Part shown: positions 1 to 34,226 of the stretch, piece by piece
How positions within the stretch are numbered: the first letter of the stretch is position 1
How the letters are laid out: every line of letters begins with the position of its first letter
From: a virus
Length of the DNA: 34,226 nucleotides
IMG/VR virus record: IMGVR_UViG_3300028595_000009
Span: 1 to 34,226 of that record
Strand: one strand, 5' to 3'
Position numbers and translations under genes: made by a program
The notes under the pieces: model-generated
Databases searched by the model: none
What the model was told of the DNA's origin: nothing
Seen by the model: only the letters and a program-made list of their open reading frames with translations

Positions 1-96
1 CTATTACCGATAGCTTTTTACTTAGTATATGGCATATGGGTGCTAATAGAGATTATAACAACAACTAGGGATTCGTACGGTAGATTATTAACTTAA
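1..96 (+). CDS. TM2-domain membrane protein, C-terminal fragment (repeat of 33908-34195)
   Basis: These 31 codons, read in frame from base 1 to the TAA at 94-96, are the C-terminus of the TM2-domain protein at 33908-34195, split by linearisation of the circle. It is not a separate or broken gene. See the complete copy for function. Confidence 0.93.
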   Translation, partial: LLPIAFYLVYGIWVLIEIITTTRDSYGRLLT

Positions 97-127
97 AAGG
101 GGCTGATATAATGGGAAAAGATTGTTT
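1..127. repeat. Terminal direct repeat, left copy (circular assembly overlap)
   Basis: The first 127 bases are identical to 34100-34226. An exact 127-base overlap at both ends is what a k-mer assembler leaves when it closes a circle, so the window is best read as one complete circular molecule of 34,099 bp. A true packaged terminal repeat is less likely, because the repeat cuts through two genes in register and carries no end-like sequence. Confidence 0.95.
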
Positions 128-416
128 TGTATACGCGGAAAAAGGAAATTACGCAGAATTTACTATTTATAAAAAAGACTTTGTGAAAATAAAACTTATT
201 AAGAACAAAGAAACAAAAGAATTTTTGGAAGCATTGTACCAAAGTTTGAATAGTTGTAAAGACATGGAGCTTGAAATTGAAAACAAGAAAAGATATATGG
301 CAATTATAGCTAACTTTAGAAAAGGAAATATACTGGATGCACAGGCTATTTACTTTGGTAAAACATTATTAAGACAAATTATGATTAAAATAAAAGAGGG
401 AGTTGATAAAAAATGA
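111..416 (+). CDS. Hypothetical phage protein, 101 aa
   Basis: ATG start with the ribosome site AAAGGGG about 8 bases upstream. The product is a mixed-charge, Lys/Glu-rich soluble protein without membrane segments or motifs I recognise. It lies 14 bases after the TM2 gene in the circle, and its stop overlaps the next start in an ATGA, so it is co-transcribed and translationally coupled in the early operon. Function unknown. Confidence 0.75.
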   Translation: MGKDCFVYAEKGNYAEFTIYKKDFVKIKLIKNKETKEFLEALYQSLNSCKDMELEIENKKRYMAIIANFRKGNILDAQAIYFGKTLLRQIMIKIKEGVDKK

Positions 417-547
417 CTTATTTCCCGTACGAATTATTTTGCGAAGCTTACGGAATGTGGTGTGATGATGTCCCAGAGATAATGGAAGGCACAAATGATT
501 GTAATGGAGAATGTGAAGAATGTGACCATAGTTATGAACCAGAATAA
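413..547 (+). CDS. Small Cys-rich acidic protein, 44 aa
   Basis: ATG overlaps the stop of the upstream gene (ATGA). The 44-residue product is acidic and has five cysteines, four in the second half (Cys30, 34 and 37 as CNGECEEC after Cys17), a spacing compatible with a small zinc site. It is the last gene before a strong terminator at 598-633. I recognise no family. Coupling and codon use support expression. Confidence 0.6.
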   Translation: MTYFPYELFCEAYGMWCDDVPEIMEGTNDCNGECEECDHSYEPE

Positions 548-597
548 CCTACAATATTTAGTTGATTAATATAAATTGATATTCTATCAGATTTTAT

Positions 598-633
598 AAA
601 AAAAAATAGCCAACTTAAAAGGCTATTTTTTTT
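598..633 (+). terminator. Rho-independent terminator, end of first early operon
   Basis: AATAGCC and GGCTATT form the stem around an AACTTAAAA loop, preceded by a long A run and followed by eight T. It can work on both strands and closes the operon that started at 32573. Confidence 0.9.
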
Positions 634-843
634 GGAGTAATTTTGTTTTTTGGTCCTTGCACTATGTTTTTTTGAGTTTTTGAACGGTTTTGAACCAATA
701 AAATTATATCACACTAACAAAGCACTAACAAAGTTTTTTAATTCGACAAAATGTAAACGTATTGTGCATATTACTTTTAAAATTATATTGACTATGGAAC
801 ATGGATGTTATACAATTGTGTCATGAAGTGAGGGGGTGATAAT
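634..843 (+). promoter_or_regulatory. Intergenic control region with promoter and tandem 11-bp repeat
   Basis: This gene-free stretch has a sigmaA-type promoter, TTGACT at 788-793 and TACAAT at 811-816 with 17-bp spacing, about 28 bp before the start at 844. Upstream at 712-733 lie two adjacent perfect copies of CACTAACAAAG, a plausible binding site for a regulator. It drives the replication operon. No ORF with a ribosome site is visible here. Confidence 0.7.
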
Positions 844-1008
844 ATGAATTATAGTGCTTTAAAGATTGACAAGAGAGTTCATAATGAAATAAGGGAAATA
901 TCGAAAAATCAAGGTATTTGGATATCTAAAATTGTTGAAATGATGGTTGAAGATTACAAGAAAAAAATACAAGATGAACATGATAAAAATATAAACAAAA
1001 AGGGGTAA
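844..1008 (+). CDS. Small ribbon-helix-helix-like protein, 54 aa
   Basis: ATG preceded by GAGGGGGTG at good spacing. The sequence begins with a short strand-like stretch (YSALKIDKRVHNEI) followed by two predicted helices and a Lys-rich tail, the pattern of Arc/CopG-type ribbon-helix-helix proteins. As the first gene behind the promoter at 788-816 it could regulate the replication operon. Family assignment rests on pattern only. Confidence 0.6.
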   Translation: MNYSALKIDKRVHNEIREISKNQGIWISKIVEMMVEDYKKKIQDEHDKNINKKG

Positions 1009-1012
1009 TTAT

Positions 1013-1876
1013 ATGGCAGATAGAAGAATGTTTTCAAAAGCAATAACTAATTCAGCTAAATTTTTAAAAATGCCACTTGAAACACAAGCTTTATACTTTC
1101 ATTTAGCACAAAATGCAGATGATGACGGAGTAGCAGAAGGTTTTAGTACGATGAGATTAATTGGAGCAAATGAGGATAGTTTAAGAATTTTAAGTGCAAA
1201 AGGATATATAAAAATATTAAACGAGGACCTAGTTATTTTTATAATTGATTGGCTAGAACATAATAAGATAAGAGCAGATAGGAAAAAGAATAGTGTTTAT
1301 AAAGAGTTATTGTTAGAAAGCGTTCCAGATGTAAAGCTAATAGCCCCAAAGGAAAGGAGCGATTTAAAAAAAAATAATTGCAACAAAAGGACAACCAGTG
1401 GACGTCCAGTGGACAACAAAAGGACAACCAATTGGCAACCAATGGACGGCATAGGTAAGGATAGGTTAGGTAAGGATAGGTTAGGTAAGGATAGGTTAGG
1501 TGAGGACAGACAAAAAGAAAAAAGCGTAGTCGGTCAGTCGGTCAATATAGATGAATCAATAAATTTTTATAATAAAAATATAGGAATGATAACTAACTAT
1601 GTAGCCGATGAAATAGAATCATTTATCCAAGACGGAATAGAAGAAGCATTAGTAATAAAAGCAATGAAGAAAGCTTTAGACGCAGGGAAAGGGAACTGGG
1701 GCTACACTAAAGGTATATTAAACAATTGCTACAAAGAAAATATAAAAACAGTTGAAGAGTTTGATGCTAAGGAGATGCAAAAAAATAACAATAAAGTCAA
1801 ACAAACTGTAAGCACAGAAACAAAAAAAGAATATACTGTTGAAGATTTTGAAGAATTTTTTTATAAAAATAAATAA
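1013..1876 (+). CDS. DnaD-domain replisome organiser / replication initiator, 287 aa
   Basis: Residues 1-110 match the N-terminal winged-helix region of phage replisome organisers (MADRRMFSKAI at the start, then FLKMPLETQALYFHL). Residues 120-170 are a low-complexity linker with the repeat KDRLG. Residues 183-245 carry a DnaD (DnaB_2-type) domain ending in NWGYTKGILNNC, typical of the family. Such proteins bind the phage origin and recruit the host helicase through a loader, and the origin often lies inside the gene. Repeated DNA at 1381-1507 fits that. ATG start with AAGGGG upstream. Confidence 0.88.
   Translation: MADRRMFSKAITNSAKFLKMPLETQALYFHLAQNADDDGVAEGFSTMRLIGANEDSLRILSAKGYIKILNEDLVIFIIDWLEHNKIRADRKKNSVYKELLLESVPDVKLIAPKERSDLKKNNCNKRTTSGRPVDNKRTTNWQPMDGIGKDRLGKDRLGKDRLGEDRQKEKSVVGQSVNIDESINFYNKNIGMITNYVADEIESFIQDGIEEALVIKAMKKALDAGKGNWGYTKGILNNCYKENIKTVEEFDAKEMQKNNNKVKQTVSTETKKEYTVEDFEEFFYKNK
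1381..1507 (+). repeat. Iteron-like repeat cluster inside the initiator gene (putative origin)
   Basis: A perfect 17-bp direct repeat starts at 1381 and 1414 (CAACAAAAGGACAACCA). Two CCAGTGGAC copies lie between. From 1453 come three perfect tandem 15-bp units, AGGTAAGGATAGGTT, at 1453-1467, 1468-1482 and 1483-1497, then a degenerate fourth. Iterons in the linker of a replisome organiser gene are the known arrangement for several phage origins. Origin activity here is inference. Confidence 0.65.
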
Positions 1877-1893
1877 AATAGGGGTGTTTAAAC

Positions 1894-2451
1894 ATGGAAA
1901 AACAACAAGCAGATAAATTATTAAAATTTTTAATCGAAGCATACAATGCACATAATCAAATGAACGATATCAGAAGAGGAATATATTTAAACTTTTTATC
2001 AAAAGCAAAGCACAATCAAATGATAGATGCAGTAAACAAACTAAAAGACAATGAAACATTTTTCCCTCAAATAGCAGTATTGAATAAATATTACAAGCAA
2101 CAATACGCATTAATCAACAGGAGAGAAGAAAGAAAAGAAGATGAATCATTAAAATGTGTATGGTGCAATGGTAAAGGCTATATTTTAGAAAGAGACGAAG
2201 AGGAAAGGGAGACTATTTATCATTGCACAGAGTGTTCCAAGGGCGATAAATGGAAGTACAAAGGATGGGAGAAAGAAGAGAAAAGATATAAAAGTGATTA
2301 TTACACAAGGGGCATAAATGAAATATACGATGTAAAAAATCATAATAAATTTATTCTTGAAAGACAAAGTCAAGATGCAAAAGTAGATAGGAGTAAGATA
2401 CAAAAACAAATTGAAGAATTGAAGAAAAAGAAAAATGATGGATTAAAATAA
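1894..2451 (+). CDS. Probable helicase loader (G39P-like N-terminus) with zinc motif, 185 aa
   Basis: Residues 1-70 are helical, ending in DNETFFPQIAVLNKYY, which resembles the N-terminal domain of the G39P family of helicase loaders and inhibitors. Residues 88-115 carry CVWCNGKGY and a later CTEC, a DnaJ-like CxxCxGxG zinc motif. The tail is highly charged. It follows the DnaD-type initiator in the same operon, the usual place of a loader. No phage helicase is visible, so it would load the host enzyme. Assignment is moderate because overall similarity is weak. Confidence 0.6.
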   Translation: MEKQQADKLLKFLIEAYNAHNQMNDIRRGIYLNFLSKAKHNQMIDAVNKLKDNETFFPQIAVLNKYYKQQYALINRREERKEDESLKCVWCNGKGYILERDEEERETIYHCTECSKGDKWKYKGWEKEEKRYKSDYYTRGINEIYDVKNHNKFILERQSQDAKVDRSKIQKQIEELKKKKNDGLK

Positions 2452-2508
2452 AAAAATAAATATTATATAGTTTGGAATTTAAAAGATAAATAAAAGGAGA
2501 TGGTTGAA

Positions 2509-2673
2509 ATGGTAGAAATAAAAACAGGTGATTTTGTAGTATTTTACATGAAAGATGGTGTGTTATACCCAGTGGCATTGGATGAATCAAGACACAAAAT
2601 GATTCAACTTACAATTCCAGAAATTGTTAAAGATGATGATGGGGTTGTAAAGGTTATAGAGTTTGGATTTTAA
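2509..2673 (+). CDS. Hypothetical small protein, 54 aa
   Basis: ATG with AAAAGGAGATGG upstream. A short, mostly beta-looking protein without cysteines or membrane segments. It sits between the loader and a Lar-like protein in the early operon. The strong ribosome site and clean spacing support it. No family recognised. Confidence 0.65.
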   Translation: MVEIKTGDFVVFYMKDGVLYPVALDESRHKMIQLTIPEIVKDDDGVVKVIEFGF

Positions 2674-2691
2674 ATAAAAGGAGATGATTAA

Positions 2692-2985
2692 ATGAAAAAT
2701 GTAACAGTAGAATACGTTAAATGTTGTCCATTTTGTGGGGATAAACCAAAGATTATGATTAAAAAATCAATCGAAAGCAGTGAAACACTTTACAAAGAAA
2801 ATGTTAAACCAAATATGTTATTTGCTAGTATACATTGCTTTTGTGGAAATTTTATTGCAAGTGCTAATTTAAAAGCAAAAGGTGAAAATAAACAAGAACT
2901 GTTAGAAAAATTGATAGATCGTTGGAACAATAGATTTTGCAATGTGTATGAGTTTGAAGATATCAAAATGGAAGATAGGAGCTGA
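2692..2985 (+). CDS. Lar-like zinc protein (restriction alleviation family), 97 aa
   Basis: The family signature is visible: CCPFCGDKP at residues 11-19, a second cysteine pair HCFCG at 48-52, and DRWNNR at 76-81. Lar/RalR-type proteins have CPFCG, then CxxCG, then a closing WNxR. Family members moderate host restriction, and many phage relatives are uncharacterised, so the role is inferred from family only. The second Cys pair is CxC rather than CxxC. Start ATG with AAAGGAG. Confidence 0.7.
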   Translation: MKNVTVEYVKCCPFCGDKPKIMIKKSIESSETLYKENVKPNMLFASIHCFCGNFIASANLKAKGENKQELLEKLIDRWNNRFCNVYEFEDIKMEDRS

Positions 2986-2989
2986 TTAA

Positions 2990-3304
2990 ATGGCAAAAGT
3001 AACAGTAGAATTATACAAATTTTTGAAAGGAAGAGAATGTGGGATACAGTTTGTAAATAATGGCGAACATTTGGATGCTTGGGTAGAGATACATCTAGAG
3101 GAACTATCAGAATTTATAAGAGTATCAGAAACATTTTTCAACGAAGCAAATAGTGATTTTTCTCTAATCAGTGGAGTTTTGATATTTACTGATTTAGCAG
3201 GATTGATACAATATCATGGAGATAACATTGAGGATTATAGAGAGTGCTTTGACAACGATGAGTTATTTGATAGTGCTGAATTTAAAAAGTGGAGGGATGA
3301 ATAA
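2990..3304 (+). CDS. Hypothetical acidic phage protein, 104 aa
   Basis: ATG with GGAGCTGATTAA upstream, four bases after the previous gene. The product is acidic, with the segment HLEELSEFIRVSETFF likely helical and a hydrophobic core SGVLIFTDLAGLI. No motif identifies it. Its stop overlaps the next start (ATAATGA), indicating translational coupling. Confidence 0.72.
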   Translation: MAKVTVELYKFLKGRECGIQFVNNGEHLDAWVEIHLEELSEFIRVSETFFNEANSDFSLISGVLIFTDLAGLIQYHGDNIEDYRECFDNDELFDSAEFKKWRDE

Positions 3305-3480
3305 TGACTGAAACGTTGAAATATTTAAAACAGATAAAAGAATCTTATGAGAGAGAAGTAAAGGATTATAATAAACAAATTTTGCAATTAGAAAAAGAAG
3401 TTGAAGTTAAAAGTGAATTTATTTGTGTTTTAGAGAATGCTATACTATTCCAAGAATATGAAGCAAAGGAGGATAAATAA
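3304..3480 (+). CDS. Small coiled-coil protein, 58 aa
   Basis: ATG overlaps the previous stop, and its own TAA overlaps the next ATG. The heptad-like run of residues 5-40 (LKYLKQIKESYEREV, then KQILQLEKEVEV) predicts a coiled coil. Double coupling to its neighbours makes it a real gene. Function unknown. Confidence 0.68.
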   Translation: MTETLKYLKQIKESYEREVKDYNKQILQLEKEVEVKSEFICVLENAILFQEYEAKEDK

Positions 3481-3884
3481 TGATATATCAAGACAGGTGG
3501 ACATATAGTTATACCGGTGAAGATTATGATAGTTATGAATATTTTGACACAAAGGAAGAAGCTATTGAGTATGTAAAAGAGGAAATTACAGTAGGACGTT
3601 CTAATTTATCCTTTCCTGTTTTTGTATGGATAGGGCAAATTGATTATGAATTTAAACCGGAGATAGATATAGAAATGATAATAGAAGACATAAGTCTTAT
3701 GGCATATAATCATAGTCCAGATAGGGGAGATAATTATTTAGAGGATGTCAAAGAAGAACACCAGCAGGAGCTCCAGGAAGAATTACAAAAAGCCCTGGAT
3801 AAATGGATAGAGAAACACAATTACCACCCTAATTTTTTTACAATTAAGAATAGTTTTTATTACGAAGTTGAGGGGGTTGAATAA
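3480..3884 (+). CDS. Hypothetical acidic phage protein, 134 aa
   Basis: Starts on the stop of the previous gene, with AAAGGAGGATAA as ribosome site. Tyr/Asp/Glu-rich, with an N-terminal TYSYTGEDYDSYEYFDTKEE stretch and a helical Glu/Gln-rich segment around residues 95-115. No catalytic motif seen. Its terminal TAA overlaps the following tiny ORF. Confidence 0.75.
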   Translation: MIYQDRWTYSYTGEDYDSYEYFDTKEEAIEYVKEEITVGRSNLSFPVFVWIGQIDYEFKPEIDIEMIIEDISLMAYNHSPDRGDNYLEDVKEEHQQELQEELQKALDKWIEKHNYHPNFFTIKNSFYYEVEGVE

Positions 3885-3955
3885 TGGAATATATAGCAGG
3901 AATTTTATCGGGAATCGGAATCGGTGCTATAATAGTAACTTTATTAATATCATAG
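3884..3955 (+). CDS. Possible single-membrane-segment peptide, 23 aa
   Basis: ATG overlaps the previous stop, with GAGGGGG upstream. The whole 23-residue product is one hydrophobic helix with glycine spacing (GILSGIGIGAII), like small phage membrane peptides. It could be real, given the ribosome site and coupling, but so short an ORF may also be chance. Confidence 0.45.
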   Translation: MEYIAGILSGIGIGAIIVTLLIS

Positions 3956-4025
3956 GAATCAACAGGAGCGTTTTAAAGCAAGTTTTTTAACAAAGTAATA
4001 TAAATTTACCTTTGGAGGGATAAAA

Positions 4026-4346
4026 ATGAGTAGAGGACGCACAGGAGTGAAAAATTGTCACCAAGAAATGGGTAATGTGAAAGTGGTACAGATGATAAAT
4101 AATTGCATACAAAGTAAAGAGTATTGGATGCAATTTTTTAAAAATCTAAAAGAAGGCACTGGATTTAAATTTTACTACAAGGAAAGTTGCAGCAACAGAT
4201 ACGTAAAGAGAGAGGGGGAAATTGTTACTAAAACGAGCAGAGGTATAGTAATAAAAACCCTCTCCGATTACAAAGAATATTATAGCATATACGATTTTAT
4301 AAGTGGGGATATAAAGCCAGAGGAGTACAATTATAGCATATTATAA
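4026..4346 (+). CDS. Hypothetical basic phage protein, 106 aa
   Basis: ATG with TTTGGAGGGATAAAA upstream. The product is basic, with several Cys (CHQ, NNC, ESCSN) and aromatic residues, and no family I recognise. Bases 4063-4080 share the exact 18-mer AAGAAATGGGTAATGTGA with 4508-4525 in the next gene, in both cases encoding EMGNV. A strong terminator directly follows and ends this operon. Confidence 0.7.
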   Translation: MSRGRTGVKNCHQEMGNVKVVQMINNCIQSKEYWMQFFKNLKEGTGFKFYYKESCSNRYVKREGEIVTKTSRGIVIKTLSDYKEYYSIYDFISGDIKPEEYNYSIL

Positions 4347-4352
4347 AGTTAT

Positions 4353-4379
4353 AAACGGACACCAGATGTCCGTTTTTTT
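4353..4379 (+). terminator. Rho-independent terminator (repeated type, copy 1)
   Basis: Perfect 9-bp stem AAACGGACA / TGTCCGTTT with loop CCAGA and a T run. The identical stem with another loop recurs at 4750-4776, so the two terminators are duplicates flanking the gene at 4483-4731. Confidence 0.92.
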
Positions 4380-4409
4380 ATGCAAAATAAATTATTTCTT
4401 AAAAATGTA

Positions 4410-4438
4410 TTGACTTGTATAAAACAATGATATATAAT
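4410..4438 (+). promoter_or_regulatory. SigmaA-type promoter of the TTGACTTGTATA family (copy 1)
   Basis: TTGACT at 4410-4415, 17-bp spacer, TATAAT at 4433-4438. The -35 region reads TTGACTTGTATA, identical over 12 bases to the promoters at 4809 (+) and 30730 (-). It drives the single gene at 4483-4731. Confidence 0.88.
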
Positions 4439-4482
4439 TAAAAATGTCGAAAGGCACAAAATAAATAATAGGAGTGATTTAA

Positions 4483-4731
4483 ATGATTAAAACAATTGAA
4501 ATCAACAAAGAAATGGGTAATGTGACACCAATTGATGTATTAGCAAGTTTAGGATATAAACACCAAGGGGTAATCGATTTTTACTGGAATAAGAATGGAT
4601 ATAGTTTTAAAGTTACAAAAAGTATGCATGATAAACACTATTTTTACAAAGATAATAAATTTTATATGTTTGTTGAATGGACATATTTCAACGGATTTAT
4701 TGAAGAAGTTAAAGTTAAAGAAGTAAAATAA
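4483..4731 (+). CDS. Hypothetical protein in a self-contained promoter-terminator cassette, 82 aa
   Basis: ATG with AATAGGAGTG upstream. The product is aromatic-rich (FYWNKNGYSF, HYFYKDNKFYMF) and looks like a small beta-rich domain, but I recognise no family. It has its own promoter (4410-4438) and terminator (4750-4776), the arrangement of a moron, an accessory gene expressed independently of the phage programme. Function could be host-directed, but nothing in the protein says so. Confidence 0.78.
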   Translation: MIKTIEINKEMGNVTPIDVLASLGYKHQGVIDFYWNKNGYSFKVTKSMHDKHYFYKDNKFYMFVEWTYFNGFIEEVKVKEVK

Positions 4732-4749
4732 TAAAATAGTAAAAATCAT

Positions 4750-4776
4750 AAACGGACATGATGTGTCCGTTTTTTT
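4750..4776 (+). terminator. Rho-independent terminator (repeated type, copy 2)
   Basis: Same 9-bp stem AAACGGACA / TGTCCGTTT as at 4353, here with loop TGATG, followed by a run of T. It ends the single-gene cassette. Confidence 0.92.
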
Positions 4777-4808
4777 ATTTAAAAATCATATTTATTTTAA
4801 AAACAATA

Positions 4809-4837
4809 TTGACTTGTATACGATTAAATAGTATAAT
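4809..4837 (+). promoter_or_regulatory. SigmaA-type promoter of the TTGACTTGTATA family (copy 2)
   Basis: TTGACT at 4809-4814, 17-bp spacer, TATAAT at 4832-4837, followed by ATTACTTGTAACAAA. ACTTGTA thus occurs at -35 and again just after -10, 29 bp apart, exactly as in the minus-strand promoter at 30702-30730. The shared sites suggest a common regulator. It drives the recombination operon from 4872. Confidence 0.9.
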
Positions 4838-4871
4838 ATTACTTGTAACAAATAAATAACGAGGTGATTCA

Positions 4872-5024
4872 ATGAATGAAGATATTTTAGACGCTTACAT
4901 GAGAGATATTGACGAATGGGAACAATTAGAAGCTGAAAGAGAAAATAAAAGAGCATTAAATGAGTTTATTGGGTATTCTGGACCTTATACTATGCTAGAT
5001 ACTAGAGATTGGGGGATAAGATAA
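4872..5024 (+). CDS. Small acidic protein upstream of the Rad52-like gene, 50 aa
   Basis: ATG with the strong ribosome site CGAGGTGATT. The product is acidic and helical in the first half (ILDAYMRDIDEWEQLEAERE). Its TAA overlaps the ATG of the annealing protein by one base, so translation is coupled. First gene of the recombination operon. No family recognised. Confidence 0.72.
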   Translation: MNEDILDAYMRDIDEWEQLEAERENKRALNEFIGYSGPYTMLDTRDWGIR

Positions 5025-5851
5025 TGGGTCAAAAGGAAATTATGGAGCGGTTACAAGCTCCTTTTAAGCTAGACGAAATAGAATTTAGAGTAGGGAGCAC
5101 CAACAAGGAAAAAACTAAGGGGTTAGCTCTTGCATACGTAACAAATAGAGCGATACAAAACAGATTAGACGAGGTTTTTGGGTGCTTTGGGTGGAAGAAT
5201 GAATACAAGGAATGGAAAGGTAATTCTCAATTGTGTGGAATAAGCATATGGCTAGAGGATAGAAAGGAATGGGTAACGAAATGGGACGGTGCAGATGATA
5301 GCAACATGGACGCGGTGAAAGGTGGACTATCTGATAGCATGAAGCGATGTGCTTATCAATGGGGAATAGGTAGATATTTATATCAGTTACCACAGGTTTG
5401 GTGTGATATTAGCGCGTTTGGAAAATCTTATAAACTAAATAAAAAACCAACATTGCCAAGGTGGGCCCTTCCAATTGAAATGTTAGAAAAAGACATAAAG
5501 GAACTATTTGCAAAAGCGAACGAATACAACTACACCGAAAAAGATATACATGAAATCATAGAAAAACAATACAGCATTGAATCGGTAAAATCACTTACAA
5601 TAGAGCAAAAAAATGAATTAATGCAAAATATGAAATACTACCCAAAAACAGATGAGGAATTGAAAAAATTGAAACTTGAAGCAGTAGAATTATTAAAGTA
5701 TGTTTTTGAAGTTGAAGAAGAAATAAAAAAAGGCATAAAAATGTTAACTGAAAAAGATAGTTTGAAAGATTTGACAAAATCAGCTACAAAAGTATTATTG
5801 CAAAAGCTTAAAAAGATGAAGAAAGATAAAACAAAAACGTTCGGTGAATAG
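5024..5851 (+). CDS. Rad52/Rad22-family single-strand annealing protein, 275 aa
   Basis: Residues 10-130 match the Rad52/Rad22 fold of phage annealing proteins: an early LQAPF, the block AYVTNRAIQNRLDEVFG, CFGWKNEYKEW, and DAVKGGLSDSMKRCAYQWGI with GRYLYQLPQVW. These proteins bind ssDNA and anneal complementary strands in phage recombination. Residues 150-275 are helical and charged. I chose ATG 5024 over TTG 5009 because it overlaps the upstream stop and has GGGGGATAAG at proper distance. Gam-like and RusA-like genes nearby complete a recombination module. Confidence 0.87.
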   Translation: MGQKEIMERLQAPFKLDEIEFRVGSTNKEKTKGLALAYVTNRAIQNRLDEVFGCFGWKNEYKEWKGNSQLCGISIWLEDRKEWVTKWDGADDSNMDAVKGGLSDSMKRCAYQWGIGRYLYQLPQVWCDISAFGKSYKLNKKPTLPRWALPIEMLEKDIKELFAKANEYNYTEKDIHEIIEKQYSIESVKSLTIEQKNELMQNMKYYPKTDEELKKLKLEAVELLKYVFEVEEEIKKGIKMLTEKDSLKDLTKSATKVLLQKLKKMKKDKTKTFGE

Positions 5852-6200
5852 AATTGAAGAATATGAATCTGAAATAAGTGTTGCAGAAAGTGAATTGAAA
5901 AATGTATTAAAAGATTATATGTCACAAATTGAAACTAAAGAAACAAAAACACAGTTTAGTTACAAGCTACCATCTGCACAATTAATTTATAAAAAACCAT
6001 CACTTGATATTGTGAAGTGTGAAGAAACATTATTAAAAAATATAGATGAAAAATACATTAAAACTACTAAAAAAGTTGATTGGGCAAACTTTAAAAAAAC
6101 TATTAGCGTCATAGGCGAAAACGCAGTAGATGAAGATGGTGTTGTAATAGAAGGATTATCTGTAGTAGAAAAAGAAGGCGAATTTAAAATTAAATTTTAA
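5844..6200 (+). CDS. Gam-like host-nuclease inhibitor family protein (short form), 118 aa
   Basis: The C-terminal part has the pattern of Firmicute phage Gam-like proteins: FSYKLPSAQLIYKKPSLDI, then EKYIKTTKKVDWANFKK, then DEDGVVIEGLSVVEKEGEF. Gam proteins bind DNA ends and block exonucleases. The usual N-terminal coiled coil is shorter here (residues 1-35). Start is probably GTG 5844, overlapping the annealing gene by eight bases. TTG 5853 is an alternative. No good ribosome site is visible, so translation may depend on coupling. Confidence 0.68.
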   Translation: MNRIEEYESEISVAESELKNVLKDYMSQIETKETKTQFSYKLPSAQLIYKKPSLDIVKCEETLLKNIDEKYIKTTKKVDWANFKKTISVIGENAVDEDGVVIEGLSVVEKEGEFKIKF

Positions 6201-6227
6201 AATAAAAAACTAAGGAGATTGATCATT

Positions 6228-6776
6228 ATGAAAAAAGAATTTATGGAGATTGCTAGAAGAGAAATTAGAAGACAAGGGATTGATGAATTATTAAATTTTT
6301 TGGAGAATAGAACAGATTTTTTTGTATCACCTGCAAGCACTATGTATCATGGAGCAGAAAAAGAAGGGTTAGTAAAACACAGTTTAAAAGTTAGAGAGTG
6401 TTTAAACTCTTATTGCGATGTTGTTGAAGCAACAACAGAAAGTATAACAATATCAGCATTATTCCACGATTTATGTAAGGTTAACAGCTACATTACAGAC
6501 ACAAGAAATGTAAAAATAAACGGAGTATGGGAAAAGGTATCTTATTATAAATTTGACCCAGAGCGAATATGCTATGGACATGGAGAAGAATCAGTTTTAA
6601 TAATAGAACGATATATGAAACTAACAAAAGCTGAAAGATTCGCTATAAGATATCATATGGGAGCATACGTTGACGGAGATATAAAAAATTTAACAAACGT
6701 ATATAAAAATTATAAACTAGCATTTTATTTGCACGTAGCAGACATGGAGAGCTCACTTTACGAAGAAAGGAGATGA
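6228..6776 (+). CDS. HD-domain hydrolase, 182 aa
   Basis: HD-superfamily metal ligands are visible: H51 in GLVKHSLKV, the H80-D81 doublet in SALFHDLCKVN, H118 in GHGEES, H143 in RYHMG and D172 in LHVADMES. HD proteins are metal-dependent phosphohydrolases, often acting on nucleotides. Phage relatives beside recombination genes are common but not assigned a substrate. Start is ATG 6228 with TAAGGAG ten bases upstream, not the TTG nine bases earlier. Confidence 0.82.
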   Translation: MKKEFMEIARREIRRQGIDELLNFLENRTDFFVSPASTMYHGAEKEGLVKHSLKVRECLNSYCDVVEATTESITISALFHDLCKVNSYITDTRNVKINGVWEKVSYYKFDPERICYGHGEESVLIIERYMKLTKAERFAIRYHMGAYVDGDIKNLTNVYKNYKLAFYLHVADMESSLYEERR

Positions 6777-7081
6777 TGAAATTGACATATAAAATAAAAG
6801 ATAAAGAAAGATACAACGAGATACAACGAAAATCATATCACAAAAATAGAGATAAACGCTTACTAAAACGGAAAGAAAGGAACGATAAGAGAAGAGATGA
6901 TATAAGGGAGTACGATAAAAAATATAACAAGGAAAAGAATCAGATTAGCTTACCAATTAGATGTAACAGAGATATAGCACAGAAATTTAGAGATTTGGCA
7001 AAGCTTTACAATAAGTCACAAGGAGAGTTTTTAGAAATACTACTTGAAATAAATTTTAAAACAAAAAACCCCTTTAATTAG
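6773..7081 (+). CDS. Basic protein with C-terminal ribbon-helix-helix-like domain, 102 aa
   Basis: ATG overlaps the HD gene stop, preceded by GAAAGGAG. A second ATG at 6776 is equally possible. Residues 1-58 are extremely Lys/Arg-rich. Residues 60-95 (ISLPIRCNRDIAQKF, then KSQGEFLEILLEI) have the strand-helix-helix pattern of RHH DNA-binding proteins and resemble the 51-residue protein at 7488. The stop lies inside a terminator. A DNA-binding role is inferred. Confidence 0.7.
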   Translation: MMKLTYKIKDKERYNEIQRKSYHKNRDKRLLKRKERNDKRRDDIREYDKKYNKEKNQISLPIRCNRDIAQKFRDLAKLYNKSQGEFLEILLEINFKTKNPFN

Positions 7082-7089
7082 GGGTTTTT
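7064..7089 (+). terminator. Rho-independent terminator overlapping a gene end
   Basis: AAAAACCCC and GGGGTTTTT form the stem around TTTAATTA. The TAG of the preceding gene lies in the hairpin, so translation to the end may affect its folding. It closes the recombination operon from 4809. Confidence 0.9.
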
Positions 7090-7425
7090 GTTGCGATTGA
7101 TATATACTAAACCAAGAAAGTAAAAGGAGAACCACAAATATTATATCATGTTTGACAATTTAAAAATAATTAGATAATATATATTTGTTATTTATTTGGA
7201 TGCTTTTACGATTTATTTTTATTCAGTAGCAAAACAAAAACACTCTTTTATAGGGAGTGTTTTTTGTTTTGTTAAGATAAATTTACAAAAAAAGGACATT
7301 GGAAACCTTTAAATTAATTATAACACAAAAAAGAAACTCTAGACAGTTAGTTTCTAGAGTTTCTTTTTTGCATTTAAAATAAATATGAAATATAGCTTAT
7401 TAATATTATAATATTTTAATTTTAT
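7090..7425 (+). other. Gene-free region with weak promoter and two strong hairpin terminators
   Basis: No ORF with a ribosome site is visible. A weak promoter-like pair lies at 7152-7180 (TTGACA, 17 bp, TAATAT). Two hairpins follow: AAAACACTC / GAGTGTTTT in 7230-7271, extended by CAAAAC/GTTTTG arms and a T run, and a perfect 17-bp stem at 7327-7343 / 7353-7369 flanked by A and T runs, so bidirectional. The segment from about 7187 to 7271 could be a small RNA of about 80 nt. That is speculative. Confidence 0.6.
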
Positions 7426-7454
7426 TTGCAATAGTGATATAAGTTTGATATAAT
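7426..7454 (+). promoter_or_regulatory. SigmaA-type promoter for the RusA operon
   Basis: TTGCAA at 7426-7431, 17-bp spacer, perfect TATAAT at 7449-7454, with TTGGAGGTGAT for the first gene about 20 bp downstream. It restarts transcription after the terminators at 7230-7369. Confidence 0.82.
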
Positions 7455-7487
7455 TTAGATATAAAATAATTACTTGGAGGTGATACA

Positions 7488-7643
7488 TTGCCTAAAAATA
7501 ATATTGAGACTCTATTGATAAGGTGTCAAGCAGAAGTAGCAGACGAATTTAGAATTATATGCACTGAAAAAAGTTTGTTTTTTGGAGAATTATTGAAAGA
7601 ATTGCTGGAAGTTTATAAAAAACAAGGGAGTGATTCGGAATGA
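7488..7643 (+). CDS. Small ribbon-helix-helix-like protein, 51 aa
   Basis: TTG start with a near-perfect GGAGGTGAT. The pattern IETLLIRCQAEVADEFRI then FGELLKELLEVY is strand-helix-helix, like RHH/CopG proteins, and is similar in layout to the end of the protein at 6773. First gene of its operon, and its stop overlaps the rusA start in ATGA. Probably a DNA-binding regulator of this operon (inference). Confidence 0.66.
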   Translation: MPKNNIETLLIRCQAEVADEFRIICTEKSLFFGELLKELLEVYKKQGSDSE

Positions 7644-8038
7644 ACCAAAGCATTTACATACCTAGAAAATATACTACTCTTAACGAATACATCAAGTCAG
7701 AAAGAACAATCATAAGCAGAAAAGGTAAAAAGGTAATAACATTGGGGAGTCAAATCAAAAAAAATGAAACTGAATGGACTAACTGGTATGTAAAAAAGAA
7801 ATTGAAAGTTATAGAAAAGAAAGTATTGATTAGTTTTACCTGGTACTGTCAAAACAAAAGGGTGGACCCTGATAATGTTTGTTTTTCAAAAAAGTTTATC
7901 CTGGATGGGTTAGTAGATGCTGAAATATTAAAAAACGATGGGGCTAATAATATACAAGGATTTGAGGATTCGTTTGTATATGGGAATCCAGATAGAAATT
8001 ATGGTGTGATGTTGGATTTTATCGAGGTGGATGTATGA
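7640..8038 (+). CDS. rusA: RusA-family Holliday junction resolvase, 132 aa
   Basis: The RusA signature is present: VDPDNV at residues 75-80 with the metal-binding aspartates, followed by KKFILDGLVDAEILKNDG at 84-101. RusA cleaves four-way junctions as a dimer. In phages it resolves recombination and replication intermediates before packaging. Length is normal for the family. ATG overlaps the upstream stop, and its own stop overlaps the next tiny ORF. Confidence 0.9.
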   Translation: MNQSIYIPRKYTTLNEYIKSERTIISRKGKKVITLGSQIKKNETEWTNWYVKKKLKVIEKKVLISFTWYCQNKRVDPDNVCFSKKFILDGLVDAEILKNDGANNIQGFEDSFVYGNPDRNYGVMLDFIEVDV

Positions 8039-8118
8039 AAAATTGGTTTTGGATATCAGTAGCAGTTTTTAATCTTGCTTGTATAGCAAGGGTAATCGTA
8101 AGACTATATAACTACTAA
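8035..8118 (+). CDS. Possible single-membrane-segment peptide, 27 aa
   Basis: ATG overlaps the rusA stop (ATGA), with GAGGTGGATGT upstream. The product has one hydrophobic segment (WFWISVAVFNLACIA) followed by a basic end (RVIVRLYNY). The coupling suggests expression. Function unknown, and it may be non-coding. Confidence 0.42.
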   Translation: MKNWFWISVAVFNLACIARVIVRLYNY

Positions 8119-8130
8119 GGAGTGTTTATA

Positions 8131-8406
8131 ATGTATCTAATTAAAATCAAAATGGAATCAGCCAAAGAGCAAGTGAGGAAAATAGAGGAAGAATACAACG
8201 AATTTTTAGATGAAATGAAGAAAGAACATATTGATTTTAGAGCATTGAAAGACGAATTATGGGATTTAATACAAGCTTGCAATACATTACAGTTAAATTT
8301 AAACGGTAATGCAGAAGGATATAAACACGATTATCAAAGACACTTTGAAAAGATAAGTAATAGAATTATTAATAACGAGATACAGGGAGAATACATGGAG
8401 GTATAA
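8131..8406 (+). CDS. MazG-like nucleotide pyrophosphohydrolase-type protein, 91 aa
   Basis: Helical protein with acidic motifs of the all-alpha NTP-pyrophosphatase fold: KIEEEYNEF around residue 20 and KDELWDLIQACNTL around residue 45, giving the two-helix ExxE...ExxD metal site. MazG-like enzymes hydrolyse nucleoside triphosphates or alarmones. Phage copies are short. ATG 8131 with AAGGAG eight bases upstream is preferred over GTG 8122. Confidence 0.62.
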   Translation: MYLIKIKMESAKEQVRKIEEEYNEFLDEMKKEHIDFRALKDELWDLIQACNTLQLNLNGNAEGYKHDYQRHFEKISNRIINNEIQGEYMEV

Positions 8407-8410
8407 AGAT

Positions 8411-8554
8411 ATGTTTAATGCGATTGATTTATTTTTGGCACTATGTATTGTATTTAGTAGCTATATAATTTTAATGGTTTTTATTAATATATTTTCAGAC
8501 TATCAGCTGAAACGGTTAAGGAGAAAGATAGAAAAGCAGAAAAGGGGCGAATAA
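8411..8554 (+). CDS. Small membrane protein with basic tail, 47 aa
   Basis: ATG with TGGAGGTATAAAG upstream. Residues 5-29 form one long hydrophobic segment, followed by a very basic cytoplasmic-type tail (QLKRLRRKIEKQKR). By the positive-inside rule the N-terminus would be outside. No family recognised. Confidence 0.6.
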   Translation: MFNAIDLFLALCIVFSSYIILMVFINIFSDYQLKRLRRKIEKQKRGE

Positions 8555-8556
8555 CA

Positions 8557-8991
8557 GTGTTAACAAGAAAGGACAAGGACGCAATAATATTTTTATCTGG
8601 TTGCATCGGATATTTAGACAATGCACTTGATGGATACGAAGCATTAAAAATAAACGCACAAAAAGCAATTGAAAAGGTGCTAAAAAAGATTGGTGATAAT
8701 ACAGGATACAATGATTGGGATATAGAAAAGCTTACTGGAGATATACGAAAAGGAAAGTACAAAATAGAGGTAGTAACACAGCAAGATATAAAACGAAGAT
8801 TAAACGAACAAAAGGAAAGAGTTGTAAAATTAAAATTAGGTGAATTAGAAGATATTTTGGAAAATGCAATGTTGAACTGTACTGCTGAATGCAGTAGACA
8901 TAAGACAAAATGTCCTTTAAGGAAAGCAATGTTAAAAATTGGAGTGGAAACACTCCACAATGAAAAAGGGAAATGCGAATATAAACCATAA
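8557..8991 (+). CDS. Conserved-type phage protein with C-terminal Cys cluster, 144 aa
   Basis: GTG start two bases after the previous stop, weak ribosome site AAGGGGCG. N-terminal LTRKDKDAIIFLSGCIGYLDNAL, a helical middle, and a C-terminal cluster Cys108, 112, 119, 140 (CTAEC, KTKCP, GKCEY) that could bind a metal. The layout reminds me of an uncharacterised clostridial phage family (possibly DUF5651), but I cannot confirm that. Role unknown. Confidence 0.7.
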   Translation: MLTRKDKDAIIFLSGCIGYLDNALDGYEALKINAQKAIEKVLKKIGDNTGYNDWDIEKLTGDIRKGKYKIEVVTQQDIKRRLNEQKERVVKLKLGELEDILENAMLNCTAECSRHKTKCPLRKAMLKIGVETLHNEKGKCEYKP

Positions 8992-9018
8992 AAATAATAA
9001 TAAAAAGGTGGAACTAAA

Positions 9019-9675
9019 ATGATTAAAAAAGAAAAAATTGTAAAAATTGATTGGGTTAAATTTATAAATTTAACACCTCACACAATAAACTTAATTTTAG
9101 AAACTGAAACAATAAAGTTTGAAAGTGCAGTGGATAAAGAATTTTTGCCAAGATGTTCAGAAGAACGAAATATTTTTTATACCATTGGAAGGTCTTTAAA
9201 AATAAATAAGAAAAAATTTGGAGAAGTTGTAAATTTGCCAGAAGAAAAAAGCAATACTTATTATTTAGTTTCAAACATGATAATTAGTGCTTGTCAACAC
9301 AGAACAGATCTATTAGCACCAGACGAAATTGTAAGGGATGAAAAAGGATTAATAATCGGGTGTAAGTCATTTTCATTTCAAGAATCTAATAAATCTGATG
9401 GATATCATACATTCGACGAACTTTATGAACATAGAATGGTACTTTTTTCTTTAGTATGTAATGCAAATAAAAGATATGCTTGGAAATCAAAGTCACACCA
9501 TGATGGCACAATGTTTGATAATTATTTTATAGTTGGTATAAATACAACTAAGGGGCAATACACTTATCATTATCACATGGAAAATTGGGATAGGTTTAAT
9601 ATAAAGGAATTAGAAAAGGCCCCTGTTTATGATGGGCATAAACCATCGGATATATATAGACTTTACGATATATAA
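9019..9675 (+). CDS. Two-domain phage protein of unknown function, 218 aa
   Basis: Residues 14-122 resemble small phage proteins beginning FINLTPHTINL and containing VVNLPEEKSNTYYLVSNMI and LLAPDEIVRDEKGLIIGC. Residues 125-205 match another phage domain with DGYHTFDELYEHRMVLF, WKSKSHHDGT, FDNYFIVGI and THYHM-like ends. I know both as separate proteins or domains in phages, so this gene appears to be a fusion. Neither function is known to me. ATG with AAAAAGGTGG. Last gene before the late region. Confidence 0.72.
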   Translation: MIKKEKIVKIDWVKFINLTPHTINLILETETIKFESAVDKEFLPRCSEERNIFYTIGRSLKINKKKFGEVVNLPEEKSNTYYLVSNMIISACQHRTDLLAPDEIVRDEKGLIIGCKSFSFQESNKSDGYHTFDELYEHRMVLFSLVCNANKRYAWKSKSHHDGTMFDNYFIVGINTTKGQYTYHYHMENWDRFNIKELEKAPVYDGHKPSDIYRLYDI

Positions 9676-9905
9676 AATGATTAAAGATGTAATATAAAAA
9701 GATATTTGCAAAATAAACAAACATATTATAAAATATAAACATGATAACTATGTAATAAAAATCAGTACATTTTATTTTTCCTTCTTGCAACAGATATATG
9801 CTATGCCATAATACTACTTGACGAATCAAATTAAACGTAGGACTTCACAATTAAAGCCTTTTGGGGCTTTTTTTGTTATAATTATATAGAGGAGGTCGAT
9901 TGATT
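9676..9905 (+). terminator. Early/late boundary, non-coding, with terminator at 9853-9874
   Basis: AAAGCC / GGCTTT forms a stem at 9853-9870 followed by a T run. A weak promoter-like pair lies upstream (TTGCAA 9785-9790, 16 bp, CATAAT 9807-9812). No ORF is visible. The late operon begins 30 bp after the terminator. I could not identify a convincing late promoter between terminator and the first late gene. Confidence 0.72.
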
Positions 9906-10067
9906 ATGTATACGTGCAAAGATTGTTTAGGATGCAGTAAATTAGAGGACAAAAATTTTAAAATGGATTCTACTTGTAAGGATTTTGTTACCTGGGTAGA
10001 GCCGAAACCTTTTGAATATTCTATAGAAAGGCAGGTGTTGGAGCGTGGCAGAAAAAAAGGAAGCTAA
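9906..10067 (+). CDS. Small Cys-containing protein before terS, 53 aa
   Basis: ATG with GAGGAGG ten bases upstream. Begins MYTCKDCLGC with a fourth Cys at residue 24, a CxxCxxC-type putative zinc knuckle, and ends in a basic tail. It overlaps the small terminase start by 23 bases in another frame. Probably expressed, since it carries the strongest ribosome site of the region. Function unknown. Confidence 0.6.
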   Translation: MYTCKDCLGCSKLEDKNFKMDSTCKDFVTWVEPKPFEYSIERQVLERGRKKGS

Positions 10068-10587
10068 GAATAAAACAACTAAGAAAAAAACAACTAAGAA
10101 AATAACTAAAAAAAAAGATGAAACAAAAGTAGGAAGGCCTACAAAATTTAAAGAAGAGTACATAGAACAGGGGTATAAGTTAGCTTTACTAGGACATAAG
10201 GACGAAGAAATGGCTAGTTTTTTTGAAGTAGATGTTTCCACTGTACAAAATTGGAAACATGATTATCCAGAATTTTTAGACTCCATAAAAAGAGGAAAAG
10301 AAGAATCAGACTTTGATGTGGCAAAATCACTATATCACAGGGCAATTGGATACTCACATGAAGATGTACACATAAGTAATTTTCAAGGCGAAATAACTAT
10401 TACACCAGTTACAAAACATTATCCACCAGACCCAACAAGTGCCATTTTCTGGCTAAAGAACAGACAAAGAAAGAATTGGAGAGATAAACAAGAGATAGAA
10501 CAAAAAATAGAAATAAAAGATGAACTATCTGAAGATGAAGTAAATGAAAAAATTAAAAAGCTGATGCAAAAATTAAGTGGTGATTAA
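10045..10587 (+). CDS. terS: Terminase small subunit, 180 aa
   Basis: GTG start with GGAGC close upstream. A Lys/Thr-rich N-terminal tail of 28 residues precedes VGRPTKFKEEYIEQG and a helix-turn-helix (HKDEEMASFFEVDVSTVQNW, residues 51-70), then YPPDPTSAIFWLKNRQRKNW, a typical small terminase segment. The subunit recognises the packaging site and regulates the large subunit, whose ATG follows immediately after the stop. Confidence 0.88.
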   Translation: MAEKKEAKNKTTKKKTTKKITKKKDETKVGRPTKFKEEYIEQGYKLALLGHKDEEMASFFEVDVSTVQNWKHDYPEFLDSIKRGKEESDFDVAKSLYHRAIGYSHEDVHISNFQGEITITPVTKHYPPDPTSAIFWLKNRQRKNWRDKQEIEQKIEIKDELSEDEVNEKIKKLMQKLSGD

Positions 10588-12003
10588 ATGGGATTAACAA
10601 AAAAAGAATCTTTGGAACTGTTAAAACTATTGGAGCAAAAAGAAATATTTGAAGCTAGAAAAAAGATACTTAATTTTACAGAACATACTATGGATGAGTA
10701 TAGGACCAACTGGCATCATAAATATTATTGTAAAAAGACAGATGAATTTATGGCTGGAAAAATTAAAAATCTTATGGTGTTTATACCTCCACAACATGGG
10801 AAAAGTGAGATAAGTTCAAGAAGGGTTCCTGCTAAATTTTTAGGAGATAATCCAAATCTTAAAATAGGCATCGTAGCTTATAATCACACAATATCTAGTA
10901 AGTTCAACAAAGATGTGCAAAGGATAATGGATGATGAAAAATATAAAACACTCTATCCAGAGGTTAAGTTACCACAAAGAGGTGATGGTACAGGATATAT
11001 AAGAAACAATGAAGAATTTGAGATAATAGACAAAAAAGGATCTTTGGTATCTGTCGGAGTAGGTGGAGGATTAACAAGTAGAAAATTAGATATTGCAATC
11101 ATGGATGATTTATACAAAGATGCAAAGGACGCATGGAGTCCATTAAAAAGGGAAAGTATAAAGGATTGGTATGATTCAGTTTTAAGAACTAGGCTACACA
11201 ATAATAGTCAACAACTTTTGGTATTTACAAGGTGGCATGAAGAAGACTTGGGTGGATATTTGTTAAGGACTGAGCCAGATAATTGGGAAGTTGTAAAATT
11301 TCCTGCAATAAAAGAAGATAATAATGACCCAAATGACCCAAGAGAAATAGGTGAAGCACTTTGGGAAAAACAACATAGTAAAAAAACATTGGAGAAAATT
11401 AAGAAAAATAACATAGTTGTATTTGATAGTCTATACCAACAAAACCCTACACCAAAGGAAGGTTTAGTAATAGCAGAAGATGAATTAAAACGATTTACAA
11501 TGGATATGATAAAAGATACTAGACCAGATGGAATTATAGCAGTAGGAGATATTGCAGATGAGGGGGAGGATTATTATAGTTTGCCTATTGGTTATATGTA
11601 TGGTGACGATGTTTATATCGTTGATGTAATCTATACACAGGATCCAATTGAGGTAACGCAACCTTATACGGCTTTAAAATTAGACCAGGCTAAAGTAGAT
11701 AAAGCTTGTTTTGAATCTAATAACGGTGGTAAAGGGTTTGCACAAAAAGTAAGGGAATTAAAAAAGGGAAAAACTGTGATAGAATGGAAAAGAACTAGTC
11801 AAAATAAACACACAAAGATTATAATGAAAAGTGGTAGGATAAAAAGTAATTACTACTTTAGGACGGATGGGGACGATATATATAATAAATTTGTATATGA
11901 CTTAACACACTATCCTAAGAATGGTAAAGTAAAACATGATGATGCAATAGACAGTGTAGCGATGATGGAAGATTATATTAATAGTAATCAGTGGGGGTGG
12001 TAA
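10588..12003 (+). CDS. terL: Terminase large subunit, 471 aa
   Basis: Walker A variant PPQHGKSE at residues 67-74 and Walker B-like LDIAIMDDLY mark the packaging ATPase. VFTRWHEEDLGGYLL is the coupling motif region. The C-terminal RNaseH-like nuclease starts at about residue 315 (IAVGDIADEGEDYYS) and ends with HDDAIDSVAMMEDY, with the acidic nuclease residues present. It translocates DNA into the prohead and cuts it. ATG directly follows terS. Full length for the family. Confidence 0.95.
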   Translation: MGLTKKESLELLKLLEQKEIFEARKKILNFTEHTMDEYRTNWHHKYYCKKTDEFMAGKIKNLMVFIPPQHGKSEISSRRVPAKFLGDNPNLKIGIVAYNHTISSKFNKDVQRIMDDEKYKTLYPEVKLPQRGDGTGYIRNNEEFEIIDKKGSLVSVGVGGGLTSRKLDIAIMDDLYKDAKDAWSPLKRESIKDWYDSVLRTRLHNNSQQLLVFTRWHEEDLGGYLLRTEPDNWEVVKFPAIKEDNNDPNDPREIGEALWEKQHSKKTLEKIKKNNIVVFDSLYQQNPTPKEGLVIAEDELKRFTMDMIKDTRPDGIIAVGDIADEGEDYYSLPIGYMYGDDVYIVDVIYTQDPIEVTQPYTALKLDQAKVDKACFESNNGGKGFAQKVRELKKGKTVIEWKRTSQNKHTKIIMKSGRIKSNYYFRTDGDDIYNKFVYDLTHYPKNGKVKHDDAIDSVAMMEDYINSNQWGW

Positions 12004-12004
12004 A

Positions 12005-13291
12005 TTGCTTAGTACAGATGAATTATCAGAAGTACATAATAGTTATACTAAAAGCAAGGTTAAGCAACAAGCTTGTATAGGTGGCAGATATTATAACACC
12101 GAGAATGATATATTAGATAGAAAACTATATATCTATACTGAAAAGGGTCTAATTGAGGATCCATATAAGGCTAATAATAAAATTACAAGTGATTATTATA
12201 GGACCTTAATCGACCAATGTGTTAGCTATTTGTTAGGTAAAAAGCCTAAGATGGCTATTAATGACGAAACTTTTCATAAAAAATTGATACAAATATCTAA
12301 ATTAGCACAAGCCAAAGGGGTTGAATGGATACACTTTTATATCAAAGACGGTGAGTTTAAACTTGAAATGATGGAAACAGAACAAATGTTCCCTATATGG
12401 CAAGATGAAAAACTTGTGGAAATGTATAGGTTTTATATGTTAGACAACAAACAGATTATTGAGAGATATACAGACAATGAGATTGAAACATATGTTGATA
12501 ATCAGTATAAAGGTACTAGGGGCCATATGCAGTTAACAGTTACAAAAGGAGCAATAGAGGAAAAAGGGAATATATCATGGGGAAGAGTACCTTTTATCTG
12601 CTTAAAAAATAACGAAAACTGTACTTATGAATTAAAACAAACTAAGACATTAATCGACAATTATGACAAAATTATATCTGATTTTGCGAATAATTTAGAG
12701 GATAGCCAAGATGTGTATTGGATCCTTAAAGGGTTTAATGGTAATCTATCTGCATTTACAGAGCAAGTCAAAATGTATAAATCAATCCCTGTGGGCGATA
12801 CCGGAGATGTAAAAGCTGAAACTATAGAAATTCCGCACGAAGCTAGAATGGTGGCTTTAGACAAACTAGAGAATCTTATATTTAAGTTTGGTAGAGGTGT
12901 AAATATAGAACAGTTAGCAGGAGGTAGCCTTACAAATGTGCACATCAAAAGTATGTTTAGTAACTTAGATATGAAAGCTAATGAGTTTGGTACCCAGGTC
13001 AAACAATTTATTTTAGATTACATTGATTTTTATAATATTTATTCATCATACTTTAATAAACCTCTGCTAACAGATAGAGAAATTGAGTTTGAAAAGTCTA
13101 TCATAATTAATGAAAATGAAAATCTTGAAACAAATAAAGAGCAATTTGGAGCAATATCCGAAGAAACAAGGTTATCAAATCATCCTTGGGTTGATGATGT
13201 TGAGCAAGAAATGGAAAGAATACTTTCTACAAGAAAAATTATAGTAGAAGACACAGAGGAAAAACCACCAGAGCAAAAGCAAGATGAATAG
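12005..13291 (+). CDS. Portal protein, SPP1 gp6-like, 428 aa
   Basis: TTG start one base after the terL stop, with GGGGGTGG upstream. Early block ITSDYYRTLIDQCVSYLLGKKPK is the signature of SPP1 gp6-type portals, followed by the wing/stem region and an acidic C-terminus. The portal dodecamer is the DNA channel at the head vertex and docks the terminase and the connectors. The SPP1-like partner at 13301 supports the assignment. Confidence 0.92.
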   Translation: MLSTDELSEVHNSYTKSKVKQQACIGGRYYNTENDILDRKLYIYTEKGLIEDPYKANNKITSDYYRTLIDQCVSYLLGKKPKMAINDETFHKKLIQISKLAQAKGVEWIHFYIKDGEFKLEMMETEQMFPIWQDEKLVEMYRFYMLDNKQIIERYTDNEIETYVDNQYKGTRGHMQLTVTKGAIEEKGNISWGRVPFICLKNNENCTYELKQTKTLIDNYDKIISDFANNLEDSQDVYWILKGFNGNLSAFTEQVKMYKSIPVGDTGDVKAETIEIPHEARMVALDKLENLIFKFGRGVNIEQLAGGSLTNVHIKSMFSNLDMKANEFGTQVKQFILDYIDFYNIYSSYFNKPLLTDREIEFEKSIIINENENLETNKEQFGAISEETRLSNHPWVDDVEQEMERILSTRKIIVEDTEEKPPEQKQDE

Positions 13292-13300
13292 AGGTGTATG

Positions 13301-14197
13301 ATGGATAAGTACACTAAACAAAGGTTATTTTTAACAGAGCAACAAGAGGAATTTTTCATTAAAGAAATGCAAAGGCAATATGGATTATCGTATAGTGCAA
13401 TAAGAAAAATACTTATAGACTATGTTGACCGTTACGGCATAGGAAATAAACTAAGTGAAAAAATGTTTATGTATAGACGATTTGAAAATCTATTGTCAAA
13501 TGTAGCAGATGAAATTAAAACTATTAAAAATGTTAAGTTTGCACCGTTTAACAGTTATGTATCAAAAATAGGTCAATTGAATTATTTATTTGCAGGATAT
13601 ACAATAGAATCAAGGTATTTTATACCTCTAAATTTTAAGCCATTAGCACAAGAAGAATTAGGAATGAGTAAATTATCTAAGTTAGCACTAAGGGTAAGAG
13701 ATGCAGAGTTATATAATAACTTAGAGCGAACTATTACACAAAGCATTGTAAAAGCTGATGGAGTTGGAGAAACTGCGAAAGCTATTAGAAATGTAATGGA
13801 TATTGACTTAAATAAATCTCTTAGAATAGCAAGAACAGAAACTACTACTGCAATGGGCGAAGGCAATAGAAAAGCAATGAAGAAAGCAGAATCAAAAGGG
13901 TTAGATTTGAAAAAACAGTGGGTAGCTACACTTGATAAAAAAACTAGGGATAGACACCGTAGAATGGATGGAGAAATTAGAGATTTAGACGAAAAATATT
14001 CTAATGGACTAATGCATCCTGGAGACCAAATGGGGAGACCCGAAGAGGTTATCAATTGCAGATGTTTAGAAATAGAAATACTAAATAAAGAGCAAGACAG
14101 ATACAAGGAATTACAAAGAAGAGCAAGGGAAGATAAATTTAACGAAGTTATAAAAAACACAACCTACAAAGAGTGGGAAAAAAATTTGAAAGGGTGA
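13301..14197 (+). CDS. Minor head protein, SPP1 gp7 / Mu F-like, 298 aa
   Basis: C-terminal block SLRIARTETTTAMGEGNR, WVATLDKKTRDRHRRMDG and VINCRCLEIEIL is the classical Mu F / SPP1 gp7 head-morphogenesis signature. The protein binds the portal and a few copies enter the prohead. GAGGTG lies four bases before ATG 13301 and only one before ATG 13298, so I prefer 13301. Length matches the family. Confidence 0.92.
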   Translation: MDKYTKQRLFLTEQQEEFFIKEMQRQYGLSYSAIRKILIDYVDRYGIGNKLSEKMFMYRRFENLLSNVADEIKTIKNVKFAPFNSYVSKIGQLNYLFAGYTIESRYFIPLNFKPLAQEELGMSKLSKLALRVRDAELYNNLERTITQSIVKADGVGETAKAIRNVMDIDLNKSLRIARTETTTAMGEGNRKAMKKAESKGLDLKKQWVATLDKKTRDRHRRMDGEIRDLDEKYSNGLMHPGDQMGRPEEVINCRCLEIEILNKEQDRYKELQRRAREDKFNEVIKNTTYKEWEKNLKG

Positions 14198-14201
14198 TAA
14201 T

Positions 14202-14513
14202 ATGGCAGATTATAACAGTGGTTACACAGGGGCAGAGATTGATTCAGCTATAGCAAAAGTTGGGGGTATTGAAGCAGGGGCAGAAGTTAACACTGTTGAT
14301 AGTGTTAATGGGGAAACTGGAACGGTAGTATTAGATTCTGACGATATTGCTGAAGGTAGCACAAACAAATACTTAACAGGTGATGAAGTAATATCTGATA
14401 CAACAGGTGTTACAGGAGCAGACGCAATTACAAATGTAATGTCTTTGACTCAATCTGAATATGATGCAATTGGTTCTCCAGATTCAACAACACTCTACGT
14501 TATTACAGATTAA
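14202..14513 (+). CDS. Short fibre-like head-region protein, 103 aa
   Basis: ATG with AGGGTGATAAT upstream. Composition is Ser/Thr/Asp/Gly-rich with NTVDSVNGETGTVVL, a common phage fibre spacer, and it ends in LTQSEYDAIGSPDSTTLYVITD-like sequence, a frequent end of phage fibre modules. Position between gp7-like and scaffold genes suggests a head fibre or decoration rather than a tail fibre. Role inferred. Confidence 0.65.
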   Translation: MADYNSGYTGAEIDSAIAKVGGIEAGAEVNTVDSVNGETGTVVLDSDDIAEGSTNKYLTGDEVISDTTGVTGADAITNVMSLTQSEYDAIGSPDSTTLYVITD

Positions 14514-14534
14514 AAAATGAATTGAGGTGATAAA

Positions 14535-15365
14535 ATGGAATTAGGTAGTAATAATATAAATACTGTTATGCTTGGTAGTAATCAAGTAACAGATATTTAT
14601 TTAGGTGGTACACAAGTTTTAAAGGAATTTACACCTGAAGATTTAACTACATCTTTGTGGCTTGATGCTAGTGATGAAGATACTATTACAGAATCATCAG
14701 GTAGTGTAAGCCAATGGAATGATAAGAGTGGCAACGATAATCATGCGGTGCAAACAGAAAGTTCTAAACAACCTAGTTTTGCAAATAGTCAGATTACTTT
14801 TGATGGAACTAATGATTGCATGAAAGTTACAGATAATGCAGGATTAGATTTAACCGAAGAGCTTACTATATTCGTTGTAGCTAATCCGACTGTTACAGCT
14901 ACTACATCCTATTTAATATGTAGAAATGGATCAAGTTACGCAGAGATACAGTATACTTTAGATTATAGTAATTCTTCAAATTTATCAAATATAGTTTTGA
15001 ATGGAACAGTTAGAGATAATTCACCTGTCGGTTCTTTTGCTACTGGTCAATTAAATATAATATCAGCAACATATAACAAAATTGTTGCAGAAGTATTTGG
15101 GAATGGAGAAAGTAATGGATCTTCGTCTTACACTGCATCTTTAACTAGTAGAGGTAATATGTTTGTAGGGTGTAGAAGTAATTCAAGTACAGGAAGTACA
15201 CAATCAGCACTTTTTGAGGGTGAAATAAATGAAATAATTATTATTCCTACTTCTTTGTCAGAGGAAGATAGACAAAAAATAGAAGGATATTTAGCACATA
15301 AATGGGGATTAGAAGATAATTTACCATCTGACCATCCATACAAAACAAATAAGCCAACGATTTAA
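14535..15365 (+). CDS. Concanavalin-like (LamG-type) lectin-fold head-region protein, 276 aa
   Basis: Residues 1-30 contain three short LGSN/LGG turns. Residues 35-260 form a LamG-like domain: SLWLDASDEDTI, VSQWNDKSGNDNHAVQ, ITFDGTNDCMKV and FEGEINEIIII. The end IEGYLAHKWGLEDNLPSDHPY is a recurrent phage motif. Such domains bind glycans or act as surface decoration. Its place in the head operon, with the fibre-like neighbour, suggests capsid surface display. ATG with TTGAGGTGAT. Confidence 0.78.
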   Translation: MELGSNNINTVMLGSNQVTDIYLGGTQVLKEFTPEDLTTSLWLDASDEDTITESSGSVSQWNDKSGNDNHAVQTESSKQPSFANSQITFDGTNDCMKVTDNAGLDLTEELTIFVVANPTVTATTSYLICRNGSSYAEIQYTLDYSNSSNLSNIVLNGTVRDNSPVGSFATGQLNIISATYNKIVAEVFGNGESNGSSSYTASLTSRGNMFVGCRSNSSTGSTQSALFEGEINEIIIIPTSLSEEDRQKIEGYLAHKWGLEDNLPSDHPYKTNKPTI

Positions 15366-15386
15366 CTTTATAGATTGGAGGATAAA

Positions 15387-15689
15387 ATGGAAATTGAATA
15401 TGTAGAATTTAAAAACAAAATAGAAGTAGCAGAAGCCAACGGAAGATATCTTTATGAGTTATACAAAGAAGGAAATATACTTGAAGATAGAGAAAATAGG
15501 CATAATTCAAAAGAGTCTGTATTTTTAGATCTAGGTGAAGAAACAGAAGAAGGAACTTTTGTTTGCAAAATACCTCATAAGCATAAACAAAAATTTATCA
15601 AACTTAATAAAAAAGTAAAATTAGATAAAATTAAGTTTAAAAATAAAATTAAAAACAAGTTTAAAAATAAAGTTGGTGATGATGAGTGA
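15387..15689 (+). CDS. Small head-region protein with Lys-rich tail (paralogue A), 100 aa
   Basis: ATG 15387 with TTGGAGGAT. The upstream in-frame TTG lies inside the ribosome site. N-terminal FKNKIEVAEANGRYLYELY and the later GTFVCKIP align with the next protein (AEANGRWLLARY, GKIACQVP), so the two genes are tandem paralogues. The last 30 residues here are lysine-rich (KFKNKIKNKFKNK), perhaps contacting DNA. Function unknown. Confidence 0.72.
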   Translation: MEIEYVEFKNKIEVAEANGRYLYELYKEGNILEDRENRHNSKESVFLDLGEETEEGTFVCKIPHKHKQKFIKLNKKVKLDKIKFKNKIKNKFKNKVGDDE

Positions 15690-15982
15690 ATTACATAGTA
15701 TTTGATACAGAGGAACAAATGGCAGAGGCCAACGGAAGATGGTTATTAGCTCGATACAATGCAGGAATAAGAGATTGTCGATGTGACGATCCTGTTGATC
15801 CACAGATTACATCGGCTTGGGATTGGGGTAAGACAATTGTAAAATATAATGTAAAAGCAATGCTTAATGGTAAGATAGCTTGTCAAGTACCACGACAATG
15901 GAAAGTTGAATTTATGGGTACCGCAGGAGTTGAAATAAAATTAACCGAAGATGATTTTACAGAAGTAGCGGAAGTGATTTAA
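15686..15982 (+). CDS. Small head-region protein (paralogue B), 98 aa
   Basis: GTG start overlapping the previous TGA, with GTTGGTGATGA upstream. Shares AEANGR and GxxxCxxP with the preceding gene but lacks its lysine-rich tail and instead has an acidic C-terminus. Possibly a minor head or decoration protein, given its location before the scaffold. Function not recognised. Confidence 0.72.
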   Translation: MNYIVFDTEEQMAEANGRWLLARYNAGIRDCRCDDPVDPQITSAWDWGKTIVKYNVKAMLNGKIACQVPRQWKVEFMGTAGVEIKLTEDDFTEVAEVI

Positions 15983-16024
15983 TGACATTGCAAGTTTTGA
16001 GTATGATGTAACAATTTACTAAAG

Positions 16025-16053
16025 TTGACAAAATATAATTTGTAAAATAAAAT
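16025..16053 (+). promoter_or_regulatory. Internal promoter in front of scaffold and coat genes
   Basis: Perfect TTGACA at 16025-16030, 17-bp spacer, TAAAAT at 16048-16053, inside a 117-bp gap in an otherwise packed operon. It would give extra transcription of the scaffold and major capsid genes, which are needed in hundreds of copies. Confidence 0.78.
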
Positions 16054-16099
16054 TAAAATATGGAGCTGGAACGCTCGGACAAATCTAGGAGGATTCACA

Positions 16100-16678
16100 A
16101 TGGATGAAAAGTTAATAGAAATGTTAGGTGAGGAATTATCTAATCAAGTCAAAGAAAAAATTGGCGAAAACAAAATTGTTATTGCTAATAATGGAACATG
16201 GGTTCCTGCCGAAAAACATGAACAACTAAAATCTGACTATAAGGAAATTAATGGAAGGCTTGATAAGGCAAATGATGACTTGAAAGGATTTGCTGATACA
16301 TCTAATACTATCGAGGAGTTAAAAAGCAAATTAGAGGAATCTAATAAGCAATATGAGGAGTATAAGACAGAGGTAGGAAAAAAAGAGGTTAACCGTACAA
16401 AAAAGGCAGGGTTAGAAAAATTATTTAAAGACTCTGGGGCATTAGAAGAAACAATTGATTTATTAGTAAGTACAATTGACTTAGAAAATGTTCAAATTGA
16501 TTCAAAAAATAATGTAGTTGATGGAGAATTACTTGTTAATCCAATTAAAGAGAGTAGGAAAAGCCTTTTTACTCAACAGAAAATACATGGTGAAAGACCA
16601 CCACAAGGAGATTCACAGGATATTAACTTATTAGATGACCAGGCTTTTTTTGATACTATGATGGCAAAACAAAAATAA
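16100..16678 (+). CDS. Capsid scaffolding protein (GP20-like), 192 aa
   Basis: ATG with CTAGGAGGATTC. Residues 40-105 are a charged coiled coil (KSDYKEINGRLDKAND and following), flanked by a globular N-terminus and an acidic, flexible C-terminus ending DDQAFFDTMMAKQK. This pattern and the position directly before the coat gene match phage scaffold proteins of the minor structural GP20 type, which shape the prohead and then leave. Confidence 0.87.
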   Translation: MDEKLIEMLGEELSNQVKEKIGENKIVIANNGTWVPAEKHEQLKSDYKEINGRLDKANDDLKGFADTSNTIEELKSKLEESNKQYEEYKTEVGKKEVNRTKKAGLEKLFKDSGALEETIDLLVSTIDLENVQIDSKNNVVDGELLVNPIKESRKSLFTQQKIHGERPPQGDSQDINLLDDQAFFDTMMAKQK

Positions 16679-16696
16679 TTTAAAGGAGTGATTTAA

Positions 16697-17827
16697 ATGA
16701 GCAATACTTTTATCACCATGGATAGAATTGCAAGAGAAGCAATGCCTATACTAGAAAATAATCTTGTTATGGCAGGATTAGTTCACAGAGATTTTAGTAA
16801 TGATTTTGCAAAAGAAGGAGATACAATCCAAGTCAAAAAACCACCTGTCTTTACAGCAGTGGAGTTTGACGGTGATTTGTCTGGTGAATATCAAGACATC
16901 ACAGAAACCGAAGTTGATGTAAAGCTTGATAAAATTGCAGATGTATCTATGGATATTACAAGCAAGGAGTTAACTCTTAACATTGATAAGTTCAACGATA
17001 TCATTACTGCTCCTGCTATGAGTGCTTTGGCACAAAAGATTGATGCAGATTTGTGCGGATTGTATGCAGATATCCCTTACTACTATGGTACATCTGGTAC
17101 TACACCAAACGAATTAACAGACATTTCTGGAGCAAGAAAAATTTTGAATACTAACAAAGTTCCTATGCAAATGAGAAACCTTGTTATTGACCCAGAAGCA
17201 GATAGTGCATTTAACGTGTTAGATGTTTTTGCTAAAGTAGACGCATCAGGAAGCACAGAAGGGTTGAGAGAAGCAAGTTTAGGAAGAAAATTAGGTATGA
17301 ACTTATTTATGGATCAAAACATTAAAACCCACACAGCAGGAACATTTACTGCTTTGGCAGCTCCAAAATTGAGTGCTGCAACTGCCGTTGGTGACACTAC
17401 AATTGCGGTTGACGGAGGAAGTGGAACAGAAACATTACTTGCTGGAGATATCTTCACATTAGGTAATTATCAGTATGTAGTTACCGCCAATGCTACTGCT
17501 ACAAGTGGAGCAATTGCAAGTGCATCTGTATATCCTGCAATCAAAGAAATCAACGCTGATAATTCAGATTTGACATTCCCAGATAAAACTGCATTAGCTC
17601 ATACATCAAACCTTGCTTTCCACAAAAATGCTTTTGCATTAGTATCAAGACCGTTGATGCAACCGATGGGTGGAGCTAATAGTTACACTACATCAATCAA
17701 AAATGGTATAAATGTTCGTGTAACAATGGGTTATGACATGGATACAAAAACAAACAAAATTTCATTCGATGTTCTTTATGGTGCTTATACTCTTTACCAA
17801 GAATTAGCAGTAAGGTTATTAGGATAA
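16697..17827 (+). CDS. Major capsid protein, P22 coat-like, 376 aa
   Basis: HK97-fold coat of the P22 gp5-like group. Visible family features are the N-terminal ITMDRIAREAMPILENNLV, a beta-rich insertion around residues 225-282 (LLAGDIFTLG, SASVYPAI), and LAFHKNAFALVSRPL followed by ITMGYD-like end strands. It builds the icosahedral shell around the scaffold. ATG with AAAGGAGTGA. Its stop overlaps the next start in TAATG. Confidence 0.9.
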   Translation: MSNTFITMDRIAREAMPILENNLVMAGLVHRDFSNDFAKEGDTIQVKKPPVFTAVEFDGDLSGEYQDITETEVDVKLDKIADVSMDITSKELTLNIDKFNDIITAPAMSALAQKIDADLCGLYADIPYYYGTSGTTPNELTDISGARKILNTNKVPMQMRNLVIDPEADSAFNVLDVFAKVDASGSTEGLREASLGRKLGMNLFMDQNIKTHTAGTFTALAAPKLSAATAVGDTTIAVDGGSGTETLLAGDIFTLGNYQYVVTANATATSGAIASASVYPAIKEINADNSDLTFPDKTALAHTSNLAFHKNAFALVSRPLMQPMGGANSYTTSIKNGINVRVTMGYDMDTKTNKISFDVLYGAYTLYQELAVRLLG

Positions 17828-18012
17828 TGGTAAAGTGTAAATACTGTGGGTGTGAGTTATCACCAAAGGTTTTGATGATTCACACTCCAATATGCCAAAA
17901 ATTGCATCAAAAAAAATCGAATGAAAAAATATCGAATGAAACAAAAGAAGTTGAAGAAACAAAAGAAGTTGAAAAAGTAACAAAAATAGAAAGAAAAAAA
18001 TCAAAAAAGTAA
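17827..18012 (+). CDS. Small C2HC zinc-finger-like protein with charged tail, 61 aa
   Basis: ATG overlaps the coat gene stop. Residues 1-24 read MVKCKYCGCELSPKVLMIHT then C, giving a CxxC...H...C zinc-finger pattern. The rest is a repeated Lys/Glu tail (ETKEVEETKEVEKV). Translational coupling to the most expressed gene implies high expression. Many Firmicute phages have a small zinc-finger or SAP-like protein here. Function unknown. Confidence 0.7.
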   Translation: MVKCKYCGCELSPKVLMIHTPICQKLHQKKSNEKISNETKEVEETKEVEKVTKIERKKSKK

Positions 18013-18031
18013 CAATTAAGGGGGTGTTGAG

Positions 18032-18553
18032 TTGATAAGTCAAGTTATGAATTACTGTAAAAATCACTTCGTTAGGTCAAAAGAAAGAAAGTCAACTTTT
18101 GCAATTGTAAGTGATGGAATTGAAGGGGTTTTTAGTGAAAAGTATATTGTAGGTCAATATATTTGGATACGTGAAAGCATAGTTAATGATGGCGTTTACA
18201 AGATAACAGGGGTTGATTTGAACAGTAAATTGAAATTAGATGCAACTTTAACAGCCGAAGATGTAGAAAATGAATTTATAACTGTATATGGATTAGCAGT
18301 ACCAAATTCATTTTTAGATATTGTAGCTGATATCGAAGCTTGGAAAACTGCTAATGCAGGTAAAGAGGGTGTGGCAAGTGAAAGCATAGACGATTATAGC
18401 ATTAGTTTTGGAACTGGCTCTAATGGTTCTATGGCTAACACTTGGCAAGTAGCATTTGAAAGTAGATTAACTGCTTATAAACAAGTTTTTGAAACGGTTG
18501 AAATGCCTTTGAAGAATGAGGTGTATGGATATGGCAATTTCGGATTATTATAG
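18032..18553 (+). CDS. Head-tail connector / adaptor protein, 173 aa
   Basis: TTG start with AAGGGGGTGTTGAG. Position (first after coat gene), size and the helix VPNSFLDIVADIEAWKTANA fit gp6/gp15-type adaptor proteins that bind under the portal. The C-terminal half with SYSISFG-like and AFESRLTAYKQVF is compatible. Assigned mainly by gene order, so the exact connector type is uncertain. Overlaps the next gene. Confidence 0.68.
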   Translation: MISQVMNYCKNHFVRSKERKSTFAIVSDGIEGVFSEKYIVGQYIWIRESIVNDGVYKITGVDLNSKLKLDATLTAEDVENEFITVYGLAVPNSFLDIVADIEAWKTANAGKEGVASESIDDYSISFGTGSNGSMANTWQVAFESRLTAYKQVFETVEMPLKNEVYGYGNFGLL

Positions 18554-18860
18554 TACAATTAAAAAGAAAGGCACAGCTGAAACAATAGATGAAACTGGGG
18601 GAGTAGTTTTATCTTACGTTGAAACAGAGTTTCAAGGGCTTATTAATCAAGCAGACTCAAAAACTTTAGAACTGGCTAACAAGTTGAATGTTATTTGCAC
18701 ACATAAACTATTTTGTGATGTGTCTGAAGATTTAGATTATATAGATTTAATCCAAGACGCAGACGGAAATAATTATAAAATAACCTCTAAACCTAAAAAT
18801 ACTGTTGGAAGAAACCATCATTTTAAAATTATGTTAGAGTTGGTGGTCAATAATGCCTAA
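18531..18860 (+). CDS. Head closure protein (SPP1 gp16-like position), 109 aa
   Basis: I chose ATG 18531 because GAGGTG lies seven bases upstream. Earlier in-frame ATGs at 18516 and 18525 lack spacing. The small beta-rich protein has LIQDADGNNYKITSKPKN and ends LELVVNN, the usual layout of head-tail stopper proteins that close the portal after packaging. Assignment by size and order. Confidence 0.66.
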   Translation: MAISDYYSTIKKKGTAETIDETGGVVLSYVETEFQGLINQADSKTLELANKLNVICTHKLFCDVSEDLDYIDLIQDADGNNYKITSKPKNTVGRNHHFKIMLELVVNNA

Positions 18861-19272
18861 TAATTTTAGATATGTTAGTCATTTACCAGGTGTTTTGAGA
18901 GCAATTGAGGAAGCTAAGCAAAGAGGGCTAATAGCAATTGGAATATTTATGAAAGCTAAAGCCGTCTTGTTAGCCCCTGTTGGAGAAGTCCATGGTGGAA
19001 ATCTAAGACAGAAAATCGGATATGAAGTTGAAGAAAACAAAGTAATGGTATACTGTAACGCAAAATATGCGGTATATGTAGAAAAAGGAACTGGAATATA
19101 TGCAGAAGATGGAAATGGCAGAAGGACCACTTGGGTATATTTTGACAGTAAAACAGGGGAATATTATCTTACACATGGGCAAAAACCACAACCGTTTTTA
19201 ACTCCTGCCGTATTCGAAAATATACAAGAAATAAAAGATATATTTATGAGAGAAATGAGGGATTTAGAGTGA
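18853..19272 (+). CDS. HK97 gp10-like head-tail joining protein, 139 aa
   Basis: Family block YAVYVEKGTGIYAEDGNGRR, then WVYFDSKTGEYYLTHGQKPQPFLTPA, is the hallmark of HK97 gp10-like proteins (tail completion / head-tail joining). The start overlaps the stop of the closure gene, with TTGGTGG upstream. Length typical. Confidence 0.9.
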   Translation: MPNNFRYVSHLPGVLRAIEEAKQRGLIAIGIFMKAKAVLLAPVGEVHGGNLRQKIGYEVEENKVMVYCNAKYAVYVEKGTGIYAEDGNGRRTTWVYFDSKTGEYYLTHGQKPQPFLTPAVFENIQEIKDIFMREMRDLE

Positions 19273-19751
19273 TTACAAAACATTTGAAAGAAAGTTTATA
19301 TACTACACTTAGAAACTCGAGAAACACTGTATATGATTATCTTAGAGTGCCTAAAAAACCCTCTTTTCCTTACTTAACATATCAATTTAAAAATTCTATT
19401 GAAAGTCTAAAAGATTGCATACAATCAGTTGATATTTTACTTGAAATAGACTTTTTTGATTATAAATTAAATAAAGATACTACTGAATTAGATGAATTAT
19501 TTGATGCAGTAGATAATGAAATAAACAGGAAAGACGTGTTTGTTGAAGCTCAAATATATGCAAATTTTATCACATCAGACACAGATGATTTTATAACAAG
19601 TGACTCTAAAAGATTTAGAACATTAGACTTAGTTAATAAGTTTAGTTATAGACTTATTAGACAAAACAAGTTATGGCAATTGCCTACGATAGATGAACAT
19701 ACGTTCAGAAGGCAATTAGTATACACATTAAAATTTAACAAAAACAATTAG
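19269..19751 (+). CDS. Tail terminator protein with FITSD repeat insertion, 160 aa
   Basis: GTG start overlapping the previous stop. The N-terminal part (LKESLYTTLR, PYLTYQF, VDILLEIDFFDY) and position after the gp10-like gene fit tail terminators of the gp17/DUF3168 type, which cap the tail tube. Residues 99-118 carry NFITSD, DFITSD and KRFRT, an insertion resembling units in the hub protein at 24311. The reading of function is by context. Confidence 0.72.
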   Translation: MITKHLKESLYTTLRNSRNTVYDYLRVPKKPSFPYLTYQFKNSIESLKDCIQSVDILLEIDFFDYKLNKDTTELDELFDAVDNEINRKDVFVEAQIYANFITSDTDDFITSDSKRFRTLDLVNKFSYRLIRQNKLWQLPTIDEHTFRRQLVYTLKFNKNN

Positions 19752-19765
19752 AAGGGGGTTTTGAT

Positions 19766-20341
19766 ATGCCTACAATAGCGGTTAAGCCAGTTGGAGCGGG
19801 AACAAATGAATTATTGGGTGCAGGTGCTTTATATATCGGAGGAAGTATTGATGCATGGAGCACAACACCAGGAACTCTACTAGGTACAACTAAAGGCGGA
19901 TGTTCTTTTACAGATAATGCAGAATTTAGAGACAGAGAAGCTGACGGGGATTATGTACCTATGAAGGGTGCAAAAGATTTAATAAAGATTAGACCACAGT
20001 TAACTATTAATCTTTTAGAAGTTTCTACTGCAATTTTAGAGGATATTTACGGCGGAATGGCTACTACATCAGGTACAAATTTTGACCAAGTAACAAGAAA
20101 ATTTGATTTATCATCATCTTATCAAGACGTGATATACTGGATTGGGGCTAGAAGAGATGGGAAAAACATTGCAATAGAACTAAAAAATGTTATTGGGAAT
20201 GGACCGCTTATTTGGAATCCAACAAAGGACGAAGAAGTTATACAAAACATTGTTTTAGAAGCCCATGGAGACCCTGCTACATTTGATATCACAGATGTAA
20301 GTACATATCCTTATAATATTTGGGTAGAAAAGGCCGCTTAA
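19766..20341 (+). CDS. Major tail tube protein, 191 aa
   Basis: ATG with AGAAGGGGGTTTTG. Beta-rich protein beginning MPTIAVKPVGAGTNELLGAGALYIG and including NAEFRDREADGDYVPMKGAK, PQLTINLLEVSTAILEDIYGG and VLEAHGDPATFDITD, the pattern of siphovirus tube proteins. It polymerises as hexameric rings along the tape measure. Followed by a strong hairpin and the chaperone genes, as usual. Confidence 0.88.
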   Translation: MPTIAVKPVGAGTNELLGAGALYIGGSIDAWSTTPGTLLGTTKGGCSFTDNAEFRDREADGDYVPMKGAKDLIKIRPQLTINLLEVSTAILEDIYGGMATTSGTNFDQVTRKFDLSSSYQDVIYWIGARRDGKNIAIELKNVIGNGPLIWNPTKDEEVIQNIVLEAHGDPATFDITDVSTYPYNIWVEKAA

Positions 20342-20373
20342 TATTAATAGCAAAAAAATAAAATAAAAGATAC

Positions 20374-20405
20374 AATATAAGTGTGGTATATTCCACACTT
20401 ATATT
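20374..20405 (+). terminator. 13-bp perfect hairpin after the tube gene (attenuator)
   Basis: AATATAAGTGTGG at 20374-20386 pairs fully with 20393-20405 around TATATT. It is followed by TATTAT rather than a pure T run, so it is likely a leaky terminator or mRNA-stabilising hairpin. It lies between the highly expressed tube gene and the low-copy chaperone and tape-measure genes and would lower their transcription. Confidence 0.75.
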
Positions 20406-20428
20406 ATTATAAAAGGAGATTGATCTAT

Positions 20429-20818
20429 ATGACAAAAACACAAGTTATAACAAACCAAAAGGAAACCAAACCAAAGTATAGAATTGAAATGGAACACTTA
20501 TATTTACTATCTGAATTAGCAGATAAGCTACAATTTGAATTTCCAGAATTTCCAGATTACGAATTAGAAAGAAAAAAAATGGAAGAAAACAAAATGAATA
20601 AAGAAGAAATTGAAATTAAGCTTAAAAAAATGCAAAACAAATATGGTAAAAGTGTAATGTTGGACTTGTTTAAAAGTATGCATAAAGCAAAAGATGAAAT
20701 AAATAATTTAATTACAAGTATAACTAAAAGAGATGTTAAAACTATGTCATTAAAGGAAATAAAAGATTGTTTTACTGAAATTATAAACACTGATGGGGTG
20801 TTAGATTTTTTCAGATAG
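20429..20818 (+). CDS. Tail assembly chaperone, short form (gpG-like), 129 aa
   Basis: ATG 20429 with AAAAGGAGATTG. A helical, charged protein (LLSELADKLQFEFPEF, KKMEENKMNKEEIEIK) located between tube and tape-measure genes, the universal place of the gpG/gpGT chaperones. Its end contains the slippery heptamer TTTTTTC, from which a -1 shift enters the next ORF. It coats the tape measure during tail assembly. Confidence 0.85.
   Translation: MTKTQVITNQKETKPKYRIEMEHLYLLSELADKLQFEFPEFPDYELERKKMEENKMNKEEIEIKLKKMQNKYGKSVMLDLFKSMHKAKDEINNLITSITKRDVKTMSLKEIKDCFTEIINTDGVLDFFR
20806..20812 (+). promoter_or_regulatory. Programmed -1 ribosomal frameshift site
   Basis: T TTT TTC, a canonical X XXY YYZ heptamer, lies two codons before the TAG of the short form. 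A -1 slip continues with CAG ATA GTC into the open frame of 20812-21126. Downstream, CTTTTATAT (20832-20840) can pair with ATATAAAAG (20852-20860), and AGTC at 20817 can pair with GACT in that loop, a possible H-type pseudoknot. Confidence 0.85.
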
Positions 20819-21126
20819 TCACCAAATACGGCTTTTATATGTTCGTCGACTATATAAAAGATTATATGTTTCTAAGTTATCCTTTCAAGTTTTATATAGA
20901 TATGTTTGTTTATAAATATATAAAATTTGAGAGGAAACAGGCTTGGGACGTGTATTTGGTGCAGTACAACAACATGACAAGGGAAACTTTTAGAAAATTT
21001 GATTTTGATGAAAGAATAAAAAGCAGTAAAAACAAAAATAAAAAAACAATTTCAAAAGATGAAATTGTTAAAAACGCTGAATCTTTTATAAATAGAATCA
21101 GCAATGGAAAGAAAGAAGGTGAATGA
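20812..21126 (+). CDS. Tail assembly chaperone frameshift extension (gpT-like), 104 aa added
   Basis: This frame is -1 to the upstream gene and open across its stop. The first internal ATG (20839) has no ribosome site, so it is most likely made only by frameshifting, giving a product of about 232 residues. The extension starts QIVTKYGFYMFVDYIKDYMF and ends with a Lys-rich helical tail. In other phages the T part contacts the tape measure and tube. Confidence 0.82.
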   Translation, partial: QIVTKYGFYMFVDYIKDYMFLSYPFKFYIDMFVYKYIKFERKQAWDVYLVQYNNMTRETFRKFDFDERIKSSKNKNKKTISKDEIVKNAESFINRISNGKKEGE

Positions 21127-21127
21127 T

Positions 21128-24100
21128 TTGCAACTTTTTGAATTGTTTGGCTCAATCAGTGTAGATAGTACACAAGCAACAAATAACTTAACAAATTTTA
21201 ATTCATCTGCTGGAAGTAGTGTAGTTTCTATGGGGAAATTAAGCACTGGTGCTATTGCAGTAGGTTCAGCTGTTGCAACCGCTGGCATAGCTATTGGAGC
21301 TTTAGCCGTAGGTGTAGGAGCATTGGCTACATCATTTGCAGATGATTTGCAAGGCTCTTTAAATCAAGTTCAGGCATCAACTGGAAAAACTAAGCAGGAA
21401 ATGAATGAATTAGAAACTGCAATGGTGAATATTTATAATAACAATTTTGGTGAAAGTTTTGAAGATATAGGGAATGTAATGAGTAGAGTTACACAAACTA
21501 TTGGAGGAACTGCCGAAGAAATACAGAAAGTTACTGAAAATGCGTATTTGATGAATGATGTTTTTGAAATTGATACAGAAGGATCAATAAATGCAGTAAA
21601 TACACTTATGAAAAATTTTGGAATTAATTCAGAAGAAGCTTTTAATTTAATTAGTATTGGAGCTCAAGAAGGTGCAAATAAAAACGGAGATTTAATTGAT
21701 ACATTGAATGAATATTCTCCTGCTTTTAGTAATTTAGGCTTATCTGCTGAAAATTTTACAAGTGTATTAATAGCTGGTGCAGAAAGTGGAGCATTTAGCA
21801 TTGATAAAATCGGTGATGCAGTAAAAGAATTTGAGATAAGAGCACAGGATTTTAGTGATAGCACTCATGAAGCATTTACCGAACTTGGATTAGATTCTAC
21901 AAAATTAAGGAAATCATTCGCAGAAGGTGGAGATGTTGGGGCAGAATCTTTTCAACTGGTAATTGATAAATTAATGAAAATGGAAGATCCAGTTCGACAA
22001 AATTTAGTAGGGGTTCAACTATTTGGGTCTATGTTTGAAGATTTGGGACCAAAGGGTATATCTGCTTTGCAAGATATATCTAATGAGGTTGTATACACAG
22101 AAGATGCTTTACAACAGATAAATTCAGTTAAATATGATACATTTGGCGAAGCAATGGAAGGTATTAAAAGAAATCTAGAAACATCAATTTTACTTCCAAT
22201 GGGTGAAGCTATACTTCCTATTCTTGGCAAGTTTACAGATTTTATAAATGACAATATGCCAATTATAAAAAAAGCTATATCAAACACTTTTAATTATTTA
22301 ACAGATAATGTTTTTCCTCCATTTACAAACATTATAACTTTAATAAATGACAAAGCTTTACCAATACTAATGGATACATTTAACGAAGTTTTCCCCGAGA
22401 TAAAAGAAACAGTAAAAGAAGTTTTAAAAATTATTGTTGAAGATTTTTTACCGCCAATGATAACAATACTTGAGTATATTTATACTACAATTTTACCTAA
22501 GTTAGCAGATAATTTTAAAGTTTATTTCCCTAGAATGCTAACAGTTGTATCTATAACTGTAAAAGCAATAAGTGAAGCGTTAAAGGCTTTTGTAAATAAT
22601 TTAAAAAGCACTGTAAATTTTTTAGGTAATATGGCTAGCGGAGAATACAAAAAAGCATTTATAAATATGAAAGATATTGCAACAACTAACTTTAACGCAA
22701 TAACTGAAACTGCTGAATATTCAGCTAAAAAATTAATGGAAAGATATGAAAAAGAAACTAAAAAAACAGAGCCTATCGAGGACAATATTGAATCATTGAC
22801 AGATAAAATATCTAACATATTTTCTTCATCATTTGAGGATGAAGAGCCAAAAAAGAAAGCTTATGGTCATGGCGAAAAAATAGGTAAACAAATAGCTAAA
22901 GGTGTTGAAAAAGCAATACCTAAGGTTGAAAAAGCAATTGAAAAAACAGAAAAGGTTTTGGAAAAAAATGGTGAGAAAATGGTTAAATTAATGGAATCTT
23001 CTCACAATAAAATTGACCAAACAATTGATAAGTTTTATAATAACAAAACTAAAGTTGAGCAAAAAGCACTAGATAAAGATTACAAACAAAAAGAAGAGCA
23101 TTATAAAAAATTAAATAAACTTGCAAATGAAGAAGTTGACAAACAAATAAAAAAACTACAAATAACTTACAATAAAACACTTAGAGAAATAGACGAGCAA
23201 ACACGAAAAAGAATTGCTAATATAGACGAGCAAACAAGCAAAGAAGTGCAGGCCATTGAAAAACAAATACAAGCAATAGATGAAAAAACAGAACAGGAAG
23301 AAAAAGAACTCGAAGAACAAGTATTTTTAAACGATTTAGCGAACGATCAAAAAGAAATTATGAATTTGAATCACGAAAGAGAACAAAAGCTATTAAAAGC
23401 TAAATCGTCAGAAGAAAAACAAGAAATAGAAAATGAATATAGTAAAAAGATACAAGAAATATCAGAAGAAATGCAAGAAAAAGTTAATGAAAAAGCTAGA
23501 GAAAAAGAACTTGAAAGACGTGAAGAACAAAAAAGACATTTAGAAAAAAAAATAGAAAATATCATTGATTCTAATGAAGAAGAAAAAGCAGAAATTGAAA
23601 AACAAGCTGAATTAAAAAGAGGACAGGCTCAACTAGATTTAGATATGTATACTGCACACTATGAGCAAATAAGGCTAGAAGCCGACAATAAATATGACAT
23701 AATGTTATCTGACTTAGAAGAATGGCATTTATCCGAAAGTGAAAAAATAGCTGCTGAAAATGAAGCTAAGAAAAAGAAACTAAAAACTTTTTACGGCAAT
23801 TTAGAAGAACAATATAAAACACACTTTGAAACAATGCTAGAAAAACAACAACAAGGATACACCGAAATAGGAAAAGATGTAGATATTCAAAACAAAGGAA
23901 TAGTCGAAACAATAGATGGATACACTGGCGATTGGCAATCAAAAGGTGTAGCATTTATGAATAACTTAATCTCTGGATTAAACTCTAAAAAAGCAGATTT
24001 GCAAAGAGTTGTTGATGAAATAATGGCACTTATGCAAAAAGCACAATCTACATCTATAAGACCAACATCAGCTATGAACAAAATAAGTACCGTATCAAAT

Positions 24101-24310
24101 AGTGTTTTTGCTAAAGAAAGCTCAATAAATAAGATAGAAGAAGTAAAAGAATTGAATGATAAAAAGCAAAGTGAATATAATTTTTATGAAAAGCCTAGCC
24201 AAACAAATACTACTGTTAATATTAATAATCCTACGATCGTTGGAGATAACGCAGGTGAAGCAATAGGTAATTCCGTAGTAAATACCCTTGAAAGCAAAGG
24301 GGTGGCATAA
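21128..24310 (+). CDS. Tail tape measure protein, about 1060 aa
   Basis: I chose TTG 21128 (LQLFELFGSISVDSTQA) because AGAAGGTG lies seven bases upstream and the chaperone stops just before. ATG 21104 lacks such a site. Residues 35-65 are a hydrophobic segment. Residues 70-330 match the TP901-type tape-measure domain (MSRVTQTIGGTAEEIQKV, VGVQLFGSMFEDLGPKGI). Residues about 520-900 are a very long Lys/Glu coiled coil. At about 0.15 nm per residue it predicts a tail of about 160 nm. Confidence 0.92.
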   Translation: MQLFELFGSISVDSTQATNNLTNFNSSAGSSVVSMGKLSTGAIAVGSAVATAGIAIGALAVGVGALATSFADDLQGSLNQVQASTGKTKQEMNELETAMVNIYNNNFGESFEDIGNVMSRVTQTIGGTAEEIQKVTENAYLMNDVFEIDTEGSINAVNTLMKNFGINSEEAFNLISIGAQEGANKNGDLIDTLNEYSPAFSNLGLSAENFTSVLIAGAESGAFSIDKIGDAVKEFEIRAQDFSDSTHEAFTELGLDSTKLRKSFAEGGDVGAESFQLVIDKLMKMEDPVRQNLVGVQLFGSMFEDLGPKGISALQDISNEVVYTEDALQQINSVKYDTFGEAMEGIKRNLETSILLPMGEAILPILGKFTDFINDNMPIIKKAISNTFNYLTDNVFPPFTNIITLINDKALPILMDTFNEVFPEIKETVKEVLKIIVEDFLPPMITILEYIYTTILPKLADNFKVYFPRMLTVVSITVKAISEALKAFVNNLKSTVNFLGNMASGEYKKAFINMKDIATTNFNAITETAEYSAKKLMERYEKETKKTEPIEDNIESLTDKISNIFSSSFEDEEPKKKAYGHGEKIGKQIAKGVEKAIPKVEKAIEKTEKVLEKNGEKMVKLMESSHNKIDQTIDKFYNNKTKVEQKALDKDYKQKEEHYKKLNKLANEEVDKQIKKLQITYNKTLREIDEQTRKRIANIDEQTSKEVQAIEKQIQAIDEKTEQEEKELEEQVFLNDLANDQKEIMNLNHEREQKLLKAKSSEEKQEIENEYSKKIQEISEEMQEKVNEKAREKELERREEQKRHLEKKIENIIDSNEEEKAEIEKQAELKRGQAQLDLDMYTAHYEQIRLEADNKYDIMLSDLEEWHLSESEKIAAENEAKKKKLKTFYGNLEEQYKTHFETMLEKQQQGYTEIGKDVDIQNKGIVETIDGYTGDWQSKGVAFMNNLISGLNSKKADLQRVVDEIMALMQKAQSTSIRPTSAMNKISTVSNSVFAKESSINKIEEVKELNDKKQSEYNFYEKPSQTNTTVNINNPTIVGDNAGEAIGNSVVNTLESKGVA

Positions 24311-25999
24311 ATGCGGACGTTTAAAATAGACAATACTGAAGTAAAAATACATACTAACTGGAACTTAACAAATAGCATTAACAGTATATCTACAATGAAT
24401 TGTGTTGTAATAGACTTATTGACACTACTAGAAATCAATGAAGGAATGGAGGTATCCTTCCTTGATAGCAGCGATAAAGCGAATGTAATTCTAGCTAATT
24501 TTAAGACTAAACTAAACAAAAGGTTTATAACAAGTGATAACAAAGTATTTAAAACTAGATATGTCCCAACTACAAATCATGTAAATTTTATCGAAGCAGA
24601 TAATAAAAGATTTTTAACAAGCAATGGAAGTGTTTTTAGGACTAAAACAATTGCAAATACTACAATTTATAGGAATTTTATTGAAGCAGATGATAAAAAC
24701 TTTATAACATCAGATGGGAAAACATTTAAAACTATTGAAGGAACTACCGTTCTTTTTAGTGGGATAATTCAGAAGGTTTTTGACTATGAAGAATCTCCTG
24801 GAGTTATTTTTTATCAATTAAATTGTGCAGATAACAGTGTATTTTCTAAGCGTAGATTAGTAGCAGAAAGCGGAGAAAATGAGGAAGTATCTGAAATAAT
24901 TAGAAATAAAATATTACCTTATATGGCGGATGATGGGATAACAGAGGGTAATTTAGTTGCTGGTCAGGTGTTAACTAAGTATACTTTTAATTATAAGTAT
25001 CCTAATGTATGCCTAGACCAATTAAAAACTATAACAGGATATAACTGGGAAATAGACGAGTATAAACGTTTAAACTGGTACCCTAGAAGTAATAACCCAG
25101 CACCATTTATACTATCTGATGATGTAAGAATAAACAAATTAAAAAGAGAAAGAAGTTTGACAAAATACAGAAATAGACAATTTGTAAGAGCAGGGAAAGG
25201 AACTACACATATCCAAACACAAAAGAAACCTACTCCAGCACCAGACGGAGTATCAAGAGCCTTTTTCCTGGATTACGAATTATCAAACAAACCAAGAATA
25301 TACATTAATTCGACAGAAATCGACCAAGATGATATAGGTATAAGGGGAGCAGATGAAAACAAAAAATATTATTACAAGATAGGTGAAAACTATATCACAC
25401 AGGATGAGAGTGAAACAATACTAACTAATTTAGACTTAGTAGAAATTACTTACATTGGATTTTACGACATTTTAATTGAGTCTGAAAATGAACAACAAAT
25501 AAATGAGAGAGCATTAATAGAAGGTACTTCTGGGGTGTATGAGAACATAGAAGATGAAAAAACACTAACAGATATGGATGAAACTTTAGATTATGCCAAC
25601 GGGCTACTTGATAAATACGCAGAGGTATGTGACAAAATAACATTTGAAACATATGATTATGGTTTAAAAGCAGGACAGTTTCTGGATGTTCAAAGGACCG
25701 ATAGAGGTATTAACTCTAAGTTTTTAATCGAAAGTATAAATATCACTAGACATTCTCAAGAAATCATAAAATATAATGTAAAGGCTATTGATGGTGTTGC
25801 TCTGGGTGGATGGGAAGAATTTTTTAAGAGAATATTACAAAAACAAGAATCAAATATAATCAATGAAAATGAAAGATTGATAAAATTAAAGAAAATTGGT
25901 GATGAAACTGTTAATATTGGTGAGTTAGTCACAATCACAGAATCAGCACCAGTAACTCAAATAGGTATAGCTCAAATAGGTTTATCGGAGGTGGGATAG
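24311..25999 (+). CDS. Tail hub / tail-associated protein (gp27/Tal-like) with FITSD repeats, 562 aa
   Basis: ATG directly after the tape-measure stop. Two barrel-like regions typical of tail hubs are visible: FSGIIQKVFDYEESPGVIFYQLNCADNS near residue 150, and LKAGQFLDVQRTDRGINSKFLIESI near residue 455. Residues 69-141 hold three repeats of the type FITSDNKVFKT, FLTSNGSVFRT and FITSDGKTFKT inserted in the first barrel. No separate Dit gene is seen, so this protein may form the tail tip alone. No peptidase motif found. Confidence 0.78.
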   Translation: MRTFKIDNTEVKIHTNWNLTNSINSISTMNCVVIDLLTLLEINEGMEVSFLDSSDKANVILANFKTKLNKRFITSDNKVFKTRYVPTTNHVNFIEADNKRFLTSNGSVFRTKTIANTTIYRNFIEADDKNFITSDGKTFKTIEGTTVLFSGIIQKVFDYEESPGVIFYQLNCADNSVFSKRRLVAESGENEEVSEIIRNKILPYMADDGITEGNLVAGQVLTKYTFNYKYPNVCLDQLKTITGYNWEIDEYKRLNWYPRSNNPAPFILSDDVRINKLKRERSLTKYRNRQFVRAGKGTTHIQTQKKPTPAPDGVSRAFFLDYELSNKPRIYINSTEIDQDDIGIRGADENKKYYYKIGENYITQDESETILTNLDLVEITYIGFYDILIESENEQQINERALIEGTSGVYENIEDEKTLTDMDETLDYANGLLDKYAEVCDKITFETYDYGLKAGQFLDVQRTDRGINSKFLIESINITRHSQEIIKYNVKAIDGVALGGWEEFFKRILQKQESNIINENERLIKLKKIGDETVNIGELVTITESAPVTQIGIAQIGLSEVG

Positions 26000-26469
26000 T
26001 GATTAAAAAAATAGATGAAAAAGTATTAGATATAACTTATAACGTTACAATTATGATAGAAAATTTAGAAACTAAAGAGATTAAAACAATAAAAAAGCAT
26101 AATATTATTACTAGCTTTGGAAAAAATCTTATTGCTAAAATAATTGGAAATCAATCTACAAATGGAATAACACATTTTGCAGTAGGTACAGATGATACAA
26201 TAGTTAGTGCCAGTGATACTGTATTAGGAAATGAAGTATACAGAAATCAAATAACACAGGCTATTGATAGCAGTAATAAAGCAACTATAAAATATTATCT
26301 ATCAAGCCCACAGGCTAATGGTAATGATTTGGTTGAAGCGGGGTTATTCGGTGGAACTGCTACAGATACTTTAGACACTGGAACACTTTTTGCACATGTA
26401 ACGTTTGATAAAATATCAAAAACAAGTAGTATTGCAGTAACTTTTGTATGGGATATAACATTTAACTAA
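25999..26469 (+). CDS. Tail-tip / fibre-associated protein, 156 aa
   Basis: GTG overlaps the hub stop, with CGGAGGTGG upstream. The middle, ITHFAVGTDDTIVSASDTVLGNE, and the end, LFAHVTFDKISKTSSIAVTF, follow a common pattern of small phage proteins that connect fibres to the tail tip. Beta-rich, no enzyme motif. Role from context. Confidence 0.66.
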   Translation: MIKKIDEKVLDITYNVTIMIENLETKEIKTIKKHNIITSFGKNLIAKIIGNQSTNGITHFAVGTDDTIVSASDTVLGNEVYRNQITQAIDSSNKATIKYYLSSPQANGNDLVEAGLFGGTATDTLDTGTLFAHVTFDKISKTSSIAVTFVWDITFN

Positions 26470-26481
26470 GGAGGGATAGAT

Positions 26482-28206
26482 TTGAGTAAATTTTGGAATA
26501 CAGGTGACACGATAACAGAATCAAAAATGGTCGAAATAGAAAAAGGTTTAGGAACTAGAGGTAAAGCAGATTTGTTAAAACTTGCTACATTGTCTGACAT
26601 AACAGAATCAAGTGGTGATTTTGAGATATCGACTACTAAAACAAGTGGTACGATTGAAGCTTTGTTAAATGGGTCAACAATTAGAGGATATAATAACTTT
26701 AAATTGGATATTTCTAACCTTGATGCTAACAATAATTTATACTACGAGGTTAAAAAGCGAACATTTATTACTACTGCATATGCTACAAGTTATGATAGTT
26801 CAAAGGTTACGAGAACTACTCTAAGCGGAGTTGATTTGAATATATATAATAATGGTTCAAGGGTTTTTTTAGTAAGCAGTTCTTCGATTAAAAGTCACAC
26901 TTTGAGCACACCATATGATATGTCTACGGCATCTTATGATAGTAAGAGTTTTGCACCATCTGATATAAAAAGTGGTTCGAGTTTAAAATATAAAATTGCA
27001 AATGGAGGGGCGAAATTGTTTTGCCTCTATACAGATGATACAGGTGATGATTTGATATTATTAGAATGCACGATGTCTACGCCATATGATTTATCCACTG
27101 CTACAGAAATAAACAGTTTAGAAGTTCCGTCAACATCAGTAAATGGTGGGTCACCTACTATTTTAAACATAAAGCCAGATGGAAGTAGGATATGGTTTAA
27201 AGGTGGAAGCATAAATTTAAGCTATATCGATCTATCAACACCATTTGACTTGTCTACAGCTGGAAGCGTTACTGATTTAGGGGTTGGAATAGGTGCTTTT
27301 ATCAAAAACAATACACTTGTTATATCCAATACTGGGGATAGATTATTTACAGTTGAAAGAGACAGTGCTACAGACTACCATATAAATATTGTTACTTTAT
27401 CTACAGCATGGGATTTAACTACATATAGCACAGAAACTGAATATGACGTAAGTGATGAACTAGAAGTTTCAGGTCTTTTATTTGTTTCTGGTGGTATATT
27501 TTTTAGTGAAAATGGAGATAAATTTTATTTACTTGATACTACATATGTATACAGTTATTCATCAGCGTCAAGTTTTAGGATATTAGGCTATAACGATTAC
27601 GAAGCAAGTGATACAAGCATAATAGCACAGACAGAGATAACCGAAAATGATACAGATAGCAATATAGATTTAAGCTCATTATCTCAATTGTCAGCTGATG
27701 AATATTTATTGTTAAAACTAACGCTGACTAGGGGTGTCGCAGGAGATACTTCCCCAACGTTATCCAATGGGAATTTAAACTATACAGGAGAAAAAAACAG
27801 ATTGTATGAACTAGGAATGGCTTGTATATTAGACGATTCTCCAAAGGTTGAAATTGATTTACATGGGTATGATGCTTATAGAATAGTTTTTGTTGGTGAT
27901 GTAACCGAAGCAGGCGATAAAATAAATGTCACTGTAAATGATAATGTTGCAAGTAAACTAACGGTTACAGGTACTATATCTACAAGTGTTAAAAATTCTT
28001 TAGATGTAGTGATTAAAAATCCATACCTGGGTAATGAACGAATAGAATTATACTGTGATGTTCAATCTGCAAACGATTACACAGACAAAGCAACATGGGA
28101 AAGTGATACAATAATTACAAGTGTAGAAATTGAAGTAGATCATACCTCTAATACGCCATATTGGAACGGTCAAACTAAATACGTAGTTTATGGTATGTAT
28201 TTATAA
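26482..28206 (+). CDS. Receptor-binding / tail fibre protein with propeller-like repeats, 574 aa
   Basis: TTG start with AAGGAGGG. Residues 1-35 are a short attachment region. Four copies of the motif LSTPYDLSTA occur near residues 141, 198, 251 and 306, spaced about 55 residues, each preceded by a strand with NGSR/DGSR/TGDR. This repeat is frequent in phage adhesins and resembles beta-propeller blades. Residues 380-574 form a separate beta-rich C-terminal domain. Likely host recognition. The target is unknown. Confidence 0.78.
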   Translation: MSKFWNTGDTITESKMVEIEKGLGTRGKADLLKLATLSDITESSGDFEISTTKTSGTIEALLNGSTIRGYNNFKLDISNLDANNNLYYEVKKRTFITTAYATSYDSSKVTRTTLSGVDLNIYNNGSRVFLVSSSSIKSHTLSTPYDMSTASYDSKSFAPSDIKSGSSLKYKIANGGAKLFCLYTDDTGDDLILLECTMSTPYDLSTATEINSLEVPSTSVNGGSPTILNIKPDGSRIWFKGGSINLSYIDLSTPFDLSTAGSVTDLGVGIGAFIKNNTLVISNTGDRLFTVERDSATDYHINIVTLSTAWDLTTYSTETEYDVSDELEVSGLLFVSGGIFFSENGDKFYLLDTTYVYSYSSASSFRILGYNDYEASDTSIIAQTEITENDTDSNIDLSSLSQLSADEYLLLKLTLTRGVAGDTSPTLSNGNLNYTGEKNRLYELGMACILDDSPKVEIDLHGYDAYRIVFVGDVTEAGDKINVTVNDNVASKLTVTGTISTSVKNSLDVVIKNPYLGNERIELYCDVQSANDYTDKATWESDTIITSVEIEVDHTSNTPYWNGQTKYVVYGMYL

Positions 28207-28210
28207 TATG

Positions 28211-28239
28211 TTATAATTATTTATGTTAAATAATTATAA
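28211..28239 (+). promoter_or_regulatory. Perfect 13-bp inverted repeat before the holin gene
   Basis: TTATAATTATTTA and its complement flank TGT. The element is entirely AT except the loop G and ends two bases before the holin ribosome site TGGAGG. It could be a weak attenuator at the tail-lysis boundary or a protein-binding site. Confidence 0.6.
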
Positions 28240-28254
28240 TTGGAGGTTTTTATT

Positions 28255-28578
28255 ATGGAACTTAACAGTATTTTGGAACAATTAGTTGGTACATCTCCTT
28301 TTGCGGCTTTTCTGCTTTGGTACATATTAACGGAGAGAAAGACGAAAAAAGATGACAAAGAGTATAACAGGAAAACTAATGATTCAAGGAATGACAAAAT
28401 GACAGAATTGTTAATAAAAAATCACGATGTATTAAAGACTAGCCAGGAAGTTATGAAATCTTTGAGTAATAAATATGATGATTTGAAAGAGGTTGTAACC
28501 AAAGGATTTGCTAAGACTGAGGAAACTATAAATAATATTAACAAAGATGTTAGGGAGTGTTTTAAGAGTAAAGAATAG
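28255..28578 (+). CDS. BhlA/UviB-type holin-like protein, 107 aa
   Basis: ATG 28255 with TTGGAGG eight bases upstream. One N-terminal membrane segment (SPFAAFLLWYILTER, residues 14-30) followed by a charged, helical cytoplasmic part is the layout of BhlA/UviB proteins, which act with phage endolysins or bacteriocin release. The position before the amidase supports a lysis role. Confidence 0.85.
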   Translation: MELNSILEQLVGTSPFAAFLLWYILTERKTKKDDKEYNRKTNDSRNDKMTELLIKNHDVLKTSQEVMKSLSNKYDDLKEVVTKGFAKTEETINNINKDVRECFKSKE

Positions 28579-28580
28579 GG

Positions 28581-28603
28581 GTAGAGAGATTAAATCTCTC
28601 TAC
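28581..28603. terminator. Hairpin between convergent holin and HNH genes
   Basis: Perfect 10-bp stem GTAGAGAGAT / ATCTCTCTAC with loop TAA, located between two gene ends. No strong T run on the plus side, so plus-strand transcription may read through to the amidase. It may also protect the HNH mRNA end. Confidence 0.65.
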
Positions 28604-28605
28604 TG

Positions 28606-29226
28606 TTATCTATTTAAATTATATTCTTTAATGTTTCTTTGAATTGTTGTATGTGAAGTGTTGTATAATTTTGAAATATAGCGTTGTGAAAAACCAAAAT
28701 TAATCAAATCATATAAATGTTGTTTTTTTATTATGAATACTTTTTGACTTTTTTGTTTTTTAATATTTTTTTTACTTTTACAAATTATATTATTGTAAAC
28801 TTTATGTATTTTTTTATCTTTAGGTTTTAATAGATTATGGTCTCTCATATTTCTTTTAATTACTCCTTTAGTAACCGAGTAAAGAGTTCCTATGAATCTT
28901 AAACTTAAACCAAAATCAAGTAAGTCTTTTAGTTCTTGTTTTGGAATATCTACTTGATGAGGTACTTTAAATGTTTTTCTTATGTTTTTTTTAACGTTAT
29001 GTTCAAGAGTTAATTTATCATGTTTTTGCTTAGTCATAAGTTCTAAATTAATTATTGTGTTGTTGGTTCTGTCTCCATCTTTATGATGTATTACTAAACC
29101 TTCTGGTATTGAACCATAATGCTTTTCCCACACATACCGATGTTCGTATACATATATATTTTTTTCTACATCGGTGCATTGAATATAACCGTTTGTCATT
29201 AAATATCTTCTGTTTTTGTTTTTCAT
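28606..29226 (-). CDS. HNH homing endonuclease, freestanding, 206 aa
   Basis: The only gene in the late region on the minus strand. HNH motif: YVWEKHYGSIPEGLVIHHKD, then GDRTNN and INLELMTKQKHDKLT. Two related helix-turn-helix units follow (QELKDLLDFGLSLRFIGTLY and QHLYDLINFGFSQRYISKLY), probably DNA recognition. ATG 29226 lies ten bases after AAAAGGAG. GTG 29235 is too close. It splits holin and amidase genes, as homing endonucleases do when inserted between phage genes. Confidence 0.88.
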   Translation of the reverse strand: MKNKNRRYLMTNGYIQCTDVEKNIYVYEHRYVWEKHYGSIPEGLVIHHKDGDRTNNTIINLELMTKQKHDKLTLEHNVKKNIRKTFKVPHQVDIPKQELKDLLDFGLSLRFIGTLYSVTKGVIKRNMRDHNLLKPKDKKIHKVYNNIICKSKKNIKKQKSQKVFIIKKQHLYDLINFGFSQRYISKLYNTSHTTIQRNIKEYNLNR

Positions 29227-29300
29227 TTTTGGCACACTCCTTTTGGTTTGTTATGGTATCGTTTTATCAAATAAAAAATATAATGAAAAGAGGTTTTATA

Positions 29301-29942
29301 ATGAAAATTATAGAAAATTCTACTAAAAATAAAAATTGGGAAAAAAGAATATTTACAAATTTTTGTGTTATTCACCATGTAGCAGCTAAAAATTATTCAT
29401 TCAAACAATGTGATGAGCTTCATTTAAAGAAAGGTTGGCATAATATAGGATACCACTTTTACGTAGAAAAAGATGGTACAATATACACTGGCAGACCTAT
29501 TAACATTATTGGAGCTCATTGCAAAGGGTTTAATTCAGAAAGTATAGGTATAGCATTTGAAGGTAATTACGAAGTTGAAAAAGATATGCCAGAAGAACAA
29601 TTTTATGCAGGTCAAGCATTACTGCAAATGATAACTTTTATTTACCCTAATATTGAGTTCCTAAAACACTCTGAAAAAGTAGATACACTTTGTCCAGGGC
29701 AATTTTTCCCTTTTTATAAGATGCTTGATATATCTACATTAGACGATAAAAAGAAAACTAATTGTGTTGAAATAGTAGCACAAAAAGATGAAGAAATAAG
29801 ACTATTAAGAGAGCAATTGAAAAGAACAGAATCTATCTTAGAAAAGAATAGAGAATACACCGAGCAAATCAGAAAAGATTATCAAGAAGTTGTTAGACGA
29901 TTGCATCAAGAAAAAGCAGATTTAGAAAATTTATTAAAATAG
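29301..29942 (+). CDS. Endolysin: N-acetylmuramoyl-L-alanine amidase (type 2), 213 aa
   Basis: Residues 15-140 are an Amidase_2/PGRP domain with zinc ligands H25 (CVIHHVAA), H123 (LKHSEK) and C131 (TLCPG), plus GWHNIGYHFYVEKDG and SIGIAFEGNY. It cleaves the bond between muramic acid and the stem peptide. Residues 155-213 are a charged coiled coil instead of a known cell-wall-binding domain. I chose ATG 29301 with AAAAGAGG. The upstream open frame overlaps the antisense HNH gene and is spurious. Confidence 0.92.
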   Translation: MKIIENSTKNKNWEKRIFTNFCVIHHVAAKNYSFKQCDELHLKKGWHNIGYHFYVEKDGTIYTGRPINIIGAHCKGFNSESIGIAFEGNYEVEKDMPEEQFYAGQALLQMITFIYPNIEFLKHSEKVDTLCPGQFFPFYKMLDISTLDDKKKTNCVEIVAQKDEEIRLLREQLKRTESILEKNREYTEQIRKDYQEVVRRLHQEKADLENLLK

Positions 29943-29959
29943 AAAGTGGTGATTATTAA

Positions 29960-30286
29960 ATGAAACAATTAGACATATCAGAGGTAAAACAGGCAAAAGA
30001 TAATATATCAGATTTAAAACTTTATGGCGATGGTGATACATTTAGATTGCTTTGTAAAGCTTCAAGTAATGAAGAAGGATGGATGAAATCAACTAAAGTT
30101 TGTAATGTTCCGAAAGGATGTATTGTACAAGTTACAACACGACAAAAAAATGAAGATGGAAGTTATTCTTGTGCTGAAGCTTTAACTTATGTCCCAGATA
30201 CGCACATAGACATAAGAAAAGAGCCTAGAAGATTAGTTGAAGCACATCCAAATCATTACTTAAGAACTCTAAAAGATTGTTACTAA
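29960..30286 (+). CDS. Conserved-type phage protein after the endolysin, 108 aa
   Basis: ATG with GAAAGTGGTGATT. Contains GDGDTFRLLCKASSNEEGWMKSTKV and CIVQVTTRQKNEDGSYSCAEALTYVP. I recall similar small proteins in clostridial phages but no function. No membrane segment, so not a holin. It ends just before a hairpin that separates it from the leftward genes. Confidence 0.72.
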   Translation: MKQLDISEVKQAKDNISDLKLYGDGDTFRLLCKASSNEEGWMKSTKVCNVPKGCIVQVTTRQKNEDGSYSCAEALTYVPDTHIDIRKEPRRLVEAHPNHYLRTLKDCY

Positions 30287-30289
30287 AAT

Positions 30290-30313
30290 AAAAAAAGGGG
30301 GCATATCCCCCTT
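30290..30313 (-). terminator. Bidirectional terminator between convergent transcription units
   Basis: AAGGGGG / CCCCCTT with loop CATAT. The A run at 30290-30296 becomes a T run on the minus strand, so it is a strong terminator for the leftward gene. On the plus strand the T tract is weak. It separates the late rightward operon from the leftward block. Confidence 0.85.
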
Positions 30314-30659
30314 AGTATTCCTCACTTAACCATTCTTTATGACCTTTTGAACATATCCTATAACTTAATGCATCATCACCACATTTATACTGTCTACACT
30401 TTGTTTTATCATGTTCATACTTGCATTTGTTACAATCACAATCTAACACTAAAAACTCTGTCATATCATCAATAGTTTTCATTCTCTCCATCCTACCATC
30501 TATCCAATCCATGAAACATTCTGTTTTATGTCTATAATCTTCAAAATCTTCCTCATCTTGCTCCCTGTCGAAATCATCAAAAAACATATCGAATAAAAAA
30601 TTTTGTTGCTCCAAACCATTATTATCCTTATTCATCATAATCTTTTCAAATCTAGTCAT
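30312..30659 (-). CDS. Acidic Cys-rich protein under its own promoter, 115 aa
   Basis: ATG with TTAGGAGATGG. N-terminal half is very acidic (FFDDFDREQDEEDFEDY). The C-terminal half has Cys74, 76, 79, 88, 93 and 103 (CDCNKCKYEHDKTKC, YKC, ICSKGHKEW), a likely zinc site. It is transcribed alone from the promoter at 30702-30730, which belongs to the same family as the 4410 and 4809 promoters. No family recognised. A moron-like accessory gene is possible. Confidence 0.76.
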   Translation of the reverse strand: MTRFEKIMMNKDNNGLEQQNFLFDMFFDDFDREQDEEDFEDYRHKTECFMDWIDGRMERMKTIDDMTEFLVLDCDCNKCKYEHDKTKCRQYKCGDDALSYRICSKGHKEWLSEEY

Positions 30660-30701
30660 TTAAACCATCTCCTAATTATTAATTTGTTTGCTACAAGTAA
30701 T

Positions 30702-30730
30702 ATTATATATCAATTAACTATACAAGTCAA
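30702..30730 (-). promoter_or_regulatory. SigmaA-type promoter of the TTGACTTGTATA family (copy 3, leftward)
   Basis: On the minus strand TTGACT (30730-30725), 17-bp spacer, TATAAT (30707-30702), with ACTTGTAGCAAA following. The -35 region and the downstream ACTTGTA copy match the promoter at 4809-4837 with identical spacing. Confidence 0.9.
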
Positions 30731-30754
30731 TACTAAGATTAAATAAATGTATGC

Positions 30755-30785
30755 AAAAAGAAAAGAGTGTATAAACACCCTTTTC
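30755..30785 (-). terminator. Terminator of the leftward membrane-protein gene
   Basis: GAAAAGAGTGT (30760-30770) pairs with ACACCCTTTTC (30775-30785) with one mismatch around ATAA. Read on the minus strand it is followed by a T run. About 65 bp downstream of the membrane-protein stop; the space 30786-30848 holds no gene. Confidence 0.75.
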
Positions 30786-30848
30786 ATTAAACAACACTAA
30801 CTACCAAGCACTACATTTATTTTAAGGTAAATTTATTGTATCATATTT

Positions 30849-32321
30849 TTACAATTCCAACAATTTTTTATAATCTTTTTCGCTCATTCTTATGTAGCTT
30901 TTTCTATTTTCTGCTTCTATAACTTGTATAGTTTTCAAAAATCCATAGATACTTTTCCCCTTTGATTCTGTTATTCCAATTTTCTTAGATATTTTTGTTA
31001 TTCCTGCAATCTCTCCATTTTTGCTTTTACTGTTTTCAGCTTCCTCAAGATAAAGCTTTATTATGTCTTTATAAGTGTAGTGAAATTTTTGTAAACTTTC
31101 ACTTAGCAAGTTAGTATTAATTTTCTTAAGTCTTAAGTTATTTGTCTTAGGTCTTAGGGATTTTTCGCTAAGACTTAGGTTAGATGTCATAACCCCATTC
31201 TGTTGTGGCTCTTTAAGACTTAAGGATTCATCTTTAAGACTTACAATTGTTTCTTTAGGTCTTATGGTATCTGTCTTAGGTCTTATCTTTTCAATTATAT
31301 TTCCTAAGACATCTTTTTTAACTCTTACTTGTTTGATATTTTTCTTAGGTTTTTCGTTAAGACTTAGGTTATCTGTCTTAGGTCTTAACTCTTTTTCTTT
31401 CTTAAGATTTTTGATATCTGATACTTTCTTAGTTATCTTAGCAAATGCACCTATTATACCACTTATTCCACCTAACCCTATGTTAATATTTATGCCTGTT
31501 GTGCTTATCATTACCAAAAATGTACCGAGTAATTCGGCAAATACATTTTTTAAGAGGTAAAAGGTGCCTAAAATATTTTCTGGGCTCTCTCCTATGCCCA
31601 TACTATGGACCCAACTTGCAAATGCCAACATTCCCTCGGTTGCTAAGATTTTAGAATCTCCTATGTTGCTTAAGTCTGTCTTAGCAGATTCTTTAAGATT
31701 TCTATATGTTCCTAGCTGAGTTTCTAAGCTATTTATCCTGGAGTCTATCTCAGCTTCCTGTTCAGCTCGTCTAGTGTTTATTCTCTTATCCCAAACGTCT
31801 ACCCCATCCCTTGGGCTTCCACTTGGTGTTGTTATCCAGTTCTTTGATTTAGCATAAGCACGTTTTTCTTTAAGTTCTGTAAGTGATTTTTCTATCTCGA
31901 TATTCTTGTTACTTTTTAAGTTGCTTAATTCAGACGAGATACGGGCTATTTCCTTTTTGTTTGTTTCATACGAATCCAAGTTCAACTTATAAATATCTGA
32001 TGCTAGAATCGACTCTTGCTTTATCACATTGGCTTTGTTTAGGTCCAATGATTGTGATGCTATCATCGAGATACTAAAACAACCTAAGTAAAACAATAAA
32101 CTTATAACAGCCATACCATGATTCCCTTTGGATAACATATAAATAAATACTGATGCACATACAAGTTTTCCAATGTCGATACTAATACCTACTAGACCCA
32201 AAGCTTTTCCAAACCATGTACCAGTTACAAAACTTTCAAACAACATATAAGTACACATCATACTAAACACAATCATTATTATTCCTGCTACATACCCAAG
32301 AAACATCATATACTTATTCAT
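30849..32321 (-). CDS. Membrane protein with C-terminal winged-helix-like DNA-binding domain, 490 aa
   Basis: ATG with GGAGG seven bases upstream. Residues 7-28, 41-63 and 68-90 are membrane segments, 110-220 a coiled coil, 254-276 and 278-296 two more membrane segments. Residues 311-400 are a basic linker with repeated RPKT and LSLK motifs, and 414-490 a winged-helix-like domain (GITKISKKIGITESKGKSIY, then FLKTIQVIEAENRKSYI). A DNA-binding domain tied to the membrane next to the control region suggests replication, partition or regulation. I recognise no family. The linker DNA is a dense repeat array. Confidence 0.82.
   Translation of the reverse strand: MNKYMMFLGYVAGIIMIVFSMMCTYMLFESFVTGTWFGKALGLVGISIDIGKLVCASVFIYMLSKGNHGMAVISLLFYLGCFSISMIASQSLDLNKANVIKQESILASDIYKLNLDSYETNKKEIARISSELSNLKSNKNIEIEKSLTELKEKRAYAKSKNWITTPSGSPRDGVDVWDKRINTRRAEQEAEIDSRINSLETQLGTYRNLKESAKTDLSNIGDSKILATEGMLAFASWVHSMGIGESPENILGTFYLLKNVFAELLGTFLVMISTTGININIGLGGISGIIGAFAKITKKVSDIKNLKKEKELRPKTDNLSLNEKPKKNIKQVRVKKDVLGNIIEKIRPKTDTIRPKETIVSLKDESLSLKEPQQNGVMTSNLSLSEKSLRPKTNNLRLKKINTNLLSESLQKFHYTYKDIIKLYLEEAENSKSKNGEIAGITKISKKIGITESKGKSIYGFLKTIQVIEAENRKSYIRMSEKDYKKLLEL
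31125..31387. repeat. Array of 13 TAAGAC/GTCTTA hexamers inside the membrane-protein gene
   Basis: Plus-strand GTCTTA starts at 31130, 31144, 31151, 31259, 31273, 31280, 31375 and 31382; TAAGAC starts at 31169, 31214, 31235, 31305 and 31358. Longer forms are GTCTTAGGTCTTA (31144, 31273, 31375) and TAAGACTTA (31169, 31214, 31235, 31358). The two orientations encode different peptides (RPKT and LSLK), so conservation looks DNA-level. Iterons, a centromere or operators are possible. Confidence 0.8.
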
Positions 32322-32339
32322 CCTAATACCTCCATTTTT

Positions 32340-32484
32340 TAGTTTAGATTTGTTTTTTAATAAAAGATGGGATATAATTTAAATGTTCTGATTTGCATAT
32401 TCTTCAGATTTACATTTTTGTAAATCACATCTTTTATTTTGATTGGTAATCAAAGCGAAAAGCAGGGGAAACCCTGTTTTTTTG
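32340..32484. other. Structured leader of the leftward transcript
   Basis: AATAAAAGATG (32359-32369) and CATCTTTTATT (32428-32438) form an 11-bp inverted repeat enclosing a second hairpin, GATTTACA / TGTAAATC (32407-32426). A third hairpin, CAGGG-GAAA-CCCTG (32463-32476), is followed by seven T on the plus strand and would be a plus-strand terminator. Together they could control expression of the membrane protein or shield the divergent promoters from antisense transcription. Confidence 0.6.
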
Positions 32485-32498
32485 TTGCAATTATTCAA
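32379..32498 (-). CDS. Small leader ORF before the membrane protein, 39 aa
   Basis: TTG start with a near-perfect GGAGGTGAT three bases upstream, about 30 bp after the leftward -10 box. The product contains Cys4, 24 and 29 (RCDLQKC) and one short hydrophobic run (GFPLLFALI). It overlaps two hairpins. It may be a real small protein or a leader peptide that regulates the membrane-protein gene, which starts about 58 bp after its stop. The ribosome site is the main evidence. Confidence 0.52.
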   Translation of the reverse strand: MNNCNKKTGFPLLFALITNQNKRCDLQKCKSEEYANQNI

Positions 32499-32528
32499 TA
32501 ATCACCTCCAAGAATTGACTATAAATCT

Positions 32529-32557
32529 ATTATATATTTACATTTAAATTTTGTCAA
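32529..32557 (-). promoter_or_regulatory. Leftward divergent promoter
   Basis: On the minus strand TTGACA (32557-32552), 17-bp spacer, TATAAT (32534-32529), a full consensus sigmaA promoter. It drives the leader ORF and the membrane-protein gene. Confidence 0.9.
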
Positions 32558-32579
32558 TATATACGTACTGTATTGACAA
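32551..32579. promoter_or_regulatory. Inverted repeat joining both divergent -35 boxes (operator candidate)
   Basis: TTGTCAATA (32551-32559) and TATTGACAA (32571-32579) are perfect inverted copies around an 11-bp spacer with TACGTA at its centre. Each arm contains one -35 box, so a dimeric protein bound here would block both promoters. The RHH protein encoded at 32632 is the obvious candidate. Confidence 0.75.
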
Positions 32580-32601
32580 TAAATATATGTTGATATAAAA
32601 T
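32573..32601 (+). promoter_or_regulatory. Rightward divergent promoter
   Basis: TTGACA 32573-32578, 17-bp spacer, TAAAAT 32596-32601, some 30 bp before the first rightward gene. It drives the operon through the origin of coordinates to the terminator at 598-633. Confidence 0.88.
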
Positions 32602-32631
32602 TAAATTAATAAAAAATATAGGGGGTAGCTT

Positions 32632-32838
32632 ATGGCGATACAGAGGAAAAACGGTAGGATAGTTTATAGCACAACTATCAATAAAGAATTAGTTGCAAAA
32701 TTAAGGAAGCTAACAAGTATATTATCATTAGAGCAAGGGAAAGTGGTAAATAGCAATGAGTTAATGGAAGAAGGTATTTTGCTATTACTCGATAAATACG
32801 ATGCAAATATAGAAAGGTGGGACGATATTTATGGATAG
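32632..32838 (+). CDS. Ribbon-helix-helix regulator candidate, 68 aa
   Basis: ATG with AGGGGGTAGC. Strand VYSTTINKELVAKLRKL followed by helices with VVNSNELMEEGILLLLDKY is the Arc/CopG/MetJ-type RHH pattern. Being the first gene behind the divergent promoters, it may bind the inverted repeat at 32551-32579 and control both directions. It overlaps the next gene by eight bases. Confidence 0.78.
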   Translation: MAIQRKNGRIVYSTTINKELVAKLRKLTSILSLEQGKVVNSNELMEEGILLLLDKYDANIERWDDIYG

Positions 32839-33049
32839 TATTAGAGATGTAATATCAAAACTAAATAAAAAAGATTTAGTTATTATAACAACTGTATTCC
32901 CGTACGAGGATAAACACGTAGGTTATTTGTGTACTGTGTGGGAAGATGATGAAGTGCTTTGGATATCACATTCTTATTCACTTAAAAGGCAGTATATGTT
33001 TAGATTTGACGAGATAAGCAATATAGAAAAAATTAAAGGAGCTGATTGA
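32831..33049 (+). CDS. Hypothetical small protein, 72 aa
   Basis: ATG overlaps the RHH gene, preceded by GGTGGGACG. The product alternates acidic and beta-like stretches (LVIITTVFPYEDKHVGYLCTV, VLWISHSYSLKRQYMF) and may be an SH3-like small barrel. The end matches the AAAGGAGCTGATTGA ribosome site of the following ORF. No family recognised. Confidence 0.72.
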   Translation: MDSIRDVISKLNKKDLVIITTVFPYEDKHVGYLCTVWEDDEVLWISHSYSLKRQYMFRFDEISNIEKIKGAD

Positions 33050-33109
33050 ATGAATAATTATATTAGACAAGCAACATGTCAACTAACCCCCACCTACGCT
33101 AAAGCTTAG
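33050..33109 (+). pseudogene. Gene start cut off by the structured RNA, 19 codons
   Basis: A strong AAAGGAG site and ATG open a frame MNNYIRQAT that runs into the RNA element at about 33079 and stops at 33107-33109. No such wasted start occurs elsewhere in this compact operon, so I infer a gene 5' end separated from its body by the insertion. The ORF at 33454 may be the remainder. Direct fusion in frame depends on the exact element ends, which I cannot fix. Confidence 0.5.
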
Positions 33110-33453
33110 AGGTGGGAGCTTGAAGAAGATATTCTTTGAAGCTCTAGTTGTCTAGCCTAAGTTCTTAGAGAACTACGTTGGATTAGATGTAGACACCATA
33201 GAATGATTCCCTAGTTCTATGCAACTGTCGTGGCTCTGTAAAAGTTCTAAGGGTAAGGAACGGTCAACCACATTGCGAAGCTATTTCAACATTGGCGAAG
33301 GGAAAATCAACTCCGTAAGGAGGGCGTAACCTGAGAGTATACGCCAGTAGTAAAAAGGTGAGAGCAACTTCTTGGCATATCCAGTTGTTGCTCTGTAGTC
33401 ACCGATTCATATCCCACCTAAAGAGGAAGGAGACTTCTCGGTGAAAAGTTAAA
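33075..33453 (+). ncRNA. HEARO-like structured RNA (putative IscB-type omegaRNA) without nuclease
   Basis: About 375 bases, clearly GC-richer than the flanks, with many hairpins. CAACTA (33080) pairs with TAGTTG (33145), enclosing CCCACCT/AGGTGGG (33089-33116) and GAGCTT/AAGCTC (33116-33144). Others are AGTTC/GAACT (33160-33174), CATAGAA/TTCTATG (33197-33221), CTCC-GTAA-GGAG (33311-33322), GGCGTA/TACGCC (33323-33345), GAGCAAC/GTTGCTC (33362-33393), and CACCGA/TCGGTG (33400-33443) enclosing GAAG-GAGA-CTTC. The 5' CCCACC...GGTGGGAGCTT, the size and the layout resemble HEARO, but no HNH/IscB gene follows. Confidence 0.68.
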
Positions 33454-33918
33454 ATGTTAGATGATGCAGGAATTAAAATTGAGAAAAATGAAAGTGGTGA
33501 ATATGTTTCAGAATATTTTTCAATAAATAGTAAAAAACATGGATATTATAATAGTTTTTTGAAAGAAAACTCTAAATTTAAAATACTTGTAACTATGAAT
33601 AATGATGTATGTATTATTCGTGAAATAGAAAAAATTACATCAGTTACACCAGAGGTCTTTGTATTTGATGTACTTTCTGGAAAAATGAAAATAGAAAAAC
33701 TTGAAACTCCAGAAAATAAACTTAATAATCTTTTAAAAACATTCGAACATTGTGAAAAAGAAATTGTTTGTAGCGAATGTATTTTAAATCCTTGTCAGTA
33801 TAAAGAAATGTTTAGATATTTACATCTGCAATCATATTCAAAATGCCTTGACAAAGTAGAAAAAACAATAAAAGAATATAAAGAATATATGGAAAGGAAG
33901 CTTAAAAATGAACAATAG
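33454..33918 (+). CDS. Hypothetical protein with Cys cluster, 154 aa
   Basis: ATG starts right after the structured RNA; GGTG at 33440 is a weak ribosome site and is part of the RNA's last helix. N-terminal DDAGIKIEKNESGEYVSEYF, and a C-terminal cluster Cys100, 106, 109, 114 and 131 (VCSECILNPCQ). It is not IscB, IsrB or TnpB: no HNH, RuvC or P1 motif. It may be the main body of the gene that begins at 33050. Overlaps the TM2 gene. Confidence 0.72.
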   Translation: MLDDAGIKIEKNESGEYVSEYFSINSKKHGYYNSFLKENSKFKILVTMNNDVCIIREIEKITSVTPEVFVFDVLSGKMKIEKLETPENKLNNLLKTFEHCEKEIVCSECILNPCQYKEMFRYLHLQSYSKCLDKVEKTIKEYKEYMERKLKNEQ

Positions 33919-34195
33919 AGAAATAAATTTAGAAAACATATCATTGAAAAATAGAGGAGTATACATCATATTGGGGCTACTATTTGGATTAATTGGAATA
34001 CACAACTTTTACATAGGAAATTACACCAGGGCGATTATACAACTATTATTATTTACATTTGGAGGAGCTATCTCCGTAATAATAGGATTTATAATTTGGC
34101 TATTACCGATAGCTTTTTACTTAGTATATGGCATATGGGTGCTAATAGAGATTATAACAACAACTAGGGATTCGTACGGTAGATTATTAACTTAA
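33908..34195 (+). CDS. TM2-domain membrane protein, 95 aa
   Basis: Two hydrophobic helices with the TM2 signature GLLFGLIGIHNFYIGNYTRA, followed by a third hydrophobic stretch and IWVLIEIITTTRDSYGR. TM2 proteins are small integral membrane proteins of unclear function, widespread in Firmicutes and their phages. ATG overlaps the previous gene, with GGAAGC upstream. The last 96 bases are repeated at the window start. Confidence 0.87.
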   Translation: MNNREINLENISLKNRGVYIILGLLFGLIGIHNFYIGNYTRAIIQLLLFTFGGAISVIIGFIIWLLPIAFYLVYGIWVLIEIITTTRDSYGRLLT

Positions 34196-34226
34196 AAGGG
34201 GCTGATATAATGGGAAAAGATTGTTT
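34100..34226. repeat. Terminal direct repeat, right copy
   Basis: Identical to 1-127; see the left copy. Counting it once gives 34,099 bp. Confidence 0.95.
34210..34226 (+). CDS. Start of the 101-aa hypothetical gene (repeat of 111-416)
   Basis: The first 17 bases of the gene that is complete at 111-416, cut by linearisation of the circle. Not a separate gene. Confidence 0.93.

Follow-up and report, generated by a model that had tools for sequence, protein, structure and literature searches.

Genome and gene setting

The window, 34,226 bp in length, is the whole of a single virus record (IMGVR_UViG_3300028595_000009), and its terminal repeat (Table 1) suggests a circular genome of ~34.1 kb. 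The genome encodes virion and lysis proteins (terminase, portal, head, tape measure and amidase) as well as proteins of replication and recombination (a DnaD-like helicase loader, an Erf-like annealing protein and a Gam-like protein). Among the ORFs scanned, neither an integrase nor a phage repressor was recognized. The scan, which covered all but a handful of the ORFs (tail-module and small ones), found no ParA either, and most of the ORFs of that size have other assigned functions. The gene for a protein that we call P0001, together with one smaller minus-strand gene, is the sole interruption of a genome otherwise read from the plus strand. It is found after the amidase gene and before the start of the early genes, which is the place that integrase and repressor genes occupy in temperate phages, as judged by gene order and by comparison with the annotated Terrisporobacter phage TVCOM_ph1.

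Upstream of P0001, a 38-nt imperfect inverted repeat (32522-32608) spans both divergent consensus promoters and, with a ribbon-helix-helix (RHH)-like protein encoded on its plus-strand side, could form a genetic switch. A complete HEARO (IscB-associated omega) RNA is present on the plus strand at 33078-33310 (Rfam RF02033; score 108 bits, gathering threshold 83). No IscB was recognized near it, and the downstream ORF (33454-33918) has no significant family match; the RNA is possibly an orphan guide RNA in a phage. A small membrane protein with a TM2 domain is encoded near the genome end (33908-34195; Pfam PF05154, E 8e-9).

Table 1. Positions of the array, of the gene that carries it and of other features of the window
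Feature	Position	Strand	Basis or remark
Terminal repeat, 127 bp	1-127 and 34100-34226		The 30 bases at each end are found again near the other end
Direct repeats in DnaD-like helicase loader gene	1381..1506	+	11-bp (CAACCAATGGA-like) and 15-bp (TAGGTAAGGATAGGT)
Terminator-like hairpin after P0001 gene	30760..30785	-	
P0001 gene, 490-aa orphan, apparent membrane protein carrying the array	30849..32321	-	ORF, translation, AF2 single-sequence model
C-terminal domain, aa 403-490, weakly helix-turn-helix-like	30852..31115	-	
Predicted disordered linker, codons 311-402	31116..31391	-	AF2
Site 1	31126..31136		TTAAGTCTTAA
Site 2	31147..31157		TTAGGTCTTAG
Site 3	31168..31178		CTAAGACTTAG
Site 4	31213..31223		TTAAGACTTAA
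Site 5	31234..31244		TTAAGACTTAC, 1 mismatch
Site 6	31255..31265		TTAGGTCTTAT, 1 mismatch
Site 7	31276..31286		TTAGGTCTTAT, 1 mismatch
Two decayed 21-bp units	31287..31328	-	VRVKKDV and LGNIIEK
Site 8	31357..31367		TTAAGACTTAG
Site 9	31378..31388		TTAGGTCTTAA
Consensus promoter of P0001 gene	32529..32557	-	TTGACA-17-TATAAT, 12/12
Divergent promoter, towards small plus-strand gene at 32632	32573..32601	+	11/12
68-aa RHH-like protein, alternative candidate binder	32632..32838	+	Pfam RHH_3 E 0.019, below curated cut-off

The P0001 protein and its relatives

From its sequence, P0001 looks membrane-embedded. In a single-sequence AF2 model (mean pLDDT 52), N-terminal hydrophobic helices are followed by a long helical hairpin, more hydrophobic helices, a disordered linker and a C-terminal helical domain. 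Residues 311-418 have a pLDDT below 50, residues 312-402 are predicted to have no secondary structure, and the codons that carry the array (311-399) coincide with this predicted disordered stretch. When residues 395-490 were modelled alone, the low-confidence AF2 model (pLDDT 65) had mostly helix-turn-helix (HTH) and homeodomain proteins as its best structural neighbours (Z 3-5; Foldseek E 0.8 or worse), a mere hint that the C-terminal domain may be HTH-like, and so weak a model excludes no fold family. Fold matches to the whole protein (TM-scores of about 0.1-0.2) were discarded, as they reflect long helices only.

Searches of Pfam, PHROG, NCBIfam and PDB gave no match to P0001 above threshold, and hence none to a replication family; DUF536 gave no Pfam hit at E-values up to 1 for the whole protein or up to 10 for its parts. 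A weak match to phrog_37034 was rejected, the one genome match of that family being situated among tail-like ORFs. No homologue of P0001, whole or in parts, was found by tblastn against phages and plasmids, nor by peptide scans of viral_contigs and genome_contigs, which reach close relatives only, nor in 391 class-level and 398 phylum-level genomes. These genomes were chosen around a Lachnospiraceae MAG (G005), and the searched clade is a guess at the host because G005 was reached through a distant terminase match. One match to P0001 (L041, E 0.0018) was rejected because it lies antisense to a 455-aa ORF. The terminase or capsid relatives L009, L010, L015 and L016 are all short fragments, and the gene was not found in them; another relative (L012/G004) has essentially only the terminase in common with this phage.

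The array of near-palindromic sites

Exact search bears out the thirteen TAAGAC/GTCTTA sites of the original prediction and places them in 258 bp (31130-31387). TAAGAC is on the plus strand in five of these (31169, 31214, 31235, 31305 and 31358) and on the minus strand in eight (31130, 31144, 31151, 31259, 31273, 31280, 31375 and 31382). The whole genome contains 27 sites in 34,226 bp, where 19.3 +/- 4.3 are expected, and the densest 258-bp window in 400 Markov-simulated genomes has at most 3 sites, against 13 here. No hexamer in the genome is more clustered; the next that is not composed of A and T only, CCTAAG, reaches 8.

The array is built from a 21-bp repeat with an 11-bp near-palindrome, YTAAGWCYTAR. 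Nine copies with zero or one mismatch occur in clusters of three, four and two, at an exact pitch of 21 bp (two helical turns) within clusters and with site-to-site gaps of 21, 21, 45, 21, 21, 21, 81 and 21. Outside the array, eight copies are scattered over the genome, all with one mismatch. The array sites follow a 7-bp periodicity of the DNA that runs out of step with the reading frame, and three RP units bear a second hexamer 7 bp further on (TTAAGAC CTAAGAC). No more than two intact NTAAGWC slots follow one another, as one 7-bp slot in three is broken. The broken slots are the very ones in which a perfect NTAAGWC would bring TAA into frame.

Searches with the array DNA against phages gave short, weak matches only; the whole region had no match, and a stricter array pattern was absent from viral_contigs. 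Tandem arrays of the heptad (NTAAGAC/GTCTTAN, 4-9 copies) do occur in seven unrelated viral contigs (L064, L066, L067, L068, L070, L071 and L072), mostly outside long ORFs and at contig GC contents of 0.36-0.67. None of 299 genomes from the presumed host phylum contains the heptad triplet, which is therefore no host-wide repeat there, whereas a reversed control occurs in a few of them. These results suggest that such arrays occur with many sequences, and that the heptad is not special to the presumed host clade. Two papers that print such a string were judged by title to be unrelated to it.

Reading of the sites as peptide

On the coding strand, the 21-bp units form an in-frame tandem heptapeptide repeat of 9-11 related copies, which is the form expected of a coding minisatellite. 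The heptapeptides are LRPKTDN, LSLNEKP, VRVKKDV, LGNIIEK, IRPKTDT, IRPKETI, VSLKDES, LSLKEPQ, LSLSEKS, LRPKTNN and LRLKKIN, and they fall into three blocks, with a short slip of register between one block and the next. The original prediction held that the hexamer is read as RPKT in one orientation and as LSLK in the other, that these peptides are unrelated, and that this points to selection on DNA. Two codings are an incomplete account, as the hexamer is read in four ways: xTA AGA C (L/I-R-P), T AAG AC (P-K-T), aGT CTT A (S-L) and GTC TTA (V-L). The last applies to a stray GTCTTA (31305-31310) that spans the junction of the decayed VRVKKDV and LGNIIEK units. All sites but this one fall in a single heptapeptide, L-[RS]-[PL]-K-x-x-x, so the peptides are in fact related.

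LRLK, at residues 396-399, is an intermediate between LRPK and LSLK. The changes CCT to CTT and AGA to AGT lead from LRPK through LRLK to LSLK by single bases, and AGA to AGT also flips the strand of the hexamer, because the changed base is the centre of the palindrome (A or T). With the three peptides single-base neighbours, and orientation set by the central base, the argument from unrelated peptides fails, and mixed orientation alone is no evidence against a protein-level or neutral repeat.

Evidence for constraint on the DNA

Although that argument fails, selection on DNA has moderate support of another kind, from frozen synonymous columns, a conserved core and autocorrelation. Resampling synonymous codons for the same peptide under phage codon usage (20,000 runs) gave 2.2 +/- 1.2 sites with a maximum of 8, and permuting the array's own codons gave 4.7 +/- 1.5 with a maximum of 10, compared with the observed 13; with either codon usage table, resampling never exceeded 9. 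This excludes independent codon choice and leaves shared ancestry of the units. Autocorrelation of the DNA at lags 7 and 14, which are not multiples of three, was reached by at most 9 of 5000 controls, whether these were made by synonymous resampling or by permuting codons, and lag-7 autocorrelation in the array is the highest among 267-bp windows tested across the genome.

In nine units, no change is seen at columns 3 and 9, which are third codon positions within the palindrome, despite amino-acid variation (L/I/V and P/L), whereas third-position columns outside it show 2, 2, 1 and 4 steps (mean 2.25; Poisson P about 0.01). The conserved stretch comprises columns 2-10. Its conservation relative to the rest of the 21-bp unit has P values, by column permutation and under a uniform rate respectively, of 0.0066 and 0.0009 for nine units, a pair inflated by the picking of units partly by motif; 0.010 and 0.0007 for eleven units; and 0.023 and 0.038 for fourteen units, which are the most conservative, the sample of 9-14 units being small and related throughout. 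Because these tests cannot fully separate recent ancestry of the units from selection, we put constraint on the array at the DNA level at only somewhat better than even odds.

Possible functions of the array

The reading that we favour, with a probability of roughly 0.4, is that protein binding to the array would serve to tether an unintegrated phage genome to the membrane or to partition it. A sequence-specific protein would bind the array, which for that reason would be kept as DNA. In this proposal the disorder of its peptide lets the linker tolerate the sites, and the in-frame TAA that a perfect repeat would create accounts for the break in every third 7-bp slot. The binder would be a phage protein, either P0001 through its C-terminal helical domain or the neighbouring RHH-like protein. 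Binding would then tether phage DNA to the membrane, so that a single protein would partition or position an unintegrated prophage. We propose tethering because P0001 looks membrane-embedded, its gene is at the usual place of lysogeny genes and no integrase was recognized. Partition cassettes (ParABS) stand in for integrases in some mycobacteriophages (PMC7157519), and RocS has been proposed to be a single protein that tethers DNA to the membrane (PMC11500499). A more specific version, one-protein partition by a membrane-embedded protein whose centromere resides within the codons of the binder's own linker, and whose array is shaped by the frame through a stop-codon veto, is unlikely.

Several observations weaken the tethering and partition reading. 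No homologue was found for a between-species comparison, the P values are modest and the HTH assignment is weak. The genome has no site cluster elsewhere and none at the promoter, and no ParA was recognized. Heptanucleotide repeats are common in bacteria, and the same heptad occurs in unrelated viral contigs.

A strong competitor, which nonetheless stays below even odds, is a coding minisatellite of 21-bp units that has decayed in a disordered linker and has no function at the DNA level. Unequal duplication of a near-palindromic unit would have produced nine to eleven copies, and single-base R/S and P/L changes the apparent flips. Consistent with this, all units except for small register slips are on the 7-residue repeat, with the single-base steps noted above, and repeats accumulate in regions such as the predicted disordered linker. 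Heptanucleotide repeats are also reported to be the commonest class in the majority of surveyed genomes (PMC4679880), and the heptad arrays of unrelated viral contigs, which mostly avoid long ORFs, fit the same explanation. However, neutral decay should strike all 21 columns alike, whereas the 9-column core is spared (P 0.0007-0.04) and its synonymous columns are frozen although amino acids change.

Intragenic operators, which would regulate P0001 itself or the decision between lysis and lysogeny by looping or roadblock, are improbable. Spacing by two helical turns and palindromes are typical of dimeric regulators, and the divergent consensus promoters upstream suggest a switch region. Yet no YTAAGWCYTAR site with up to one mismatch is present in the promoter region (32322-32631), and the sites begin about 1.1 kb downstream of the promoter. 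The proposal of autoregulatory operators is unsupported because the gene's own promoter has no matching site.

Iterons of a replication origin are still less probable. The direct 21-bp spacing, the AT-rich region and the place inside a gene, as in lambda O (PMC7466680), agree with an origin, but P0001 matches no replication family above threshold, though it might be an orphan initiator, and the DnaD-like gene has repeats of its own. These repeats (1381-1506) are a likely phage origin within a gene, and as the better candidate they make an origin at the array less likely; they are also a second case in this phage of sites inside a gene. The local change in GC skew at 30-32 kb follows the switch in gene strand. 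A signal in the mRNA, whereby pairing between complementary copies would give the transcript a structure that alters its translation or decay, is similarly improbable: the minus-strand RNA (31110-31400) is predicted to fold 4.2 sd more stably than shuffles, but such folds arise as a matter of course from repeats in both orientations, the 11-bp units have one-base loops, and helical-turn spacing is not explained.

Of the three functions originally proposed, iterons of an origin, a partition centromere and autoregulatory operators, a putative centromere or tether site fits best.

Comparison with known systems

In lambda O-type origins, iterons lie inside the gene of the protein that binds them (PMC7466680). 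The P0001 array is similar in being a mid-gene array of repeats, with nine 11-mers, in which extra repeats add residues to the protein. It differs in that P0001 matches no replication protein and looks membrane-embedded, its near-palindromes have a 21-bp pitch, and the phage has another origin candidate. The parS site of pSM19035 consists of tandem 7-bp sites that are bound by the RHH protein ParB/omega, and at least four contiguous repeats without a gap are involved (PMC9499535). A 7-bp register and mixed orientations are shared features, and the protein encoded nearby is RHH-like at a score below the curated cut-off. However, the array has a different sequence, is intragenic, has no recognized ParA and has at most two contiguous intact slots.

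RocS and pSK1 Par (PMC11500499), and apparently P0001, are NTPase-free proteins that each unite a membrane part with a long helical stretch and a putative DNA-binding domain. The order of parts is opposite, as they have an N-terminal DNA-binding domain, a coiled coil and a C-terminal membrane amphipathic helix, whereas P0001 has several hydrophobic helices and no amphipathic helix, and no sequence relationship was detected. Bacteria commonly contain heptanucleotide simple sequence repeats (PMC4692102, PMC4679880), which, like the heptad arrays of viral contigs, have the 7-bp periodicity seen here. Those viral arrays are mostly clean tandem runs outside long genes, whereas the P0001 array is diverged, coding, based on 21 bp and conserved in its core. 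Precedents exist piecewise (lambda O, mycobacteriophage ParABS, RocS and pSM19035), and by these comparisons the array is an established member of none.

If the array is a decayed minisatellite, it is a warning that clusters of a hexamer in two orientations can stem from one near-palindromic coding repeat. If tethering is real, P0001 and its array would be a compact, NTPase-free means of holding an unintegrated phage genome at the membrane, with the gene and its DNA site fused in one segment, and would provide a clean case of a protein-binding array and a reading frame constraining each other.

Follow-up and report, generated by a model that had tools for sequence, protein, structure and literature searches.

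A HEARO omegaRNA with IscB transposon ends, apparently left by internal deletion of iscB, in a phage operon

The window analysed here, the whole of a 34,226-base virus contig that may be incomplete, carries within an operon gene an element that is probably a non-autonomous, MITE-like form derived from an IscB/HEARO transposon, whose omegaRNA may guide IscB in trans to the element's own empty site. The anatomy of the element and its kinship with complete elements are read directly from the DNA, as are the lack of a nuclease or transposase in the record and the recurrence of nuclease-less elements in other phages. The features are collected in Table 1.

Covariance searching of the window (cmscan) aligned the plus strand at 33078 to 33310 to the full HEARO model (RF02033, model positions 1-211) with 108.4 bits against a gathering threshold of 83 (E 1.1e-21), and no other Rfam family, group I introns included, reached its threshold. 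The score lies within the range of copies that retain an intact iscB (89.6-164.6), none of 100 shuffled sequences folds as well as the single-stranded region (z -2.5), and two-sided changes are present at 21 of the 33 consensus pairs in an alignment of the window omegaRNA with 11 relatives (12 sequences). Both the full-model score and the helix covariation are those of a HEARO omegaRNA, as the initial annotation had proposed; the GC-richer island that it described was likewise recovered, with 42% GC over 33095-33464 compared with 24-32% in neighbouring segments that overlap it little. It had extended the RNA over 33078-33453, of which the part up to 33310 stood, while the sequence 3' of 33310 turned out to be a remnant of the start of iscB followed by the right end of the element. 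Its placement of the guide in the 5' flank, before 33079, held except for the exact boundary, since the scaffold begins one base earlier, at G33078, which puts the guide at 33062-33077 (ending GCAACAT). This position follows that of IscB omegaRNA guides, which lie 5' of the scaffold, and HEARO systems are often viral, with more than 16% of genomic fragments assigned to viruses (PMC9755519).

Table 1. Features of the element and its flanks, in window coordinates
Feature	Positions	Strand	Evidence
Start of the interrupted phage gene, nine codons (MNNYIRQAT)	33050..33076	+	sequence; AAAGGAG ribosome site about 10 bases further 5'
Putative 16-nt guide ATTAGACAAGCAACAT, derived from the interrupted phage gene	33062..33077	+	immediately precedes the start of the HEARO model
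HEARO omegaRNA scaffold, the left end of an IscB-type element	33078..33310	+	cmscan RF02033, 108.4 bits; 21/33 pairs covary
AAGGAGG, ribosome-binding site of the lost iscB	33317..33323	+	alignment to L060 and L002; 0/2000 shuffles equal
What is left of iscB, about its first ten codons, CTG AGA GTA TAC ...	33331..33362	+	local alignment to L060 and L002
34-base hairpin AGAGCAAC...GTTGCTCT, between the iscB remnant and the right end	33361..33394	+	sequence, fold
Right end: inner hairpin within outer stem TCACCGA/TCGGTGA	33399..33444	+	alignment to the right ends of L057 and L061b; DNA fold z -2.6
TTAAA, fitting an NTAAA target-adjacent motif of the right flank (or the last bases of the element)	33449..33453	+	TAAA in 9/12 elements; NTAAA TAM of an engineered IscB
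Remainder of the interrupted gene, a 154-aa ORF without Pfam match, with an in-frame ATG restart at the right border	33454..33918	+	ORF list, Pfam

The region 3' of the scaffold accounts for the origin of the element. Positions 33305 to 33362 align to the ribosome site and first iscB codons of two intact elements, one at a phage locus (L060) and the other on a Cetobacterium plasmid (L002), with a score of 46 in each case; shuffled sequences reached at most 30 and 32, respectively, and none of 2,000 attained the real score. The start codon is CTG in the window remnant and TTG (TTG AGA GTA TTC) in both intact elements. Further downstream, 33399-33444 matches the right-end double hairpin that lies just 3' of iscB in the L057 element (score 52, shuffle maximum 25, 0/2000) as well as the right end of L061b (score 33, shuffle maximum 23, 0/2000). 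Together, an iscB start and a right end 3' of the omegaRNA identify the window element, at the level of sequence, as an IscB transposon that appears to have lost iscB by internal deletion and to have kept its left end, which is the omegaRNA, about ten iscB codons and its right end.

Neither IscB (tblastn and an RRXRR domain search), whose lack the initial annotation had noted, nor a Y1 transposase (Y1_Tnp) was found in the 34-kb record, itself possibly incomplete. In place of the iscB ORF with RRXRR, RuvC and HNH domains that lies directly 3' of the RNA in an autonomous IscB element, the window has only the start remnant, and left and right IscB ends surround an internal deletion, as expected of a non-autonomous derivative. 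By its sequence the element reads as a HEARO member; lacking the nuclease, it does not qualify by content as an IscB element. Across elements, left and right hairpins are more alike within an element than between elements (0/20000 permutations, with right-end boundaries set by eye), which suggests that one protein may recognise both ends and that mobility could come in trans; the window's own pair shows little of this likeness (score 8, and not the best partner).

The element extends from about 33078 to 33448 (or 33454), with a right border uncertain by about 6 bases. For an element known from two insertions (L057/L061a), the common sequence ends at GGTTAAAA, and the corresponding window sequence is GTTAAAATG. 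Of 12 elements, 9 have TAAA within 14 bases after the right-end stem and 3 lack it in the right flank, with boundaries set by eye, and an NTAAA/ATAAAA TAM has been reported for NovaIscB, an engineered IscB (PMC13180657); for these two reasons we prefer to read TTAAAA in the window as a target-side motif rather than as the element's own end.

Insertion into a phage operon, and the cutting off of a gene start with a ribosome site, had both been claimed from the sequence and were both recovered: the element lies in sense within an operon gene, whose start (AAAGGAG...ATG, with the ATG at 33050) is cut off after 9 codons. Excision of 33078-33448 is predicted to give one continuous reading frame, MNNYIRQAT-F-KMLDDAGIK..., and the predicted joint, ATG AAT AAT TAT ATT AGA CAA GCA ACA T / TT AAA ATG TTA GAT GAT GCA, is in frame with either border; the predicted empty site is AGACAAGCAACAT joined to TTAAAATGTTAGATG. 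Given the in-frame ATG at 33454, the insertion need not abolish the interrupted gene, which could restart from there. Two exact-joint searches for the empty site returned unrelated chance matches only, and the check for protospacers of the upstream flank that the initial annotation had proposed turned up none beyond the element's own predicted empty site. No second copy of the element was found in searches that included a genome pattern scan, which gave contig-edge fragments only; a DNA search of 392 genomes of one phylum found nothing, and a DNA comparison with phage records gave no match. The comparison with plasmids gave partial matches in four records, at least three of them adjoining an annotated iscB. 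A search for relatives of the interrupted protein found none, nor was a similar whole phage or close relative present in the collections searched. Between a 490-aa ORF on the minus strand (30849-32321), which has no Pfam match and is oriented opposite to the phage genes, and the plus-strand operon that holds the element, promoter-like sites lie back to back at 32529-32601 (12/12 on the minus strand, 11/12 on the plus strand).

Nuclease-less relatives recur in other, unrelated phages. Our first pattern for scanning viral contigs gave mostly chance matches and was filtered by the HEARO core motif; the scans returned many HEARO elements in which IscB lies 150-250 bases 3' of this conserved motif, and a minority without IscB. 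Fifteen viral records, searched whole with both models, yielded 28 HEARO and 17 RRXRR matches. Only one of the 17 RRXRR matches lacked an adjacent HEARO, and about 12 of the 28 HEARO lacked IscB, a proportion that is not a frequency because the set of 15 was deliberately enriched for nuclease-less cases. HEARO without any IscB at all was present in 7 of the 15 records, the largest being 183 kb and several being short fragments, and one 46.5-kb record holds two nuclease-less copies together with one full IscB of another subtype. This recurrence in several phage records suggests that nuclease loss was not a single accident.

In the L061b, L076 and L092/L112 elements, which occupy three different insertion sites and include the two copies of the 46.5-kb record, iscB ends after five codons (ATG/GTG GTA TAT GTA CTA TAG) and the right end follows. 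Over 281 bases L061b shares 99% identity with L160, a complete-type IscB element of another phage record whose open iscB frame runs off the record edge, and the divergence between the two starts at codon 6. This pair provides direct evidence, in sequence terms, that nuclease-less elements can arise from IscB-bearing ones in phages. Presence of a deleted element at more than one site was seen for the L061b/L076/L092 family, the window's own element being known from one copy. Eight two-sided pair changes between L061b and L076 were considered as a sign of selection on the RNA after nuclease loss and were set aside, because L061b is 99% identical to the intact-type L160, and recurrent deletion or recombination could explain them.

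Taken with the anatomy of the window, these relatives lead us to infer a course of events that runs from transcription through the borrowing of IscB and the cutting of empty sites to mobility in trans. An internal deletion would have removed nearly all of iscB but spared the left end, which also serves as the omegaRNA, together with a few codons of iscB and the hairpin of the right end, and the element would have inserted in sense into the phage operon gene, between GCAACAT and TTAAAATG. Transcription of the operon would then produce an RNA whose guide is copied from the 5' flank; given the sense orientation, the promoter-like site at 32573-32601 (11/12) and the lack of any terminator-like site between it and the element, read-through would be expected to make this RNA. 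An IscB with a compatible scaffold, supplied by the host, a prophage or a co-infecting phage, could bind the window RNA and be directed to cut the empty allele adjoining NTAAA, a cut that would favour the element's retention or copying. The transposition proteins needed for its mobility would come in trans from a complete relative. Use of IscB in trans by the window omegaRNA is possible, and it is plausible because complete and deleted elements with near-identical RNAs occur in other phages.

The same anatomy would be expected of a dead relic, an element that the deletion inactivated and whose RNA is now unused, a reading that differs from the one preferred here in present function alone. The iscB remnant and the right end are both diverged, so the window copy may be an inert fossil, and it is a single copy in a record without IscB or transposase; set against this, the principal omegaRNA helices can still form, IscB-linked copies span a range of Rfam scores that includes that of the window RNA, and other deleted elements have multiplied. 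We regard a dead relic as possible, if doubtful. A guide RNA adapted by the phage, as the initial annotation had suggested, did not survive the finding that the RNA is not purpose-built: it belongs to a transposon in decay, in which a 5' piece of iscB and the right end can still be recognised. In its specific form, that of a stand-alone RNA domesticated by the phage so as to aim an IscB encoded by the host at rival phages or at loci of the host, this explanation is unlikely: the guide is a mere flank of the interrupted gene, patterns built from the guide and the right flank gave unrelated chance matches only and matched no other genome, and the element has kept its transposon ends, for which a domesticated RNA would have no use. 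It does accommodate a scaffold well above the gathering threshold despite the missing nuclease, and the presence of nuclease-less HEARO in several phage records, including the 183-kb record without an IscB of its own.

Two further explanations concern the nature of the insertion itself. A sense-oriented structured RNA in a gene whose frame is continuous after removal would fit a group I intron, an IStron or some other self-splicing insertion, and yet HEARO is the sole cmscan match, with no intron family at its gathering threshold, and the borders follow IscB element ends, leaving this origin with a negligible probability. We also consider it very improbable that assembly fused a bacterial IscB fragment to a phage contig; the sequence is one metagenomic contig with GC in the element above that of its flanks, but both borders show the expected element end and flank, and the frame is continuous across the excised element.

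The non-autonomous IscB derivative that we favour can be placed among known systems. With HEARO/IscB omegaRNAs (RF02033; OMEGA), it shares a full-length covariance match, conserved helices, a 5' guide and a recognisable iscB start and right end, and it differs in that iscB is deleted except for about ten codons. Work on IscB and TnpB in 2021 reportedly described stand-alone, trans-acting omegaRNAs without an adjacent nuclease; the window RNA resembles these in lacking an adjacent nuclease, whereas it is phage-borne, has both transposon ends and an iscB remnant, and its origin by deletion is visible. MITEs and PATE-type non-autonomous IS200/IS605 elements consist of ends only and need a transposase in trans. 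The window element is alike in that ends are left and a transposase would come in trans, and unlike them in that one end encodes a complete guide RNA scaffold. Stand-alone omegaRNAs are already known; the window and its relatives add the anatomy by which the nuclease was lost, the recurrence of this loss in phages, and a pair of complete and deleted elements.

A current view is that the RNA-guided nucleases carried by transposons help these elements to persist. Elements that have a guide RNA but no nuclease would act as free riders and would offer a natural way to test whether IscB works in trans, for which the near-identical complete/deleted pair L160 and L156 is ready material. We tentatively raise the idea, which we do not hold to be probable, that a class of nuclease-free IscB elements exists in phages and is maintained and spread by RNA-guided parasitism of complete ones, with the omegaRNA in trans cutting empty alleles of rival phages. 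An abundant RNA of Lactobacillus salivarius was considered as a precedent for a stand-alone HEARO and rejected, as the paper names HEARO only as background (PMC5643018).

Other loci encountered in the viral records show further arrangements. A more distant phage (L049, a 36-kb record without IscB) has a HEARO at 4314-4620 with a terminator-like strong hairpin and T-run within 100 bases 3' of it, and is a candidate free-standing RNA gene. The 545-kb virus record G402 holds four HEARO and four RRXRR proteins, among them a HEARO at 483408 without IscB and an IscB-like ORF at 471525 without HEARO. Six HEARO, four with IscB (truncated at the contig end in one case), are present in the 185-kb virus record G401 (L086, L107, L116, L142 and L160). 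At one of these loci, L142, the stretch around 1460-1990 holds a HEARO without IscB (162.6 bits) and, 3' of it, a hairpin and the start of a TnpB-like ORF (MLKTYKFRIYPTEEQ...), possibly a composite of the two element types.
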